Part shown: piece by piece, positions 1 to 64,000 of the stretch
How positions within the stretch are numbered: the stretch's first letter is position 1
How the letters are laid out: the number at the start of each line of letters is the position of its first letter
Assembly: GCF_017592555.1 (NCBI RefSeq)
Contig: NZ_JAGFNS010000019.1
Location: forward strand, 124,001-188,000
Direction of reading: 5' to 3'
DNA: 64,000 nt
From: Actinoplanes flavus
GTDB lineage: Bacteria > Actinomycetota > Actinomycetes > Mycobacteriales > Micromonosporaceae
Made by a program: the position numbers and the translations under genes
The notes under the pieces: model-generated
What the model was told of the DNA's origin: nothing
The model's input: the letters and a program-made list of their open reading frames with translations, nothing else
Databases searched by the model: none

Positions 1-996
1 CGCGGTGGCGTGCCGCTCGTAGTAGCCGCGGTAGTCCGCCCGGTACGCCTCGTGCAGCTCCCTGAGGCGGGCGACCACCTCGTCCAGGGCCGCGTCCGGG
101 GCGGTGTCCACGACCAGCGGTTTGACCTTGGTGCGCAGGAAGTGGTCGGGGCAGGAGGTGCCGAGGGCGGCCAGTTCGGCCAGGCGCTGCGAGCCCACGA
201 AGTCCAGCACCACGTCGCTGTCGGTGAAGTGCCCGACCTGGGGACGGTCGGTGGAGGCGAGGCCCCGGATCACCGGGAACAACGCGGCGGCGCGCTCACG
301 GCGTACGCCCGTGGGAAGGGGTCGATGGATCGTCGCGCCGAAGGGCGCGTTGCGGCCGTGCTCCGCGATGTAGGCCGCGGCGGTGTCGATGATCTCCCGC
401 GAGTGGGCCTCGCACTCGTCGCTTGTCGCGCCCCACGCGGTGATCCCGTGGCCGCCCAGGATGACGCCGATGGCCTGCGGGTTGGCCCGGTGGGCGGCGG
501 CGATGTCCAGGCCGAGCTGGAAGCCGGGCCGGCGCCAGTCCACCCAGAGCACACGGTCGCCGAAGATCTCCTTGGTCAGCGCCGGCCCGTCGGCGGCGGT
601 GGCGATCGCGATGCCGGCGTCCGGGTGCAGGTGGTCCACGTGCGGGGCGTCGACCAGGCCGTGCATGGCGGTGTCGATGCTGGGCGCGGCCCCGCCCTTG
701 CCGTGCAGGCAGTAGTCGAAGGCGGCGACCATCTCGTCCTCGCGGTCGATGCCCGGGTAGACACCGGTGAGCGCGCGCAGCCGGTCGAGGCGCAGGACGG
801 CCAGGCCCTTCTCGGTCAGCGTGCCGAGGTCGCCGCCGGAGCCCTTCACCCACACCAGGTCGACCGATTCACCGGTGACCGGGTCGGTGCCGGCGCCCTT
901 GGCGGACGTGTTGCCGCCGGCGTAGTTGGTGGTCCGCGGATCCGCGCCGAGGCGGTTCGAGCGGGCGATGAGCTCGGAGACTGCGGGGTTGGTCAT
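1..996 (-). CDS. rhaD: Bifunctional rhamnulose-1-phosphate aldolase / short-chain dehydrogenase, N-terminal part
   Basis: The first 332 residues are a class II aldolase domain; the gene runs off the left edge, so the C-terminal dehydrogenase half expected for this family (usually about 680 residues) is not visible. Visible features are the N-terminal YAGGNTS motif of class II aldolases, the metal-binding VDHLHPD cluster and a later GGHGITAWG histidine motif. The family splits L-rhamnulose-1-phosphate to dihydroxyacetone phosphate and lactaldehyde, which the dehydrogenase part then oxidises. ATG at 996 begins MTNPAVSEL with a GAAGAG ribosome site upstream. A 12-bp LacI-type palindrome lies 24 nt upstream. 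The L-rhamnose mutarotase gene at 49823-50161 supports rhamnose catabolism in this strain. The domain call is firm; the full bifunctional architecture is inferred. Confidence 0.85.
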   Translation of the reverse strand, partial: MTNPAVSELIARSNRLGADPRTTNYAGGNTSAKGAGTDPVTGESVDLVWVKGSGGDLGTLTEKGLAVLRLDRLRALTGVYPGIDREDEMVAAFDYCLHGKGGAAPSIDTAMHGLVDAPHVDHLHPDAGIAIATAADGPALTKEIFGDRVLWVDWRRPGFQLGLDIAAAHRANPQAIGVILGGHGITAWGATSDECEAHSREIIDTAAAYIAEHGRNAPFGATIHRPLPTGVRRERAAALFPVIRGLASTDRPQVGHFTDSDVVLDFVGSQRLAELAALGTSCPDHFLRTKVKPLVVDTAPDAALDEVVARLRELHEAYRADYRGYYERHATA

Positions 997-1019
997 GGGC
1001 GTCCGCTCTTCGTTCGATG

Positions 1020-1031
1020 TGAAACGTTTCA
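1020..1031. promoter_or_regulatory. LacI-family operator-like palindrome
   Basis: TGAAACGTTTCA is a perfect 12-bp palindrome with the central CG typical of LacI-family operators. It sits 24 nt upstream of the aldolase start codon, where a bound repressor would block transcription. A close relative, TTGAAACATTTCAA, precedes the lacI gene of this window at 20255-20268. That the same regulator binds both is inference. Confidence 0.6.
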
Positions 1032-1068
1032 GAGACACCGGTAGATTACGGCCGCCACTCACCCCCGG

Positions 1069-4000
1069 TCAAGAGCCCGGCTGACTCCCGTCCCGCACCG
1101 CGGCGAGGACCTGACGGCTGAGCTCCAGCTCGTCCTCGTACGCCGCCGGGTCGTCCCGTTTCAGATCCAGGTAGATGCGGACCGACTCCTCGGCCGAGGC
1201 CAGCACCGCCGACCGGGAGGCGTCGGCACGCAGGCCGGCTCGCGCGTGCGCGCCCAGAGCCCGGGCCAGGGAGAGCCGATGCGCCATCGGGTTCACGGCC
1301 GCGACCTCCCGGACGACGCCGACCGCCTCCTCGGCGGCCCGCAGCGCCTCCCGCCCGTCGCCGGCCAGCTCGTGCCAGAGAGCGAGCTGCAGCAACGAGC
1401 CCGCGAGGTCGGCCTGATGGACGGCCGGGTTCGCCGCGGCCAGCCGGCGCCGGATGCCGATCGCCTCCCCGGTCATGGCCAGCGCCTCGGGTATCCGCCC
1501 CACCGTCGCCAGCAGACCGCCGCGATTGTTCAGCATCGTCGCGAAGTGGTGCTGGTACGCGGCCGGGTCGCGGGCGGTCAGCTCACGGTAGAGGTGCAGG
1601 CACTCGTCGGTGGCCGCCAGCGCCTCGCCGTAACGGCCCAGGGTGCCCAGACGGTTGCCGAGGTTGCACAACGCCTCGGCCAGACTGGCCCGGTAGGCGG
1701 CCGGGTTGGCGGCATCCAGCCGCCGCAGCAGCCGCACCGACTCCGTACCCGGCGGCAACGCCTCCCCGGCCCGCCCGGCAGTCCAGAGATACAGCCCCAG
1801 GTTGTTCAGCGCCTGCGCCAGACCGGGCAGGTGTGCGGCCGGATTCCCGGCGGCCAGCCGGCGCATCAGCACGACCGCCTCCTCGGCCGGCTCCAGCGCG
1901 TCGCTCGTCGCCGCCGACTCGTACCGTGCGGCGCCGAGGTTGATCAGCGCCCGGGCGAGCAGGTCCTCGTAGGCCTCCGGATTCGCGGCGGCGAGCCGCC
2001 GATAGATGGCGATCCCCTCCTCCGCCGCCGCCAGCGACTCGGCGAAACGGCCGGTCGCGCTCAGCGCGAGCCCGAACATGCCCAGCGCCTTGGCCAGGTC
2101 CGGCGAGTACGCCAACGGATCGGCATCGGCCAGTTGCCGGCACAGGTCGACCGCCTCGCTCAGGTCCGACAGCGCCGCCCCGGCACTGCCGCTCCACAGA
2201 AGCGACAGGCCGACGTTCACGAGGGCCGCCGCGAGCCTCTGCCGGTGCGCGGCCGGGTCGGTGACCGCCAGCCGCCGCAGCAGTCGCACCGCCTCCCCTC
2301 CGAAGGCGATCGCGTCGTCTCTCCGGCCCAGCTCCAGGGTGATCAAGGATGCGTTGAGAAGCGCCTGCGACAGAGCGGGTTCGAAAGCGTCCGGATTGGC
2401 CTCCACCAGCCCCTGGTACAGCGAAACCGCCTCCTCCGTCGCCAGCAGGGCATCCTCCCGCCGGCCGATCTCCATGAGCAGAAGACCCAGATTGATCAAC
2501 GAAATCGCCAGGTCGGGCAGGAAGACCGCCGGATCCGCCGCGGCGAGCCGCCGATGCAGGCCGACAGCCTCCTCCACCGCCGACAGAGCGGCCGCCCGGC
2601 GCCCGAGCCGTTGCAGACCGAAACCGAGATTGCTCAGCGAACCCGCGAGCACCGGCCACAGCTGTGCGCCGCCACTCTCGACCAGCTCCCGGTAGACGGC
2701 GACGGCCTCCTCAGCCGGGGCCCGGCCGTCGCGCCCCAGATGCGCCAGCACCAGGCCCAGACTGTCCAGCACGCGAGCGAGCCGGATCCGCTGCTGCACA
2801 TCGGCGGAATCCGCCTGACGCTGCAGAGCAACCGCCTCCTCCGCCAGCGGCAGCGCCTCGGCGTGACGGCTCAGAGCCCGCAGGGCATGCACGGCCACGA
2901 TCAGCGCGTCGACGAACTCCGGTCTCCAGGCTTCCCGGCCCGACTCACGAAACAGGACGGCGGCCCGGTCCGCGGAACGCCACGCGTCCTCGTTACGGCC
3001 GGCGTTGAGCAGCTTGACCGCGTGGGCCAGCAGACCGCGTGCCCGAGCGGCGGGATCGGCGGTCCCGGCCAGCCGGTGCCCGGTCAGGACCGTGCTGATC
3101 GCCGCGGCCGCCACGTCCAGGTCGATGTGCCGGTGCGGTGGGAGCAGCTTCTGGATCGGTTCCAGGACCTCCGGGTCGATGCCGGGAATCTCGGCCAAGC
3201 GGGTCAGCATGGCTCCGCCCGCCGCGATCGCCAGCTCGGGGCGCTGCCGGATCAGCGGGTAGAGCAGCTCGGTGGCAACGTGCGGCCAGCGGCGCGCTGT
3301 CTCCACCAGCACGGTCAGTGCCGCCCCGGACCAGGGCGCACCCTCCCCCGGATCCCTCTCCCGCGACTCCCCCTTCCTCAGCTCCCCGCTCTCCAGCTCC
3401 CCGCTCCCCGGCTTTCCCCTTCCCGGCGCGCCCGTCAGCAGCGACGCCGCGGTCAACGTCCAGTCGTCGGTGAGCCCACCGCCACGGTCGTGGCCCGGGA
3501 CGGAGAGGGCGATCAGGTCCTCGCCGAGCCGGTCCGGGTGCAGCGGCTCCAGCACGGTCCGTGAATCGGCCGACGGATAGCAGGCCCGGTGGTCGTCGAT
3601 CAGCCGGTCCCCACCGTCGAGCCCGGCCTGCCGCAGCGCCTCCCGGGCGTCCGGGCGGGCCAGCGCCCCGGTCAGCGTGGCCGTCCACACCGTCCGGTGC
3701 ATCACCTCCGGCGGCGTGACCAGCGGGTTCTCGGCGCGGGCGTGCATGTGGTGCCAGTGCGCGGCCTCCCGGCGCAACAGGTAGGCGGAGACCGCCTCCG
3801 GTCCGGCCGGGGTGTCGTCGCCGTGCCACCGCGCGTCGACCGCCGCGAGGGCCGCCATGTGCACGGCCAGCACCTGCCCGAACCGGTCGTCACCCAGCCC
3901 CGAGGGCAGCGGCCAATCGGTGTCGACGACGGCCGCGAGCCGATCATCGCCCGGCCCCGGCGGCCGGACGGTGTCGCCGGGGCCGAGGACGGCGGCGAAC

Positions 4001-4704
4001 CGCCCGGCCGCGGCGGCGTACAGGCTGGCCCGGTCGGCGGACAGCGACGGCAGCGCGACGTCACCGGTCGGCACGGTCAGGTCGCTCTCCACCCGGTCGG
4101 CCAGAGCCGGCCACCAGTAGCCGGAGGAGCGGGCCAGCAACAGCACCCGCACCACCGACGACGTCGCCGCGCTCAACTGCTGGAGCTGGGTGATCAGGGT
4201 GAGCAGCGCGGACGGCGGCCACCGGTCGGCGTAGTCGACCACCGCGAGCACCGGTCCGCCGGGCAGATCCACCCGGGACCCGGGCAGCGGCGTGGGTGTG
4301 TGCAGCACCCGCCAGACCGTCCAGCCGTCCGCCGCGCAGCGGTCGGCGACCTCCCCGGCCAGCCGGGTCTTGCCCTGCCCGCCCGGGGCGTGGATCAGCC
4401 GGACCGCGAGCGGCGCCTCCCCGGCGAGCCATCCGGCCAGATCGGACAACATCCCGTCGCGGCCGGTGAACGGAACGATCCGATGCCGGGCCAGCAGCAT
4501 CCGGCTGGGTTGCGCCCGGGCGTCGGCGGCGGACAGCGGCACGGCCCGAACCATCTCCTGGGCCACTCGGTAGGGCGGCCGGTCGAGGCTGATCGTCACG
4601 TCACCCCGGACACCCTGCACCATCACCACGTCGCCGAACACGACACTGCCGGAGATCGACTGGATGCCGTGCCTCGCCGGCCACCAACGGCGCCTGATAC
4701 CCAT
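1069..4704 (-). CDS. STAND-like NTPase with C-terminal tetratricopeptide repeats
   Basis: A 1211-residue protein. Residues about 16-42 form a short beta-rich opening (SISGSVVFGDVV, then GDVTISLD) found in front of many actinobacterial NTPase-TPR proteins. A P-loop APGGQGKT lies at residues 106-113 and a Walker B-like VLAVVDYAD about 45 residues later. A Gly/Glu-rich linker (about residues 425-460) precedes roughly a dozen repeats of about 50 residues with the pattern NLG..L...GR..EAL.A.EEAV.L.R.LA..NPAAY, which are TPR helices. This is the build of signal-transducing STAND ATPases, where repeats sense a ligand and the NTPase switches. Its ligand and output are unknown and no effector gene is adjacent. 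The start is uncertain: the first in-frame ATG is used, but the conserved part begins near residue 15. Confidence 0.75.
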   Translation of the reverse strand: MGIRRRWWPARHGIQSISGSVVFGDVVMVQGVRGDVTISLDRPPYRVAQEMVRAVPLSAADARAQPSRMLLARHRIVPFTGRDGMLSDLAGWLAGEAPLAVRLIHAPGGQGKTRLAGEVADRCAADGWTVWRVLHTPTPLPGSRVDLPGGPVLAVVDYADRWPPSALLTLITQLQQLSAATSSVVRVLLLARSSGYWWPALADRVESDLTVPTGDVALPSLSADRASLYAAAAGRFAAVLGPGDTVRPPGPGDDRLAAVVDTDWPLPSGLGDDRFGQVLAVHMAALAAVDARWHGDDTPAGPEAVSAYLLRREAAHWHHMHARAENPLVTPPEVMHRTVWTATLTGALARPDAREALRQAGLDGGDRLIDDHRACYPSADSRTVLEPLHPDRLGEDLIALSVPGHDRGGGLTDDWTLTAASLLTGAPGRGKPGSGELESGELRKGESRERDPGEGAPWSGAALTVLVETARRWPHVATELLYPLIRQRPELAIAAGGAMLTRLAEIPGIDPEVLEPIQKLLPPHRHIDLDVAAAAISTVLTGHRLAGTADPAARARGLLAHAVKLLNAGRNEDAWRSADRAAVLFRESGREAWRPEFVDALIVAVHALRALSRHAEALPLAEEAVALQRQADSADVQQRIRLARVLDSLGLVLAHLGRDGRAPAEEAVAVYRELVESGGAQLWPVLAGSLSNLGFGLQRLGRRAAALSAVEEAVGLHRRLAAADPAVFLPDLAISLINLGLLLMEIGRREDALLATEEAVSLYQGLVEANPDAFEPALSQALLNASLITLELGRRDDAIAFGGEAVRLLRRLAVTDPAAHRQRLAAALVNVGLSLLWSGSAGAALSDLSEAVDLCRQLADADPLAYSPDLAKALGMFGLALSATGRFAESLAAAEEGIAIYRRLAAANPEAYEDLLARALINLGAARYESAATSDALEPAEEAVVLMRRLAAGNPAAHLPGLAQALNNLGLYLWTAGRAGEALPPGTESVRLLRRLDAANPAAYRASLAEALCNLGNRLGTLGRYGEALAATDECLHLYRELTARDPAAYQHHFATMLNNRGGLLATVGRIPEALAMTGEAIGIRRRLAAANPAVHQADLAGSLLQLALWHELAGDGREALRAAEEAVGVVREVAAVNPMAHRLSLARALGAHARAGLRADASRSAVLASAEESVRIYLDLKRDDPAAYEDELELSRQVLAAVRDGSQPGS

Positions 4705-4811
4705 CGATACATTCTGCGATCACCCGTCCATCGACGGGGCCCATCGAAGCGCCGAACGAGGCGTGACGTTCGTAGGAGCCGCCGGGGCCGGGTGGCGCCT
4801 ACGATCACGCG

Positions 4812-5327
4812 ATGCGCTCCGAGACGACGGTGATCCGGGAGAAGACGGCCGCCGACGACGCGGCCTGTGCCGCCCTGCTGCGGCGGGTGCACGCCCGCGA
4901 CGGCTACCCGCTGTTCCTGCCGCCGGAGGACGTGGCCGGCTTCCTCCGGCCGGAATCCGAGCGGATCGCCTGGGTGGCCGAGCACGACGGCGGGATCGTC
5001 GGCCACGTCGCCCTGCACTGCCCGCCGGAGGATCCGACCCTGTCCGCGGCGTCCACGGCGACCGGCCTGCCGCCGGACCGGCTGGCCCTGCTGGCGCGCC
5101 TGTTCACCGCCCCGGAGGTACGCCGTGCGGGTCTCGGCCGTGCCCTGCTGCGGCACGCCACCGGCCACGCCCCGCTGCTGGGCCGCCGCGCGGTCCTGGA
5201 CGTGGGGATGTCGCTGCCGAAGGCGGTCGCCCTCTACGAGTCGGAGGGCTGGTCGCGGGCCGGGGAGCTGCACATCCCGCTGGACGAGGGCCCGATGCTG
5301 GACCTCTGGGTCTACGTGAGCCCCTGA
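4812..5327 (+). CDS. GNAT family N-acetyltransferase
   Basis: A 171-residue protein with the GNAT fold: a beta strand IAWVAEHDGGIVGHVAL, then FTAPEVRRAGLGRALL, which is the acetyl-CoA pyrophosphate loop (R/Q-x-x-G-x-G/A pattern), and a C-terminal ALYESEGW motif typical of the last helix and strand. It would transfer an acetyl group from acetyl-CoA to an amine; the substrate cannot be told. TACGAT at 4800-4805 is a -10 element exactly 6 nt before the ATG, and no ribosome site is visible, so a leaderless mRNA is likely. It is divergent from the TPR-NTPase gene and its 3' end overlaps the convergent HEAT-like gene by 16 bp. Confidence 0.85.
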   Translation: MRSETTVIREKTAADDAACAALLRRVHARDGYPLFLPPEDVAGFLRPESERIAWVAEHDGGIVGHVALHCPPEDPTLSAASTATGLPPDRLALLARLFTAPEVRRAGLGRALLRHATGHAPLLGRRAVLDVGMSLPKAVALYESEGWSRAGELHIPLDEGPMLDLWVYVSP

Positions 5328-6199
5328 CGGATGTCGCGCAGCCGCCGCCGGATCGCGTCGTCCGCCCCGGCGATGTCGGCGGCGGTGCCCGTGCTGAGCA
5401 GGCGGCCGCCGTTGATCAGCTCGTCGAGCCGGGCGATCAGCTCCGCGTCCGGGCCGAGCAGGTCCGCCAGCAACTCGGCGACGTCGACGACGTCGTCAGG
5501 GCTCACGGCCGACAGCAGCGCGCGCAGGGTGGGCAGGGCCGTCGTGCTGTCACCGGTGGCGGCCACGGTCACGACCGCGGCCAGGATCTGCGCGCGCCGG
5601 TCGGGGCCGTGCATCGGCTCGCCCGTCAGGCAGGCGCGGGCGGCCGGCACGGCGGGCATCAGATCGGCGCCGGCGTCCAGCAGCGGCGGCCGCACCGGAT
5701 ACGGCGGCCTCGGCGGGATCAGCCCGCGCAGCCCCTGCTGCCCCACGGAGCCGAACGCCCCGTCCAGCGCGGCCAGCAGCAGGCCCGGGTTTCCGGTCAG
5801 CCGCCGGATCGCGGCGGCGGCGTCGATGTCACCGTCGTCAGCGATCCCCCAGAGGTACGGCATCATCTCCGGTCCGGCGTGGCCGATCCGGGCGAGCGCT
5901 CCCGCCGCGATCGACCCGGTCTCCGGAAGAAGAGCGATCAGATCCGGTACGGCGTCCGCCGCCCGTGGCCCCCAGGACGCGACGACGTCGATCAGACGGA
6001 CGTGCTGGGCCAGACGGGCACGGACCGCCGCCAGCACCTCCGGGGTGAAGGTGGCGCGGCGCGGGGAGGCGAGGTGCGGTCCGAGGTGGACCCACCGTGG
6101 ATCGCCCCGCCACTGGAGAGTTTCGACGGTCTCGCGCTCCGGGTTGGTCGCGGCGGCGGCGCCGTCCGGTATGCGGTTCATCGCGAACAGGGCGGGCAC
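5312..6199 (-). CDS. HEAT-repeat-like protein, intact frame downstream of an apparent frameshift
   Basis: The 295-residue frame from a GTG at 6199 is helical and Ala/Leu-rich with PDLIALL and ALARIGHAGPEMMPYLWG type helices, matching an actinobacterial HEAT-repeat family. The family's usual beginning, MTDWASLGHAYGPA, is encoded immediately upstream from ATG 6324 in another frame, and the continuation LARIHHQGTVHPATAAAVPALF is in the frame used here. The switch must fall between 6285 and 6268. The ATG at 6324 overlaps the stop of the ABC exporter gene by 4 bp (ATGA), so the native gene was probably 5312-6324 and translationally coupled to the exporter. Either a one-base sequencing error or a genuine frameshift mutation explains this. 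Function is unknown; HEAT repeats usually serve as protein scaffolds. Confidence 0.65.
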   Translation of the reverse strand: MPALFAMNRIPDGAAAATNPERETVETLQWRGDPRWVHLGPHLASPRRATFTPEVLAAVRARLAQHVRLIDVVASWGPRAADAVPDLIALLPETGSIAAGALARIGHAGPEMMPYLWGIADDGDIDAAAAIRRLTGNPGLLLAALDGAFGSVGQQGLRGLIPPRPPYPVRPPLLDAGADLMPAVPAARACLTGEPMHGPDRRAQILAAVVTVAATGDSTTALPTLRALLSAVSPDDVVDVAELLADLLGPDAELIARLDELINGGRLLSTGTAADIAGADDAIRRRLRDIRQGLT

Positions 6200-6320
6200 G
6201 GCCGCCGCGGTCGCCGGATGGACGGTGCCCTGGTGGTGGATCCGCGCCAGGATCCCGGCCGTCTGGTCCGGCCCATGCCGGCCGCTGGGCCGTAGGCGTG
6301 GCCGAGGGATGCCCAGTCGG

Positions 6321-8042
6321 TCATCGGGGCACCCGGCCGCCGTGCCAGGAGCGCCACAGGGCCGCGTAGGGGCCGTCGGCGGCGACCAGGTCGTCGTGGC
6401 GGCCGAGTTCGATGATGCGGCCGTCGTCCATGACGGCGACCCGGTCGGCGTCGTGGGCGGTCTGGAGGCGGTGGGCGATCGCGATGACGGTCCGTTCGTG
6501 CAGGACGGCGGCGAGGGCGCGCTCGGCGGTCCGGGCGGCGGTCGGGTCGAGCAGCGCGGTCGCCTCGTCGAGGATGACCGTGTGCGGGTCGGCGAGGACC
6601 ACCCGGGCCAGCGCCAGCTGCTGGGCCTGTGCCCCGTCGAGGGGGTGTTCGCCGAGGTCGCGGTCGAGGTCGTCGGCCCAGTCGGCGCCGACCGTGCGCA
6701 ATGCCTCGCGCAGCCGTTCGTCGGGGGCGGCGACCATCAGGTTGGCGCGCAGCGTGTCCTGGAAGACATGGTGCTCCTGGGTGACCAGGACGACGTGGCG
6801 GCGCAGCTCGTCCGGTGGCAGGTCGGCGATCGGCACGCCGCCGACCGTGACGGTGCCGGAGGTGGGCCGGTCGACGCCGGCGATGAGGCGGCCCAGGGTG
6901 GACTTGCCGGCGCCGGAGAGGCCGACGACGGCGAGACGCTCGCCGGGGCGGACGGTCAGGGCGACGTCGTGCAGGACGTCACGGCCCCGGTCGTACGCGT
7001 ACCGGACGTCGGTGACCTCGATCCGCTCGTCGGCGGGCGCCCGTTCGTCCGGCGGGGGCGGCGCCGGCACCGAGCCGAGGCCCTCGATGCGGGCGAAGGA
7101 CGCGGCGCCGGCCTGCAACTGGTCGAGGAAGATCAGGATGCCGTCCAGCGGGCCGACCAGCTGCCGCAGGTAGAGCACGGCCGCGGCCACGGTGCCGATG
7201 CTGACCCGGCCGTCGATGTGCATCAGCCCGCCGAGGGTGAGCACGAGGACCGCCGGGATCGCGTACGACGACTCGGCCAGCGGGAAGAACACGCTGCGCA
7301 ACCCGAGCGTGAACAGTCTCGTGCGCCGGGTCTCGGCGATCGCCGCATCACCGGCCGCGATCCGCCGCGCGTGCAGGCCGAACGCCTCGATCGTGCGGGC
7401 GCCGCCGGTGGTGTTGGCGAGTTCGTCGGCGAGCCGGGAGGCGGCCTCGCCCTCGGCGAGGTACGCGTCGCGGGCCCGCCGCAGGAACCACCGCGTCACG
7501 AACCAGATTCCGGAGAACCCGATCACGCCGACCACGCCGAGCAGCGGGTCGAGCACCACCACGGCCACGATCAGGAAGGCGATCTGCACGACGCCCACGA
7601 AGATCGGCGGCAGCAGGTCGCGCAGCGCGTTGGCCACACTGTCGACGTCGGTGCTGCCGCGGGCGGCGAGGTCACCGGCGGGCACCCGTTCGACCACGGC
7701 GGCGGGCAGGCCGAGCACCCGCCGCAGGAACGTCTCCCGGATCCGGGCGGCGGTGCGTTCGCCGAACCGGTAGGCGGCGGCCAGCGCGTACCGGGCCAGC
7801 AGGGTCTGGGCGAGGGCGCACAGGAGCACCGCGCCGGCCAGCCGGTCCACCTCACCGGCCCCGCCGCCGGCGGACACCGTGTCGATGACCCGGCCCAGCA
7901 GCGCCGGCCCGCCGAGCCCGGCCACCGCGGCCAGCGAGGCGATGACCAGGAACCCGGCGACGGCCCGCGCGTCCGCGCTGATCAGCCGCCGGGCGGCGCG
8001 GGACACGTCGCGGCGCGAGGCGACCGGCAGCAGGGTGCTCAT
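6321..8042 (-). CDS. ABC exporter half-transporter with intact Walker motifs and degenerate signature
   Basis: A 573-residue fused permease-ATPase. Six membrane helices fill about residues 1-310, beginning after RLISADARAVAGFLVIASL. The ATPase has a good Walker A (GLSGAGKST), Q-loop (VLVTQEHH), Walker B with catalytic Glu (VILDEATALLD) and H-loop histidine (AIAHRLQT), but its signature reads PLDGAQAQQLALAR rather than LSGGQ. Its start codon overlaps the stop of the partner gene (8039-9700) in an ATGA, so the two are made in equal amounts and surely form a heterodimer. Together they have one complete ATP site. Substrate is unknown; relatives export drugs, lipids or peptides. Confidence 0.88.
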   Translation of the reverse strand: MSTLLPVASRRDVSRAARRLISADARAVAGFLVIASLAAVAGLGGPALLGRVIDTVSAGGGAGEVDRLAGAVLLCALAQTLLARYALAAAYRFGERTAARIRETFLRRVLGLPAAVVERVPAGDLAARGSTDVDSVANALRDLLPPIFVGVVQIAFLIVAVVVLDPLLGVVGVIGFSGIWFVTRWFLRRARDAYLAEGEAASRLADELANTTGGARTIEAFGLHARRIAAGDAAIAETRRTRLFTLGLRSVFFPLAESSYAIPAVLVLTLGGLMHIDGRVSIGTVAAAVLYLRQLVGPLDGILIFLDQLQAGAASFARIEGLGSVPAPPPPDERAPADERIEVTDVRYAYDRGRDVLHDVALTVRPGERLAVVGLSGAGKSTLGRLIAGVDRPTSGTVTVGGVPIADLPPDELRRHVVLVTQEHHVFQDTLRANLMVAAPDERLREALRTVGADWADDLDRDLGEHPLDGAQAQQLALARVVLADPHTVILDEATALLDPTAARTAERALAAVLHERTVIAIAHRLQTAHDADRVAVMDDGRIIELGRHDDLVAADGPYAALWRSWHGGRVPR

Positions 8043-9700
8043 TCGTCACTTCCGAAGGCGCGGGTGACCAGTGCCCGGTAGCCGGGTTCGGACCGCAGCA
8101 GCTCGGCGTGGGTGCCGGTGGCGGCGACCCGGCCGCCGACCAGGTAGTGCACGGTGTCGGCCCGGTCCAGCAGCACCGGCGAGGTGGTGGCCAGGACGGT
8201 GCCGCGGCCGGCGCGGGCGGTGCTGAGCCGGTCGGCGATCGCGGCCTCGGTGTGCGCGTCGACGGCCGAGGTGGGTTCGGCGGCGAGCAGCATCTCCGGG
8301 TCGGCGTAGACGGCGCGGGCCAGCCGGACCCGCTGCCGCTGTCCGCCGGACAGGTTGCGCCCGCCCCAGTCGACCGGCCGGTCCAGGTCGGCGCCGACGT
8401 CGTGGGCGACCGCGATGTCCAGCGCCCGGCGGACCCGGTCGTCGTCCGGCTCGCCCGCGCCGGCGACCACCTCGCGCAGTGGGCCGGCGAACAGGTGGGC
8501 GTCGTGCTCGGCGACCAGGATCCGGGCCCGGATCTCCGGCTGGGCGATGCCGGCGAGCGGCCGGCCGCCCCAGGTGGCGTCGCCGGCCCGGTAGCGGCCG
8601 AGGCGTTCCAGGACGGCCGCCGAGTCGGCCGGGCGGTCCGAGGCGAGGGCGGTCAGCCGGCCGGGTTCGGCGCACACCCCGGACTCCGGGTCGTGCAGGA
8701 CGGCCGGGCCCGGCGGGGCGGGGTCGCCGGACGGATCGTCGGCGGGCAGGCGCAGGAAGTCGGTGACCCGGCGGGCCGCGATCACGCCGCGGGTGACGTC
8801 GAAGCCGACGAAGATGAACACGCTCACCGGGATGACCAGCATGGCGGTGTAGCCGTACACCGCCACCAGCTGGCCGACGGTCAGCCCGCCGGTGACCGCC
8901 AGCCGGGCGGCCAGCCAGATCACCACCGCGAGGTACACCACCGGGAGGCCCTCGCCGAGCGCGCCGATCCAGGCGGACGGGCCGCCGACCCGGTAGCCGA
9001 CGTCGCGCAGCCCGGCCGACTCCCGTTCGTACCGCGCCTGGTGGGCCTCCTTGCCGCCCAGGCCGTTGAGCACGCGCAGGCCGCCGACCACGTCGACGAG
9101 CCGCCCGTTGAGCCGGCCCTGATGCTCGCGGTAGTGGCCGCCGGCCCGCTGGGCTCGGCGCAGCAGCGGCCCGATGACCAGCGCCAGCGCCGGCACGCCG
9201 GCGACCACGACCAGCGCGAGCAGCCCGGAGATCCGCTGGAGCAGGAACGCGATCACGCCGACCGCGACGACCGAGGCCACCCCGACGCCGCCCGCGTTCA
9301 TCGCCCGGCCGACCGTCCACACGTCGGAGATGCCGATGGTGACGACCTCACCGGCGGTGACCCGGCGGGGCAGGGCCGCGCCGAGCCGGGTGGCGTGGGT
9401 CATCACCAGGTCGACGGTGCGCAGTGCGGCGGCCAGCCGCAGCTTCGTCATGCTCCGGTGCCGCATGATCCCCAGGCCGGCGCTGGCCACCCCGACGATC
9501 AGCACCACCGCGGCCCAGGCGAGCAGCACGCCGGGGCGGCGCGGCGCGAGGCCGCGGTCGATCGCCTGCGAGATGAGGTACGGCGTGACGGCCAGGCTGA
9601 CGAACCACAGTGTCCCGAACAGCGCGCCGAGCGCGACCCGCCCCTTCACCTGCCGAGCCAGCCACCACAGGTACCGAACCGGACCACGCGCATCCACCAC
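8039..9700 (-). CDS. ABC exporter half-transporter with lost Walker A and degenerate Walker B
   Basis: A 553-residue membrane-ATPase fusion, partner of the 573-residue protein encoded just downstream. The membrane domain covers about residues 1-310. In the ATPase domain the Walker A loop is replaced by LASDRPADSAAVLERL, Walker B reads MLLAAEPTSAVD (the Mg-binding Asp replaced by Ala), the Q-loop has Glu (LVAEHDAHLF) and the H-loop histidine is Thr (LATTSP). The signature LSGGQRQR is perfect. It therefore cannot bind ATP in the normal way itself but supplies the signature that completes the partner's site. A GTG at 9700 or the next codon is the start. The pair is typical of one actinobacterial exporter subfamily. 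Confidence 0.86.
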   Translation of the reverse strand: MVDARGPVRYLWWLARQVKGRVALGALFGTLWFVSLAVTPYLISQAIDRGLAPRRPGVLLAWAAVVLIVGVASAGLGIMRHRSMTKLRLAAALRTVDLVMTHATRLGAALPRRVTAGEVVTIGISDVWTVGRAMNAGGVGVASVVAVGVIAFLLQRISGLLALVVVAGVPALALVIGPLLRRAQRAGGHYREHQGRLNGRLVDVVGGLRVLNGLGGKEAHQARYERESAGLRDVGYRVGGPSAWIGALGEGLPVVYLAVVIWLAARLAVTGGLTVGQLVAVYGYTAMLVIPVSVFIFVGFDVTRGVIAARRVTDFLRLPADDPSGDPAPPGPAVLHDPESGVCAEPGRLTALASDRPADSAAVLERLGRYRAGDATWGGRPLAGIAQPEIRARILVAEHDAHLFAGPLREVVAGAGEPDDDRVRRALDIAVAHDVGADLDRPVDWGGRNLSGGQRQRVRLARAVYADPEMLLAAEPTSAVDAHTEAAIADRLSTARAGRGTVLATTSPVLLDRADTVHYLVGGRVAATGTHAELLRSEPGYRALVTRAFGSDE

Positions 9701-9733
9701 GCCGACATGCTGCCGTAAAACCGGGGAGAGATG

Positions 9734-11095
9734 TCACCCGATTTCCACCGGCCGGCGCGTGCGCTCCCGCAGCGTCGCGAACACCGTCAGGGCCGCGACC
9801 ACGGCGAACCCGGCCGCCAGGGTGACCGCGGCGCTGAGCCCGTCGGCATAGGAATTCCGCTGATGGAAGAACGAGCCGTAGACCGCCACGCCGAACGCGA
9901 AGCCCAGTTGCCGGAACGTGTTCAGCGCGCCGCCGGCCATGCCGCTGCGCTCCGGCGGTACGGCGGCCAGCACCGCCGACGACAGCACCGGCAGCACCGC
10001 GCCGACGCCCAGCCCGACCAGCATCAGCCCGGGGATCAGCACCGCCGCCCCGGAGCCGTCGCCGACCATCGACTGGGCCAGGTCACCGGCCGCGATCACC
10101 AGCAGCCCGGCGCCGATCACCAGTCCCGGCCGGGCCCGTTGCAGCGCGTGCCCGCCGAGGGCGCCGACCAGCAGCGCGGCGCCGCTCGTCGGCAGCGCGC
10201 CGAGCAGCCCGGCGTCGACCGGCCCGTGCCCGAGGACGCGTTGCAGCCAGGTGGTGGTGTAGGGCAGGTAGGCGAACGCGGCCGCCTGGCACAGGAACGC
10301 CGCCACGATCAGCCCGGTGAACCCGCTGTCGCGGAACAGCCGCAGGTCCAGCATCGGGTCGTCGGACCGGTGCTCCACCAGCACGAACAGGCCCATCCCG
10401 GCTAGGCCCAGCGCGATCGGCAGCAGCACCGACGGTGCGGTCCAGCCGTCGTCGGCGGCCCGGATCAGCCCGTAGGTGGCGGCCGTCACGGCCAGGGTGA
10501 AGGTCACCGTGCCCGGCAGGTCGAACCGGCTCGCCCGCCCGGCCCGCGACTCGGCGACGTGCCGCAGCGTGAGCACCACGGCGGCCACACAGACCGGCAG
10601 GTTGACCAGGAAGATCCAGCGCCAGCCGAGGTGCTCGGTGAGCAGTCCGCCGGCCAGCGGTCCGGCCGCGGTGGCCACGCCGTTGACCGCGCCCCAGACA
10701 CCGAACGCCACACCGCGGTCCCGGCCACGGTAGGTGACGTTGAGGATGGCCACGGTGGTGGCGTACATGGCGGCGCCTCCGGCGCCCTGCAGGACCCGGG
10801 CCGCGACCAGGGCGGGCACGTTCGGCGCGAGCGCGCACAACAACGACGAGACCGCGAAGATCAACAGCCCGATGAGGTACGTCGCGCGGCGCCCGTGGCG
10901 ATCGGCCAGCGAACCGGCGCCCAGCAGGAGGGCGGCCAGCGCCAGGGCATAGCCGTCGAGAACCCAGGCCAGGTCGTGCGGGTCGGCGTTCAGTCGGGTG
11001 GCGATGCTCGGCAGCGCGACCACCACGATGGTGACGTCCACGAGCAGCAGAAAGGTGCCGAGACAGACGGCGACCAGCGGAAACCATTTACGCAT
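9734..11095 (-). CDS. MFS multidrug exporter, DHA2 (EmrB/QacA) family
   Basis: A 453-residue protein with 14 predicted membrane helices. Motifs of drug:H+ antiporters are clear: LLVDVTIVVVALPSI in helix 1, WVLDGYALALAALLLGAGSLADRHGRR (motif A after helix 2, with the DRHGRR loop), and GPLAGGLL in helix 5 (motif C, antiporter). It should pump out a hydrophobic compound in exchange for protons. I chose ATG 11095 (MRKWFPLVAV), which places the first membrane helix correctly; an upstream ATG at 11164 would add 23 polar residues and run into the promoter of the divergent regulator. The divergent Lrp/AsnC-type gene (11182-12324) is the likely regulator. Confidence 0.85.
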   Translation of the reverse strand: MRKWFPLVAVCLGTFLLLVDVTIVVVALPSIATRLNADPHDLAWVLDGYALALAALLLGAGSLADRHGRRATYLIGLLIFAVSSLLCALAPNVPALVAARVLQGAGGAAMYATTVAILNVTYRGRDRGVAFGVWGAVNGVATAAGPLAGGLLTEHLGWRWIFLVNLPVCVAAVVLTLRHVAESRAGRASRFDLPGTVTFTLAVTAATYGLIRAADDGWTAPSVLLPIALGLAGMGLFVLVEHRSDDPMLDLRLFRDSGFTGLIVAAFLCQAAAFAYLPYTTTWLQRVLGHGPVDAGLLGALPTSGAALLVGALGGHALQRARPGLVIGAGLLVIAAGDLAQSMVGDGSGAAVLIPGLMLVGLGVGAVLPVLSSAVLAAVPPERSGMAGGALNTFRQLGFAFGVAVYGSFFHQRNSYADGLSAAVTLAAGFAVVAALTVFATLRERTRRPVEIG

Positions 11096-11147
11096 GCGCC
11101 ACAGAATCCGGGGTGTCCGCTCGTTCGTACCATGTATCGAGCTCTTC

Positions 11148-11175
11148 TTGGCGCTTCTCGACATCTGGCTAGGAT
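11148..11175 (+). promoter_or_regulatory. Promoter of the Lrp/AsnC gene, leaderless
   Basis: TTGGCG at 11148-11153 and TAGGAT at 11170-11175 are spaced 16 bp apart. The -10 element ends 6 nt before ATG 11182, so the transcript would begin at or next to the start codon. No ribosome site is present. The element overlaps the upstream control region of the divergent MFS gene. Confidence 0.6.
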
Positions 11176-11181
11176 CAGATG

Positions 11182-12324
11182 ATGGAAATCGACACGCTGG
11201 ATCGGCGCATCGTGCACGCGCTGCGGATCGACGGCCGCGCCGGATGGCGCGAGATCGGCGCGGTGCTCGGCGTCTCCGACCAGACCGTGGCCCGCCGCTA
11301 CCGCCGCCTGCGCGAGAACGCCGGGGTCCGGGTGGTCGGCATCCCCAACCCGATCCGGCTGGGCTACGAGATGTGGACCCTGCGCCTGCACACCGCCCCC
11401 GACCGCGCCGTCCCCCTGGCCGAGGCGCTGGCCCGGCGTGGCGACACCGGCTGGGTGAGCCTCTTCTCCGGCGGCACCGAGATCACCTGCCAGGTCCGCA
11501 TCCCGGCACACGCCGACCGGGAGGCCCTGCTCCTACAGCGCCTGCCCCGCACCCCCGGCCTGATCTCGGTGAGCGCCCACTGCCTCATCCACCAGTACGT
11601 CGGCGGCGCGGTCGGCCCGGACCGCCGCGACGACGCCCTCACCCCCGCCGAGATCGCCGCCCTCATCCCCGTCGACGGCCCGCAACCGCAGGACACCCCG
11701 CCGTCCCCGCACGCCCTCACCCCCGCCGACCGCCCGCAACCGCAAGACGCCCCGCCGCCCCCGCACGCCCTCACCCCCGCCGACCGCCCGCAACCGCAGG
11801 ACACCCCGCCGCCCCCGCACGCCCTCACCCCCACCGACCGCCCGCAACCGCAAGACACCCCGCCGCCCCCGCTCGTCCTGTCCACCGCCGACGAGGCGCT
11901 GCTGGAGGCGCTCGGCCGGGACGGCCGGGCCGGCTACACGGACCTGGCCGCCGCGACCGGCTGGCCCGAGTCGACGGTCCGCCGCCGGATGCGTGAGCTG
12001 CGCCGGTCCGGTGCCCTCTACTACGACGTCGAGGTCCGCCCACTGGTCTTCGGCTTCAGCGCCGCGGTGATGCTGTGGGTCACCGTGGCGCCGGCCCGGC
12101 TGGCGGCGGTCGGCGCCGCCCTGGCCGGTCACGAGGAGGTGGTCTTCGCGGCCGCCACCACCGGCGCCACGAACCTGATGGCAACCGTGATCTGCCGCGA
12201 CATGGCGGCCTTCTACCGCTACCTCACCGAGCGGGTCAGCGGCCTCGACGGCGTCGACCGGGTGGAATCCACCCCGTTGTTACGGCACGTGAAACAACTC
12301 GGACCGGCCGTCCCATCGATGTGA
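11182..12324 (+). CDS. Double-domain Lrp/AsnC family regulator with repeat linker
   Basis: A 380-residue protein made of two Lrp/AsnC modules. The first HTH (LDRRIVHALRIDGRAGWREIGAVLGVSDQTVARRYRRL) and its ligand domain fill about residues 1-155. A Pro/Gln-rich linker of nearly four 18-residue repeats follows (about residues 167-234). The second HTH is ADEALLEALGRDGRAGYTDLAAATGWPESTVRRRMREL, followed by a second RAM-like domain to the end. Lrp proteins normally carry one HTH and oligomerise; a tandem fusion may act as a built-in dimer. The repeat linker sets the two halves far apart. Start ATG 11182 is chosen because of the -10 element 6 nt upstream; ATG 11179 is immediately adjacent. It probably controls the divergent MFS exporter gene. 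Confidence 0.85.
   Translation: MEIDTLDRRIVHALRIDGRAGWREIGAVLGVSDQTVARRYRRLRENAGVRVVGIPNPIRLGYEMWTLRLHTAPDRAVPLAEALARRGDTGWVSLFSGGTEITCQVRIPAHADREALLLQRLPRTPGLISVSAHCLIHQYVGGAVGPDRRDDALTPAEIAALIPVDGPQPQDTPPSPHALTPADRPQPQDAPPPPHALTPADRPQPQDTPPPPHALTPTDRPQPQDTPPPPLVLSTADEALLEALGRDGRAGYTDLAAATGWPESTVRRRMRELRRSGALYYDVEVRPLVFGFSAAVMLWVTVAPARLAAVGAALAGHEEVVFAAATTGATNLMATVICRDMAAFYRYLTERVSGLDGVDRVESTPLLRHVKQLGPAVPSM
11680..11883 (+). repeat. 54-bp in-frame tandem repeat, nearly four copies
   Basis: Copies begin at 11680, 11734, 11788 and 11842, the last one partial. Each encodes an 18-residue unit starting PQPQD(T/A)PP and ending ALTP(A/T)DR. Copies differ by only a few bases, which suggests recent expansion by slippage or unequal recombination, and copy number may vary between strains. 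Confidence 0.85.
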
Positions 12325-12575
12325 ATTCCCGGTTACACCTGGCGTGAGAGGCAACTGTTCCGCCTCGACAGACGTCATGCTCTACGAGGGTCGAAGATCG
12401 GCACGGCACGGGACCGCGGTTCGCGGGCGCCTCCCGACCGTGCCCGATACGGCCCCGCACGGGGTGGGCGACGGCACCGGTTCGGGCCGCCGCCCATCCC
12501 GGCGCGGCCCTCGCCGACCCGCTTCCCCACACCGACCCTGCTTCGGCGCAGTGCACCATCAACGCGGGCGGCATC
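12325..12575. other. Intergenic region without a supported gene
   Basis: This stretch separates the Lrp gene from the tandem array. Open frames here have Arg/Pro-rich products and no recognisable domains, and codon positions show no consistent bias. I see no clear hairpin or promoter. Confidence 0.5.
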
Positions 12576-12762
12576 GTCAACACGAATCCCCGTCAACACA
12601 AGGCCCCCGTCAACACGAAGCTCCCGTCAACACCAAGCCCCCGTCAACACAAGGCCCCGTTAACACGAGGCACCGTCAACACGAGGCACCGTCAACACGA
12701 GGCACCGTCAACACGAGGCACCGTCAACACGAGGCACCGTGCGCCATCAACACGAGGCAGTC
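12576..12762. repeat. 16-17 bp tandem repeat array, GTCAACACGAGGCACC type
   Basis: About eleven units are head to tail. The left units vary (endings such as AAGGCCCCC, GAAGCTCCC, CAAGCCCCC); the right four or five copies of GTCAACACGAGGCACC are identical, followed by a degraded copy that reaches the stop codon of the SDR gene. There are no spacers. The core TCAACAC recurs in the array at 27907-28145. Homogeneous copies at one end suggest recent growth. On the minus strand the unit reads GGTGCCTCGTGTTGAC and would lie in the 3' untranslated part of the SDR mRNA. Confidence 0.85.
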
Positions 12763-13432
12763 AGCGGGAGCGGCGCAGCCGGGCCGCGGTTCGCAGCAAC
12801 GGTCCGAGCGTGCCGGTCACCGCAGCCATCCGACGGGGGTAGGACACGACCGCCGGCCGGGTGCGAACGCACCGCATGAGGACGTCGACCGCCCGCTCCG
12901 GTGAGATCTTGAACGGGGTGACCGGCGATTTGGCCATCTTGGTGTCGACGAAACCGAACCGCACCGCGGTCACCGCCACCCCGCGCGGCCGCAGCGCCGC
13001 GTCGAGCCCGAGCAGGTACGACGTCAGCCCCGCCTTGGACGCCGCATAGCCGGGAGCATCCGCCGAGATCATCGCGTCGGCGAGGCTGGACAGCCCGATG
13101 ACGTGGCCCCGCCCGGCGGCCAGCATGCCGGGCAGGACCGCCTCCACGGTGCGGGCCGCGCCGAGCAGGTTCACCTCGATGGCCCGGGTCTGTGCCGCGA
13201 AGTCGTCCCCATTGAGCAGCTCGCCGGCCCCGGCCGCGTAGACGCACAGGTCGACGGCTCCCACCTCGGCCAGCGCTTCCGGGAAGCCGGCCGAGGTGAC
13301 GTCCACGACGACCGGTTCCCCGACCGGCGCGGCCCGCCGCGACAGCCCGGTGACCCGCCACCCCTCGGCCAGCAGCCGGTGTGTCAGGGCGAGTCCGATG
13401 CCGTCGCTGTTACCCACGATCAAGGCGCGCAT
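12761..13432 (-). CDS. Short-chain dehydrogenase/reductase (SDR)
   Basis: A 223-residue Rossmann-fold protein. The cofactor loop reads VGNSDGIGLAL instead of the classic TGxxxGIG, the NAG-like motif is YAAGAG, the catalytic Ser is in GLSSLAD and the catalytic pair is Y-A-A-S-K (PGYAASKAGL). Substrate is unknown; similarity is to oxidoreductases acting on alcohols or ketones with NAD(P). ATG 13432 is used because AGGAT lies 9 nt upstream; a GTG at 13450 would add six residues. The stop codon directly abuts a tandem repeat array. Confidence 0.82.
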   Translation of the reverse strand: MRALIVGNSDGIGLALTHRLLAEGWRVTGLSRRAAPVGEPVVVDVTSAGFPEALAEVGAVDLCVYAAGAGELLNGDDFAAQTRAIEVNLLGAARTVEAVLPGMLAAGRGHVIGLSSLADAMISADAPGYAASKAGLTSYLLGLDAALRPRGVAVTAVRFGFVDTKMAKSPVTPFKISPERAVDVLMRCVRTRPAVVSYPRRMAAVTGTLGPLLRTAARLRRSR

Positions 13433-13498
13433 GACCGCAGATCCTGTCACGCCCGCCCTCGACAGGGAGTCGTCCCCACGGCCGGGGGATGGACCTTC

Positions 13499-14188
13499 TC
13501 ATCCGCGGCGGGCACCGTCCGGCTCACGACGGTGGGCGCCGGTCGCCGCGGCCCGGCGCGAGCCGCCGGATCCGGGGTCCGGCCGTTCGACGCGTACCGG
13601 GTTGCCGCGTACCAGCTCGTCGTGGACCCGCCGGCGGGCGGTGTCGACGGCCCGGCCGGCCGCCGCGTCGCCCGCTTCGAGGCGTTCCCGGAGCAGCCGC
13701 GACGCGATGGCCCGGTTGAGGCTGAGCTGCCGCTCGGTGTCGACCACCACGACCGTCCCGGACGGACGGTGCGTGGCCCGAACCGCCGTGCTGGCCTTGT
13801 TGCGATGCTGCCCGCCCGGCCCTCCGGTACGGCACGGCACGAAGTCGACATCCGCCTCGTCGAAGACGGTCGGTGTCACCCCGACCTGCACCTGTTGGGC
13901 GGTCACATACCAGTTCTTGCGGCCGGGGCCGGTCCGGTAGGGGCTCGGCGCCTGCCAGCACAGTGTCCCGGTCCACGAGTCCGCGAACCGCGCCGCCGCG
14001 TCCCCGGTGATCTCCAGCAGCACCGACCGGAAGGTTCCGGGTCGCTCCCCGGCCACGGTCTCCACCCGCCGGATGGAGACCTTCTCCCGTCCTCCGGCGT
14101 CGGCTTCCAGCCGACGGGCCAGCCGCGCCACGGCCCAGGCGCACTCCTGCGGTCCGCGCCCGGCGGACACCAGCAGATGTACGGTCAC
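13499..14188 (-). CDS. prfH: Peptide chain release factor homologue PrfH
   Basis: A 229-residue release-factor homologue. The peptidyl-tRNA hydrolysis motif GGQ is at residues 125-127 within TGGPGGQHRNK, followed by the conserved KASTAVRATHRPSGTVV segment. It lacks the stop-codon recognition domain of RF1/RF2, as PrfH does, and opens with the PrfH-like HLLVSAGRGPQEC. Studied PrfH proteins release nascent peptides from ribosomes cut in the 16S decoding centre, so that RtcB can reseal the RNA. GTG 14188 is the start: it overlaps the upstream stop as GTGA and has AGGTGG five nt upstream. It is the third gene of an rtcB-ORF-prfH operon. A basic tail rich in Arg and Gly follows the catalytic domain. 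Confidence 0.88.
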   Translation of the reverse strand: MTVHLLVSAGRGPQECAWAVARLARRLEADAGGREKVSIRRVETVAGERPGTFRSVLLEITGDAAARFADSWTGTLCWQAPSPYRTGPGRKNWYVTAQQVQVGVTPTVFDEADVDFVPCRTGGPGGQHRNKASTAVRATHRPSGTVVVVDTERQLSLNRAIASRLLRERLEAGDAAAGRAVDTARRRVHDELVRGNPVRVERPDPGSGGSRRAAATGAHRREPDGARRG

Positions 14189-14982
14189 CGCAACCACCTC
14201 ATGACCCGCCCGAACCCGGCCCGGCTCTCCACCGGCGCCGCCGGTCGTACCCGCCGCCCGTCGCCGTCGGGACGCTGCGGGTTCGCCCGGCCGTCCACTC
14301 CGGCGCCGCCCGGCTGGACGGGACCGGCCGGCAGGCCGAAGGTGGGCGCACGGCGTACCGCATCGAAATGGGCACCCAGGTCCGCTCGTACCCCGAAGAG
14401 GGCGGGCGCGGCGTCACGGGACCCGGCCGGATGGCCCGGCCCGCCGGGGAACCGCCGCGAGGCAGGCACCGCACCGGCGTGACCGACCAGCTCGGTGGGC
14501 TCACCGAGCAGGGCGGACGCGGCGCGGACCGGATGGGACGGCCGACCCGGATCACCCGTCACCGTGCCGGGCCCGGCCTGCGTCACGCCGACCGGACGGG
14601 TGTGTCCACTTCGGGCAGGAGGCCCACCGGGGGCGGCCGGGGCCGGGCCTGCCGGGTCGCGGCTCGCACCGGTCGGGGCGACAGCACCCGGCCCGGCTCG
14701 TCCGACACGGGCGGGAGGCATCGACCGTACCCGATGGGAACGCTGGAAGGGGAAACCGGGCCGGTCGGGGTGAGCGCCCACGTCGACGGTGACCCGGAAC
14801 CGGCCCGCCGGCAGGCGGCGCAGGGTGGGGCGGCGGATCGGGGTGAGCCCGAACGGATAGCCGCGGAAGCGGCGGCCGGGCCGCCGGCGCGGGTCGAGCC
14901 AGCCGGCCCGCCGGGCGATCCGGGCGCCGAACGTCAGGCGGCGGCGCGGGCGCGGGCGGACGGCCCGCCGGGGCGCGCTCAT
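14185..14982 (-). CDS. Unknown Arg/Pro/Gly-rich protein between rtcB and prfH
   Basis: A 265-residue product that I do not recognise. The first 70 or so residues are extremely basic (PRRAVRPRPRRRLTFGARIA, later RRRPGRRFRG) with a possible folded strand GRFRVTVDVGAHPD; this section has strong G/C bias at third positions. From about residue 90 on the protein is Pro/Gly/Ala-rich, low in complexity and with weaker codon bias, so probably disordered. It starts in ATGA with the rtcB stop and ends in GTGA with the prfH start, which argues that it is translated and coupled to both. A basic N-terminus in an RNA-repair operon suggests RNA or ribosome binding, but that is inference. The 3' half could be poorly constrained. 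Confidence 0.6.
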   Translation of the reverse strand: MSAPRRAVRPRPRRRLTFGARIARRAGWLDPRRRPGRRFRGYPFGLTPIRRPTLRRLPAGRFRVTVDVGAHPDRPGFPFQRSHRVRSMPPARVGRAGPGAVAPTGASRDPAGPAPAAPGGPPARSGHTRPVGVTQAGPGTVTGDPGRPSHPVRAASALLGEPTELVGHAGAVPASRRFPGGPGHPAGSRDAAPALFGVRADLGAHFDAVRRAPTFGLPAGPVQPGGAGVDGRANPQRPDGDGRRVRPAAPVESRAGFGRVMRWLR

Positions 14983-16085
14983 CGCCGGCCTCCCCGGCGC
15001 GGGGTGAGCTCGGCGGTCTTGTAGGTGACCACCGGCAGCGTGCTGACGATCGGCGTGGCCAGGCCGTACGTGACGAGGTCGCCGATCACCTGCTCGATCC
15101 GTTTGTACGCGGTGGGCGCCTCCTCGAACAGCAGTTGCCGGTCACCGCAGACGACGAGGGAGCCCACCGCCGTACGCCGGAGTTCCTCGACGGTGTGTTT
15201 GGCCTTGCCGCGCCGGAGTGCGTCGGCCCGGGACATCTTGCGCCCGGCGCCGTGTGCGACGGAGTGCCCGGCGTCCGGACCGGCGTGTCCGGCGACCAGG
15301 TAGGAGTGGGTGCCGCGGGTGCCGGCGACGAGCACGTCGCGGCCGTCGCCCGGTGCGGCGCCCTTGCGGTGCAGGTAGACGCCGTCGCGGATCTGCACCG
15401 CGTTGTGGCAGACGTCGGTGACGGGTTCGCCGAGTTCGGCGCCGATGGCGTCGGCGACGCGTTCGGCCATGATCCGCCGGTTGAGGTGTCCCCACCGGAC
15501 CGCGTCGTCGTGGGCGGCCAGGTAGGCGGCGGGGTCGGGGGCCGGTCCGGCGCCGTGCACCTCGGTGTGTGCCCGCAGGATGCGCTCGCCGAGCCCGCGG
15601 GAGCCGCTGTGCACGATGAGCACCAGGTCCCCGGTGGTCAGGCCGAGCCGCGCGGCGTGCCCGGTGTCGAGGACGGCGTCGACTTTGGCGAGTTCGACGA
15701 AGTGGTTGCCGCGCCCGACGGTGCCCAGCTGGTCGGTCCAGCCGGCCGGGATGTCGTCGCCGGGGGCCGGGTCGACGGGCTGGTCGAGGTCGGGGAAGCG
15801 GGCCGCGACGCGTTCCGGGACGGCCTTCTTGAGCCGGACCGGGTAGACGGCGATCCCGCAGCCGATGTCGGAGCCAACGAGGAACGGATAGAGCACGGTG
15901 GAAGCCATGGCCGCGCCGATCGGGGCACCCTTGCCGGGGTGCAGGTCGGGCATCCCGGCGACGTGGATCATGCCGTCGAGGGCGGCGACCTGGTGGCACT
16001 GGGCGACGGCGTCGGATTCGATCCAGCTGCCGGGGGCGGCGAACACGGTGACGGACGCGGACGTGGCGGACTGCGATGGAGACAA
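14979..16085 (-). CDS. rtcB: RtcB family RNA ligase, PrfH-associated type
   Basis: A 368-residue RNA ligase, shorter than canonical RtcB and close to the length of PrfH-linked RtcB2. Residues for GTP-dependent ligation are present: metal ligands C76 (SDIGCGIA), H128 (GRGNHFVEL), H159 (VHSGSRGLG) and H227 (CHNAV), and the guanylylated histidine H278 in AHGAGRKMSR. RtcB joins 2',3'-cyclic phosphate or 3'-phosphate ends to 5'-OH ends. TTG 16085 is taken as start because GAAAGAAG lies just upstream and the family's first strand follows. It is the first gene of the operon; no archease gene is nearby. Its targets are probably 16S rRNA broken by toxins. Confidence 0.9.
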   Translation of the reverse strand: MSPSQSATSASVTVFAAPGSWIESDAVAQCHQVAALDGMIHVAGMPDLHPGKGAPIGAAMASTVLYPFLVGSDIGCGIAVYPVRLKKAVPERVAARFPDLDQPVDPAPGDDIPAGWTDQLGTVGRGNHFVELAKVDAVLDTGHAARLGLTTGDLVLIVHSGSRGLGERILRAHTEVHGAGPAPDPAAYLAAHDDAVRWGHLNRRIMAERVADAIGAELGEPVTDVCHNAVQIRDGVYLHRKGAAPGDGRDVLVAGTRGTHSYLVAGHAGPDAGHSVAHGAGRKMSRADALRRGKAKHTVEELRRTAVGSLVVCGDRQLLFEEAPTAYKRIEQVIGDLVTYGLATPIVSTLPVVTYKTAELTPRRGGRR

Positions 16086-16337
16086 AAGAGATCTTCTTTC
16101 GGCATGACGGAGGCGCGGCCGGGCGTCAGATGTGCCCCGGGGCCGCTAGGGATGCGCTGGTGAAGTGCCTCAGTACGTCATGCCGCCCACCCTCGCGGAT
16201 CACCGCGGGCCCGGCAAGCGATTTATCGCCGGCATACCACCGCGGCAGGTACCGGATGGGATTACCGACTTGTTACCGGCGAGTTAACGCTATTCATATC
16301 CATCGATGCAGGAGCCCCACTACCCCAGGGAGTTCCC

Positions 16338-17219
16338 ATGCCCGTCCCCACCCTTCGCCGGACATTTTCCCTGTTCACAGCGGCCTTCGCGGCGACCGCG
16401 GCAGCACTGACGATCCCCGCGGCACCGGCTCTCGCGGCCAACCCGTATGAACGCGGCCCCGCCCCCACCAACGCCAGCATCGAGGCCGCCCGCGGCTCGT
16501 TCGCCATCGCCCAGGTCACCGTGGCGCGGTCCAGCGTCTCCGGCTTCGGCGGCGGCACGATCTACTACCCGACCGACACCAGCGCCGGCACGTTCGGCGC
16601 GGTGGCCATCTCCCCCGGCTTCACGGCGAGCCAGTCCAGCGTCGCCTGGCTCGGTCCGCGCCTGGCCTCACAGGGCTTCGTGGTGATCACCATCGACACG
16701 CTGAGCACGCTGGACCAGCCGGACAGCCGCGGCACCCAGCTGCTGGCGGCGCTCGACTACCTGACCGGGAGCAGTTCGGTACGCACCCGCATCGACGCGA
16801 GCCGGCTCGGCGTGATGGGCCACTCGATGGGTGGCGGGGGCAGCCTGTCGGCGGCCCGGACCCGTCCCGCGTTGCAGGCCGCGGTGCCGCTCACCCCGTG
16901 GCACGGCACGAAGAGCTGGTCGACGGTACGCGTACCGACCCTGATCGTCGGCGCCGAGAGCGACACGGTGGCCCCGGTGTCGTCGCACTCCGAGCCCTTC
17001 TACACGAGCATGACGGCCGCCCCGGAGAAGGCCTATCTGGAGCTGAACAACGCGTCCCACTCCGCCCCGACGTCGGGGCAGAGCGTGACGGCCGCCAAGT
17101 ACAGCCTGTCCTGGCTCAAGCGGTGGATCGACGACGACACCCGCTACGACCAGTTCCTGTGCCCGGCCCCGTCCGGCTCGGCCATCCAGGAGTACCGCGC
17201 CACCTGCCCGCACGCCTGA
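16338..17219 (+). CDS. Secreted cutinase / polyester hydrolase, PETase-like
   Basis: A 293-residue enzyme with signal peptide (residues 1-34, APALA|ANPY) and mature ANPYERGP start shared with Thermobifida cutinases. Catalytic triad: S163 in GHSMGGGG, D209 in ESDTVAP and H241 in NASHSAP. The oxyanion position is F95 (PGFTASQ), where most relatives have Tyr. C275 and C290 form the family's C-terminal disulfide. Relative to the Ideonella PETase, it has His at the 159 position and H/F at the 214/218 pair (cutinase-like) but Ser at the 238 position (PETase-like). It should hydrolyse cutin, polyesters and triglycerides outside the cell. GGGA precedes ATG 16338. A terminator hairpin follows. Confidence 0.92.
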   Translation: MPVPTLRRTFSLFTAAFAATAAALTIPAAPALAANPYERGPAPTNASIEAARGSFAIAQVTVARSSVSGFGGGTIYYPTDTSAGTFGAVAISPGFTASQSSVAWLGPRLASQGFVVITIDTLSTLDQPDSRGTQLLAALDYLTGSSSVRTRIDASRLGVMGHSMGGGGSLSAARTRPALQAAVPLTPWHGTKSWSTVRVPTLIVGAESDTVAPVSSHSEPFYTSMTAAPEKAYLELNNASHSAPTSGQSVTAAKYSLSWLKRWIDDDTRYDQFLCPAPSGSAIQEYRATCPHA

Positions 17220-17230
17220 CCCGTCCCCGC

Positions 17231-17262
17231 CCGGGGCCCGGCGCACCCGCGCCGGGCCCCGG
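17231..17262. terminator. Bidirectional terminator hairpin
   Basis: A perfect 14-bp stem (CCGGGGCCCGGCGC paired with GCGCCGGGCCCCGG) with loop ACCC lies between the convergent cutinase and membrane-protein genes. There is no T-run, as usual for actinomycete terminators. Confidence 0.75.
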
Positions 17263-17266
17263 CACG

Positions 17267-17698
17267 TCAGTCCGCCAGCCAGTTGTGCAGCTGCTCGCCG
17301 TAGGGGCTGAACGCCACCGCGAACAGCACCACCCACGTCACGATCCGCAGCAGCGACCGGTTCAGCCGCCGCCGGTCGCCGTCCCGGCGGGCGGCCGCCG
17401 CCGACAGGCCGCCGAGGATCACCCCGAACGCCGCCACCGGGACGATCAGCAGGGCGATCAGCCGGGCCACGCCGAAGATCCAGACGAGTGGGTTGGCGGC
17501 CGAGTCCCAGCCCAGCGGAACCGCGACCTTCGGGTCGTCGAGACGATCCAGACCCGGGTCCAGCAGGGCGCCCCCGTCACCGGTGCGCACGACGGCCAGC
17601 AGCAGGATGCCGAAGGAGCCGAGCAGGTACATCCCGATCAGCGCCCACTGCGCCGCGTCCGAGAGGCGGCCACCCACGGACCGCCGAGTCTTGATCAT
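17267..17698 (-). CDS. Small membrane protein
   Basis: A 143-residue protein with three hydrophobic helices: about residues 17-35 (WALIGMYLLGSFGILLLAVV), 70-95 (VWIFGVARLIALLIVPVAAFGVILGG) and 115-130 (IVTWVVLFAVAF). The loop after the first helix is acidic. I cannot assign a family. ATG 17698 is supported by TAGATT at 17706-17711, a -10 element 7 nt upstream on the minus strand (leaderless); an upstream extension would be Ala/Arg-rich and lacks codon bias. Confidence 0.75.
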   Translation of the reverse strand: MIKTRRSVGGRLSDAAQWALIGMYLLGSFGILLLAVVRTGDGGALLDPGLDRLDDPKVAVPLGWDSAANPLVWIFGVARLIALLIVPVAAFGVILGGLSAAAARRDGDRRRLNRSLLRIVTWVVLFAVAFSPYGEQLHNWLAD

Positions 17699-17721
17699 GG
17701 ACGGCAATCTATCGGGAGACC

Positions 17722-18540
17722 TCAGAACAGGGTGAGCGGGGCTTCCGGCTCCACGATGTCCGGCAGCGGCGCGAGTTCCGGCACCAGCGCCCGCACCTCG
17801 TCGTGGAAACGCCGGCACAGCGCCGGAGCGTCCGCGTTGTCCGGCGTGTGGACGAAGAACGTCGGCGACCGCCCCTCACGCAGCCACCCGGCGACGATCG
17901 GCACCCATCGCCGCCAGCCCGCGACGGTCCGCTCGACCGAGTCACGGCCCAGGTAGCGGACGATCGGACGGTCGGTCAGGGCGGTGGTGCGCAGCGGCAT
18001 GCGGGGCTTCTTCATCCACGCGTCGCGTTCGGCCTCGCTGGTCGGCGGCGTGCGGAAGAACTCGGTGGTGTCGAACGGGACCCACTCCGCCCCGATCTCG
18101 GCCAGCGTCTGCTCGAGCGGGCCGGGCGCGTGGAAGAAGGCAGGATCGCGAACCTCCACGGCGTACCGGAAACGATCGGGAAGACCCCGCAGAAAGCGCG
18201 AGAGAGCCGCGAGATCGCCCGGTCCGAAGGACCCGGGCAACTGCACCCACAGAGCATGGGTACGGGCGCCGAGCGGCTCGATCACCCGAAGGAACTCCGA
18301 CAACTCGGCACTGTGGGAGAGGGCGCCGCCGTGCGTCACCGACCGCGGCAGCTTGAGCACGAACCGGAAGTCGGCGGGAGTCGCGGCGGCCCACGTGGCG
18401 ACCGTCGCCGGTGACGGCGTCGCGTAGAACGTGGTGTTCCCCTCCACCGCGGTGCACCAGCTCGCATAGGTGCTCAGGGCGGGCTGCGGGAACTGCCACG
18501 CTTTCAGGTTCCACATCGCGCACCCGACGTGCAGTCTCAC
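17722..18540 (-). CDS. DUF72 family protein
   Basis: A 272-residue TIM-barrel protein of the DUF72 (YecE) family. The opening LHVGCAMWNLKAWQFP, the central VEGNTTFYATPSPATVATWAAATP, FVLKLPRSVTH and the strand YAVEVRDPAFF are family hallmarks. The biochemical role of DUF72 is not established. GTG 18540 overlaps the stop of bluB as GTGA, so it is translated with bluB and lacI. Why a DUF72 protein travels with these two is unknown. Confidence 0.87.
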   Translation of the reverse strand: MRLHVGCAMWNLKAWQFPQPALSTYASWCTAVEGNTTFYATPSPATVATWAAATPADFRFVLKLPRSVTHGGALSHSAELSEFLRVIEPLGARTHALWVQLPGSFGPGDLAALSRFLRGLPDRFRYAVEVRDPAFFHAPGPLEQTLAEIGAEWVPFDTTEFFRTPPTSEAERDAWMKKPRMPLRTTALTDRPIVRYLGRDSVERTVAGWRRWVPIVAGWLREGRSPTFFVHTPDNADAPALCRRFHDEVRALVPELAPLPDIVEPEAPLTLF

Positions 18541-19166
18541 GATCCACCCCACCGGTCCGTGTGGACCGCCTCGTGGAGCGGCCGCCGTTGCCGCCACCCG
18601 TGCCGTTCCAGGTCGGGGACGCGTTCCAGGTGGGTGACCGGCCCGACGCAGAGCCACGCCACCGGCCGCACGCCGTCCGGGATGCCGAGCAGCTCGCGCA
18701 GGAACTCCTCCCGGTAGAACGACACCCACCCGACGCCGAGTCCTTCGGCGGTGGCGGCCAGCCACAGGTTCTGGATGGCCAGGCAGGACGAGTAGAGGCC
18801 GGCGTCGGCGATGGCGTGCCGCCCGAGGACCGCCGGCCCACCGCGCGAGGCGTCGTAGGTGACCACGATCGACAGGCTGGACTCCAGCACTCCGTCGATC
18901 TTGATCCGGGCGAAGCGGCGCGCGGCCTCGGCCGTCAGACTCGCCGCGAACGTCTCCCGTTCCGTGTGGACGTGCTGGTGGAAGGCCTTGCGCACGGCAT
19001 CGGAGCGCACGATCACGAAGTCCCACGGCTGGGACAGGCCGACACTCGGGGCGGCGTGCGCGGCGCTCAGCACACGATCGAGGACGTCGTCGGGGACGGG
19101 CTCTCCGGTGAACTCGCCGCGGACGTCGCGGCGGCGGTGGATGACCTCGTACAGGTCGTGGATCAC
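18537..19166 (-). CDS. bluB: 5,6-dimethylbenzimidazole synthase (nitroreductase fold)
   Basis: A 209-residue flavoprotein-like member of the nitroreductase fold that fits BluB: the RRDVRGEF opening, AAHAAPSVGLSQPWDFVIVR, LGRHAIADAGLYSSCLAIQNLWLAATAEGLGVGWVSFY and PVAWLCVGPV. BluB cleaves reduced FMN with oxygen to make 5,6-dimethylbenzimidazole, the lower ligand of vitamin B12. GTG 19166 overlaps the lacI stop as GTGA and its own stop overlaps the DUF72 start, giving a tightly coupled three-gene operon. No other cobalamin genes are in the window, so a different nitroreductase role cannot be excluded. Confidence 0.82.
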   Translation of the reverse strand: MIHDLYEVIHRRRDVRGEFTGEPVPDDVLDRVLSAAHAAPSVGLSQPWDFVIVRSDAVRKAFHQHVHTERETFAASLTAEAARRFARIKIDGVLESSLSIVVTYDASRGGPAVLGRHAIADAGLYSSCLAIQNLWLAATAEGLGVGWVSFYREEFLRELLGIPDGVRPVAWLCVGPVTHLERVPDLERHGWRQRRPLHEAVHTDRWGGS

Positions 19167-20203
19167 CGCCGTACGGTACCGGTGGAGGCCCGGGCCACCA
19201 GCGCCGGCACGAAGGTGGCCTGCTCGTGCACGTGATCCGGGTTGGTGGCCTCGTCCAGCACCAGCCGCGCCGCGGTGCGCCCGAGCTCCTGCCGCGGCTG
19301 GCGCACCGAGGTGAGCGGGACGGCCGCGGCGGCCGCGAAGTCGATGTCGTCGAACCCGACGATGGCCAGGTCGTCGGGTACCCGCAGCCCGGCCGTGACG
19401 GCGTGCTGGAGCAGGCCGAGAGCGAGCAGGTCGTTGGCGCAGAACGCGGCGGTCGGCCGGCGGCGGCTGGGCAGCCCGGCGAGCCGCTCGCCCGCGGAGC
19501 GGCCCTCGTTGACCGTCATCGCCTCGGTCGGCAGGTGGATCAGGTCCTCCTCGGGCATGCCGAACTCGGCCCACACGGCGCGCGCCCCCTGGAGTCGCTC
19601 GCGGACCTGCCCGATGCTGGACGGCCCGCCGACGAACGCGACCCGCCGGTGCCCGCGGTCGATCAGGTGCTCGACGGCGATCCGGCCGCCGAGCACGTCG
19701 TCGACGGCGACCGAGCAGTGCCCGCCGGACCGGCTGAACCGGTCGACCAGCACGAACGGGATGCCGCGCTGGGCGATCTCGGTCAGGTGGCCGGCGTCCG
19801 GGTCGACCGGGGTGATCAGTATGCCCTGCACCCGCTGCTGGACGAGCCGGTCGATGTGCTTGGCCTCGCGGTCGGAGCGGCCGTTGGAGTTGCACACGAA
19901 CAGTGACAGGTCGGCGGCCTCGGCGGCGGTCTCGATGCCCTCGGCGACGTCGTGGAAGAACGGGTTGCCGCCGTCGAGCATCACGTACGCCAGCGCCCGG
20001 CTGGTCCCGGCGCGCAGCTGGCGGGCCGACTCGTTGCGCACGAACCCGAGCTCGGCCATGGCGCGCTCGACCCGCTCCCGGGTGGCCGCGCTGACCACGG
20101 ACGGCCGGTTGAGGACGTTGGAGACGGTGCCCAGGGAGACGCCGGCGGCGGCGGCGACGTCCTTGACCGACGGGGCTCGACCGTTGCGCGGGTGCGGAGT
20201 CAA
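19163..20203 (-). CDS. LacI family transcriptional regulator
   Basis: A 346-residue repressor. The N-terminal HTH reads VKDVAAAAGVSLGTVSNVLNRPSVVSAATRERV with the hinge helix RQLRAGTSRALAYV; the rest is a periplasmic-binding-protein-like sugar domain (ILITPVDPD, FVLVDRF, HCSVAVDD, RVAFVGG, FCANDLLALGLL, VGFDDIDFA). I place the start at TTG 20203 (LTPHPRNG) because AGGAAGG is 7 nt upstream; a GTG at 20284 would lie beyond the operator. It probably represses its own operon through the site at 20255-20268 and perhaps the rhamnose aldolase gene at the left edge. The ligand is unknown; a sugar or sugar phosphate is likely. Confidence 0.88.
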   Translation of the reverse strand: MTPHPRNGRAPSVKDVAAAAGVSLGTVSNVLNRPSVVSAATRERVERAMAELGFVRNESARQLRAGTSRALAYVMLDGGNPFFHDVAEGIETAAEAADLSLFVCNSNGRSDREAKHIDRLVQQRVQGILITPVDPDAGHLTEIAQRGIPFVLVDRFSRSGGHCSVAVDDVLGGRIAVEHLIDRGHRRVAFVGGPSSIGQVRERLQGARAVWAEFGMPEEDLIHLPTEAMTVNEGRSAGERLAGLPSRRRPTAAFCANDLLALGLLQHAVTAGLRVPDDLAIVGFDDIDFAAAAAVPLTSVRQPRQELGRTAARLVLDEATNPDHVHEQATFVPALVARASTGTVRR

Positions 20204-20254
20204 CGTGGGCCCTTCCTGACGGTGGGTGAGATGACCAGAAGTCAAACACGCCGA

Positions 20255-20268
20255 TTGAAACATTTCAA
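20255..20268. promoter_or_regulatory. LacI-family operator in front of lacI-bluB-DUF72
   Basis: TTGAAACATTTCAA has six-base arms TTGAAA and TTTCAA around a CA centre. It lies 52 nt upstream of the lacI start and matches the TGAAACGTTTCA site at 1020-1031 in 11 of 12 bases. Autoregulation is inferred. Confidence 0.6.
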
Positions 20269-20872
20269 GTCCGTCCGGAACCACGATGGTTCACCGCTCG
20301 GCGTCCCGGTGGACGGCCACGTGCGATCTTGCACACCGTGGGCCTGCCCCGGAGCCGTCCACGAGCGACGGCGCGAGACCAGCCTCCCCCGCCGGGCCGC
20401 GGCCCCACCACCGGCCGGTATCGACGTCAGCCGCACACCGCCTTCTCCGGCTGATCCGGAAAGGCCTCGTCATCCAGCGTAAAGGCTGGGTGGCACGCGA
20501 TCACATCCGGACCGGCGACTTGCCGCATCCCACGCCCGGCGCCCGCCCTCTCCCCGATCAACCCCTTTCCCGGTACGCGGTGGAGCGCCCCCGGCGACAG
20601 CGGCCGCTCCGCCGGCTCCGCGCGATCTCCTGCCCGCTCCCGCCTGTGCCGCGCCCGCCGGGCGGAGATCGGTGGTCACCCCAGCCGACCCGACCGGCCA
20701 CGATCCCACCACAAACGTCGCCGACTACAGCGACGACACCGTTTGAGCGACAACCACCCAGCCCGACCAGCCACGACCCGACCGCAAACGGCCACACCCG
20801 GAGTGGCGGCAAGTTCGTCCTGAGATCCGCGATTCTCGCCCCGGACCGACCGGTGGTCTCGGGTGGTGTGGC
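20269..20872. other. About 600 bp without a supported gene
   Basis: Open frames on both strands give Arg/Pro-rich products with no domain and no consistent third-position bias. The stretch is less G-rich than its surroundings (runs such as ACAACCACCCAGCCCGACC). I see no RNA gene, strong hairpin or repeat here. Confidence 0.5.
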
Positions 20873-20884
20873 TACATTCGGTCG

Positions 20885-21190
20885 ATGGGTGAGATGCGGA
20901 TCGAGGACGCCTGGCCGGACCCGCGCGGCGGGGTGGCCGTGACCGGGCGGGTGCGGGGTGGGCCGATCCGGCGCGGCGACACGCTGCGGCTCACCGCGGA
21001 CGGCGGGTCGGTCCCGGTCACGGTGGTGCGTTTCCTGCGGCTGTGCGGCCGGCGGGATCCCGAAGTCGCGCGCCCGGAGGAGAACACCGCCATGGTGCTG
21101 CGCTCCGTTCCGGAGGGGATCGCCCTCATCGGCGGGATGCTCCACACCGAACCGGGCGATCCCGGCAACGGGCCAGGGCGACGGCCGTAG
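20885..21190 (+). CDS. EF-Tu domain II-like mini-protein
   Basis: A 101-residue protein. VAVTGRVRGGPIRRGDTLRL, VTVVRF, and MVLRSVPEGIALIGGML match the second (beta-barrel) domain of translation GTPases such as EF-Tu, without any GTPase domain. In EF-Tu this barrel contacts aminoacyl-tRNA and the ribosome. Standalone versions are known in actinobacteria but have no assigned role. TACATT at 20873-20878 is a -10 element 6 nt before the ATG, so the mRNA is likely leaderless. The C-terminal tail is Gly/Pro-rich. Confidence 0.7.
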   Translation: MGEMRIEDAWPDPRGGVAVTGRVRGGPIRRGDTLRLTADGGSVPVTVVRFLRLCGRRDPEVARPEENTAMVLRSVPEGIALIGGMLHTEPGDPGNGPGRRP

Positions 21191-21234
21191 TCCGCAGGCG
21201 TCGCGCGGCCCGGCTCGACGGTGCGGAGTTCCGG

Positions 21235-22290
21235 TCAATCATGGAAGACCTCCCAGACCGGGTGGTGGGTGCGTAGCGGGCGCAGCAGGGCGCGGTGGCG
21301 GGCGCCGACGTACATCTCGTGGTGGTCACCGGTGTCGTCCTGTGGACCGGTGTGGATCACCAGACCGGGACCCGCATAGGTGTGCATCGCGACACCGGGC
21401 CAGGACAGCGGGCGCAGCGGAACCCTCGTCAGGCCCGCGGTCATCCGGGCCGCCTCCTCCGCGGTGCACAGCGCGAAGCCGCCGACCGGACCGTCCAGCG
21501 CGGCCCGGGCCAGCGCGAAGTGCAGGAGGAAGGCGCTGAGCCGGTCACGCTCGGCGACGAGATCGCCGTCGTAGTCGTAGAAGACCCGTGGGTCGGGCTC
21601 CGACGGGTCGAGCAGCAGCCGGAACACGCCGTCGGACTCGTGACCGAACGGGATCAGCCCGTCCGGCCAGGGGCCGCCGAACGGCTCCCGCGCGATCCTG
21701 GCGGAGTGGCCGTGGACGGCGTCCCGTCCGGCGGCGATCCGGTGGAACTCACGCAACGGCGGCGGGCCCCAGGAGACGGGAACGCCGGGTGGCTCGTCGG
21801 CGAACCAGCCGGTGACGAACCGGTCGAGCGCCGCCAGCGGGTCGGCCGGGACCAGGTCGAGCCAGTCGAGGGAGGGCTGTTCGGGCGCCTCGCCGGTGGG
21901 CCGCACCCGGTCCAGCAGGTCGTCGGGCAGCGGATTCTCGACATACAGGCCGGCGTCCTCCAGCCGGCCGTGGTGGCCGCCGCGGCGGGTCAGCCGGACC
22001 GGGCCGAGCGCGACCAGGGCGCCGTCGGCCATCCGGGCGAGGGCGACAAGCGGCGGCGGGTCGCCGCTGAGGCAGGCCGCGGCCGCCGGTGGAAACGGCG
22101 CCCGCAGCTCGATGTCGGCGGCGGTGGTGATCCGGCTGCCGTCCGGACGGTCACCGGCCGCCACCACGATCACGGCCAGGGTGGGACCGATCGCGAACGT
22201 GACCAGGTCGTCGCCGCACACCACCGCGCCCGGGCCGGGCAGGGCCAGGACCGCGGAACCGGGGACGATCTCGCCCTGTGTGATCGGCAT
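21235..22290 (-). CDS. Hypothetical protein
   Basis: A 351-residue soluble protein that I do not recognise. The N-terminal 130 residues are beta-rich (GAVVCGDDLVTFAIGPTLAVIVVAAGDRP, VALARMADGALVALGPVRL). The C-terminal part has GLIPFGHESDGVFRLLLDPSEPDPRVFYDYDGDLVAERD, reminiscent of SMI1/KNR4-type segments, and a last strand MHTYAGPGLVIHTGPQ. No signal peptide or membrane helix is seen. TAGGTT (22297-22302, minus strand) is a -10 element 6 nt from ATG 22290, so it is likely leaderless. It is divergent from the MFS gene at 22350. Confidence 0.7.
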   Translation of the reverse strand: MPITQGEIVPGSAVLALPGPGAVVCGDDLVTFAIGPTLAVIVVAAGDRPDGSRITTAADIELRAPFPPAAAACLSGDPPPLVALARMADGALVALGPVRLTRRGGHHGRLEDAGLYVENPLPDDLLDRVRPTGEAPEQPSLDWLDLVPADPLAALDRFVTGWFADEPPGVPVSWGPPPLREFHRIAAGRDAVHGHSARIAREPFGGPWPDGLIPFGHESDGVFRLLLDPSEPDPRVFYDYDGDLVAERDRLSAFLLHFALARAALDGPVGGFALCTAEEAARMTAGLTRVPLRPLSWPGVAMHTYAGPGLVIHTGPQDDTGDHHEMYVGARHRALLRPLRTHHPVWEVFHD

Positions 22291-22349
22291 GGGGGCAACC
22301 TACCGGCGGGGTCTGACAGAAACCGGCGGGCCGCCGGTAGGGTGCGCCG

Positions 22350-23606
22350 GTGGCACTCGGCTCGGACTTTCGGCGCCTGTGGGCAGCGTACGCGGCCAGT
22401 GAGATCGGCACCGGCATCGGCTTCGGCGCGCTTCCGCTGGTCGCGATCCTGGTGCTGGAGGTTCCCGCCTGGCAGGTGTCGCTGCTGGCCACGATGTCCG
22501 GGCTGGCGGCCGCCGCGGTGGCGGTGCCGGCCGGCCCGTGGGTGGAGTTCCGCCGGAAACGCCCGGTCATGGTCGGCGCCGACCTGGCCCGCGCGCTCGC
22601 CCTGTTCAGCGTGCCGGTGGCGCTCTGGTTCGACGTGCTCGGCTACGGGCAGCTCGGCCTGGTGGCGGCGATCCAGGCGGCCGCCGCGATCCTCTTCGCG
22701 GCAGCCAGCGGCGCCCACCTGAAAGCGCTGGTGGCGCCGGGTGACCGGGCCACCGCGACGGGCCGGATGGAGGCCACGTTCTGGACCGCCTACAGCGCCG
22801 GCCCGCCGATCGGCGGGGCGCTGACCTCGTGGGTGGGCGTCGGCTGGACGGTGACCGTCGACGCGGTGAGTTTCCTGCTGTCCGCGGCCGGTGTCCGCAG
22901 CCTGCGCGGCCCGGAGCCGGAGCCGCCGCGGCGTGAGCCGGGCACCGGCCGGTGGGCGGAGATCGGGGCCGGCTGGCGGTACGTGTTCGCCCACCGTGAC
23001 CTGCGGGCCCTGTTCCTCAACGCGCAACTGTTCGGGTCCGGCATGATGGCCGCGTCACCGCTGCTGGCCGTCCTGATGCTCGACGAACTGGACTTCCCGG
23101 CCTGGCAGTACGGCATCGGCTGGGGCATCCCCTGCCTGGGCGGCGTCCTGGGCGCCCTGGCGCTGGCGCCGCTGACCCGCCGGTTCGGCCGGCACCGGGT
23201 CCTGTTGTGGTCGGGTGTCTGGCGGGCGGTGTGGCTGTGCCTGCTGGCGTTCCTGCCGGCCGGGCTCCCCGGGCTGCTGCTGATGATCGTGGTGGAGACG
23301 TTCGCCCTGTTCGCGACGGGGGTGTTCAATCCGGCCTTCGCGGTGTACCGGATGGAGCAGACCGAGGACCACTACATGACCCGGGTGATCTCGGCGTGGT
23401 CCATCTCGTCGCGGATCTGCCAGCCGGTGGGCATCGCGCTGGGCGGGTTGCTGGCCGCGCTCACCGACGTACGAACCGCCCTGGCGATCTGCGGCCTCGC
23501 CGTCGCGGGCAGCGTCGTCCTGCTCCCCTGGCGGCACGGCGGCCCGGGTCACCGGCTCCCGTACACGCCCGAGCCCGGGTCTATGGGCGATCGCCGAACC
23601 AGGTGA
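22350..23606 (+). CDS. MFS transporter (MFS_3/EntS-like)
   Basis: A 418-residue protein with about 12 membrane helices: FRRLWAAYAASEIGTGIGFGALPLVAILVL at the start, the cytoplasmic EFRRKRPVMVGADLARALAL loop in place of motif A, and LLWSGVWRAVWLCLLAFLPAG in the second half. This type resembles enterobactin-exporter-like and macrolide-exporter-like permeases; substrate unknown. GTG 22350 is supported by TAGGGT at 22338-22343, 6 nt upstream. The 3' end overlaps the convergent DUF2332 gene by 26 bp. Confidence 0.83.
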   Translation: MALGSDFRRLWAAYAASEIGTGIGFGALPLVAILVLEVPAWQVSLLATMSGLAAAAVAVPAGPWVEFRRKRPVMVGADLARALALFSVPVALWFDVLGYGQLGLVAAIQAAAAILFAAASGAHLKALVAPGDRATATGRMEATFWTAYSAGPPIGGALTSWVGVGWTVTVDAVSFLLSAAGVRSLRGPEPEPPRREPGTGRWAEIGAGWRYVFAHRDLRALFLNAQLFGSGMMAASPLLAVLMLDELDFPAWQYGIGWGIPCLGGVLGALALAPLTRRFGRHRVLLWSGVWRAVWLCLLAFLPAGLPGLLLMIVVETFALFATGVFNPAFAVYRMEQTEDHYMTRVISAWSISSRICQPVGIALGGLLAALTDVRTALAICGLAVAGSVVLLPWRHGGPGHRLPYTPEPGSMGDRRTR

Positions 23607-24552
23607 GGGCCTCGCCGTGCGGGCGCGCCCAGGCCAGCGGCCGCCCGTCGAGCGCGAGCACGTTGTGCAGGCGCTCGTCCGGCGGATGCGGCAACCCGGC
23701 GTGATCGAGAACGGTCGGGTTCTCCACCGCGATCCAGTGGGCGCGCATCGTGCGTACCAGATCGGTGAAAGCCCGGCGCCGATCGTCCGGAACCTGATAG
23801 AGGACCGACGTGTGGAAGACGACCAGGGTGGCGCCGGCCGGCGCCCCGGCGGCCAGCGCCGGCAGATCGTCCACCAGGTCGCCGCGGACCAGCAACGGCG
23901 GGTCGGAAGCGACGGTACGGGCGGCGGCGCGCTGCCGTTCCCGGCGGTCGTCCTGTTCCGGCCAGATCAGGGCCTGCAACCAGGCGGCGTCGGCCGGATC
24001 GGTGACATCGAGCGGGTTCAGGTCGAGACCCGCGCGCCAGACCACCTCGGGCAGCTCCCGCGGCGGATCGATTCCGGTCAACGCGCAGTCGAGGACCGGA
24101 TCACCCGAGCCGAGGACGTGATCGCCGTAGCGGTACCCGTACCGGTCAGGAAAGAGATTGAGGCCGGCCGACGCGCCCACCTCGAGCAACGCCAGGGGTT
24201 GCGGCAGCGCCGCGAGCAGCGGCAGCAGCAGCGCGCACCGGGCCGGCTCGTTGGTCTGCGTCGCCCGGTGACGGATCTCGTGCGCGATCCGCTCCCAGTT
24301 CGCCGCCGCGAACTCCAGGAACGCCGGCGGGTCGGTGACCGGCGCGCCCAGGAACCGGCCGGCCGCGAACAGCAGGTTCGGCTGCCGCTTCGCCGGCGGC
24401 AACGTGTCCAGCAGGCCGATCAGGCGGGCGTCGCGGGAGACGGCGACGGCGAGGTTCTCGTACGCCGGGGACTCGCCGGCGGCCTCACGCGCGGCGAACT
24501 CACCGTAGATCAGCGCAGTCGTCACCGGCGCATGATGCCACGTAGACGACAT
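23581..24552 (-). CDS. DUF2332 family protein
   Basis: A 323-residue protein matching the DUF2332 family. Characteristic segments are YGEFAAREAAGESPAYENLA, RQPNLLFAAGRFLG, the ALLEVGASAGLNLFPDRYGY loop (which resembles a SAM-binding glycine loop) and VFHTSVLYQVPDDRRRAF. The family may hold methyltransferase-like proteins, but activity is not established. ATG 24552 is used; GTG 24525 (VTTALIYGEF) is a likely alternative and would reduce the overlap with the upstream spermidine-synthase-like gene from 53 to 26 bp. Confidence 0.78.
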   Translation of the reverse strand: MSSTWHHAPVTTALIYGEFAAREAAGESPAYENLAVAVSRDARLIGLLDTLPPAKRQPNLLFAAGRFLGAPVTDPPAFLEFAAANWERIAHEIRHRATQTNEPARCALLLPLLAALPQPLALLEVGASAGLNLFPDRYGYRYGDHVLGSGDPVLDCALTGIDPPRELPEVVWRAGLDLNPLDVTDPADAAWLQALIWPEQDDRRERQRAAARTVASDPPLLVRGDLVDDLPALAAGAPAGATLVVFHTSVLYQVPDDRRRAFTDLVRTMRAHWIAVENPTVLDHAGLPHPPDERLHNVLALDGRPLAWARPHGEALTWFGDRP

Positions 24553-25156
24553 CCGGCTCGCCGCTCCCGACCGGCACCCGAACCGTGCGGACCGGCCCGA
24601 TCGTCCGGGTCAGGGTCGCCTCGAAACCCGGCTCGGCCGACGCGCTCCACACCGCGAGCACCCCGCCCGGCCGCAGATGGTCGCGCAGCATCGCCAGCCC
24701 GGCCGCACGGTACAGCCCCGTGTTGTGATCGAAGACGGTCCAGCCGGGGCCGTTGTCGACGTCCAGGCAGATCACGTCGAACCGGTCGCTGGTGCCGGTG
24801 AACCAGGCCGCCAGATCGGCGGTCACCACCCGTACCCGGGGATCGTCGAGCGCGCCCTCGCTGAACGGCCGGAGCACGCCGTGATGCCACCGCACCACGG
24901 CCGGTTCTATCTCCACGACGACGATCTCCGCGGCGTCCGTGTGGACCGCCTCCGCCAGCGAGAATCCCACCCCGAGGCCGCCGATCAGCAGCCGCGGTCC
25001 GGGCGGCGCGGCGGCCAGGGCGGCCCGCACCAGCACCCGCTCCGACTCACCCGACCGGGTGTCCATCAGGAAGACACCGTTGCTGATCAGCTCGAAATGC
25101 CCGGCCCGGCGCCGCAGGACCAGCTCACCGCGCTCGGTGAAGACCCGTTCGTCCAT
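24500..25156 (-). CDS. Spermidine synthase-like methyltransferase-fold protein
   Basis: A 218-residue Rossmann protein. LLIGGLGVGFSLAEAV is the nucleotide loop, IVVVEIEPAVVRWH ends strand 2 with the acidic residue, VRVVTADLAAWF and FDVICLDVDNGPGW correspond to the spermidine-synthase active-site D-x-x-x-x loop, and LAVWSASAEPGFEATL follows. Members of this group without the full N-terminal domain are often annotated as spermidine synthase; the real substrate is unknown. ATG 25156 has TAGGCT (25165-25170, minus strand) 8 nt upstream, so a leaderless start is likely. It is divergent from the SHOCT gene. Confidence 0.8.
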   Translation of the reverse strand: MDERVFTERGELVLRRRAGHFELISNGVFLMDTRSGESERVLVRAALAAAPPGPRLLIGGLGVGFSLAEAVHTDAAEIVVVEIEPAVVRWHHGVLRPFSEGALDDPRVRVVTADLAAWFTGTSDRFDVICLDVDNGPGWTVFDHNTGLYRAAGLAMLRDHLRPGGVLAVWSASAEPGFEATLTRTIGPVRTVRVPVGSGEPDVVYVASCAGDDCADLR

Positions 25157-25212
25157 GGGCGGCAAGCCTACGCAACCAATGGATGCCCGTCGATGAGCTA
25201 CGGTGGCCTGTC

Positions 25213-25683
25213 GTGAACCCCGTCCCGGATCACTGCACCCGGGCCCTGGCCAAGGCGCAGCGCAACAGCGTCGACACCAGCGGCGCCCTCGCCGTCGCAC
25301 ACACCCGCGACGGCGGCGCCGACCTCTACCTGATCGTCTACCCCGACCGGCTGGAACTCGCCAGCACCGGCACCCTGATGCGCGCCGGCGCCGGCCGCGA
25401 ACGCATCCCCCTCACCGCCGTCACCTCGGTCACCGCCCACCGCGGCCTCCTCCGCTCCCGGATCGACATCGAAACCGGGGGCCACACCGTCTCGTTCGGC
25501 ACCGACCGCCCGACCGCGCCCTACCTGGCCGACCTCATCCAGCAGTGCCGCACCGGCATCCCCGCCGCCTCCCCCGACAACACGGCCCTGCTCCACCACC
25601 TCACCGAACTCCACGCCGCCGGCCTGCTCACCGACGACGAATACACCACCAAACGCGACAACCTCCTCAACCCCCCTTCATAG
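25213..25683 (+). CDS. PH-like and SHOCT domain protein
   Basis: A 156-residue protein. The first part is a PH-like beta domain (LIVYPDRLELASTGTL, RERIPLTAVTSVTAHRGLLRSRIDIETGGHTVSFG). The last 30 residues (LHHLTELHAAGLLTDDEYTTKRDNLL) are a SHOCT oligomerisation motif. No function can be assigned. GTG 25213 is preferred over ATG 25183 because TACGGT at 25199-25204 is a -10 element 8 nt before it, which would lie inside the longer frame. Confidence 0.78.
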   Translation: MNPVPDHCTRALAKAQRNSVDTSGALAVAHTRDGGADLYLIVYPDRLELASTGTLMRAGAGRERIPLTAVTSVTAHRGLLRSRIDIETGGHTVSFGTDRPTAPYLADLIQQCRTGIPAASPDNTALLHHLTELHAAGLLTDDEYTTKRDNLLNPPS

Positions 25684-25745
25684 CTACGCCCACTCGCACC
25701 GCCATCCACCACGGCACGAACCTAGCGAGGGGGTACGACAGAAAC

Positions 25746-26600
25746 TCAGGCCCCGAACAGCGCCCCGATCAACTCCTCCGGCGCGGTCCCGGACGGACGA
25801 TCGCTCACCTGGCCGTCGCCGATCTCGACGATCCGCCACCGCCCATCGGCACGCCGGACCAGATCGGCGGTCACAAACGGCAAACCCAGCGATCGTACGG
25901 CGGACTCCGCCACACCGATCTCGACATCCGCGGGCGGCGGCGCCTCCGGGGTATCCGGGTGCGCCGTGACCAGCCGGCACGTGCCGTCCACCCACCACGT
26001 GCGCACCTCCGCACCGGTGAACGACTCGAACCGGCGTACCACGAACCCACCGGCGAAATCGTCGCCGCGCAACTCCCGGAACCGGCTCGCGACCCGCCAC
26101 GCCGCGGGTTCGTCCGCGACGTCCGGCAGGAACGCCGCCTCGTCCCAGTGGTGCTTCATCGACTTGGCGTAGTCCCGCAACACCGCGGGCCCCTCCCCCA
26201 GCGCGACACACGCCCGCCGGAAGTCCTCCCGCCCGTCACCGTCGGTCCACGCCGACTCGGGGGTGTCACCCTCGGCCGCCGCATACCAGCCGGGCAGCTC
26301 ATGCGCCCGCCGGTACGAGGCGGCCCCCGTCCGCAACGTCACCCCACGGGCGGACAGCGCCCCGGCCATCGCCTCATACCGCCCACTGTCGAGCATCCAT
26401 CCCCGATAGACGGCCGCGGCGCTCGCCGGAACCCGCGCCACCGCGGCGTCCCAACCGCTCCGCGCGTCATGGTCGATCAGGGCGACCACGATCCCGGCCT
26501 CCCGGGCGGCCCGCGCCTCCCCGGCGAAGTGCTCATCAGGGCGGCGCGGGCGCAGAACATCAGCAGGCAGCAACAGCATCACGCCACGATGATCGCTCAC
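25746..26600 (-). CDS. ATP-grasp domain protein
   Basis: A 284-residue protein similar to ATP-grasp proteins of the DUF4343 type. ATP-grasp-like features are VLRDYAKSMKHHWDE (lysine for ATP), FVVRRFESFTGAEVRTWWVDG, and the C-terminal LPFVTADLVRRADGRWRIVEIGDGQVSD, which holds the metal-binding D...E-G-D pattern. It should ligate a carboxylate to an amine, or be a paralogue that lost that role. I place the start at GTG 26600 (VSDHRGVMLLLP); ATG 26579 is possible. The frame stays open upstream to 26972, but that part is pure tandem repeat and is not coding in my view. Confidence 0.75.
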   Translation of the reverse strand: MSDHRGVMLLLPADVLRPRRPDEHFAGEARAAREAGIVVALIDHDARSGWDAAVARVPASAAAVYRGWMLDSGRYEAMAGALSARGVTLRTGAASYRRAHELPGWYAAAEGDTPESAWTDGDGREDFRRACVALGEGPAVLRDYAKSMKHHWDEAAFLPDVADEPAAWRVASRFRELRGDDFAGGFVVRRFESFTGAEVRTWWVDGTCRLVTAHPDTPEAPPPADVEIGVAESAVRSLGLPFVTADLVRRADGRWRIVEIGDGQVSDRPSGTAPEELIGALFGA

Positions 26601-26649
26601 AGCCCCACCAGCCGGGTCGACCCGAACGGCACAGGCCAGCCGAGCGACA

Positions 26650-26957
26650 GGCGCCCAGCCAGGCAACGCGAGCGCAGCCGGGCAGCGCGGGCCCAGCCGG
26701 GCAGCGCGGGCCCTGCCCGGCAGTGCGGGCCCAGCCAGGCAACGCGGGCCCAGCCAGGCAACGCGGGCCCAGCCAAGCGACGCGAGCGCAGCCAGGCAAC
26801 GCGAGCGCAGCCAGGCAACGCGGCCCCGGCCAGGCAACGCGAGCGCAGCCGGGCAGCGCGGGCCCAGCCGGGCAGCGCGGGCCCAGCCGGGCAGCGCGGG
26901 CCCAGCCGGGCAGCGCGGCCCAGCCGGGCAGCGCGGGCCCAGCCGGGCAGCGCGGCG
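26650..26957. repeat. 19-bp tandem repeat array, GGGCCCAGCCGGGCAGCGC type
   Basis: About sixteen head-to-tail units of roughly 19 bp fill the gap upstream of the ATP-grasp gene. Two subtypes are mixed: GGGCCCAGCC(G/A)GGCA(G/A)CGC and GAGCGCAGCCAGGCAACGC. The right end is most uniform. There are no spacers. Because 19 is not a multiple of 3, the array stays open in several frames and creates spurious long reading frames. Confidence 0.85.
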
Positions 26958-27066
26958 CTGACCAGACGGCACGAGGTGACGGGACCTCTATGGTTTCCGG
27001 GCTCTTCCCCGGGAACCAGGAAACCCGGACGTGGTCACGGGTGACGGCTCCGAACGGTGCGGGATC

Positions 27067-27627
27067 TCAGACGTAGCGGCGGGTCAGGCCCGCACGGCGG
27101 CGATCCGGGCGGGCCAGGGGCGCCAGCGCTGCGAGCAGAATCAGGGCGGCCAGTGGCAGGTTGTCGACGTCCAGAGTGAGCGCCACGATGCCCGCGCCGA
27201 ACATCAGTGGGCTCCACGCCGGGGCCCGCCGGGCGGCGACCATCAGGCCGAGCAGGGTGAGCATGCCGAGAGCGAACAGCAGAGGGCCGGCGACTGGGAA
27301 CGGTTCGGGCAGCGGGACGGCGCGGAGAACGGGTGACAGATCCCCGGCGATCACCCAGAGAAAGCTGGCCACACCGGACAGGGTCATGGCGGTGGCCACC
27401 GTGGCGACCGGTCCGGCGCCCGGCGGGGCAATTCTCCGCAGGCCGACGGCGAGCACACCGAACAGCACCATGGCGGCGAAGAACGCCAGGTGCCCGGCGG
27501 CCCAGGCGAGGTCACCCGGATCGCGGGCGCCGTCCAGGCCGTCGATCAGGCGGAGCAACCCGTAGACCAGCATGAGAGCCGGCGCATCCAGGGCGGCGAA
27601 GCGAACGGTGACGCTGTTCGATGGCAT
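27067..27627 (-). CDS. Hypothetical multipass membrane protein
   Basis: A 186-residue protein with about five hydrophobic helices (ALMLVYGLLRLIDG, LAWAAGHLAFFAAMVLFGVLAVGL, VATVATAMTLSGVASFLWVIAGDL, PLLFALGMLTLLGLMVAA, MFGAGIVALTLDVDNLPLAALILLAALAPL). The C-terminus is basic and cytoplasmic. No family is recognised. TACGGT (27634-27639, minus strand) lies 6 nt upstream of ATG 27627, so a leaderless mRNA is likely. Confidence 0.72.
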   Translation of the reverse strand: MPSNSVTVRFAALDAPALMLVYGLLRLIDGLDGARDPGDLAWAAGHLAFFAAMVLFGVLAVGLRRIAPPGAGPVATVATAMTLSGVASFLWVIAGDLSPVLRAVPLPEPFPVAGPLLFALGMLTLLGLMVAARRAPAWSPLMFGAGIVALTLDVDNLPLAALILLAALAPLARPDRRRAGLTRRYV

Positions 27628-27906
27628 GGCCTGACCGTATGACCGTGCCGCATCAGCCCGGCACCGGTGCTTTCCCTGCCCCGCCCCCGATTCCCCGCTA
27701 AGGGCTCCCCGCCACACCCCCTAAGGCATCCTAGGAACCCATCCCAAAGAGATGGCCGGTCGGTGCTTTCCAAGCGCCACCGTGGTCGATCACGTCAGGA
27801 CCGTTCCACCCACCATCCGCGTTGAGGCGTTCACGACATCGTCACTCACAGTGGCGTGACCCCGAAGACGACGGTGAACGACAAGTGGATCGTCAATATG
27901 AAGCGC
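27628..27906. other. Intergenic region without a supported gene
   Basis: This part of a 680-bp gene-free pocket holds the promoter of the membrane-protein gene at its left edge and no coding signal. It leads into the TCAACAC repeat array. Confidence 0.45.
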
Positions 27907-28145
27907 GCTCAACACCAGACGTTCAACACGAAACGCGCAACATTGCAGGCGCTCAACAGGTCAGAGACTCAACACCAGCGCTCAACAGGTCAGCGACTCA
28001 ACACCAGCGCTCAACAGGTCAGAGACTCAACACCAGCGCTCAACATGGCAAGTGCTCAACACCAAACAATCAACACAAGGCTTCAATGCGGCGATCAGAG
28101 GCTCAGCACCAACGCTCAACGTGGCATGCAGTCAACACCGGGCAC
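27907..28145. repeat. TCAACAC-type repeat array with three 29-bp copies
   Basis: The motif (G/C)TCAAC(A)C occurs more than a dozen times. The core, 27958-28044, is three 29-bp copies in direct contact (AGGTCAGAGACTCAACACCA followed by GCGCTCAAC), the middle one with a single A-to-C change. Outer copies are more diverged. No unique spacers separate the copies, so this is not CRISPR. The array is noticeably less GC-rich than neighbouring genes and shares its TCAACAC core with the array at 12576-12762. Confidence 0.85.
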
Positions 28146-28308
28146 TGAATGCCAGGTGTTCAATGCAGCAAGCGGAGCAGGGACATTACCGGCGTCACGA
28201 CGGGTTAACCGTGATGGGGGCCAGCAACCCCGCGATGACGCCATTCCTAGTAGCCAGATAGGAATGCTATGCTCGCCGCTCCTGGGACGGGGTGGAGGCG
28301 GGGCCGGT

Positions 28309-29403
28309 ATGGGGAGCCTGAGTGAGCGGGCGGCCGAGGAGTTCGTGGCTGCGCGGGCGTTCGCACCGGGGCTGCCCGGGTTCGTGGGGATCACCGTTGA
28401 TCTGCTGGTGGAGCCGGGGTTCGCCCACCTCGGGCGGCGGTCGCTGCGGCACGGGTTCCTGGACATCCGGTCGCCGCGAGTGATGACCGTCAGCGGACCA
28501 CCGTCGCCCGGGATCGAGATGGCGCTCCGGCGAATGAGTGACGACCTGGCCGCCTCGGCACGGATCGCGGAGCAGCATGGGCTCAACGTGCTCCGGCAAA
28601 TCCCGACCAGCACGGACCACCGGCTCGACGCGGCCGGGCAGAACCCGAGCGGTGCGCGGCCGGACGGTCAGGAGCAGGCACCGTGGTCGGTGACCGCTGG
28701 GATCCGGGTAGGGCTCGAGGCGGGGCTGGACGGGGGCGGGCCGCTCGGGCTGCCGCGACGCTGGGCGCTGGCGCACACGCTCGCTCCGGTACTGGCGGCC
28801 GCCTTCGCGAACTCGCCGTTGCGGCACGATCGGCCGACCGGCTGGCGGAGCGTACGCCAGGCGGCGCGCCGCACCCTGCCCGTCCACCCCGGAGGCGGGG
28901 ATCCGCGGGGTGCTTGGACGGCGTACGCGATGGGGGCGACCGGAAGCGGAGGCAGCTCGCCGCGGCAGACGCTCCACGACGTAGGCCGCATCGCCATCGC
29001 CGACCTGGAGCGGCATCTGGCCGGGCTGCGGCCGCCGGTGGCCGCGCGGGGCCATCTCGAACTCGACGTGGCCGACAGTCAGCCGGGCGACGGCTGGCGG
29101 GTCGTAGCTGCGGTGACGTCGATCCTGCTGGACGATCCGCGGGCCGCCACCGAGGCCGCCGAGGCGACCGCGCATCTGGCCGGCGAGTCCGCGCTGTGGG
29201 AACGCGCGGCCCGGGACGCGCTCACCGATCCGGTGCTGGCGGCCGCCGCACGGGACTGCTTCCTGGCCGCTTACGCGGGTCTGGCCCGGCAGGGCGTCTC
29301 GCGAGAGCTGCGCGACGCGGTCGCCGATTTCACCGAGAGGTACGTCTACCGCGGCCGCTGTCCCGCCGACGACATCCTGGACCAGGCGACCGCCCGCCCC
29401 TGA
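28309..29403 (+). CDS. Degenerate glutamate-cysteine ligase, EgtA-like
   Basis: A 364-residue protein related to EgtA, which makes gamma-glutamylcysteine for ergothioneine in actinobacteria. The C-terminal half matches well: RRWALAHTLAPVLAAAFANSPL, RPTGWRSVRQA, ARGHLELDVADSQPGDGW and YRGRCPADDILD. The N-terminal half opens like EgtA (LSERAAEEFVAA) but the metal/glutamate motif GVELEW is GITVDLLVEP, the FEPGGQxELS segment is not recognisable, and CSTASxQV is replaced by WSVTAGIRV. It is also about 60 residues shorter than EgtA. It is probably inactive as a ligase or has a new role. No egtB-E genes are near. Start ATG 28309 has GGAGG 10 nt upstream. Confidence 0.72.
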   Translation: MGSLSERAAEEFVAARAFAPGLPGFVGITVDLLVEPGFAHLGRRSLRHGFLDIRSPRVMTVSGPPSPGIEMALRRMSDDLAASARIAEQHGLNVLRQIPTSTDHRLDAAGQNPSGARPDGQEQAPWSVTAGIRVGLEAGLDGGGPLGLPRRWALAHTLAPVLAAAFANSPLRHDRPTGWRSVRQAARRTLPVHPGGGDPRGAWTAYAMGATGSGGSSPRQTLHDVGRIAIADLERHLAGLRPPVAARGHLELDVADSQPGDGWRVVAAVTSILLDDPRAATEAAEATAHLAGESALWERAARDALTDPVLAAAARDCFLAAYAGLARQGVSRELRDAVADFTERYVYRGRCPADDILDQATARP

Positions 29404-29467
29404 CCCCACCGCCGGGCAGCCGCGGCACCGCACGACGACATCAGGTCGTCCCGGCGGCCGGGTGACG

Positions 29468-29490
29468 GACCGCCCCGGCCGGGGGCGGTC
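29468..29490. terminator. Hairpin between convergent genes
   Basis: A 9-bp stem (GACCGCCCC with GGGGCGGTC) and loop GGCCG lies between the EgtA-like gene and the convergent small gene. A smaller stem GACGAC/GTCGTC is at 29434-29450. Confidence 0.6.
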
Positions 29491-29530
29491 GCACGGGTGC
29501 CGTGGCTCCGGGTGGGCGGTGGGACGGTGG

Positions 29531-29743
29531 TCAGGCGGCGGTGGAGTAGCTGACCGGGGCGGCGGCCGGTGGGGACACCGCCCGGGTGGCCTCGGTGGCG
29601 AAGTGTTCCGCCACGGCGATGGCGTCCAGCGCCGCGGTGTGGCGTTCGCCGGGCTGGACGCGCCGGGAGGCGGCAAGCTGGTCGCGCAGCAGTGTCATCC
29701 GGGCGATGCAGTCGTCGATCAGCGTCATCATCTCGTCGTGCAC
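29531..29743 (-). CDS. Small helical hypothetical protein
   Basis: A 70-residue product starting HDEMMTLIDDCIARMTLLRD. The first 50 residues should be two amphipathic helices and the tail is Ala/Pro-rich. The start GTG 29743 is firm because GGGGAGGAG lies 7 nt upstream. No family is recognised. A longer reading from 29911 would have to cross the intergenic region. Confidence 0.6.
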   Translation of the reverse strand: MHDEMMTLIDDCIARMTLLRDQLAASRRVQPGERHTAALDAIAVAEHFATEATRAVSPPAAAPVSYSTAA

Positions 29744-29966
29744 GGAACGCTCCTCCCCGTCGGATGGTCCCCGGGCGTGCTCGGCCAGAGCCGGTGAACG
29801 GCATGGGGGGTGAGTGAGATCGATCCTAGGCCCCGAAAGCCCGCGAGTGGGCACGGATCGGTAACCGATCGTCGAGATTGTGTTTACAGGATGTTTTCCG
29901 GGGGACGACAACCCGGTTTAGCGCTTTTCCACTGAACCCGCCCGACCTGCTCTTTAAACCTTCTGG

Positions 29967-29995
29967 TTGACAAGCCCGGGACAGCGGTCTACCTT
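29967..29995 (+). promoter_or_regulatory. Promoter of the ArsR-SRPBCC operon
   Basis: TTGACA at 29967-29972 and TACCTT at 29990-29995 are 17 bp apart, an ideal housekeeping-sigma spacing. The -35 is a perfect consensus, rare in this genome. Confidence 0.75.
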
Positions 29996-29997
29996 AA

Positions 29998-30019
29998 GTT
30001 TCAACCAGCAAGTTGAAAC
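29998..30019. promoter_or_regulatory. ArsR-type operator, inverted repeat
   Basis: GTTTCAAC and GTTGAAAC form a perfect 8-bp inverted repeat with a 6-bp spacer, directly downstream of the -10 element and before the ribosome site. This is where the ArsR-like protein encoded next would repress its own operon. Confidence 0.7.
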
Positions 30020-30028
30020 GAGGGGACC

Positions 30029-30382
30029 ATGTCGGCGGATTCACTGTCCCGGGTGTTCGCGGCACTCGCCGATCCCACCAGGCGGGACATGGTGGCCCGG
30101 CTGGCCGACGGGGACGCGACGGTCAATCAGCTCGCCGAGCCGTACCGGATGTCGTTGCAGGCGGTCTACAAACACCTGCGCGTGCTGGAGGAGGCGGGGC
30201 TGGTCACCCGGCCGCCGGGACCGCAACCCCGGGCGGTGCACCTGGAGACGGAGGTGTTCGACCGGATGAACGAGTGGATCGAGCGCTACCGCGGGCGCGC
30301 CGAGCGGCGGTTCAGCCGGCTCGACGCGGTCCTGGAGACGATGCGCGCGGACGAGGAGCGAGAGGAAGAGGGACGACGATGA
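30029..30382 (+). CDS. ArsR family winged-helix regulator
   Basis: A 117-residue HTH protein: LSRVFAALADPTRRDMVARLADGDATVNQLAEPYRMSLQAVYKHLRVLEEAGLV is the winged helix of the ArsR subgroup that pairs with SRPBCC (AHSA1) proteins. It has no metal-binding Cys motif. The Arg/Glu-rich C-terminus may form a dimer helix. Its stop overlaps the next start as ATGA. An inverted repeat in its promoter suggests autorepression; the inducer is unknown. GGGG(A) precedes ATG 30029. Confidence 0.88.
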   Translation: MSADSLSRVFAALADPTRRDMVARLADGDATVNQLAEPYRMSLQAVYKHLRVLEEAGLVTRPPGPQPRAVHLETEVFDRMNEWIERYRGRAERRFSRLDAVLETMRADEEREEEGRR

Positions 30383-30861
30383 ACAAGATCGTGGAGACCA
30401 CCATCGAGGCCGACCCGAAGCTGCCGATCATCCGGCTCACCCGGGACTTCGCGGCCACCCCGGCGCAGCTGCTCAGGGCGCACACCGACCCGGAGATCTT
30501 CGTGCTGTGGAACGGCCCGGACTCGTTGACCAACACCATCGACTACTGGGACGCGCGGACCGGCGGCAGCTGGCGGTACGTGTCCCGGCGCGGCGACGAG
30601 GAGTACGCGTTCCGCGGCACCTTCCACGAGGTGGGACCGGAGCGGATCGTGCAGACCTTCACCTTCGAGGGCCAGCCGGACGGCGTGGCGCTGGAGGCGC
30701 TGTGGTTCGAGGACCTCGGCGACGGGCGGACCCGGCTGCACGCGCAGTCCCTGGTGGACAGCTTCGAGGGCCGGGACGCCTGGTTGCGGAGCGGCATGGA
30801 GGTCGGCGTGAACGAGGGTTACGCCAAACTCGAGCGACTGGCCGCGGAGCACAAGATCTAG
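30379..30861 (+). CDS. SRPBCC (AHSA1) family protein
   Basis: A 160-residue START-like fold protein: IRLTRDFAATPAQLLRAHTDPEIFVLWNGPD, IDYWDARTGGSWRYV, YAFRGTFHEVGPERIVQTFTFEG and the C-terminal GWxxGMEVGVNEGYAKLERLA pattern of the AHSA1/YndB group. These bind small hydrophobic ligands and are commonly paired with an ArsR regulator, as here by an ATGA overlap. It may sense or process the ligand that releases the regulator. A strong terminator hairpin follows. Confidence 0.87.
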   Translation: MNKIVETTIEADPKLPIIRLTRDFAATPAQLLRAHTDPEIFVLWNGPDSLTNTIDYWDARTGGSWRYVSRRGDEEYAFRGTFHEVGPERIVQTFTFEGQPDGVALEALWFEDLGDGRTRLHAQSLVDSFEGRDAWLRSGMEVGVNEGYAKLERLAAEHKI

Positions 30862-30875
30862 ATCAGGATCCGAGG

Positions 30876-30911
30876 GGTACGGGGGACGAGCGCGCGCTCG
30901 TCCCCCGTACC
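30876..30911. terminator. Strong bidirectional terminator hairpin
   Basis: A perfect 17-bp stem with a 2-bp turn (GGTACGGGGGACGAGCG and its exact complement) separates the convergent SRPBCC and glycosyltransferase genes. There is no T-run. Confidence 0.8.
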
Positions 30912-30915
30912 GTGG

Positions 30916-32175
30916 TCAATCGGTTTTGATCTGGAAGAGCTGGTCGAAGACGGCGCCGCGGTCGAAGGTCATGGCGTGTGCCCGCGCGCGCACCTCCAGG
31001 TCCCGGCGCTCCTCCGCGGACATGTCGAGCACCACCCGGTCGACCGCGTCGGCGAGCCCGCCGATGTCGCCCGCCTCGACGATGACCGCGGCGTCGCCGA
31101 CCGCCTCGCCCACTCCCCCGGTCGTGGTCGTGATGATCGGCCCGCCGCCGGCGAGAGCCTTCTCGGCGAGCGCGATGCCGAAGGTCTCGACGAAGTCCGG
31201 CTCCGGTTTGGTGGGCAGCGCGTACGCCGCGCAGCCCGCCATGAGCAGCGGCTTCTCGTCGTCGTCCACATCGGTGAGGAAGATGATCCGGTCGTCCTCC
31301 TTGGCCATCGCCCGCACATGTTCGAGGGCCGGCCCGGTGCCGGCCACCACGAGTGTCACATCGTCCCGGCAGCGCATCTGGCCGTAGGCGATGACCAGGT
31401 CGTAGATCCCCTTGGCCCGGGCCACCCGGGAGAGGAACAGGACGTACCTCCCGCGCCGCAGGCCGCGGCGGGCCAGGGCGGCGTCGACGGCGTCCGGATC
31501 GGGGTCCACGAAGGCGGCCGCGTCGATCGGCGGGTAGCTGACGGCGACCCGGTCCCGGCACTGCTCGGCGAAGGTGGTGCCGCAGTGGGCGTCCACCTCC
31601 TCGGCCGCGGCGATGATCTCGTCGCGGGTGTACTCGGAGACGGCCACCACCTCGTCGCTGGCCAGGAAGGTGGTGAGCAGCACGGTGGCCGCCCCGAACC
31701 GGCCCTCACGCAGACAGGAGCGGATGACGTTGGTGACGTCGGAGCCGACCGCCTTGGCGATGGTGTGCACGTCGGGGGCGAACCCGGCGGCCCGGGCCGC
31801 GATGACCGCGTCGTTGATCACCTGGGTGTGCGGCACCAGGTACATCGACAGGCAGACGGTGGGCACCGGCTCGGCGAGCAGCTCGACCAGGCGGCCGGTG
31901 AGCCCGGCCAGGTGGCGGCCGTCCGGGACCCGGTAGTCGCCCACCGCCTCGGGCCGTTCCACGGTGATGCCGGGGCTGTACGGCAGCAGGCGGTCGAGCG
32001 GCTTGAGTGGCAGGCCGGCCGACTGCAGGGCCGGGATCGGCCAGGTGAGCAGCCGGACGTCGTCGAAGCCACGGGTGAGGGCCACCTCGGCGAGGTTGCG
32101 GGCCTCACCGGAGTGCCCACAGATGACCGGATCGGCTCGGACCGCGATCACGAGGCGGCGGGTCGGTCGGCTCAT
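30916..32175 (-). CDS. Glycosyltransferase family 4-like protein
   Basis: A 419-residue GT-B enzyme. The N-terminal domain opens RLVIAVRADPVICGHSGEARNLAEVAL; the C-terminal nucleotide-sugar domain holds YVLFLSRVARAKGIYDLV, VTLVVAGTGPALEHV and the E-x7-E motif region EPDFVETFGIALAEKALAGGGPIITTTTGGVGE. It should transfer a sugar from an activated donor to an unknown acceptor. Its ATG overlaps the stop of the GH92 gene as ATGA, so a mannosidase and a glycosyltransferase are translated together, which hints at glycan remodelling. No signal peptide; cytoplasmic. Confidence 0.86.
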   Translation of the reverse strand: MSRPTRRLVIAVRADPVICGHSGEARNLAEVALTRGFDDVRLLTWPIPALQSAGLPLKPLDRLLPYSPGITVERPEAVGDYRVPDGRHLAGLTGRLVELLAEPVPTVCLSMYLVPHTQVINDAVIAARAAGFAPDVHTIAKAVGSDVTNVIRSCLREGRFGAATVLLTTFLASDEVVAVSEYTRDEIIAAAEEVDAHCGTTFAEQCRDRVAVSYPPIDAAAFVDPDPDAVDAALARRGLRRGRYVLFLSRVARAKGIYDLVIAYGQMRCRDDVTLVVAGTGPALEHVRAMAKEDDRIIFLTDVDDDEKPLLMAGCAAYALPTKPEPDFVETFGIALAEKALAGGGPIITTTTGGVGEAVGDAAVIVEAGDIGGLADAVDRVVLDMSAEERRDLEVRARAHAMTFDRGAVFDQLFQIKTD

Positions 32176-34403
32176 CGGCGTTCCTTAGGGTGCGGATCGG
32201 AGAGGGAAGGCGGCCGGCTCCGTTGCCCCCAGGTGGAGGGCTCGGGCCCGAGCCGCAGATGCAGCCGTCCGCCGTGATGGACGTCGGCCGCGTTCAGGTG
32301 GGTGGCGTGCAGGGGCCTCCCGTTGAGGGTCGCGGATTGAACGTACTGGGGTGGCGGGTCGCGGTCGACACCGTCGACTCCGATCGGTGATTCTCGATGC
32401 CCGCTGGTCTCGATGACGAACTCGCCGCCCTCGACCTGGAGCGCGGCGCGGGCGAAGGCGGGCGCGTTGACCAGGAACAGGTTCTGGCCGGCCACCGGGA
32501 ACAGGCCCAGTGACGCCCAGACGTACCAGGAGCTCAGGCCGCCCGAGTCGTCGTTGCCCGGAAGCCCGCCCGGTCCGGTGCCGAACTGCCACGTCAGGGC
32601 TGAGTTGACGATCTCGGCGGTGCGGTCCGGGCGGCCGGCGTAGTGGTAGGCCCAGGGCACTTCCATGTCCGGCTCGTTGTTCAGGCCCTCGAAACGGTTG
32701 AGCGCGTACCCGGCCGTCATCTCGATCGGATCCGGGCAGCGGCCGGGCTGCTTGACCGGCTCGGCGCCGTAGCCGAAGAACCGGTCCAGCATCGCGGTGA
32801 ACGCGGTGTCGCCGCCGGCCATCCGGATCCGCCCGGCCATGTCGTGCAGCAGCCGGAACGAGTAGTTCCACTTGCCGCCCTCGTAGAACTCCGAGTCGCG
32901 CAGCAGGCCGGTGGCCGGGTCGAAGGCGTTGATCCAGTCGCGGCCGCGCCGCTCCAGATCATCGGCCAGGCGGTGGTCGTTCAGGGCGCGGGCCACCTGC
33001 GCGGTGCAGTGATGGGCGTACGCGAGATCGAGGGTGTGCGTGATCGGGTGCACCACGCCGTGCTCCCAGAAGTCCTCGCCGTAGAGCCGGCGCAGGTCGT
33101 CGACCATGTGCACCAGCGCCCAGCTCCAGTCGATGCCCGGCCGCCGCAGCGCGTGCACGTCGGCCAGGGCGGTGTGCGCGAGCGCGCTGGCCTGCCGGAA
33201 GAACCGGTCGGCGCCGCGGGCCATCCGGTAGCCGATCGGGAAGTTGCCCTCCTCCTCGCACACCCGGATCAGCGACTCCAGCACGTCACCGGCCCGGTCC
33301 GGGACGATCGCCGACAGCAGCGGGATCTGCGTCTTGTAGATGTCCCACATGGTGCAGACGTCGAACGCGTACGGGCCGGGGTCGGGCCAGTTCGGGCTCT
33401 CGTCCTCGGCGATGCACGGCTTGATCAGCGAGTGGTAGACGGCGGTCGCCATCACCGTGCGGCGCGCGTCCGTGCCGCCCTCGACCTGCACCCGGCCCAG
33501 GTGGTCGCGCCAGCGGGCGCGGGTCCGGGCGCGGACCGCCTCGAAGGCGCTCTGGCCGGCGCCGCACTCGCGTTCCAGGTTGCGCCGGGCCTGGTCGCAG
33601 CCGCGCAGCGAGAAGCCCAGCCGGACCTCGATGGTCTGCCCGGCCCGGGCGGCGCCCATGAAGAGCATGCCGAACGGCCGCAGCGTGGTGTGCCGGATGC
33701 TGTCGAAGTCGAGCCGGGTGCCGCCGGGGATGAGCCGCCGGTCGTACCAGAGCATCTGCCGCCAGCCGGGACTGTCCACCTCGACGTACACCGACAGCGG
33801 CACGCCCTCCATGACCACGGTGCCCTGCCCGCGGCCGTGTCCCATGCTCTCGATCTGGGCGCGCAGCGGCACGGTCCGGCCCAGGTCGATGGCGAGGCCA
33901 CCGCAGGACAGGTCGATGACGAGCCGGGCGCTGTGGTGGTCGGGGAAGGTGTAGCGGTGCACCGCCACCTTCTCGCCCACGGTGATCTCGGAGCGCACGC
34001 CGGTCTCGAGGTTGGCGGCGTAGTAGCCGGCCTCGGCCCGCTCGTCCTCCAGCGCCCAGGACTGGCCCAGGTCGTCGAGCGGCTGCACCATCGGGGTGAC
34101 CCGCACGTAGTTGTAGTACTTGCGGATGGCGCCGGTGCCGGACTGCTGGAAGTGGGTGAAGCCGGACGCCTGCATCCGGCCGAACATGTCCTCCGGCACG
34201 CCCTCGGTGTTCTTGGCGTAGCGGCCGTAGCCGGTCGGGTAGGCCCCCGAGTAGGCACAGGCGGAGACCATGCCGAAGGGGGAGGTGGCGCCCGGGTGGG
34301 TGTTGCCCACCTGCGGCTTCGGCCACCACCAGGTAGCGGCGAGACCGTGTGCCCGGGGCAGGTCGGTGGCCGCTGTGCCGATGAAGGGATCAACGTTGTC
34401 CAG
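32172..34403 (-). CDS. GH92 family alpha-mannosidase with unusual start
   Basis: A glycoside hydrolase family 92 protein. Motifs: GNTHPGATSPFGMV, TMWDIYKTQIPLLSAIVP, EGGKWNYSF (general acid Glu), NEPDMEVPWAYHYAG and PGNDDSGGLSSWYVWASLG (the Asp pair acting as base with calcium). GH92 enzymes are calcium-dependent exo-alpha-mannosidases, usually secreted, but no signal peptide is visible. The family's opening VDPFIGT lies upstream of the first standard start (GTG 34310): the frame remains open to the TAG of the preceding gene at 34416-34418. I extend to CTG 34403, giving 743 residues, as the least bad choice; ATC 34406 is also possible. It is coupled to the glycosyltransferase by ATGA. Confidence 0.85.
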   Translation of the reverse strand: MDNVDPFIGTAATDLPRAHGLAATWWWPKPQVGNTHPGATSPFGMVSACAYSGAYPTGYGRYAKNTEGVPEDMFGRMQASGFTHFQQSGTGAIRKYYNYVRVTPMVQPLDDLGQSWALEDERAEAGYYAANLETGVRSEITVGEKVAVHRYTFPDHHSARLVIDLSCGGLAIDLGRTVPLRAQIESMGHGRGQGTVVMEGVPLSVYVEVDSPGWRQMLWYDRRLIPGGTRLDFDSIRHTTLRPFGMLFMGAARAGQTIEVRLGFSLRGCDQARRNLERECGAGQSAFEAVRARTRARWRDHLGRVQVEGGTDARRTVMATAVYHSLIKPCIAEDESPNWPDPGPYAFDVCTMWDIYKTQIPLLSAIVPDRAGDVLESLIRVCEEEGNFPIGYRMARGADRFFRQASALAHTALADVHALRRPGIDWSWALVHMVDDLRRLYGEDFWEHGVVHPITHTLDLAYAHHCTAQVARALNDHRLADDLERRGRDWINAFDPATGLLRDSEFYEGGKWNYSFRLLHDMAGRIRMAGGDTAFTAMLDRFFGYGAEPVKQPGRCPDPIEMTAGYALNRFEGLNNEPDMEVPWAYHYAGRPDRTAEIVNSALTWQFGTGPGGLPGNDDSGGLSSWYVWASLGLFPVAGQNLFLVNAPAFARAALQVEGGEFVIETSGHRESPIGVDGVDRDPPPQYVQSATLNGRPLHATHLNAADVHHGGRLHLRLGPEPSTWGQRSRPPSLSDPHPKERR

Positions 34404-34415
34404 GATGGCCGGACT

Positions 34416-36716
34416 CTAACCGGCCAGCACCGTCCCGGTGGTTTCGTTCAAGTGAACTCCGTCCGTGGTGGCACTTTCGTGGGACTCCCGCAGCATCCGG
34501 TCGAACTCCGGGCCGGGCAGCGGCTTGCTGAACAGATAGCCCTGCACGGCCGGGCAGCCGGCGGCCTTGAGCGCCTCCCAGTCGGACAACTCCTCGACGC
34601 CCTCGGCGATCGTGGACATGCCCAGCGAGCGGGCCAGCCACAGCACGGCCGAGATGATCGACGCCTTGCGCTGGTCCTCGGCGAGACCGGCCACGAACGA
34701 CCGGTCCAGCTTGACGATGTCGGCGGGCAGCGACTTGAGCCAGGTCAGCGAGCTGTAGCCGGTGCCGAAGTCGTCCAGGGCGATGCGTACGCCGAGCCGC
34801 TTGAGCGAGGCGAGCCGCTCGCTGACGTCGACCGTCGAGGCCAGCAGCGCGGTCTCGGTGATCTCCAGGACGATCCGGGACGGGTCCAGTCCGGGGGCGC
34901 CGGCCAGCACTCCGGCCACCATCGGCACGAAGTCCGGCTCGGCGAGCTGCCGCGGGCTGACGTTGACCGACACGTAGCCGAGCCGGTCCGACCAGTGCCG
35001 CAGGTGGTCGACGGCGGAGCGCAGCACGTGCTCGCCGAGCGGCACGATCAGGCCGGTCTCCTCGGCGGCGCCGACGAAGTGGTACGGGGTGAGGATCTCC
35101 CCCTCCGGGGTGCGCATCCGGACCAGGGCCTCGGCGCCGGCGATCCGCCCGGTGCCGGTGGTGACCACCGGCTGGAACCACAGCGGCAGGGTGACCCGCG
35201 GGTCGCCGGCGAGAGCGCGGCGCACCCGGGCCTCCGCGGCGAGTTTCTCCTGTACGGGGACGCGCAGCTGCTCGGTGAACACCTGGAGCCGGTTGCCGCC
35301 GGCGCGCTTGGCCGCGTACATGGCGGTGTCCGCGGCGACCACGACGTCCTCGGCGGGCACCCCGCCGAAGGCCGTGGTGACGCCGACGCTGACCGACACC
35401 GGCAGCCCGGAGCCGCCGACGGTGAGCGGCTCGGCGAGTGCGGCGAGGATGCCGTTGCCGACCCGCAGGCCGGTGCCGGACGGGCCGGGCAGGGCCGCGA
35501 TGAACTCGTCGCCGCCGAGCCGGGCGAGCAGGGCGCCGTCCGGGACGACCTGGGCCAGGCGTGCGGCCAGGGCGCGCAGCACGTCGTCGCCGGCGCCGTG
35601 GCCCACCCCGTCGTTGATCGACTTGAAGCGGTCGACGTCCAGGTAGATGACGCTGACCGGCTCGGCGCTGCTCTCCAGCAGCAGCGCCAGGTCGTGCTCG
35701 AACGCCTTGCGGGACAGCAGGCCGGTGAGCGCGTCGTGCCGCACCTGGTAGCTCAGCTCCGCCTCGTGGTCGCGGGTCGCGGTGACGTCGATGCAGTGCG
35801 CCACGATCAGCCGCAGCCGGCCGTCCCGGTCGTACAGGCCGGAGGCGTGGGTCTGCACCCACATCAGCGAGCCGTCGTCGGTACGCCGGTACTGCCGGGT
35901 CACGGTCAGCGGCTCACGCGACTCGGCGATCATCCGCAAAATGTCCGGCTCGTCCCGGTCGATCGCGGCGAGCGGCAGGTCCCCGACGCCGAACTCGTCC
36001 GGGAGCTGCTCGGGCAGGCGCATCCAGTCCCGGTACGCCGGGTTGGTCCGCAGGAGCCGCCCGTCCGGGCCGAACATGGCCATCGGCACCGGCGTCTCGT
36101 CGAAGGCGACGCTGAGTTGCGCCTGGCTGTCGTCCAGGTTCTCCTGGGCGCGCTTCTCCTCGGTCTCGGTCAACCGCCAGCCGATCAGCTGGAACCCGGC
36201 GGCGGCGAGCACCGCGGCGCCGTGCAGCAGTGCCCACACCAGCGGGTTCGCCTGCGCCTGGTGGTGGCTGAACGTGTGGTTGGCCAGCGCCGCGCCGAAC
36301 ACGGCGTGGTGGACGACGGTGGCGACCAGGAAGCCGCCGAACGGCGCCCAGTCGCGGTAGAGGGCGAGCGCCGGCACCGCGATGAAGAACGCGAAGTGCG
36401 CCTCGGTGAGGCCGTGACAGAGGGCCACGAACCCGCCCGACGCGGCCGCGAAGCCGAGCGCCACCACGATCGACCGGGCCCGCCGGTTGGCCAGGCGGAC
36501 CGCGCCGACCAGGCAGGGCAACAGCATCCCGTCGATGAGCAGCAGGTCCCTGGGGTGTTCGGCGCGGAACACGCCGAAGACCGTCAGCAGCACCATGCAG
36601 ACGGCGAGCAGCACCGTCAGCAGCCGGTGCCGATCCGCCCAGTCCTCGTCGCGAAGGCCGCCGCCGGCCGGGAGCCGGTCACGGAGCCGCGTCATCCACG
36701 TCGCCACGGAAGGCAC
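34416..36716 (-). CDS. Membrane PAS-GGDEF-EAL cyclic-di-GMP enzyme
   Basis: A 766-residue protein. Five or six membrane helices occupy about residues 25-190, a PAS domain about 205-320 (VAFDETPVPMAMFGPDGRLLRTNPAYRDW), a GGDEF domain around 325-490 with LARLGGDEF intact, and an EAL domain to the end with AEALVRM, NVSPRQL, EITETALL, DDFGTGYSSL and QGYLFSKPLP. Both domains carry catalytic residues, so it may make and break cyclic-di-GMP. The RxxD inhibitory site five residues before GGDEF is absent. GTG 36716 has GGAG 6 nt upstream. Confidence 0.9.
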   Translation of the reverse strand: MPSVATWMTRLRDRLPAGGGLRDEDWADRHRLLTVLLAVCMVLLTVFGVFRAEHPRDLLLIDGMLLPCLVGAVRLANRRARSIVVALGFAAASGGFVALCHGLTEAHFAFFIAVPALALYRDWAPFGGFLVATVVHHAVFGAALANHTFSHHQAQANPLVWALLHGAAVLAAAGFQLIGWRLTETEEKRAQENLDDSQAQLSVAFDETPVPMAMFGPDGRLLRTNPAYRDWMRLPEQLPDEFGVGDLPLAAIDRDEPDILRMIAESREPLTVTRQYRRTDDGSLMWVQTHASGLYDRDGRLRLIVAHCIDVTATRDHEAELSYQVRHDALTGLLSRKAFEHDLALLLESSAEPVSVIYLDVDRFKSINDGVGHGAGDDVLRALAARLAQVVPDGALLARLGGDEFIAALPGPSGTGLRVGNGILAALAEPLTVGGSGLPVSVSVGVTTAFGGVPAEDVVVAADTAMYAAKRAGGNRLQVFTEQLRVPVQEKLAAEARVRRALAGDPRVTLPLWFQPVVTTGTGRIAGAEALVRMRTPEGEILTPYHFVGAAEETGLIVPLGEHVLRSAVDHLRHWSDRLGYVSVNVSPRQLAEPDFVPMVAGVLAGAPGLDPSRIVLEITETALLASTVDVSERLASLKRLGVRIALDDFGTGYSSLTWLKSLPADIVKLDRSFVAGLAEDQRKASIISAVLWLARSLGMSTIAEGVEELSDWEALKAAGCPAVQGYLFSKPLPGPEFDRMLRESHESATTDGVHLNETTGTVLAG

Positions 36717-36762
36717 GATCGGCTCCGAGGGGCCCGCGTCCCAGGACCTTTCCGGTAGCGAA

Positions 36763-37989
36763 TCAGGTGCCGAGCACCGCGCGGAGCCCGGCGACCAGCC
36801 GGGTGGTGTCCTCGGCGGTGCTGCCCAGGCCGAAGCTGATCCGCAGCAGACCGGGCGGGCCGTCCCCGCAGCTGCCGGCGCGGCCGTCGCCGGTGAGCCG
36901 GCGGACCAGCGGGTGGGCGCAGAACTGCCCGGCCCGCACGCCGATGCCGTGTTCGGCGTCCAGCCGCCGGGCCACGGCCGCCGGATCGGAGGCGTCCAGG
37001 GCCAGCGAGACGATCCCGACCCGGGGGTGGTCCGGCCCGAAGACGCTGACCTCGGTGGCCCCCGGCAGGCCGGCCAGACCGTCGCGCAGCCCGGCCAGCA
37101 GATCCTGCTCGTGGGCGTGCAGGGCGGCCCGGTCGGCGGCGGCCAGCGCCTCGCAGACCGCGGCCAGCGCCACCGCGCCGGGCAGGTTCGGGGTGCCGCC
37201 CTCGTGCCGGGCCGGGCCGGTGGCCCAGGTCAGGTCGCCGGGCCGGTCGCCCACCACGGCGCTCGCGCCACCACCGGCGAGGTACGGCGGCGCCGCGTCC
37301 AGCCAGTCCGCGCGGCCGGCCAGCACCCCGGCGCCGAACGGGGCGTACAGCTTGTGGCCGGAGAACGCCAGGTAGTCGGCGCCCAGGCCGTCGAGGCTCA
37401 CCGGGGCGTGCGGGGCCAGCTGGGCGGCGTCGACGATCACCCGTACGCCGTGCGCGCGGGCCACCTCGGCGAGCTCCCGGACCGGCCACACCTCGCCGGT
37501 GACGTTGCTCGCGCCGGTGACGGTCAGCACGGCCGGACCGTCCAGGCTCTCGCACGCCGCCCGCAGCGCGGTGACGGCGTCCGCGGCCGACGCCGGCAGC
37601 GGCAGGCGCAGCGGGTTCGGCCAGGGCAGCAGGTTGGCGTGGTGCTCGCCCTCGAACTGGATCGTGGTGGTGCCCGGCGGCAGCGCGCGGGCCAGCAGGT
37701 TGAGCGCGTCGGTGGTGTTCCGGGTGAAGATCACGTGGTCGCCGGGGCGGGCGCCGACGAACTCGGCGACCACGTCGCGGGCCAGCTCGTACGCCAGCGT
37801 GGAGCCGCGCGAGCGTACCCCGGTGCCCCGGTGCACCGAGCCGTAGCGCGGCAGGAGGTCCTGGACCGCGTCGGCCGCGGCCCGCACGCACGGCGCCGAC
37901 GCCGCGTAGTCGAGGTGGGCGAAGCGCACCAGCTCGCCGGAGGGGAGGGCGACCTTGAGATCGTCGCCGAGGATGTCGAGAGATGGCAT
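36763..37989 (-). CDS. Class V aminotransferase, cysteine desulfurase-like
   Basis: A 408-residue PLP enzyme. HLDYAASAPC starts the fold, NTTDALNLL binds the cofactor phosphate, TGASNVTGEVWPV and VDAAQLAPH hold the pyridine-binding Asp, and the PLP lysine is in FSGHKLYAPFGAG. ARHEGGTPNLPGAVAL and a late Cys (GQFCAHPLV) are typical of SufS-like and class V enzymes. ATG 37989 has GGAGG 7 nt upstream. A SAM-IV riboswitch forms its leader, so expression should fall when S-adenosylmethionine is high; this points to a sulfur-related role. It is monocistronic or followed by the GGDEF/EAL gene. Confidence 0.87.
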   Translation of the reverse strand: MPSLDILGDDLKVALPSGELVRFAHLDYAASAPCVRAAADAVQDLLPRYGSVHRGTGVRSRGSTLAYELARDVVAEFVGARPGDHVIFTRNTTDALNLLARALPPGTTTIQFEGEHHANLLPWPNPLRLPLPASAADAVTALRAACESLDGPAVLTVTGASNVTGEVWPVRELAEVARAHGVRVIVDAAQLAPHAPVSLDGLGADYLAFSGHKLYAPFGAGVLAGRADWLDAAPPYLAGGGASAVVGDRPGDLTWATGPARHEGGTPNLPGAVALAAVCEALAAADRAALHAHEQDLLAGLRDGLAGLPGATEVSVFGPDHPRVGIVSLALDASDPAAVARRLDAEHGIGVRAGQFCAHPLVRRLTGDGRAGSCGDGPPGLLRISFGLGSTAEDTTRLVAGLRAVLGT

Positions 37990-38004
37990 GACCGCGCCTC
38001 CACG

Positions 38005-38121
38005 GGTTCGCCGTTTGCCGGTGTCGGGCGACACCGGCCCGGTCCTCACCCGGGGCACCCCGTCGCGAACGGAAGGGTTGCCGGCCAGCGAGCCGGGGCT
38101 TCGCGCTGGCGCTCATGACCT
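38005..38121 (-). ncRNA. SAM-IV riboswitch
   Basis: On the minus strand the leader begins GGTCATGAGCGCCAGC at 38120, followed by AAGCCCCGGCTCGCTGGCCG, GCAACCCTTCC and GACGGGGTGCCCCGGGTGAGGACC ending at 38041, which matches the conserved SAM-IV core: P1 from GGTC/GACC, the AAGCCCCGGCT loop and the GCAACC element. The perfect hairpin GCCGGTGTCG/CGACACCGGC at 38017-38038 is the downstream stem, lying just before the GGAGG ribosome site at 37998-38002. SAM-IV binds S-adenosylmethionine and turns genes off in actinobacteria. Boundaries are approximate. Confidence 0.85.
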
Positions 38122-38128
38122 GACGGGG

Positions 38129-38157
38129 AAGTTAGCAGATGTCACGACCCCGGCCAA
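38129..38157 (-). promoter_or_regulatory. Promoter of the SAM-IV leader
   Basis: On the minus strand TTGGCC (38157-38152) and TAACTT (38134-38129) are 17 bp apart; transcription would begin near 38121, exactly where the riboswitch starts. Confidence 0.6.
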
Positions 38158-38194
38158 TAACCCATGCAACAAGTAGGGATTAAGGTCCTATCAC

Positions 38195-38974
38195 ATGACG
38201 ACCTTGTTCCAGCAGGAGTGGGACCAGTGGCACGCCGGCCACGAGAAGCGGCGCGCCGACCCGCACGGCTTCCTCGCGATCACCGGCCTGCACTGGCTGG
38301 ACGCCACCCCGCGGCGGTTCGACGGCGCCCCCGGTGAGTGGAGCAGCGGCCCGGACGGGGTGACCGTGGCGCTCGGTGCGGGCGAGACGCTCACCGTCGA
38401 CGGGCGGGAGGTGACCGGGACGCACCGGTTCCCGCCGCTCACCGAGCGCGCCGACATCACCGTGGGTCACGGCGGCGCGGTGATCGAGATCGCCCGGCGG
38501 GGCGGCCTCGACGTGATCCGGCCGCGGCATCCGGACAACCCGGTGCTGACCGGCTACACCGGCACGCCCGCCTACCCGGCCGAGGAGAAGTGGGTGATCG
38601 GCGGCCGGTTCACGGCGTTCCCGCAGCCGGTCACCGTCGGATCGGTGGCCGAGGGCATCGAGCACGTCTACGAGTCGCCCGGCCGGGTCGAGTTCAGCGT
38701 GGGCGGGGAGCCGCAGTCGCTGACCGTCTTCAACGGCAGCACGCCCGGGTCGCTGTTCGCGCTGTTCACCGACGCCACCTCGGGGCTGACCACGTACCCC
38801 GCGAACCGGAGCCTGGCCATCGCCGCGCCGGAGGAGGACGGGTCGGTGGTGCTCGACTTCAACCGGGCCACGAACCTGCCGTGCGCCTACACCCCGTTCG
38901 CGACCTGCCCGCTGCCGCCGGCCGGGAACCGGCTGCCGGTCGCGATCGAGGCGGGAGAGCGGCTTCCGCGGTAG
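38195..38974 (+). CDS. DUF1684 family protein
   Basis: A 259-residue protein of the DUF1684 family: QEWDQWHAGHEKRRADPHGFLAITGLHWLD at the start, FPAYPAEEKWVIGGRFTAF in the middle and the hallmark LDFNRATNLPCAYTPFATCPLPPAGNRLPVAIEAGE at the end. The function of the family is unknown. TAAGGT at 38181-38186 may be a -10 element 8 nt before ATG 38195. It is divergent from the riboswitch-controlled gene; the M20 peptidase gene follows 9 bp downstream. Confidence 0.88.
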   Translation: MTTLFQQEWDQWHAGHEKRRADPHGFLAITGLHWLDATPRRFDGAPGEWSSGPDGVTVALGAGETLTVDGREVTGTHRFPPLTERADITVGHGGAVIEIARRGGLDVIRPRHPDNPVLTGYTGTPAYPAEEKWVIGGRFTAFPQPVTVGSVAEGIEHVYESPGRVEFSVGGEPQSLTVFNGSTPGSLFALFTDATSGLTTYPANRSLAIAAPEEDGSVVLDFNRATNLPCAYTPFATCPLPPAGNRLPVAIEAGERLPR

Positions 38975-38983
38975 TTTTCCTCG

Positions 38984-40048
38984 ATGGAGCGGCTCGCCGA
39001 ACTGATCGGGATCCGGTCGACCGCCGACCGGCCGGCCGACCTGCGGCGGGCGCTCGACATGGTGCTCGGCCTGGTCGGCCCGGGGTTCGAGGTCCGCCGC
39101 TTCGCGTCCCGGGGGAAGCCGAGCGCCCTGGTGTCCACCCCGGGCCCGCCCCGGGTGATCCTCAACGCCCACCTGGACGTGGTGCCCGGAGCCCCCGGGC
39201 AGTTCACCGCCCGCACCGACGGCCACCGGCTGTACGGCCGCGGCGCCCACGACATGAAGGCCGCCGCGCTGGTGATGGCCACGGTGTTCCGGGAGGTGGC
39301 GCCCACCCTGCCGTACCCGGTGGCGCTGCAACTGGTCACCGACGAGGAGGTGGGCGGTTTCGACGGCACCGGGCACCAGGTGGCGCGGGGTATCCGGGCC
39401 GGGTTCGTGATCATCGGCGAGCAGAGCGGCCTGCGGATCGTCACCGAGTCGAAGGGCATCATCCGGGCCCGGCTCACCGCCACCGGCCGCACCGCCCACG
39501 CCGCCTACCCGTGGCAGGGGTCGAACGCGCTGCTCGCGGTGACCGCGGCGGTGCGGCGGCTGCTCGACCGGCATCCGGTCCCGGCCGCCGAGGAGTGGAC
39601 CACGACGGTCAACGTGGCCCGGATCGAGACCTCCAACGAGGCCGCCAACGTGGTTCCGGCGGACGCGTCCGCGCTCGTCGACATCCGGTTCCCGCCGTCC
39701 GAGCCGGATCTGGCCGGGCGGTCGGCCGACGAGATCGCGGCCCACCTGACGGCGGTGGCCGGAGTCGCGGTCCACGTCGAGGCGCTGGGCGCCCCGCACC
39801 ACGCCGATCCGGACAGCGCCGAGGTGCGGCTGCTGCGGCGGGCCGCTCAGGACGCCGGGTACGACGGCTCGCCGCTGCGCAAGCACGGGGCGGCCGACGG
39901 CCGGTTCTACTCGGCGGTGGGCGTGGACGCGGTGATCTTCGGGCCGGGCGGCGACGGGCAGCACGGTCCGGAGGAGTACGTGGATCTGCGAACGCTCCCG
40001 CCGTACCGGAAAGCGCTCGAGGGTTTTCTGAGAGGCCTAGGCGGCTAG
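38984..40048 (+). CDS. M20 family metallopeptidase/deacylase (ArgE/DapE type)
   Basis: A 354-residue enzyme. Metal ligands: ILNAHLDVVPG (His, Asp), YGRGAHDMKAA (bridging Asp), VTDEEVGG (catalytic Glu and metal Glu) and a late HGPEEYVDL (His). The dimerisation lid domain lies at about residues 160-260 (SKGIIRARLTATGRTAHAAYPWQGSNAL). It hydrolyses an N-acyl amino acid or small peptide; substrate unknown. TAGTTT at 38972-38977, which includes the preceding gene's stop codon, lies 6 nt before ATG 38984. The 3' end overlaps the convergent HD gene by 12 bp. Confidence 0.88.
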   Translation: MERLAELIGIRSTADRPADLRRALDMVLGLVGPGFEVRRFASRGKPSALVSTPGPPRVILNAHLDVVPGAPGQFTARTDGHRLYGRGAHDMKAAALVMATVFREVAPTLPYPVALQLVTDEEVGGFDGTGHQVARGIRAGFVIIGEQSGLRIVTESKGIIRARLTATGRTAHAAYPWQGSNALLAVTAAVRRLLDRHPVPAAEEWTTTVNVARIETSNEAANVVPADASALVDIRFPPSEPDLAGRSADEIAAHLTAVAGVAVHVEALGAPHHADPDSAEVRLLRRAAQDAGYDGSPLRKHGAADGRFYSAVGVDAVIFGPGGDGQHGPEEYVDLRTLPPYRKALEGFLRGLGG

Positions 40049-40591
40049 CAGGTGCTCGACGCGGGCGGCCGTGGCCCGCAGATGGGGGCGGCGGTCGGCG
40101 TCGACGGCCGCGTTCCACGAGCAGGGGCCGTGCCGGTGCAGCATCTCCGTGTAGCGGGCCTCCGGGTCGACCCGCAGACCGGTCGGGCCCACCGTCTGGT
40201 CGGCGTAGGTGAGGGCGTCGGCCATCAGGCTGCGCTCGTCCGGGAAGGCGGCCAGCTGCCCGGCCAGACCGCGGGCGGCGCCGACGAACCGGGCGCCCGA
40301 GTGGTAGGCGACCAGACCGGCGATCCGGGCCGGCCAGCCCTCGTCGCTCAGGTGCACGGCGCCGTCCAGCGGGTGGAAACCGGTCAGCGCGATCGGCTCG
40401 GCATAGCCGATGTCGTGCAGCCAGGCGGCCGCGACCAGCACGTCGGGATCGAGGCCGAGCCGGGCGGCCAGCCCGGCGGCGCGCCGGGCCACCCCGGCGG
40501 TGTGCCTCCAGCGGTCGCCGCTGTCACCGATCAGCGACCCGGCCACCAGCCGGGCCGTCTCGGCGCGCGATCGGAGCAGCACATCGGTCAT
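40037..40591 (-). CDS. HD domain phosphohydrolase-like protein
   Basis: A 184-residue protein with an HD metal site: RWRHTAGVARRAAGLAARL (first His), AAWLHDIGYAEP (His-Asp pair) and later ADALTYADQTV (last Asp). These hydrolyse phosphate esters of nucleotides; substrate unknown. TAGCAT (40598-40603, minus strand) is a -10 element 6 nt from ATG 40591, so leaderless. Confidence 0.85.
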   Translation of the reverse strand: MTDVLLRSRAETARLVAGSLIGDSGDRWRHTAGVARRAAGLAARLGLDPDVLVAAAWLHDIGYAEPIALTGFHPLDGAVHLSDEGWPARIAGLVAYHSGARFVGAARGLAGQLAAFPDERSLMADALTYADQTVGPTGLRVDPEARYTEMLHRHGPCSWNAAVDADRRPHLRATAARVEHLLAA

Positions 40592-40656
40592 GGGCGGATG
40601 CTATGCCGGGCCGGGTTAACGGCGGATGGACAATCGATGGCCGGTGACCGAAAAGG

Positions 40657-40977
40657 TCAGCGGCCACGGACCCGCTGGGCGGGCACACCGGCCGCCGCGA
40701 GCTGCTCGGCGAGCCGCCCGTTGGGATTGTCGACGAAGACGGCGACCTGGAGATCGTCGCCGAGCCCGCACGCCGCGGCCACCGAACCCAGGTTGATCGG
40801 GTCGAGGTCGGGCACGTCGGCCAGGTCGACGATCAGCCGCAACGGCCGGACCCGCCGCACGGTGTGCACCAGGAGCTGCCGCAACTCCACCGCCGCATCG
40901 AGGTCGACCGATCCGTGTGGATGGATGACCACACTGCCGTCGGGGCTGGTGCTCACTTCGAGTACCGAGCTACGCAT
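40657..40977 (-). CDS. STAS domain protein (anti-sigma factor antagonist type)
   Basis: A 106-residue single STAS domain: VVIHPHGSVDLDAAVELRQLLVHTV, then RLIVDLADVPDLDPINLGSVAAAC. In phosphorylatable antagonists the site is D-S/T; here the matching D-P-I-N has no Ser or Thr directly after the Asp, so control by a kinase is uncertain. ATG 40977 has AGAGG 7 nt upstream. It is divergent from the DUF1906 gene. Confidence 0.82.
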   Translation of the reverse strand: MRSSVLEVSTSPDGSVVIHPHGSVDLDAAVELRQLLVHTVRRVRPLRLIVDLADVPDLDPINLGSVAAACGLGDDLQVAVFVDNPNGRLAEQLAAAGVPAQRVRGR

Positions 40978-41190
40978 CGGACTACCTCTCGCCACCCAGC
41001 GTTCATCTGGCCGCCCACCTTAGGTCGCGCGGCGCGGACGGGCCGCCAACGGCACATGACCATTCGGTGAACAGCTCGGCGGCGCGGGCGGTGACCGAAC
41101 AGGTGATCATCACCGTCCGAACGGGCGTTCACGAAACGCCAGACGTTTGCTTGTCTCGATGGGCCTTCCGACATGACGAAGTAGGTCCAG

Positions 41191-42813
41191 ATGAATACTG
41201 CGCCCAGCCGCGGGCGTCACCGGCTGCATCCCCGCCGACTCGTCAGGTACCGGAAGCGATTACTCACCGCGCTCGTCGTGGCACTGTCGGTCGCCCCGCT
41301 GGCGTTCGTCAACGGCAACGCCACCGCGGCCGCCGCCCTCGCACCGCAGCCGGGCGACTTCACCGGATACGGCTTCGACGCCTGCACCGCCCCGTCCAGC
41401 GAGACGATGGCGGCCTGGCTGAAGTCGTCGCCGTACCGTGCGGCCGGCATCTACTTCGGCGGCAACAACCGCGGCTGCACGCAGAAGAACCTCACCGCCG
41501 AGTGGGTCCGCGAGCAGGTCACCCGCGGCTGGCGGCTGATCCCGCTGTACGTCGGGCCGCAGGCCAGCTGCACGTCGGTCACCAAGAAGAACCTGATCGA
41601 CAACACCAAGGCCGCCGCCCAGGGCCGGGCCACCGCCGAGGACGCGGTCCGGCAGGCCACCGCGCTCGGGCTCGCCAAGGAGAGCGTGCTGATCTACGAC
41701 ATGGAGTCGTACGACAGCAAGAACACCGTGTGCCGCGAGGGCGTGCTCGCGTTCATGAGCGCGTGGACCAACCGGCTGCACGACTACGGCTACTTCTCCG
41801 GCTACTACAGCAGCGCCGCGTCCGGCGTCGCCGACATGGTCGCGGTTTACAACAAGCCGTGGTACGTGCGTCCCGACTACATCGACTTCGCCCGCTGGGA
41901 CCAGGTCGTCACCGTCTCCGACAAGGTGATCCCGGCGTCGTACTGGTCGCCGAAGCGCCGGATGAAGCAGTACCGGGGCGGCCACCAGGAGACCTGGGGC
42001 GGCGTCACCATCAACATCGACAACGACTACCTGGACTTCGCCCGCCTGCCGGGCGCCAAGCTGTCCGACTGGAACCGTAACGGCTGGTCGGACGTGCTGG
42101 CCCGGACCACGTCGACCGGCAACCTGTTCGCCTACCCGGGCAACGGCGTCTACATCTCCGAGGGCTACCGCTCCCTGGTCGGCTCGTACGCCTCGGCGAA
42201 CGCGCTGCTGCGGATGGACCTGAACCGGGACGGCTACGTCGACCTGATCGTCCGGACCCGGGCCGGGGCGATGTACTTCTACCCGGGCCTGAGCAACGGG
42301 AAGTTCGGCGCCCGCAAGCAGCTCTACAAGAACATGAGCCACCTGCGGGAGCTGACCGCGATCGGCGACTTCAACCGGGACGGCTACCCCGACATGCTGG
42401 CCGCGCAGACCAGCAACGGCAACGTCTACCTCTACCCGGGGGCCAAGGGCGCCAAGTTCGGCAAGCGCAAGGCGATCGCGTACGGCGACTGGAACAACCG
42501 CAGCGAGTTCGCCGGCGTCGGCGACTTCGACCGGGACGGTTATCCGGACCTGGTCGTGAAGCTGAACAGCAACAACGGCATCTACCTGTACCGCGGGAAG
42601 GCGGGCGGCCTGCGGACCGCGCTGCGGATCGGCTCGGCCGCCGGGCTGCGCGACCTGTACGGCATCGGCGACTTCGACCGGGACGGCTACACCGACCTGG
42701 CCGCCGTGCGGTCGTCGACCGGGAACCTGATGCTCTACCGCGGCACCGGCAAGGCGCTCACCGCCGGGCTGAGCCTGTCCACCGGGTACCAGGGCCGTTC
42801 ACCCCTGTTCTGA
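41191..42813 (+). CDS. Secreted DUF1906 glycoside hydrolase-like protein with VCBS repeats
   Basis: A 540-residue exported protein. A twin-Arg-poor basic N-region (RRLVRYRKRLLTALVVALSVAPLAF) and AXA site (ATAAAALA) form the signal peptide. Residues about 55-285 are DUF1906 (FTGYGFDACTAPSSETMAAWLKS, YIYFGGNNRGC, LIYDMESYD, TINIDNDYLDF), an Rv2525c-like TIM barrel thought to act on cell wall glycans. The rest has four or five FG-GAP/VCBS blades, each with a calcium loop such as DFNRDGYPD, DFDRDGYPD, DFDRDGYTD. GTAGG precedes ATG 41191. Catalytic activity of DUF1906 is not proven. Confidence 0.88.
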   Translation: MNTAPSRGRHRLHPRRLVRYRKRLLTALVVALSVAPLAFVNGNATAAAALAPQPGDFTGYGFDACTAPSSETMAAWLKSSPYRAAGIYFGGNNRGCTQKNLTAEWVREQVTRGWRLIPLYVGPQASCTSVTKKNLIDNTKAAAQGRATAEDAVRQATALGLAKESVLIYDMESYDSKNTVCREGVLAFMSAWTNRLHDYGYFSGYYSSAASGVADMVAVYNKPWYVRPDYIDFARWDQVVTVSDKVIPASYWSPKRRMKQYRGGHQETWGGVTINIDNDYLDFARLPGAKLSDWNRNGWSDVLARTTSTGNLFAYPGNGVYISEGYRSLVGSYASANALLRMDLNRDGYVDLIVRTRAGAMYFYPGLSNGKFGARKQLYKNMSHLRELTAIGDFNRDGYPDMLAAQTSNGNVYLYPGAKGAKFGKRKAIAYGDWNNRSEFAGVGDFDRDGYPDLVVKLNSNNGIYLYRGKAGGLRTALRIGSAAGLRDLYGIGDFDRDGYTDLAAVRSSTGNLMLYRGTGKALTAGLSLSTGYQGRSPLF

Positions 42814-44460
42814 CGGATCCGGCGGCGTGCCGGGCAGGGTGAACGACACGGTCGTGCCACCGCCGGGGGTCTCGTCCACCCGGATGACCCCGCCGTGCCT
42901 CTCCACGATGCGCCAGCACGTGGAGAGGCCGATGCCGTGGCCGCCGGCCGTGTTGTTGCCGAGCCGGGTGAACATGTCGAAGACGCGTTCCCGCTGCTCC
43001 GGGGGGATGCCGAGGCCGTTGTCGGCGACCCGGACCGTCCAGCCGTGCCCGGCCCGCTCGGCGGTGACCGTCACCCGGCACGGCCGGCGCGGGTCCCGGT
43101 ACTTGATGGAGTTGCCGACCAGGTTCTGCAACAGCTGACGGATCAGCACCGGGTCGCCGGTCGCCACCGGCAGCGGACCGGGCGCCTCGACCACCGCGCC
43201 GGCCGCCTCGGCGGCCGGCGCCAGGTCGCCCCGCACCTGCTCGAAGAGATCGGCCAGGTCGGCGGCGCCCAGCCGCACCGGCGCGCTGCCGGCCTGCGCG
43301 TAGTCGAGCAGCGACCGGATCAGTTCCCGCATCCGGTTCACCGCCCGGGTGGCCGCCTCCACCCACTTGCGCGGGCGCCCCTCCACCTCGTCGCCGATCA
43401 GCTCCAGGTAGGCGCCGACCGCGGCGAGCGGGGCGACCAGGTCGTGGCTGACCGCCCCGGCGAAGTTGGCCAGGTCGGCGTTGGAGCGGCGCAGCTCGGT
43501 GTTGGCCGCGGCCAGCTCGCGGCGGGCCTCCTCGATGGCGCGCTGCTGCGCCCGGGCGCCGGTGACGTCGTTCATCGCGACCACCGCGCCGAGCGCGACG
43601 CCGTCCGCGCCGGTGAGCGCCCGGCCGCTGACGCTGACGTGGACCGGGTCCGCCCCGTCCGGCTTGATGATCATCTCGGCGTTCCTGACGGCGCCCTCGC
43701 GCAGCACCCGGAGCAACGGCACCCGTTCCTCCGGCAGCGGCGTGTGCCCGTCGGTCTCGAACAGCCGGTACCGGTGCGCCACCTCGGCCGGTTCGACGTC
43801 CGGGTCGGCGTCGACGCCGTGCCACTCCCGGGCGGCCCGGTTGAAGAGGGTGAGCCGCCCGTCCGGGCCGACCGCGACCACCGCCACGTCGATGGTGTCC
43901 AGCAGGGTGTCGGTCCACCGCTGCCGTTCCTCGGCCAGGGTGGCCAGCTCGGTGTTGACCCGGGCCTGCCGGCGCCGTTCGAACAGCGCCAGGACGATCC
44001 GGGCCAGATCCTCGAGCCGGGCGATCTGCTCGCCGGTCAGGTCCCGCGGCACCACGTCGAAGACGCAGAGCGAGCCGAGCGCGTGCCCCTCCGGGGTGAC
44101 CAGCGGCGCGGAGGCGTAGAACCGCGTACTGAACCGGGTGCCGTTGACCCACGGGTTGTCCCGGTAGACCGGATCGACGCTCGCGTCCCGGACGTGGGTG
44201 AACCGGCCGGCCTCGAAATGGACGGCGCACATCGAGTCGGCGCGGTCCGAGTCGCCGCCCTCGAAGCCGACCGAGGTGAGCTGGCACTGGCGCTTGTCGT
44301 CGATCAGGTTGAGCGTGGCGTACGGCACCCCGGCGACGGCCGCCGCCACCCGTACCACCGCGTCCAGCTCGTCGCCCGCCGGGGAGTCGAGGAGCCGGTA
44401 CTCGTGCAGCGCGGCGATCCGGGACCGCTCCCGTTCCGGCAACCGTTGTGCCACGTCCAC
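42799..44460 (-). CDS. GAF-PAS sensor histidine kinase, copy 1
   Basis: A 553-residue soluble kinase. A GAF domain fills about residues 15-165 (LDAVVRVAAAVAGVPYATLNLIDD, MCAVHFEAGRFTHVRDA), a PAS domain about 185-310, a DHp domain has the phospho-His in FAGAVSHDLVAPLAAVGAYL, and the HATPase domain has NLVGNSIKYRDP (N box), VADNGLGIPPEQ (G1) and GGHGIGLSTCWRIVERHGG (G2). It has no response regulator nearby. It is a tandem paralogue of the gene at 44467-46113. Confidence 0.9.
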   Translation of the reverse strand: MDVAQRLPERERSRIAALHEYRLLDSPAGDELDAVVRVAAAVAGVPYATLNLIDDKRQCQLTSVGFEGGDSDRADSMCAVHFEAGRFTHVRDASVDPVYRDNPWVNGTRFSTRFYASAPLVTPEGHALGSLCVFDVVPRDLTGEQIARLEDLARIVLALFERRRQARVNTELATLAEERQRWTDTLLDTIDVAVVAVGPDGRLTLFNRAAREWHGVDADPDVEPAEVAHRYRLFETDGHTPLPEERVPLLRVLREGAVRNAEMIIKPDGADPVHVSVSGRALTGADGVALGAVVAMNDVTGARAQQRAIEEARRELAAANTELRRSNADLANFAGAVSHDLVAPLAAVGAYLELIGDEVEGRPRKWVEAATRAVNRMRELIRSLLDYAQAGSAPVRLGAADLADLFEQVRGDLAPAAEAAGAVVEAPGPLPVATGDPVLIRQLLQNLVGNSIKYRDPRRPCRVTVTAERAGHGWTVRVADNGLGIPPEQRERVFDMFTRLGNNTAGGHGIGLSTCWRIVERHGGVIRVDETPGGGTTVSFTLPGTPPDPSEQG

Positions 44461-44466
44461 GTGGTT

Positions 44467-46113
44467 CTAATCGGCAGCGCCGCCGCCCGCCTGACCCGTT
44501 GGCCCGGCGGTGACGGGCAGGGTGACGGTGACGGTGAGCCCGCCGCCGGGCGTGTCGTCGAGGGTGATCGTCCCGCCGTGCCGTTCCACGATCCGCCGGC
44601 AGCTGGGCAACCCGACCCCGTGCCCCGCCCGGGACAGCATGTCGAACACCGTGGCGCGCAGCGGCGGCGGGATGCCGGGCCCGTTGTCGGCGATCCGCAC
44701 GGACGGCCCGTCGGCGCTCACCTCGATCCGGCACGGCCGGTCCGGCCGCCGGTGCTTCAGCGCGTTGCCGATCAGGTTCTGCACCAGCAACCGGATCAGC
44801 ACCGGGTCGCCGTACACCGCCGGCAACGGGCCGGGCACGCTGACGCGCGCTCCGGCCGCCACGATCTCCGCGTTCATGTCCGTCAGGACGTGGTCCAGCA
44901 CCTCCTTCATCGGTACGTGCACCGCGCGCACCGGCGCACTTCCGGCCCGCGCGTAGCCGAGCAGCGAGTCGATCAGATCCCGCATCCGGCCGACCGCCTG
45001 CGCGGCCTCGTCCACGAAGAGGGCCACCCGTTCCGAACCGTCCTCGTCGCGCAGGTCGCCCAGCAGGTCGAGGTAGCCGCCGACCGCCGCGAGCGGGGCC
45101 ACCAGGTCGTGGCTGACCGCCCCGGCGAAGTCGGTCAGGTCCGCGTTCGACCGGCGCAGCTCGGCGTTCGCGCGGGCCAGCCGCCGGTGGGCCTCCCCGA
45201 CCAGCCGCAGCCGGGTGTGCTCCGCGGTGATGTCCTGCAACGCGACCGCCGCCCCGATGACGACGCCGTCCCGGCCGCGCAGCGCCCGCGCGTTCGCCCG
45301 TACCCTCCGGGTCTCCCGGCCCGGCTGCCTGATCACCATCTCCTGCCCCCGCACCGGCTCCCCGGTGCGCAGCACCCGCAGCACCGGCACGTCCTCCTCC
45401 CGGAGCAGGGTGCGGCCGTCGGGTTCGTACAGCTGATAGCGGGTGGCGATCCGCTCCGGCTCGACGTCCTCGTCGATCTCCCGGTCGTGCAGTTCCCAGG
45501 CCGCCCGGTTGTAGAGGACCATCCGCCCGGACGGGGTGACCGCGAGCACCGGCTCGTCGATGTTGTCCAGCACGGTGCGGAGCCACTCCTCGCGGGCCGA
45601 GATCACGGACCGCAGGCCGGCGGACAGCCGGGTGTGCCGGTTCCGCTCGAAGAACGCCACGACGATCCCGGCCAGGTCGGTGAGGCGGCCGATCTGCTCG
45701 TCGCCGAGCCGGCCCGGTTCGCCGTCGAAGACGCAGAGCGTGCCCATCACGTACCCGTCCGGGCTGATCAGCGGCGCGGACGCGTAGAAGCGGATGTGGC
45801 CCAGCTTCCCGGTGACCCACGGGTTGTCCCGGTAGTCCGGCTCCTCGCGGGCGTCCGGCACGTGCACGAACCCACCCCGGTCCAGCCGCACCGCGCACAT
45901 CGCGTCCTCGCGAGCGCAGTCCCGGCCGGCGAACCCGACCGTGGTGTGCTGGAACTGGCGGGCGTCGTCGAACAGGTTCAGGCTGGCGCAGTGCACCCCA
46001 GCCACCGCGGCCGCCACGCGCACGACCGCGTCCAGCTCGGCGGCCGGCGGCATGTCCATGAGGTGGTACTCGGCGAGCGCCTCGGCACGCCGCCGTTCGG
46101 TGTCCGTCCCCAC
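44467..46113 (-). CDS. GAF-PAS sensor histidine kinase, copy 2
   Basis: A 548-residue paralogue of the neighbouring kinase with the same order GAF, PAS, DHp, HATPase. The H-box is FAGAVSHDLVAPLAAVGGYL, the N box NLIGNALKHRRP, G1 IADNGPGIPP and G2 GHGVGLPSCRRIVERHGG. It ends six bp before the start of the other copy, so they form an operon with this copy first. Divergence in the GAF and PAS parts suggests they sense different signals. The two may form mixed dimers because their DHp helices are nearly identical. Confidence 0.9.
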   Translation of the reverse strand: MGTDTERRRAEALAEYHLMDMPPAAELDAVVRVAAAVAGVHCASLNLFDDARQFQHTTVGFAGRDCAREDAMCAVRLDRGGFVHVPDAREEPDYRDNPWVTGKLGHIRFYASAPLISPDGYVMGTLCVFDGEPGRLGDEQIGRLTDLAGIVVAFFERNRHTRLSAGLRSVISAREEWLRTVLDNIDEPVLAVTPSGRMVLYNRAAWELHDREIDEDVEPERIATRYQLYEPDGRTLLREEDVPVLRVLRTGEPVRGQEMVIRQPGRETRRVRANARALRGRDGVVIGAAVALQDITAEHTRLRLVGEAHRRLARANAELRRSNADLTDFAGAVSHDLVAPLAAVGGYLDLLGDLRDEDGSERVALFVDEAAQAVGRMRDLIDSLLGYARAGSAPVRAVHVPMKEVLDHVLTDMNAEIVAAGARVSVPGPLPAVYGDPVLIRLLVQNLIGNALKHRRPDRPCRIEVSADGPSVRIADNGPGIPPPLRATVFDMLSRAGHGVGLPSCRRIVERHGGTITLDDTPGGGLTVTVTLPVTAGPTGQAGGGAAD

Positions 46114-46157
46114 GTGCTACCTATCGGCAACCGGACGGCACCCCTGACCGGCTGGAC

Positions 46158-47729
46158 TCAGTAACCCACGTCACGCCGCCGGAATCCGACCAGACCGCCC
46201 GCCACCAGCACGGCCGCGACGGCGCCGACCGCCAGCACCGGACCGGCCGTCACCGCCTCCAGCGGGGCCCGCGGCAGGTGGGCGAACGGGGACAGCCGCC
46301 CGGCCCACGACGGCAGCCCGAACGAGGCGGCGAACAGCTGCACCACCACGCAGTAGCCGAGCACCGACCAGGCGGCCACCGCCGCGGCCCGCGCCGCCCA
46401 GCCCAGCCCGAACACCGCCACGGCCACCACCGCCCACACCCCGGGCAGGGCGGCCAGCGCGGCCCCGGCCATCCGGAGCGCCTGGCCCGGATCGCCGACG
46501 GTCAGCCCGTACGCCAGGCCCTCACCGGCCCCGCCGGCGAGCAGCACCAGCGCGCTGCCGGCCAGCGCCACCCCGAGATGCCCGCCCAGCCAGGCGGCGC
46601 GGCTCGTGGCGGTGGCCAGGACCGGCTCGGCCCGCCCGGCGAGTTCCTCGGCCCGCGCCCGCAGCACCGCCGCCACCCCGGCCGCCGCCGCGAGCAGCGC
46701 GCACAGGGTCACGCTGAGCGCCAGGAACGAGTCGACGATCTCTCCCGCGCCGCCCGACAGGAACGCGGCCGTCTCCGGGTTGTCGGCCACCCACTGCTCG
46801 ATGCTGTCGGCGATCGACCCGTACGCCACCCCGAGCAGCCCCACCCCCACCGCCCAGCCGGCGACCAGGCCCCGTTGCAGCCGCCAGGCCAGCCCCGACG
46901 GGGTGCCCAGCGCCCGGGAGGCGTACGGCCGGCCCGGCCTCGACCGCAGCAGGCCGGCCCCGACGTCGCGACGGTCCAGCGCCGCGAGCGCCGCCAGGAC
47001 CAGGACCGCGGCCGCGCCCAGGGTGATCGCCAGCGGCCACCAGCGGTCCGCCCCGTACGCCCAGGTGCGCTGGCCCCACCCGATCGGCGACAACCACGCC
47101 ACGGCGCCCGCACCGGTGTCACCGACCGCCCGCAGCGCCCACGCCGCGCCGATCATCGAACCGACCGCCGCGTAGACGGCGCGGGTGTGCTCGAAGACCT
47201 GCGCGGCCAGCACGGTCAGCGCCGCGAAGAACAGGCCCAGCGCCGCGGTCGCGGCCGCCACCAGCAGTGATCCGCCCGGCGGCAGCCCGGTCCCGGCGAG
47301 CGCCGCGAACACCACGGCCCCGATGACCAGGTCGGCGAGCACGGCCAGCCGCAGCGCGGCGAAGACCGGGGTACGGCGGGTGATCGGGGTGGACCGCAGC
47401 AGCTCGGCCCGGCCGGTCTCCTCGTCGCCGCGGGTGTGCCGGCCGATCAGGAACATGTTCATCAGCGCGACGACGACGGCCGCGAACCCGAAGATCTCGA
47501 AGACGATCTCGCCGCCGATCGAGGTCAGCAGCTCGGGCGGGCCGCTCATGGCGATCACCGCGGTGTTGGCGCCGACCGTCTCGCGCAGCCTGGCCAGGGC
47601 GGCGGGGTCGCCGTACAGCTCCTGGCTCTGGGTCGACTGGACCAGGAACAGCGCCCCGGTGCCGCCGATCCACCAGGGCAGTGCGGCCCGCTCCCGGCGC
47701 AGGCCGTGAGCGAGCAGCGCGGCGGACAT
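46158..47729 (-). CDS. ABC-2 type exporter permease
   Basis: A 523-residue membrane protein with about 12 helices in two halves (LVAGWAVGVGLLGVAYGSI starts the second). LLRSTPITRRTPVFAALRL and VLATATSRAAWLGGHLGVAL are the cytoplasmic loops of the antibiotic-exporter permease family. It needs an ATPase, but none is adjacent; the gene upstream encodes a His-rich mini-protein. ATG 47729 (MSAALLAHGLRRERAALPWW) is the start; the open frame upstream to 47834 is Thr/Ala repeat antisense to the His codons of the neighbour's tail. Confidence 0.82.
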   Translation of the reverse strand: MSAALLAHGLRRERAALPWWIGGTGALFLVQSTQSQELYGDPAALARLRETVGANTAVIAMSGPPELLTSIGGEIVFEIFGFAAVVVALMNMFLIGRHTRGDEETGRAELLRSTPITRRTPVFAALRLAVLADLVIGAVVFAALAGTGLPPGGSLLVAAATAALGLFFAALTVLAAQVFEHTRAVYAAVGSMIGAAWALRAVGDTGAGAVAWLSPIGWGQRTWAYGADRWWPLAITLGAAAVLVLAALAALDRRDVGAGLLRSRPGRPYASRALGTPSGLAWRLQRGLVAGWAVGVGLLGVAYGSIADSIEQWVADNPETAAFLSGGAGEIVDSFLALSVTLCALLAAAAGVAAVLRARAEELAGRAEPVLATATSRAAWLGGHLGVALAGSALVLLAGGAGEGLAYGLTVGDPGQALRMAGAALAALPGVWAVVAVAVFGLGWAARAAAVAAWSVLGYCVVVQLFAASFGLPSWAGRLSPFAHLPRAPLEAVTAGPVLAVGAVAAVLVAGGLVGFRRRDVGY

Positions 47730-47733
47730 CGGC

Positions 47734-47970
47734 TCAGAACCAGCGCCGGCGCCGGTAGTGGCCGTGGTGGCGGTAGTGCCCGTGATGCCGGTAGTGGCCG
47801 TGGTGTCCGTAGGCGCCCGGGTGGTGGTAGCCATATCCCTGGCTGCGCTGGATCCGGTGGTTGACCTCGCGCAGCAGCCCGTCGACCGCCGGGTTGTGCC
47901 GGCCGTGGGACATCCGCTGAAGCTTCGACGCGACCATCGAGAGCACGAACCGCTTGATGAAGCCGCTCAC
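47734..47970 (-). CDS. Small protein with His/Tyr/Gly repeat tail
   Basis: A 78-residue protein. The first 45 residues are helical (FIKRFVLSMVASKLQRMSHG, VDGLLREVNHRIQRSQ). The tail contains HHPGAYGHHGHY and then two more copies of RHHGHY before RRRRWF. Repeated His clusters suggest binding of metals such as Zn, Ni or Cu, by inference. GTG 47970 has GAGGAG about 9 nt upstream. It ends 4 bp before the ABC-2 permease gene, so they are probably co-transcribed. Confidence 0.65.
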   Translation of the reverse strand: MSGFIKRFVLSMVASKLQRMSHGRHNPAVDGLLREVNHRIQRSQGYGYHHPGAYGHHGHYRHHGHYRHHGHYRRRRWF

Positions 47971-48068
47971 CGCACCGTCTCCTCTGCCTGCCGGGCCCGC
48001 GCTCCGCCGGGCCTGTGCCACCAGGGTAGGCGGCCCGTTCCAGCGCTGAGCTGTGCGTTTCCTGTCAG

Positions 48069-48833
48069 TCAGGTGGTGGCGGCGGCCGGTTCACTCGCGA
48101 CGCGTACGCCGAGCTCGCGCAGCGCCGCGATGCGCTGCCGGATCAGCGCCGTCGACTCGGCCTGCAACCGGGACCAGCCGTCCTGGCCGGTGATCTGGCC
48201 GGCGTGCCGCCGGTACAGCCAGGTGACCTCCGGCGGCAGGAAGCCCGGCGTCGTCTCGGCCAGCGCCACCAACAGCGCCAGATCCCCGCCGCGCGCCGTG
48301 GCCACCCAGCCACCGAACGCGCGGACGGTCGCGATGCGCGCGGTGAGCCCGGCGCACGGCGCGGCCGGCCGGCCGCTGTCGATGATCAGCTGGGTCAGCA
48401 CGCCCGGCTCGATCACGCCGGGTGCCAGCGGTGCGGGAAACGACTGGCGGGACGAGTCCGGCAGCAGGTCGTGAGCCTGCCCGGTGACCCAGTGGACGCG
48501 CGGATGGGCGCCGAACGCCTCGATGGCCGTGCGCAGCGCGTCCGGCAGCAGCAGGTCGTCGGAGTCCAGCACGTGCACCAGCGAGCCACTCGCGCGGGAC
48601 AGGGCCATGTTCCGCGTGATGTTGACCCCCAGCGACTCGCCGTTGGCCTGGAAACGGGAGAACGGGAACCGCCGTGTCACCTCGGCCGGGGCGGACGTGG
48701 CGCCGTCCTCCTGGACCAGCCACTCCACCTCCCACCCGGCCGGCAGGTCCTGCCCGGCGAGGCTCTCCCCCGCCTCGGCGAGGAACTCCGCCCGCTGCGC
48801 GTGAACGGGAGTGAGGACGGAGATCAACGGCAT
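48069..48833 (-). CDS. Family 2 glycosyltransferase (GT-A)
   Basis: A 254-residue GT-A enzyme: PLISVLTPVHAQRAEFLAEAGESL, VEWLVQEDGA, GVNITRNMALSRASGSLVHVLDSDDLLLPDAL with the DxD motif (DSDD). It would add a sugar from a nucleotide donor; acceptor unknown. No membrane helix. ATG 48833 has GGAAGGG 6 nt upstream. Confidence 0.85.
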   Translation of the reverse strand: MPLISVLTPVHAQRAEFLAEAGESLAGQDLPAGWEVEWLVQEDGATSAPAEVTRRFPFSRFQANGESLGVNITRNMALSRASGSLVHVLDSDDLLLPDALRTAIEAFGAHPRVHWVTGQAHDLLPDSSRQSFPAPLAPGVIEPGVLTQLIIDSGRPAAPCAGLTARIATVRAFGGWVATARGGDLALLVALAETTPGFLPPEVTWLYRRHAGQITGQDGWSRLQAESTALIRQRIAALRELGVRVASEPAAATT

Positions 48834-49030
48834 GGGGTACCCTTCCCGCACGATTCACCGGACGGCCCGGGTATCCGCGCCCGGCCGACGGTACCTCAGT
48901 CGTGGCGCCGGTTCCGCCGGTCCGGCGAGGACGGCGGGGCGGGGCCTGTCGTTCCGGCGGTTCCGCTCGTACCCTGCGGGCCGCGGCGAATCCGGTTGCC
49001 GCGGCCGGGGGCGTGATCGACCATCAGCCG

Positions 49031-49822
49031 ATGGAGACCATCGCGGCGATCAGTGACTACTACGAGCGGGGCGGGGAGGTGGGCCGGCTGCGGGCCGGCC
49101 GCGGCCGGCTGGAGTTCCTGCGTACCCAGGAGGTTTTGAGGAGGCTGCTGCCGCCCGCCCCGGCACGCGTGCTCGACGTCGGCGGCGGCGCCGGAGCCCA
49201 CGCCCGCTGGCTGGCCGCCGACGGGCATCAGGTGCGGCTGGTGGATCCGATGCCGTTGCACGTCCAGCACGCCGGCGCGATCGACGGAGTCGACGCCGTC
49301 CTCGGCGACGCCCGCCGCCTCGCCGAGCCGGACGCCGCCTACCAGGCCACGCTGCTGCTCGGGCCGCTCTATCACCTGCCCGACCGCCGGGACCGGGTGA
49401 CGGCGCTGCGCGAGGCGGCCCGGGTCACGGCGCCCGGTGGCATCGTCGCCGCGGCGACGATCAGCCGGTATGCCGGGCTCTACGACACCCTGGTCCGGGG
49501 CCGCTACATCGAGCCGGAGGTCCGCCGGATCACCGACGAGGAGGTCGTCACCGGCGTGCACCACCCCTTCGACCAGGATCTTTTCACCCTCGCCTATTTC
49601 CATCACCCCGACGAGATCGTGGACGAGTTCGCCGAGGCCGGGCTGACCCGGGCGTCGAGGTACGCGCTGGAGGGCGGAGCCTGGCTGTTCGCCGACCGGG
49701 ACGGCTGGCTCGAGGGCGACGAGCGCACGGCCGCGTTGCTGGACGCCCTCCGCTCCGTCGAACAGGAACCCAGCCTGTTCGGCATCAGCTCCCACCTGCT
49801 GACCGTGTCGGTCGTCCGGTGA
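49031..49822 (+). CDS. Class I SAM-dependent methyltransferase
   Basis: A 263-residue protein: ISDYYERGGEVGRL, then VLDVGGGAGAHARWLA (SAM glycine loop), VRLVDPMPLHVQ, LLLGPLYHLPDRRDRVTALREAARVTAPGGIVAAATIS. The conserved GPLYHL is shared with many small-molecule methyltransferases. Substrate unknown. ATG 49031 is used; GTG 49013 in the same frame is possible. Confidence 0.85.
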   Translation: METIAAISDYYERGGEVGRLRAGRGRLEFLRTQEVLRRLLPPAPARVLDVGGGAGAHARWLAADGHQVRLVDPMPLHVQHAGAIDGVDAVLGDARRLAEPDAAYQATLLLGPLYHLPDRRDRVTALREAARVTAPGGIVAAATISRYAGLYDTLVRGRYIEPEVRRITDEEVVTGVHHPFDQDLFTLAYFHHPDEIVDEFAEAGLTRASRYALEGGAWLFADRDGWLEGDERTAALLDALRSVEQEPSLFGISSHLLTVSVVR

Positions 49823-50161
49823 CTAGAGGCGGTCCAGCTGTTCCTCGAGGTGGAAGACCTGGTCGAGGACGAGCATGCCCTCGTCCGGGCGGGCGTCGCC
49901 GAGGGCGGGAAAGAATGTGGCCATGGCGGCCTGCCAGCGGGCGTTGACCTCGGTGCGGGCCATCGCCTCCTGGGCGGCGGCGAAGTCGTCGGTCTGGAGG
50001 GTGCCGACGAGCAGGCCGTCGGGGCGCAGGAAGAGGCGGTAGTCGCGCCAGCCGGTGGCGGCCAGCGCCCGCAGCATCTCCGGCCAGACGGCGGCGTGGA
50101 CCGCGCGGTACTCGTCGAGCCTCGCCGGGTCGACCTGGAGGGTGAAGCAGACGTGCGTCAT
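49823..50161 (-). CDS. rhaM: L-rhamnose mutarotase
   Basis: A 112-residue dimeric alpha-beta barrel enzyme: FTLQVDPARLDEYRAVHAAVWPEMLRAL (catalytic His), GWRDYRLFLRPDGLLVGTLQ, and VFHLEEQ at the end. It interconverts alpha- and beta-L-rhamnose. The AAGGAG ribosome site is well placed. It is isolated here from other rhamnose genes; the aldolase gene is at the left edge of the window about 49 kb away. Confidence 0.9.
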   Translation of the reverse strand: MTHVCFTLQVDPARLDEYRAVHAAVWPEMLRALAATGWRDYRLFLRPDGLLVGTLQTDDFAAAQEAMARTEVNARWQAAMATFFPALGDARPDEGMLVLDQVFHLEEQLDRL

Positions 50162-50194
50162 CGGGGGCTCCTTCGGATCATGGCTCGCCCGCCA

Positions 50195-50569
50195 TCATGA
50201 CCGCTCAGCAGGTGGAGTGGAACAGACCTCCCACCGGCCGCGTCCCGGCCAGCTCGTTGTAGATCCGGACCGCCTCGGTGGTCTCCGCCTCGTGCACGGT
50301 GACGCCCGGTCCCGTAGCGCCCGCAGGGTGGCCGGATCGATCTGGAGCACCAGGTCCATGCCACGGGACAGCACCACCGTGGTGGCGCCGTGCTCCAGCA
50401 GCTCCTCGACGTCGGCGGGCTGGATGCCGGGGCTGTGCCGGGTGCCGGTCTCGGTCCAGTCCCAGGGCCGGCCGCCGCCGGGCCAGAGTTTGAAGTCCTT
50501 GCCGGGCGGCAGGCCCTCGACCGTCATCTCGCCCCACGACACCGACGTGATCCGCGGCGATTCCGCCAT
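50195..50569 (-). pseudogene. Mth938-like domain protein, frameshifted
   Basis: ATG 50569 (AGGAGGAG upstream) starts a good Mth938-type protein (SWGEMTVEGLPPGKDFKLWP, PWDWTETGTRHSPGIQPADVEELL, TTVVLSRGMDLVLQ, ATLRALRDR). After that the frame turns to Arg/Pro-rich nonsense and stops at 50195. The expected C-terminus, GVTVHEAETTEAVRIYNELA ending in GLFHSTC, is in the -1 frame and ends at 50205. Adding one G in the run at 50303-50307 (GACCGGGCGTC should be GACCGGGGCGTC) restores a standard-length gene of about 120 codons. This is either a sequencing error in a G-run or a real mutation. Confidence 0.75.
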
Positions 50570-50607
50570 CGCTCCTCCTCGACTCACCGGCCGACGATAG
50601 CCTGCTA

Positions 50608-50631
50608 CTTTATTTCGCATGCGAAATAAAG
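50608..50631. promoter_or_regulatory. Perfect 24-bp palindrome over a start codon, probable MarR operator
   Basis: CTTTATTTCGCA and TGCGAAATAAAG are exact reverse complements in direct contact. The ATG of the hydrolase gene (50619-50621) lies at the centre. TACTTT at 50605-50610 is a -10 element 8 nt before the ATG and overlaps the palindrome. MarR dimers bind such sites, and a marR gene is the second gene of the operon. Confidence 0.8.
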
Positions 50632-51473
50632 ACGTCAGGATCGGGGAGATCACCGGTACGTGGTGGGAGCCGGACGAGGAACCCACGGCGGTGCTGGTGG
50701 TGCACCCGGCGACGGCGACGCCGGCCGGGTTCTACCGGGCGTTCGCGGAGTTCCTGGTGGAGAACCGGATCGCCGTGGTCACCTACGACTACCGGGGCAC
50801 CGGGCGCTCCGGGTCGCCGCGCGAGCACCCGGGTCTGGGTATGCGCGACTGGATCGAGCACGACGTGCCGGCGGTGACCGCCTGGGCGCGGGAGCGGTTC
50901 CCGGGGCTGCCGCAGCTCGCCGTCGGGCACAGCATCGGCGGGCACGCCCTGGCGCTCGGGCACGGCGGACCGGAGCTGACCGCGTTCGCGCTGGTCGCCG
51001 CGCATGTGGCGACCATCCGGGCGATTCCGGGCCGGGTCGAGCGGATGCGCGTACGCCTGGTGTTGAATCTTCTCGGTCCGGCGCTCGGCGCCGTGCTCGG
51101 CTATGTCCCGGCCCGCCGGATGGGTCTGGGCGAGGACATCCCGGTGGCCGCGGTCCGGCAGTGGGGCGGCTGGGGCCGCCTGCCGGGCTATCTGTTCGAC
51201 GATCCGGCGATGCGGGCGGCGGAGCGGGCCGCCGCGGTGACGCAGCCGGTGCTGATGATCGGGCTCAGCGACGACCCGTGGGCGACGCCGGAGCAGGTCG
51301 ACGCGCTCGCCGCCCGGCTGACCGGCGCCCGGGTGGAGCGCCGCACCTGGACCCCGGCCGACGCGGGCGTCCCGCACGTCGGTCACCATGGGTTCATGCG
51401 GCGCACCGTTCGTGACACTCTCTGGCCCGACCTGCTGACGTGGTTCCAGAAGCGGATGGCGGACGTGGCCTGA
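50619..51473 (+). CDS. Alpha/beta hydrolase
   Basis: A 284-residue serine hydrolase: TYDYRGTGRSGSPREHPG (strand with DYRG), nucleophile Ser in VGHSIGGHALALGHGG, acid in IGLSDDPWATPEQ and His in GHHGFM. The start lies within a perfect palindrome with no ribosome site, so translation is probably leaderless. The TGATG overlap at 51473 links it to the marR gene. The likely substrate is an ester; relatives include lysophospholipase-like proteins. Confidence 0.86.
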   Translation: MRNKDVRIGEITGTWWEPDEEPTAVLVVHPATATPAGFYRAFAEFLVENRIAVVTYDYRGTGRSGSPREHPGLGMRDWIEHDVPAVTAWARERFPGLPQLAVGHSIGGHALALGHGGPELTAFALVAAHVATIRAIPGRVERMRVRLVLNLLGPALGAVLGYVPARRMGLGEDIPVAAVRQWGGWGRLPGYLFDDPAMRAAERAAAVTQPVLMIGLSDDPWATPEQVDALAARLTGARVERRTWTPADAGVPHVGHHGFMRRTVRDTLWPDLLTWFQKRMADVA

Positions 51474-51886
51474 TGGCACACCGGCTGGTGTTCGACCTGT
51501 TGACGGCCGAGCGCTCGGTCCGTCGCTGGATCGACGCCCGGTCCGGCGACAGCGGCATCGGGGCGGCCGGGGCCGGGGTGCTGTTCCATCTGGCCGCCCA
51601 CGGTGACGCGCTGATCGGCGACGTGGGCGCCGCCCTGGGCGCGTCGCCGTCCGGGGTGAGCGGTCTGGTCAGCCGGCTGGAGAAGGGCGGCTTCGTGGCC
51701 AAGGCGCCGGACGCCGGCGACGCCCGCGCGGTGCGGCTGACCCTGACCCCGCTGGGCCGGCAGGCGGTGGGGGCGGCCCGCGAGGTGGTGGCCGAGCTGA
51801 ACGCGGAGCTGACCGACGGATTCACGGCCGCCGAACTCGACGTGGTCGCCCGCTGGCTGGGACGAACGACACAGCGCCTGAGTTGA
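51473..51886 (+). CDS. MarR family regulator
   Basis: A 137-residue winged-helix protein: GVLFHLAAHGDALIGDVGAALGASPSGVSGLVSRLEKGGFV is the HTH and DAGDARAVRLTLTPLGRQAV the wing with the conserved DxRxxxLxLTxxG. Its start overlaps the hydrolase stop. It probably represses the operon through the palindrome at 50608-50631; ligand unknown. Confidence 0.88.
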   Translation: MAHRLVFDLLTAERSVRRWIDARSGDSGIGAAGAGVLFHLAAHGDALIGDVGAALGASPSGVSGLVSRLEKGGFVAKAPDAGDARAVRLTLTPLGRQAVGAAREVVAELNAELTDGFTAAELDVVARWLGRTTQRLS

Positions 51887-51955
51887 GCGGTACTTCCGCT
51901 GACGCCCGGGGCATACCAAGGTGATGAGTGGGTGCCCTGAGCTGAGGGAGTGCTG

Positions 51956-53308
51956 ATGCGTCATCGAGTGGTAGTCGTGGGGGCCGGCTTCGGCGGCCTC
52001 TTCGCGATCAAGGCGCTCCGCCACGCGGACGTCGACATCACCCTGGTCAACGGTACGGCGTACCACCTCTTCCAGCCGCTGCTCTACCAGGTGGCCACCG
52101 GCATCCTGTCCGAGGGCGAGGTGGCGCCGCCGATCCGGGAGGTGCTGCGCCGGCAGAAGAACGTGGACGTCCGCCTCGGCTGGGTGCGGGACGTGGACGT
52201 CGAGGCCAAGGTGGTCTCGGTGGCCGGGCCGGGCATCGACTACACGGTGGAGTACGACACGCTGATCGTGGCGGCCGGCGCCTCCCAGTCGTATTTCGGC
52301 AACGACGAGTTCGCCGACCACGCGCCGGGCATGAAGAGCGTCGACGACGCCCTGGAGCTGCGGGCCCGGATCTTCGGCGCGTTCGAGGTGGCCGACCTGC
52401 ACACCGACCCGGAGACGATCGAGCGGTGGCTGACGTTCGTGGTGGTCGGGGCGGGCCCGACCGGCACCGAGATGGCCGGCCAGATCGCCGAACTGGCGCA
52501 CCGCAACCTGCGCGGCCAGTTCCGGCACATCGACTCGCGCAAGGCGCGGATCCTGCTGGTCGACGCGGTCGGCTCGGTGCTCAGCACGTTCGGCGACCAG
52601 CTCGCCGGCAAGGCCGAGCGGCAGCTGGCGAAGCTGGGCGTGGAGGTGCGGACGGACACCCGGGTGGTGGCGGTCGACGCGACCGGCATCGAGGTGGAGT
52701 CCGGCGGGCGCCGCGAGCGGATCCCGGCGATGACGAAGGTGTGGGCGGCCGGGGTGGCGGCCCCGCCGCTGGCCGCCCGGCTGGCCGCGGAGACCGGGGC
52801 GAAGACCGACCGGGCCGGCCGGATCCTGGTCGAGCCGGACACCACCCTGCCCGCGCACCCGGAGATCTTCGTGCTCGGCGACATGATGAGCCTGGCCGGC
52901 GAGGACGGGCGGCCGCTGCCCGGGGTGGCGCAGGTGGCCATCCAGAGCGGCCGGCACGCGGCCGACCAGATCAAACGGCGGCTCGCCGGCAAGGAGAGCG
53001 GTCAGCCGTTCCGCTATTTCGACAAGGGCAGCCTGGCGACGATCTCCCGCTTCTCGGCGGTGGCGAGCATCTGGAAGTTGCGGTTGTCCGGCTTCCCGGC
53101 CTGGGTGGTGTGGGTGGCGGTGCACCTGTTCTACCTGGTCGGCTTCAAGAACCGGGTGACCGCGGTGCTGCACTGGTTCGTCAGTTTCCTGGGCCGGGGC
53201 CGGTCGGAGCGGGTGGCCACTCAGCAGCAGGCGTTCGCGCGCCAGGCGATCCGGGCCTACGGTGATCCGTTCCGCCGGGCCTCCGGGGCGGAGGCCGAGG
53301 TCGGGTAG
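51956..53308 (+). CDS. ndh: Type II NADH dehydrogenase (NDH-2)
   Basis: A 450-residue flavoprotein: VVVVGAGFGGLFAIKAL binds FAD, YHLFQPLLYQVATG is the NDH-2 signature, VVVGAGPTGTEMAGQI binds NADH, and IFVLGDMMSL holds the FAD-binding Asp. A C-terminal hydrophobic helix (WVVWVAVHLFYLVGF) anchors it to the membrane. It oxidises NADH and reduces menaquinone without pumping protons. GAGGGAG lies 5 nt upstream of ATG 51956. Confidence 0.93.
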   Translation: MRHRVVVVGAGFGGLFAIKALRHADVDITLVNGTAYHLFQPLLYQVATGILSEGEVAPPIREVLRRQKNVDVRLGWVRDVDVEAKVVSVAGPGIDYTVEYDTLIVAAGASQSYFGNDEFADHAPGMKSVDDALELRARIFGAFEVADLHTDPETIERWLTFVVVGAGPTGTEMAGQIAELAHRNLRGQFRHIDSRKARILLVDAVGSVLSTFGDQLAGKAERQLAKLGVEVRTDTRVVAVDATGIEVESGGRRERIPAMTKVWAAGVAAPPLAARLAAETGAKTDRAGRILVEPDTTLPAHPEIFVLGDMMSLAGEDGRPLPGVAQVAIQSGRHAADQIKRRLAGKESGQPFRYFDKGSLATISRFSAVASIWKLRLSGFPAWVVWVAVHLFYLVGFKNRVTAVLHWFVSFLGRGRSERVATQQQAFARQAIRAYGDPFRRASGAEAEVG

Positions 53309-53348
53309 CGTGTAGCGGCCCGCAGAAAGTCATGAGGAAGGCTCACCA

Positions 53349-54023
53349 TTGGTCCCGGTCACAGTGTCAACGCCCGTGGTGTCGCGAGTCCGGACCCTGG
53401 CGCCGGTCTTTCACGAGCTGACCCTGTTCCACGGGAGCATGGGCGCCGGCAAGTCGACGCTGGCGCTGCAGAACGCGTACAACCGGCGGCAGGCGGGCCG
53501 GCCCGGGATCCTGCTCACCAGCATGGACCGGGCCGGCGCCGGGGTGATGTCGTCGCGGCTGGGGGTGGCGGCGGACGCCATCGAGGTGACCGACGGCACC
53601 GAGCTGACCGCGCTGATCGCCGACGAGGTGCCGGCCGGCGGCTTCGTGATCGTCGACGAGGCGCAGTTCCTGCGGCCGGAGCAGGTGGAGCAGCTGGCCT
53701 GGGCGGTCGACGAGCTGTGTGTGGACGTGGACGCCTACGCCATCTCCACCGACTTCATGTCCCGGTTGTTCCCGGGCGCGCGGCGGCTGCTGGAGCTGGC
53801 CGACAACATCGTGTCGCTCCAGGTGGAGGTGACCTGCTGGTGCGGGCGCCCGGGCCGGCAGAACGCGCGGATCGAGGACGGCCGGGTGGCCCGCTCGGGC
53901 GCGCAGGTGGCGGTCGGTGACACGTCCGACGCGGCCGAGGTGACGTACCGGGTGCTGTGCCGGCGGCATTGGCGCGACGGGGTGGCCGGGCCGGATTCGG
54001 TGACCGTGGAAACGAACTTCTAG
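53349..54023 (+). CDS. tdk: Thymidine kinase (type II)
   Basis: A 224-residue kinase: P-loop HGSMGAGKST at residues 28-36, FVIVDEAQFL with the Walker B Asp and catalytic Glu, the lasso-region substrate loop, and a zinc site from CWCGRPG and LCRRHW. It phosphorylates thymidine with ATP for salvage. TTG 53349 is the start: AGGAAGG lies 7 nt upstream. An extra 20 residues before the first strand are poorly conserved. Confidence 0.88.
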   Translation: MVPVTVSTPVVSRVRTLAPVFHELTLFHGSMGAGKSTLALQNAYNRRQAGRPGILLTSMDRAGAGVMSSRLGVAADAIEVTDGTELTALIADEVPAGGFVIVDEAQFLRPEQVEQLAWAVDELCVDVDAYAISTDFMSRLFPGARRLLELADNIVSLQVEVTCWCGRPGRQNARIEDGRVARSGAQVAVGDTSDAAEVTYRVLCRRHWRDGVAGPDSVTVETNF

Positions 54024-54120
54024 CGCCAAGTCCCGACATTCTCGATACGCCGGGAGGTCGACGGCGGGGCATTCCTCTAGGGTGTGCCCCGCTTTTGATC
54101 ATCCAACGTGGAGGGTTGTC

Positions 54121-54798
54121 ATGCCTCGCGCGGGCCTCGGGCCGCTGCTCACCATGCTGGTGGGCGCCCTGTTACCGGCCTCCTGCGCGAGCGGCCCGGC
54201 CGCCGTGGGCGCCGCCCGGGTCACCGTTCCGGACCTGATCGGCGCGGACGCCGACGCGATCGGCGAGCAGAGCGCCCAGGCCGGGGTGAAGCCGATCCTG
54301 CGCTACCGGTGGGACTCGACGGCCGCCCCGCGCACGGTGATCGCGGTGGCCCCGGCGCCGGGCACCACCGTCGAGCGCGGCACCAGCATCACGATCGAGG
54401 TGGCCGGCGCGCCGGGGGCCTCGCTGGACGAGCGGATCACCGCGGACCGGGAGCACTTCGTCGGCCTCGGCACCGACCCGGACGGCACGCTGGTGATCGC
54501 CGTGGCGGCCGGCGCCGACCGGGCCGCGGCCGTGGCGGCCCTCGGCCCTACCCTGCTGAACCGGCGGTTCCGTACCGTCGTCTGCCCGGTGACACACGCC
54601 GACCTGGAACGGATCCGGGCCGAGGTGAGCGCCACCGCGTCGCTGCACGCCACCGGCTACACGGTGGATCTGGAGGCCACGGCGTGCGCGGTCCGGCTGA
54701 CCGGCGACATCGCGCCGCCGGTCGTCGCGGCCCTGCGTCAGCGGTACGGCGGCACGCTGATCGTCAGCGGCGGCCCGGGCCCGACGCCGCACACGTGA
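54121..54798 (+). CDS. PASTA domain lipoprotein-like protein
   Basis: A 225-residue protein with a hydrophobic N-terminus (GPLLTMLVGALLPASC) resembling a lipobox, though Pro at -3 is unusual. One PASTA domain follows (VTVPDLIGADADAIGEQSAQAGVKP ... VIAVAPAPGTTVERGTSITIEVA), which in kinases binds peptidoglycan. The second half (GTLVIAVAAGADRAAAVAAL, TGDIAPPVVAAL) is unassigned. GGAGGG lies 6 nt before ATG 54121. Confidence 0.78.
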   Translation: MPRAGLGPLLTMLVGALLPASCASGPAAVGAARVTVPDLIGADADAIGEQSAQAGVKPILRYRWDSTAAPRTVIAVAPAPGTTVERGTSITIEVAGAPGASLDERITADREHFVGLGTDPDGTLVIAVAAGADRAAAVAALGPTLLNRRFRTVVCPVTHADLERIRAEVSATASLHATGYTVDLEATACAVRLTGDIAPPVVAALRQRYGGTLIVSGGPGPTPHT

Positions 54799-54807
54799 CG
54801 GTCCGGG

Positions 54808-55746
54808 TCACGGGTAGATCATCCAGCCGCGCAGGTCCCCCTGCGGGTCGAACAGGTAGCCGCCGTCACCGACGCTGTGCCGGGCCGGGTCGGCGTTGGA
54901 GAGGATCGGCTTGGTGAGCCCCCAGTACTTGTGGTCGGCGGTGTTCTCGCCCTTGCCGACGTGCACCCAGACGTCGCCGCCGGCGGGCACGACCGTGCCG
55001 GCCGGGAAGGTGTAGCGGCGCAGGCCGGAGTCGCGCACCCACCAGCCGGCGATCGGCACGGCGGTGGTGGAGGGGTTGTGCACCTGGAACCACTCGCCGT
55101 TGAGGTTCTGCTCGTCGGCGCCGTCCGGGTCCGGGTTGACGGTCAGGGTGAGGCCGCTGTTCTGGGCCGGGCCGGCGCCGCAGCTGTCGGTGTCGTAGAG
55201 CTCGCGGTGCTCGGCGGCGGCCTGCACGCCGGCCACCCGGTAGGCGTCGTCCCAGGCCCACTCGCCGGGGAAGGGCAGCCAGAGCGCGTGGCCGCTGCGG
55301 ATCATCTGCTGGCCGACGTCCTGCCACCTGCCGCCGACCTTGACGGCGACCGAGCGCAGTAGCCGGTCACCGCTCTTGCTGGAGCTCTTGAGCGAGGTGA
55401 GCCGCACCTTGTTGCCACCGGACCGCAGGATCTTCTCGAGGCGGGTGGTGGCGGCCAGCGCGTGACAGTCTCCCCTGCGGCGTTCCGGCTTGGGGGAATA
55501 CTTCGTCTGCTCCATCGCCTGGATGCCGAGGATCCGCACCGAGACGAGGTTCTTGGTGCCGTCGCCGGCCAGGTCGACCCGGATGGTGTCGCCGTCGGGC
55601 GCCCAGTCGACCGTGCCGGTCCACACCTGGCAGCGGGGGCTGCCGGCGACCGCCCGGCAGGCTGTGGTCGCGGCTTCGGCCGGGGCGGCGAGACCGGTCA
55701 GGGAGAGCGTGGCGGCGGTGGCCAGGGCGCCCAGGCGTCGAAACAT
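54808..55746 (-). CDS. Secreted nuclease (SNase-like) with lamin tail domain
   Basis: A 312-residue exported protein. Signal peptide 1-25 (LAAPAEAA). An SNase-like domain spans about 30-185: TGTVDWAPDGDTIRVDL, VRILGIQAMEQTKY, DRLLRSVAVKVG, then ALWLPFPGEWAWDDAYRVAGVQAA. The arginine of the SNase RLxGID motif is conserved. Residues about 205-300 are a lamin-tail (LTD) domain (NLNGEWFQVHNPSTTAVPIAGWWVRDSG). LTD domains in bacteria occur on secreted nucleases and proteins binding surfaces. AGAGG lies before ATG 55746. Confidence 0.85.
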   Translation of the reverse strand: MFRRLGALATAATLSLTGLAAPAEAATTACRAVAGSPRCQVWTGTVDWAPDGDTIRVDLAGDGTKNLVSVRILGIQAMEQTKYSPKPERRRGDCHALAATTRLEKILRSGGNKVRLTSLKSSSKSGDRLLRSVAVKVGGRWQDVGQQMIRSGHALWLPFPGEWAWDDAYRVAGVQAAAEHRELYDTDSCGAGPAQNSGLTLTVNPDPDGADEQNLNGEWFQVHNPSTTAVPIAGWWVRDSGLRRYTFPAGTVVPAGGDVWVHVGKGENTADHKYWGLTKPILSNADPARHSVGDGGYLFDPQGDLRGWMIYP

Positions 55747-55810
55747 GACGCCTCTATCGGTCCCGGTCGACGGTGGTTGAGGATTCGGGGCTTCTTCTCC
55801 GGCCAGATCG

Positions 55811-55823
55811 TTAGCTAGGCTAA
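55811..55823. promoter_or_regulatory. Inverted repeat and -10 element before the ABC exporter operon
   Basis: TTAGC-TAG-GCTAA is a perfect 5-bp inverted repeat with 3-bp centre. It contains TAGGCT (55816-55821), a -10 element 7 nt before ATG 55829, so a repressor bound here would block a leaderless promoter. It resembles half of a DtxR/IdeR iron box (TAGGCTAA), but only about 12 of 19 positions match. Confidence 0.5.
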
Positions 55824-55828
55824 GCAAC

Positions 55829-57604
55829 ATGCCGTCCGTACCGCGCCGTGCTCCCAAAGGCGGTATCCACCCGGATCCTTCGAAGAGCTGGCTACGGCGC
55901 GCCTGGCCGATCGTCCGCGCCCACCGCGCCCTGCTCGCCACGTCACTGACGTGCTCGTTCGCCGGCCTCGTCGTCCAGGTGTGGATCCCCGACCTGGTCC
56001 GGGCCGGCATCGACGAGGCACTGGTGGACCGCACCGGCGACCTGACCGTGTATGTCGGCCTGATCGCCGCGCTGGCCGTCACCCAAGGCGTGATCAACTT
56101 CCTGGCCCGGCTCTATCTGCTGCGTACGGCGTACGAGATGGAGTACGACCTGCGCAACATCGTCTTCACCCACCTGATGCGGATGTCGTACGCCTTCTAC
56201 GACCGCGCCCAGTCCGGCGAACTGCTGTCCCGGGCCACCAGCGACATCCGGGCCGTGCAGATGTACCTGGCGTTCGGCCCGTCGATCCTGGTCCAGTGCA
56301 CGATCGCGGGCGTCGCCTTCGCCCTGATGCTGTCCATCAACGCCCCGCTGGCCGTGGTGGCGATGGTGACCATGCCGGTGATCGCGGTCCTCGGCGTCCG
56401 CATGCGCAAGGCGATCTTCCCGGTCTCCTGGCTGATCCAGTCCCGGCTGGCCGGCGTCGCCACCGTGGTCGACGAGAACGTGCAGGGCGTGCGGATCGTC
56501 AAGGCGTTCGCGGCCGAGCAGCAGCAGGTCGACACGCTGGCCCGGGCCGCCGACCGGGTCCGCTGGGCCTACACCACCGACTCGCGGATCCGCGGCCGCT
56601 GGCTCCCGGTGATGGACAACCTGCCCCGGCTCGGCCTGGCCATGGTCCTGCTGATCGGCGGTTTGATGGTGCTCGACGGGAACGCGACCGTCGGCACGAT
56701 CGTGGCGTTCAACTCCTACGTGCTGATGCTCCAGCCGCCGTTCCGGATGCTCGGCATGATCATCATGATGGGGCAGCGGGCGGCCGCGTCGGCCCAGCGC
56801 ATCTACGAGATCCTGGACACCCCCGCCGAGGTCGTCGACCCGGTGACCCCGGTGGTGCCGGAACCCCGCGGGGACGTTCGGTTCGAGGGCGCGCGGTTCG
56901 CGTACCCCGATGGGACCGTGGCTCTGGACGGCCTGGACCTGCACGTCCGGCCGGGTGAGACGGTGGCCCTGGTCGGCGCGACCGGCAGCGGCAAGTCGAC
57001 GGTGGCGCGGCTCGCCGCGCGTTTCTACGACGTGACGGCGGGGCGGGTGCTGATCGACGGCGCCGACGTCCGCGACTATCCCCTCGACACGCTGCGCGAC
57101 CGGGTCGGGATCGTGCCGGACGAGCCGTTCCTGTTCTCCGTGTCGCTGCACGACAACATCGCTTTCGGACATCCAGGCGCGACACGCGAGCAGGTGGTGA
57201 CCGCCGCCGTCGCCGCGGGCGCGCACGCGTTCATCGAAAATCTCCCCCAGGGGTACGACACGGTCGTCGGCGAACGCGGCTACACCCTCTCCGGCGGGCA
57301 GCGGCAGCGGGTCGCGATCGCCCGCGCGCTGCTGGTCAATCCGCCGGTGCTGATCCTGGACGACGCCACGAGCGCGATCGACGTCCGTGTCGAGCACGAG
57401 ATCCACGAGGCGCTGCGCGACCTGATGCACGACCGCACCACGATCGTGGTCGCCCACCGGCTCGCCACGATCGGGCTGGCAGACCGGGTCGTCCTGATCG
57501 AGAACGGTCGCGCGGTCGCGTCCGGCACCCACGCGGAACTGCTGGCGAACGAGCCCCGCTACCGCCGCGTTCTCGCCACCAGCGTCGCGGAGGTGACGGC
57601 ATGA
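55829..57604 (+). CDS. ABC exporter half-transporter with Glu-to-Asp Walker B
   Basis: A 591-residue membrane-ATPase fusion. Six helices fill about residues 25-320. The ATPase has Walker A GATGSGKST, signature LSGGQRQRVAIARAL, H-loop VVAHRLAT, and Walker B ILDDATSAID where the catalytic Glu is Asp. That marks it as the subunit whose own ATP site is not hydrolytic. It is translationally coupled by ATGA to its partner at 57601. Leaderless start with TAGGCT 7 nt before ATG. Substrate unknown. Confidence 0.9.
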   Translation: MPSVPRRAPKGGIHPDPSKSWLRRAWPIVRAHRALLATSLTCSFAGLVVQVWIPDLVRAGIDEALVDRTGDLTVYVGLIAALAVTQGVINFLARLYLLRTAYEMEYDLRNIVFTHLMRMSYAFYDRAQSGELLSRATSDIRAVQMYLAFGPSILVQCTIAGVAFALMLSINAPLAVVAMVTMPVIAVLGVRMRKAIFPVSWLIQSRLAGVATVVDENVQGVRIVKAFAAEQQQVDTLARAADRVRWAYTTDSRIRGRWLPVMDNLPRLGLAMVLLIGGLMVLDGNATVGTIVAFNSYVLMLQPPFRMLGMIIMMGQRAAASAQRIYEILDTPAEVVDPVTPVVPEPRGDVRFEGARFAYPDGTVALDGLDLHVRPGETVALVGATGSGKSTVARLAARFYDVTAGRVLIDGADVRDYPLDTLRDRVGIVPDEPFLFSVSLHDNIAFGHPGATREQVVTAAVAAGAHAFIENLPQGYDTVVGERGYTLSGGQRQRVAIARALLVNPPVLILDDATSAIDVRVEHEIHEALRDLMHDRTTIVVAHRLATIGLADRVVLIENGRAVASGTHAELLANEPRYRRVLATSVAEVTA

Positions 57605-59583
57605 GCATGTTCGGCGGGGGATTCGGCGGGCCAGGTGGCGGGCCCGGCTCCGGACCGGTCGGCGGCCTCAGCGGTACCGGCGCCGGCGGCCGCGACCGGC
57701 GGCAGGGCGGCCCTGGCGCGTTCGCCGGGATCCCACCGGAACTCGCCGCCGGGGTGGCCGCGCTGGAGGCCCGCGAACCCGTGCACCCGGCGCCGGACGA
57801 GCCGTTCACACAGGCACCGGACGGCGGCCGGCTCAGCCTCTGGTCGCTGCTGTCCGGCCGGCCGGCACTGCTCGTGGCGGCGGCCGTCGCGGTGCTGGTG
57901 GAGGCGCTGCTGCTGCAATCCGGGCCGTACCTGGTCCAGGTCGGCATCGACCACGGCATCGTGGCCCGCGACGTACCGGTCCTGATCCTGGCGGCCGTGG
58001 CGTTCCTCGCCTCGGTCGCCCTCACCGCGCTGGCCTCGTCCGTCCGGATCCGGCAGAGCGGCCGGCTCGCCGCCTACGCCACCCGTGACTTGCGGGTCCG
58101 CGTCTTCGCCCAGTTGCAGCGGCTGAGCCTCGACCACTACACCAGCGAGAAGGCCGGGGTCACGCTCACCCGGATGACCTCGGACGTCGAGGCGTTGCAG
58201 CACCTGCTGTCCGAGGGGTTCGCCCAGTTCCTCATCCACGGGCTCACCATGGTCGTCGTCACCACGATCCTGGTGCACTACGACGCGTTGCTGGCGGCGA
58301 TCACCCTGGTCCTGGTGGTGCCGCCGCTGCTGCTGCTCACACTCTGGTTCCGCGGGGCCGCCGACGTCGGCTACCAGCGGCAGCGCGACACCATCGCGGC
58401 CCTCTTCACCCACCTCTCCGAGAGCCTGTACGGCGTACGCGTCATCACCGCCCACAACCAGCAGGACCGCAGCGTCACCGGGCACCGCGAGGTGGTCGGC
58501 GACTACCGTGACGCGAACGACCACACCGGACGGATCAGCGCCGTCTACGGCCCCGGCACCTCGGTGATCGGCCTGCTCGGGCTGGCCGCGCTGCTGCTGA
58601 TCGGCGGCCACATGGTGCTCGACGGCACCCTCACCATCGGCGAGCTGACCGCGTTCGTGCTCTACCTGAACGCGTTCTTCCAGCCGGTCCAGCAGCTCGT
58701 CCAGCTCTACACCAACTACCAGCAGGCCCGCGCCGCGCTCGGCAAGCTCCGCGGGCTGCTCGGGACGGCACCGGCCGTCCGCGAGGCGCCTGGCGCGATC
58801 CCGTTGCCCCCGGCCGACGGCGCCATCGAACTGCGCGGCGTCACCTTCGGCTACGACCCGGAACGCCCGGTGCTGCGCGACGTCAGCCTGCGGATCGCCC
58901 CCGGCGAGACGATCGCGTGCGTCGGCCCGACCGGGGCCGGCAAGTCCACTCTGGCCAAACTGGTGGCCCGGCTCTACGATCCGGACGAAGGCCTCGTCCT
59001 GATCGACGGCCACGACCTGCGCGACGTCACCCTCGACTCGCTGCACCGGCAGGTCGGCGTGGTCCCGCAGGAGCCGTTCCTGTTCGCCGGCACGCTGCGC
59101 GACAACATCGCCTTCGCCCGCCCGTCGGTGCCCGACGAGGTGGTGTGGGCGGCGGTCGACGCGGTCGGGCTGCGGGACCTGGTCGACCGCTCCCCCGGCG
59201 GCCTGCACACGGTTCTGCACGAGCGCGGCCAGTCGGTGTCGTCCGGTGAACGTCAGCTGATCGCGCTGGCCCGGGTCTTCGTGGCCGAACCCCGGGTGGT
59301 CGTGCTCGACGAGGCCACCTCCAGCCTCGACCTGCGGTCCGAGCTGCGGGTGGAGGCGGCGATCCAGCGGCTCCTCGACGGCCGGACCGCGATCCTGGTG
59401 GCCCACCGGCTCTCCACGGCGCGGCGCGCCGACCGGGTGATCGTCGTCGACGACGGCGGCATCGTGGAATCGGGCGCGCACGACGAGCTGCTCAGGGCCG
59501 GGGGCCGCTACGCGGCCATGTACTCGACCTGGGAGTCACACACCATCTCCGGTACGGACGTCGCCGCCCCCGGCCACGGTTGA
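57601..59583 (+). CDS. ABC exporter half-transporter with catalytic Walker B and degenerate signature
   Basis: A 660-residue partner of the preceding protein. A Gly-rich N-terminal stretch (FGGGFGGPGGGPGSGP) and about 80 residues precede six membrane helices. The ATPase has Walker A GPTGAGKST, Walker B VVLDEATSSLD with Glu, H-loop LVAHRLST but signature SSGERQLIALARV in place of LSGGQ. Combined with the first subunit's intact LSGGQ, one complete catalytic site forms. Gly-rich heads of this sort are seen in some members of this family; their role is unknown. Confidence 0.9.
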   Translation: MSMFGGGFGGPGGGPGSGPVGGLSGTGAGGRDRRQGGPGAFAGIPPELAAGVAALEAREPVHPAPDEPFTQAPDGGRLSLWSLLSGRPALLVAAAVAVLVEALLLQSGPYLVQVGIDHGIVARDVPVLILAAVAFLASVALTALASSVRIRQSGRLAAYATRDLRVRVFAQLQRLSLDHYTSEKAGVTLTRMTSDVEALQHLLSEGFAQFLIHGLTMVVVTTILVHYDALLAAITLVLVVPPLLLLTLWFRGAADVGYQRQRDTIAALFTHLSESLYGVRVITAHNQQDRSVTGHREVVGDYRDANDHTGRISAVYGPGTSVIGLLGLAALLLIGGHMVLDGTLTIGELTAFVLYLNAFFQPVQQLVQLYTNYQQARAALGKLRGLLGTAPAVREAPGAIPLPPADGAIELRGVTFGYDPERPVLRDVSLRIAPGETIACVGPTGAGKSTLAKLVARLYDPDEGLVLIDGHDLRDVTLDSLHRQVGVVPQEPFLFAGTLRDNIAFARPSVPDEVVWAAVDAVGLRDLVDRSPGGLHTVLHERGQSVSSGERQLIALARVFVAEPRVVVLDEATSSLDLRSELRVEAAIQRLLDGRTAILVAHRLSTARRADRVIVVDDGGIVESGAHDELLRAGGRYAAMYSTWESHTISGTDVAAPGHG

Positions 59584-59611
59584 CCCCGTCCGGCGGGGCC
59601 GGGGTGCGACA

Positions 59612-60292
59612 TCAGCTGTAGGAGCAGGGGGATCCGTTGACGGTGCAGGAGGAGGGGCGGCCGTCCGTGCCCGTGTGGGCGTACTGGAAACGCAGCGGGG
59701 CACTCGACCCGGCGGCGACCGGTGCGCCGGAGCGCCAGATGTAGCGGTCGCCCGACCGGCTCAGCGTGGGCTGTGGCGCGGACTCGACCCAGGACGTGCG
59801 CAGTTCGCCCACCTCGTCCGGGAACACCAGCTCGACCACCCAGTCGGCGGGTGCCGCTCCCGCGTTGGTCACCAGGACCTCGCCGATGAACTCCCGGTCG
59901 TAGGGGGCCATCACCCGGTACGCGCCGGTGACCGTGGGCGCGGGACTCGACGGGCGCGCGACGGCCGGAGGCCTGGTCGACGGCCGGGTCGACGGCGTCC
60001 GCACCGGGAGCCGGGTGTAGGACGGCCGCACCACGGGCGACCGGGCGCCCGGCGCCGACGGTGCCGGTGTCGGCGCCGACGAGGTGACCGCGGCGGGCCG
60101 CAGTGGGGCGGGGAGGGTGCGTCCCGGTGCCGCCCCGACGGTGACGTCCTCACGGTCCGGCGACAGCAACCGGAAACCGGTCAGCACGACCATGAACAGC
60201 AGCAGGCCGACGGCAATGACGATCGGCAGCCAGGGCAGCGACTCCGCCAGGCCTTCCCGGAATCCGCCCTCCCGGAACGCCGTCTTTCTCAT
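59612..60292 (-). CDS. Membrane-anchored protein with CBM2-like cellulose-binding domain
   Basis: A 226-residue protein. A single membrane helix (PWLPIVIAVGLLLFMVVLTGF, residues about 20-41) is followed by an 80-residue Pro/Ser/Thr linker and a CBM2-type domain to the end (EFIGEVLVTNAGAAPADWVVELVFPDEV, then SAPQPTLSRSGDRYIWRSG). It would display a carbohydrate-binding module outside the cell. The catalytic partner, if any, is not adjacent. Confidence 0.78.
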   Translation of the reverse strand: MRKTAFREGGFREGLAESLPWLPIVIAVGLLLFMVVLTGFRLLSPDREDVTVGAAPGRTLPAPLRPAAVTSSAPTPAPSAPGARSPVVRPSYTRLPVRTPSTRPSTRPPAVARPSSPAPTVTGAYRVMAPYDREFIGEVLVTNAGAAPADWVVELVFPDEVGELRTSWVESAPQPTLSRSGDRYIWRSGAPVAAGSSAPLRFQYAHTGTDGRPSSCTVNGSPCSYS

Positions 60293-60391
60293 CTACCGAA
60301 CGCCCCCATCACAGCACGATTGTGTGAACGAGCACACACTATGCCCGGCACCCCATCACGAATCAACAGCGATCTCTGTGGCCGAAACTGA

Positions 60392-61282
60392 TCAGCCGAG
60401 CCGGGAGAACACCAGATCGTGCACCGCGGCCAGCAGATCGCCGTCCCGTTCGGAATGGGCGGTCACGGTGACCGCCGCCCGCCGCCGCGGGTCGACGATC
60501 GCGTACTGGCCGTAGGCGCCGTCCATCCGGTAGGCGCCGTCGTGCGCCAGCCAGACGCCCAGCCCGTACCCGTGCTCGTAGGCGGGTCCGAACCCGATCC
60601 CGCCGGTGTCGACGCGCTCCCCGGTCATCCGCCGCACCCAGCCCTCGGGCAGGATCCGGCGGCCCGCCCACTCGCCGTCGTCGAGCAGCAGCCGGGCGAA
60701 CCGGGCCAGCTCCGCGGTGGTGAGGTAGAGCTCGCTCTCGCCGAACGGGAATCCCAGCGGGCAGGCGCGCCAGACCGGATCGTGCAGGCCGAGCGGCCGG
60801 AACAGGCGCGGCAGCAGGAACTCCCGCAGGTCGGCGCCGGACACCCGGGCGATGACCCGGCCGATCGCGTACGGGCCCGAGCCGGTGTACCGGAACCGCG
60901 TCCCCGGGGCCGCCTCCATCGTCGCGGCGGCGATCTCGGTCAGCAGGTCGTGGGCGTCGATCCGCTGGTGGGCGAACCACTGATGCCCGGTCCCGCTGGT
61001 CATCGTCGTCAGGTGCCGCAGCGTGACCGCCTCGAACCCGTCCGCCGCGAGCCCGCGCAGCTCCGGCAGGTGGTCCAGCAGCCGGTCGTCCAGCCCGAGC
61101 CGCCCCTCGGCCTCGGCCATCCCGAGCGCGACGGCCGTGAACGTCTTCGCCACCGAGTACAGATTGACCCGCTCATCCGGCCGGAAGCGATGCTCCACCG
61201 GCGGCCGCCCGTCGACGTGCACATGGATCCCGTAGGCGCCGAGGCCCCGCTCCCGATCCGCCCGGACGAAGTCCTCCAGCAT
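60392..61282 (-). CDS. Serine hydrolase, class C beta-lactamase family
   Basis: A 296-residue enzyme of the penicillin-binding/esterase fold. S43 and K46 form SxxK in LYSVAKTFTAVALG, RYTGSGPY supplies the Tyr of the YxN-like motif, and the C-terminal H-x-G-like motif is less clear (YGLGVWLAHDG). It lacks a signal peptide, so it is more likely an esterase than a beta-lactamase. TAGCCT (61289-61294, minus strand) lies 6 nt before ATG 61282. Confidence 0.83.
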   Translation of the reverse strand: MLEDFVRADRERGLGAYGIHVHVDGRPPVEHRFRPDERVNLYSVAKTFTAVALGMAEAEGRLGLDDRLLDHLPELRGLAADGFEAVTLRHLTTMTSGTGHQWFAHQRIDAHDLLTEIAAATMEAAPGTRFRYTGSGPYAIGRVIARVSGADLREFLLPRLFRPLGLHDPVWRACPLGFPFGESELYLTTAELARFARLLLDDGEWAGRRILPEGWVRRMTGERVDTGGIGFGPAYEHGYGLGVWLAHDGAYRMDGAYGQYAIVDPRRRAAVTVTAHSERDGDLLAAVHDLVFSRLG

Positions 61283-61318
61283 CCCCGCAGGCTACGGCAG
61301 AGCCCGCCGACGGTCGTG

Positions 61319-61352
61319 GACGTTTCACCACCGAAGACGGTGGCGAAACGTC
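61319..61352 (-). terminator. Terminator hairpin downstream of the M14 peptidase gene
   Basis: GACGTTTC-A-CCACCG, loop AAGA, then CGGTGG-C-GAAACGTC: 14 base pairs with one A/C mismatch. It lies 27 bp past the stop of the M14 gene. Confidence 0.75.
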
Positions 61353-61379
61353 AACGATCGCGCCGTTCGGCGGGAGCTC

Positions 61380-63905
61380 CTAGCCCGCGGTCCAGAACAG
61401 GGCCCGGGCGTAGCCGGCGTACAGGCCCTTCGGGTGGGCCCGGAACAGCGGCTCGGTGCCGAACAGGACCGCGTTGCCGCCGCCGGGCGTGACGCCGGAG
61501 ACGACGGCGGCCTGACCGGCGGCCTGGGCCGGGCCGTTGGTTCCGGTGCCGGCGGGCAGCCAGTGGCCGGCGACCAGCGGGTCCGCGCCGTAGCGCTGCT
61601 CCACGGTGAAGCCGGTGCCGGTGAACCAGAGCGGCGAGTAGACGAACGCGTGCGGCGGGGAGCCGGCGCCCACGATCGGGCCCTCGTTCGTCACGGTGAC
61701 CACGCCGTTGGCGTCGCCGCGGCCGGCCACCGCGGTCGCCGGCAGCACCTTCGCGGCGGCGTTGAAGGCGGCTCCGGTGGCGCCCCGGGTGAGCACGCCG
61801 CCGCCACGGGCCAGGAAGGCGTCGACGGCGGCGCGGGCCGTGGCGTTCAAGGCGGTGTACGACAGACCGGACGAGACGATCAACGTGTCAACAGTGGACA
61901 GGTCGAAACCGGCGTTCAACACCGCCGTCGACACGGTCTGGACCGGGAAGCCCATCTCCTTGAGGGCGAACAGTTCGTCCGCGGAGACGGCGGCGGCGAT
62001 CACCGGCTGGTCGAACACCTCACCCTTGACGCCGCGAGGGGCGGCGCTGAATCGTACGCCCAAGGTCTTGGCGAGCGCGGTGGCCTCGGATCGCGCGTCG
62101 GCCGGGACCACGACGGCGCCCGCGTCCGTACGCCGCAGTTTGATCCCCCGCGTGAGCAGCTCGTTGACCGCGCGCACATCGTTGCCGTCGCGCAGCGACA
62201 GGCTGAGGTCACGCCCGCGCGGCGCGTCGACCGAGCCGGTGGGCGCGGCTCTGGTGACCGGTGACGTGTGGACGCGCGGCAGGGTGCGGAGGCTGGCGTC
62301 GACGCCTGCGCCCCAGAGCAGGCCGTGGCTCCAGCCGGAGATGTCGTACATCTGCGGCACCAGGTCGGAGATGTCGCGGCCGGCTTCGAGGAGCACGTTC
62401 GCGAGGCCGCGCTTCGGCTGGTGCATGTCGACGATGTAGGTGCCGTCCCGGTAACGATTCCCGTTCACGGTGAAGTCGTGGCGGGCGCGGACGACCCGGA
62501 CGTCGTTGGCGATCAGATGGTCGACGAGCCGGGCGGCCGCGGGCGTGCCCGCCGGGATGAGATAGGCGCGCGGGAACGTCGTCGAGTACCGGTCCTCGGG
62601 GCCGAAGCCGGGCACGAAACCGTCCGGGATCCGCGGTGACGCCTCTCCCGCCCAGCCGCGGCGGAACTGCTCGATCTGGTCGGCGAGCAGGGTGACCCGG
62701 TTGGTGTCGGCGTAGCTGAGCGCCGCCTCGATGGTCGCGGCCGCCACGTCGGTGTTGATCCGGGCGCGGCGCCGCAGCTCCTCGACCGGCAGGTTGGTGT
62801 AGTCGGCGTTGTTGACCCGCAGCGGGATCTCGACGGTGTGGCCGATCGCGCCGTGGTAGATCGCGTACATCGGGGTGAAGATCGGCGGCCAGTCGTCCCA
62901 GTCACCGGGAACGTAGTCCCGGAACGGGATGTCGGCGGCGGCCGTTTCCGGGTAGCCGAGCCGCTGGATCGCGCTTTCCATGCCGAGCGCGTTGGGCAGC
63001 GCGTGCTTGATGTAGAGGTCGTACTCGTAGTTCTGCCCGTGCGGCGGGGTGGCCGGCTCGATCAGCGTGGTGCCGGTGTAGCCGTGCTCGTCCAGCATGA
63101 CGAACGGCTGCGTGCCGATGACCACGTCGCGTACCGCCCGGGACTCCGGCTGCGAACCGGTCGCGTGGTCCCGGTTGATGTCGAAGCCGGCGCTGTTCGC
63201 CCTGGTCCCGGCGATGCGGCCGTCCGGGTTGTTGGTGACGGTCACGTACACCCGGCTGCGCTCGAGGAAGCCCTTCGTCGCGGCGTCGGTGGCGGTGGCC
63301 AGGCGCTCGATGACGCGCAGCGCGCCGTCGGTGCCCTCCCACTCGTTGCCGTGGATGTTCGCGTTGATCCAGACCGGCGTCTTGTAACCGGCCCGGAGAG
63401 CGCGATCCCGCTTTGCGGCGGCCGGATTCTCCTCGATCAGCTCACGCCAGCGGTCCTGCCGGGCCGTCTCGCCCGCCCGCTCCGGGGCGGTCACCGTCAC
63501 CAGATAGAGGTCGCGGCCTCCGGCCGACTTCCCGACGATCTCCGCGGACACCCGGTCCGAGGCCCGCTGCAGGGCGTTCAGCTTCGGGGCTATGTCGTGG
63601 TACGGGATGAGGCCCAGCTTGATCGACCGGTCCTCGGGATTGTCCGGCCACACCGGCAGCGTGTTCTGCCGTGGGTAGCCGTTGCGGCTCTTCAGGCTCC
63701 ACGCGGACGCGGGCTCCTCCGCGAGCAGCGTCCGAGCCGAGAGTGCGGCGGCCGCGTCGACGGCGGCGATCTCGTTGCGTTCCGGCCCGTTGCCGAAGTC
63801 GCGGGTCGACGGGGTGTCGCCTGGTGCGCCCGTCGCCGGGTTGGCGAGCAGGGCGGTGGCGAGCAACGCGGCACCGAATCCGGTCAGGGTTCGTGACAAG
63901 TCCAC
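61380..63905 (-). CDS. Secreted M14 zinc carboxypeptidase
   Basis: An 841-residue exported peptidase. Signal peptide 1-27 (ALLANPATGA). The M14 catalytic domain covers about residues 85-410: zinc site HxxE in INANIHGNEWEG, FDINRDH, MLDEHGYTG and the catalytic Glu in GHTVEIPLRV. The C-terminal half has a beta domain without hydrolytic motifs (LIVSSGLSYTALNATARAAVDAFLARGGGVLTRG resembles a ThuA/glutamine-amidotransferase-like fold). It trims C-terminal residues from peptides outside the cell. GTG 63905 has GGAGGT 7 nt upstream. Confidence 0.88.
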   Translation of the reverse strand: MDLSRTLTGFGAALLATALLANPATGAPGDTPSTRDFGNGPERNEIAAVDAAAALSARTLLAEEPASAWSLKSRNGYPRQNTLPVWPDNPEDRSIKLGLIPYHDIAPKLNALQRASDRVSAEIVGKSAGGRDLYLVTVTAPERAGETARQDRWRELIEENPAAAKRDRALRAGYKTPVWINANIHGNEWEGTDGALRVIERLATATDAATKGFLERSRVYVTVTNNPDGRIAGTRANSAGFDINRDHATGSQPESRAVRDVVIGTQPFVMLDEHGYTGTTLIEPATPPHGQNYEYDLYIKHALPNALGMESAIQRLGYPETAAADIPFRDYVPGDWDDWPPIFTPMYAIYHGAIGHTVEIPLRVNNADYTNLPVEELRRRARINTDVAAATIEAALSYADTNRVTLLADQIEQFRRGWAGEASPRIPDGFVPGFGPEDRYSTTFPRAYLIPAGTPAAARLVDHLIANDVRVVRARHDFTVNGNRYRDGTYIVDMHQPKRGLANVLLEAGRDISDLVPQMYDISGWSHGLLWGAGVDASLRTLPRVHTSPVTRAAPTGSVDAPRGRDLSLSLRDGNDVRAVNELLTRGIKLRRTDAGAVVVPADARSEATALAKTLGVRFSAAPRGVKGEVFDQPVIAAAVSADELFALKEMGFPVQTVSTAVLNAGFDLSTVDTLIVSSGLSYTALNATARAAVDAFLARGGGVLTRGATGAAFNAAAKVLPATAVAGRGDANGVVTVTNEGPIVGAGSPPHAFVYSPLWFTGTGFTVEQRYGADPLVAGHWLPAGTGTNGPAQAAGQAAVVSGVTPGGGNAVLFGTEPLFRAHPKGLYAGYARALFWTAG

Positions 63906-64000
63906 AAAGCACCTCCGTTGGGATTCCCCGACCCTCTCCGGAGCGCTGAGGCATGCGCAATGATCTATCAGGCAGATTCACCATACCGTTAGGGTCATCC

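Follow-up and report, generated by a model that had tools for sequence, protein, structure and literature searches.

The window, as we call the whole 64,000-nucleotide stretch of Actinoplanes flavus DNA analysed here, carries an alpha/beta hydrolase gene followed by a marR gene on the same strand, with a palindrome on the start codon of the former and a divergent DUF498/Mth938-like gene beside it. The features of the locus are as follows:

50195..50569, minus strand: DUF498/Mth938-like gene, divergent, adjoining the proposed operator (Pfam DUF498, 30.0 bits, below the cut-off of 33)
50606..50611, plus strand: TACTTT, proposed -10 hexamer (TANNNT), 7 nt before the ATG, from comparative spacing
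50608..50631, no strand: 24-bp perfect palindrome, proposed MarR operator, axis between 50619 and 50620, from its sequence and its conservation on the ATG
50619..51473, plus strand: alpha/beta hydrolase gene, 284 aa (Pfam Hydrolase_4, E 1.4e-13; orthologues in 25 of 67 genus genomes)
51473..51886, plus strand: marR gene, 137 aa from the ATG at 51473, proposed repressor (Pfam MarR_2, E 1.7e-11)

The stop codon of the hydrolase gene overlaps the ATG of marR in TGATG (51471-51475), which bears out the initial annotation in placing marR second in the operon. MarR family regulators bind close to a promoter, at a palindrome of about 16-20 bp, and control their own operon until a ligand relieves this; the gene order and the overlap appear compatible with such an autoregulated operon. 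The MarR protein also matched Pfam MarR (E 5e-06), and its AlphaFold2 model (mean pLDDT 90.8), in which the recognition helix spans residues 59-71, matched structures of MarR, AbfR, MepR, PefR and MftR in Foldseek (E 1e-6 to 3e-7), including DNA complexes of AbfR (5hlg), MepR (4lln), PefR (7dvv) and MftR (8ylg). The product of the second gene thus has the winged helix-turn-helix domain and the modelled fold of the MarR family.

The DUF498/Mth938-like gene is frameshifted relative to an intact homologue in another orthologous locus, L003 (frame comparison), by either a true mutation or a sequencing error. This divergent neighbour is missing or more distant in other orthologous loci, and its link to the operator is not conserved.

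The palindrome and the predicted leaderless start

The perfect 24-bp palindrome at 50608-50631, CTTTATTTCGCATGCGAAATAAAG, is centred on the hydrolase ATG. Its arms, CTTTATTTCGCA at 50608-50619 and TGCGAAATAAAG at 50620-50631, are 12 nt each and 100% complementary with a spacer of 0 nt, exactly as first described (two exact 12-bp arms meeting at the ATG); the ATG occupies 50619-50621, which puts the axis of symmetry between the first two letters of the codon, A and T. In the window (GC 73%), two perfect palindromes have arms of at least 12 nt: this one and a GC-rich 36-mer. The expected number under an iid model is 0.038, and such arms arose in 4 of 60 random 64-kb sequences drawn from a first-order Markov model of the window. 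Taken alone, the palindrome is thus only moderately unlikely by chance; that it sits on the ATG and is conserved among relatives makes it more than chance. The earlier statement that it is unlikely by chance holds on these two grounds and was too strong for the palindrome by itself. A scan of the same genome with TTTCGCATGCGAAA, allowing up to 2 mismatches, found this single place (the reversed pattern gave 2 matches on each strand), and no wider regulon was seen in the genome at that threshold.

Two other palindromes were observed in the window. The 36-mer, GGTACGGGGGACGAGCGCGCGCTCGTCCCCCGTACC, at 30876-30911, is perfect and lies between convergent ORF ends (30861 and 30916), where it resembles a bidirectional terminator hairpin lacking a T run. 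A perfect 20-bp palindrome, ATCGTCGCCGCGGCGACGAT, is found at 49442-49461 within a predicted ORF.

The hexamer TACTTT was noted in the initial annotation at 50605-50610; it is present, one base further to the right. A TANNNT hexamer stands 6-7 nt ahead of the ATG in 45 of 50 loci bearing the site (the marR-less locus L088 included) and is missing at that distance in the other 5, while by inspection no good -35 element was seen for the hydrolase promoter. A -10 element at this distance leaves no space for an untranslated region, so that the hydrolase mRNA would be leaderless, as had been claimed from this sequence before, with its +1 predicted at the start codon and hence at the operator dyad. 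For Actinoplanes sp. SE50/110, 1179 start sites are reported to be leaderless, and the -10 motif is given as TAnnnT (PMC7682106). A leaderless hydrolase start is therefore ordinary, and the unusual part of the hydrolase-marR operon is the operator dyad placed on it.

Conservation of the site with and without marR

A hydrolase search of 67 genus genomes gave some match at E 0.001 in 53 and a close orthologue, defined by E below 1e-70 (next best match 1e-12), in 25. Exactly these 25 genomes carry the site, with the core CGCATGCG at the hydrolase start in every locus and a marR homologue downstream in every locus (about 0.45 kb off in L024); the site is retained even where the locus has an assembly gap (L025) or a frameshifted hydrolase gene (L026). 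The neighbours of the locus differ, as rhaM and an NDH-like gene lie beside L002-L014 and not beside L015-L025, and the site is the same in both groups.

A pattern scan of 354 family genomes with TCGCATGCGAAMTA matched 28, namely the 25 genus genomes and 3 others, and the reversed pattern matched 4 of the 354. The match in G338, from another genus, lies beside the same hydrolase-marR pair and is a true case; the matches in G093 and G134, with no hydrolase or marR homologue nearby, look like chance. Within the genus genomes the hydrolase locus alone matched, except for extra sites in G054 and G062. The former (locus L013) has a second copy, AGTTCGCATGCGAACT, 30 nt upstream of the site on the hydrolase ATG, perhaps a tandem operator. 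In the latter (L064), a second site, TCGCATGCGAACTA, lies away from the hydrolase at G062:C1:2156472-2156485 and is a possible extra target. A narrower pattern, requiring TT before and AMTA after the core, matched the genome of the window alone among 394 class genomes; as this pattern is demanding and the class thinly sampled, the result does not contradict the wider comparison that follows.

Of 94 relatives in a scan of named genomes, 80 were kept. Once 13 genus repeats and all loci from outside the actinobacteria had been taken out, and those of the genus and of G338 put in, there were 61 distinct homologues from Actinoplanes, Isoptericola, Cellulosimicrobium, Krasilnikoviella, Brevibacterium, Arthrobacter, Myceligenerans, Stackebrandtia, Galactobacter, Kocuria and others; the proteobacterial and Eremiobacterota loci of the 80 were handled apart or unused. 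The initial annotation had proposed a search for the same palindrome near marR orthologues. In this set TCG[C/T]ATGCGAA lies on the ATG in all 49 actinobacterial loci with marR downstream, vs 1 of the 12 without it. In 47 of the 49 the palindrome's ATG reads in frame and without a stop into the aligned hydrolase region, which begins 0 to 300 nt further on; the other 2 are broken copies. A search of the rest of the 12 MarR-less genomes gave no MarR orthologue, the best matches being generic (E 1.3e-4 to 7e-9; positive controls for the search gave 3e-34 and 2e-76). The single marR-less locus with the site, L088 from Brevibacterium yomogidense, keeps CTTCGCATGCGAAG on its ATG in a genome in which no MarR orthologue was found, through either a recent loss or another binder.

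Two further family searches gave matches in 8 of 121 and 34 of 60 genomes, from which 39 loci were taken and 13 dropped as repeats. The merged tree has 84 rows without repeats, leaving out L025 and L026 (broken genes) and L090 (internal stop in the hydrolase). Where marR is present, 47 of 48 rows have the site, the remaining one (L167) having one core mismatch; where marR is absent, the site is found in 1 of 36 rows and in none of the other 35. Site and marR thus agree in 82 of the 84 rows. Fisher tests gave p values of 2e-9 (61 loci) and 2e-21 (84 rows), both of which ignore relatedness. The tree holds only three well-supported independent pairs, two changing in the expected direction and one unchanged (sign test p 0.5), so once corrected for relatedness the independent losses are too few for significance.

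Constraint on the bases themselves is visible in the first codons. The second codon is CGA in all 47 loci examined, whereas within these genes CGA accounts for 49 of 1080 arginine codons. Codon 3 is AAT, ACT or AGT in 46 of 47, and beyond these first codons the hydrolase residues differ in both sequence and length. On the non-coding side, the left arm hardly varies up to position 5 (2 loci differ at position 2). The arms pair at position 6 in 42 of 49 loci and at position 7 in 30 of 49, and symmetry past position 6 is often poor. Left and right co-vary at position 7 (permutation p 0.007, uncorrected for relatedness), no other tested position reaching p below 0.05. In two Arthrobacter hydrolases, L104 and L107, long variable insertions were observed in frame between the palindrome ATG and the conserved domain, the one in L107 with GPDNSG-like repeats.

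Relatives without marR keep the promoter. TANNNT stands 6-7 nt before the start codon in 10 of 10 such loci, with starts picked by eye (10 of the 12 entered this check, as L093 has no clear start and L088 was counted as site-bearing), and in 24 of 25 MarR-less Brevibacterium loci, with starts picked by the presence of TANNNT. Since the spacing is kept mostly without the palindrome, the palindrome tracks MarR and not translation, and promoter spacing does not seem to depend on it. Within these Brevibacterium loci (L169-L193) a different inverted repeat, TTGTGCTCATgACGAGCACAA, is centred on the start codon in 5 of 25 (L173, L176, L177, L179 and L182), with weaker forms in L178 and L180; by eye, no regulator gene was seen beside L173 or L177.

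A betaproteobacterial counterpart and the recognition helix

Homologous hydrolase-marR genes in the same order, with a dyad 7 nt after the -10 as here, are found in Massilia, Duganella and Alcaligenes-type loci. All 25 of these loci with marR carry a GTTAACacGTTAAC-type palindrome (4 with one mismatch), and TANNNT ends 7 nt before its central dinucleotide in 24 of the 25. The geometry of -10, 7 nt and dyad is therefore common to both groups, but the betaproteobacterial core is GTTAACACGTTAAC, its inner eight bases being AACACGTT where the actinobacterial ones, which contain the ATG, are CGCATGCG, and the first in-frame ATG or GTG comes 11-27 nt downstream of the dyad. The outer half-sites can be identical, as with TTAGTT...AACTAA in Actinoplanes L016 and several Massilia loci.

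When the 49 actinobacterial and 25 betaproteobacterial MarR proteins were aligned, there were five columns at which each group was more than 85% conserved, but for a different residue. Of these, four fall at the start of the recognition helix: Ser58/Ala, Gly61/Ala, Ser63/Thr and Gly64/Asn (window numbering). The enrichment has p 3e-5 for 8 columns and 4e-4 for 14, computed after seeing the result.

The proposed operator and its alternatives

The palindrome is very probably the binding site of a MarR-type repressor. We consider it highly likely, from the comparative evidence, that the hydrolase and marR form a self-repressing leaderless operon in which the MarR operator dyad coincides with the +1 and the start codon. 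A MarR dimer would bind symmetrically about the A-T step of the hydrolase start codon, the predicted +1, and would cover the last part of the -10 hexamer together with the start site and the opening codons, thereby blocking RNA polymerase and shutting off both genes; a ligand, perhaps the substrate or product of the hydrolase, may then release it. Operator symmetry and protein start would share their bases because the mRNA has no leader. That a bound repressor would cover the -10, the start site and the start codon had been suggested at the outset, and the co-occurrence of site and marR, the promoter spacing and the recognition-helix differences support it.

It is very unlikely that the palindrome serves translation or RNA structure, as a start-codon context or a leaderless-mRNA hairpin, with no protein binding the DNA. 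Its exact position on the start codon would suit such a role, as would the ATGCGA kept in one MarR-less Kocuria (L135); yet the left arm, which would lie outside a leaderless mRNA, is conserved, and MarR-less relatives keep TANNNT at 6-7 nt while the palindrome is missing in 35 of their 36 tree rows. An RNA hairpin or translation signal was rejected on this left-arm conservation and palindrome loss. The site might instead belong to another regulator or to the divergent DUF498 gene, marR being a mere neighbour, since the divergent start is about 40 bp away in the window and one MarR-less species retains the site. We find this quite improbable, as the upstream neighbours differ between the two locus groups of the genus and the hydrolase, marR and site are constant, site and marR agree so widely in the tree, and lineages with different cores also differ in the recognition helix; ownership by the DUF498 gene was rejected because that neighbour is not constant across the genus loci.

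MarR might also bind as proposed and activate, or mainly roadblock elongation, instead of excluding RNA polymerase. A dyad on the +1 leaves much of the upstream promoter free, and some MarR proteins are reported as activators, for example SAV4189 (indirect). The left arm, however, overlaps the -10, described as the usual place of steric exclusion by MarR proteins (PMC5401885), and we regard activation or roadblocking as unlikely. A chance palindrome has a negligible probability: long arms did arise in a few of the random sequences, but its presence on the ATG in all 49 actinobacterial marR loci refutes this.

The repressor so proposed resembles, in part, systems described before. CrtR of Corynebacterium glutamicum, a local autoregulator, shares the MarR fold, a neighbouring target gene, an apparently single operator and a palindrome near the promoter; its motif is reported 25-28 bp upstream of a transcription start site from which it is a further 114 nt to the start codon (PMC5401885), well ahead of that codon, whereas here the start codon, with the predicted +1, holds the dyad. 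AcuR of Rhodobacter sphaeroides is a self-encoded repressor of the leaderless acuR-acuI-dddL operon, whose mRNA starts at the AUG (PMC3017554), an arrangement predicted likewise here. AcuR, as described there, is of the TetR family and encoded by the first gene, with an inverted-repeat operator upstream of the ATG, in contrast to the MarR fold, second gene and dyad on the ATG found here, which set this operon outside the AcuR type. The nreAXY operon of Mesorhizobium is reported as leaderless and repressed by its own NreA through a dyad operator (PMC12724321), again as predicted here, but NreA is a CsoR/RcnR family protein and its operator lies between the -35 and the -10, not over the start codon. 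In the open-licence papers searched, we recognised no description of the hydrolase-marR operon or its operators and did not find GTTAACACGTTAAC; TTCGCATGCGAA occurred in one paper, on the factor NRF1. Leaderless self-repressing operons and MarR autorepressors are thus already known, and here the dyad, the +1 and the start codon look fused.

Many actinobacteria share this layout, in which a handful of bases seems to be at once the target of a repressor and the beginning of a protein. Tentatively, and with more doubt than confidence, we suggest that leaderless genes may hold recurrent "start-codon operators", where the start codon itself forms the repressor dyad, whose symmetry dictates the first residues (M-R-N/T/S), the shared geometry of -10, 7 nt and dyad at +1 having been refitted to a central ATG along with a change in the MarR recognition helix. 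That some Brevibacterium hydrolase genes lacking a marR neighbour carry TTGTGCTCATGACGAGCACAA on their start codon hints that such a refit happened more than once.

For an uncharacterised MarR-hydrolase pair, the operator is hereby predicted and the start codon fixed. The operon seems to offer a compact natural example, kept across several actinobacterial families, of an operator that coincides with both the transcription start and the start codon. Since a leadered betaproteobacterial counterpart and MarR-less relatives are available for comparison, the co-evolution of repressor and operator becomes directly testable, as does the cost of a DNA-binding site inside a coding start.
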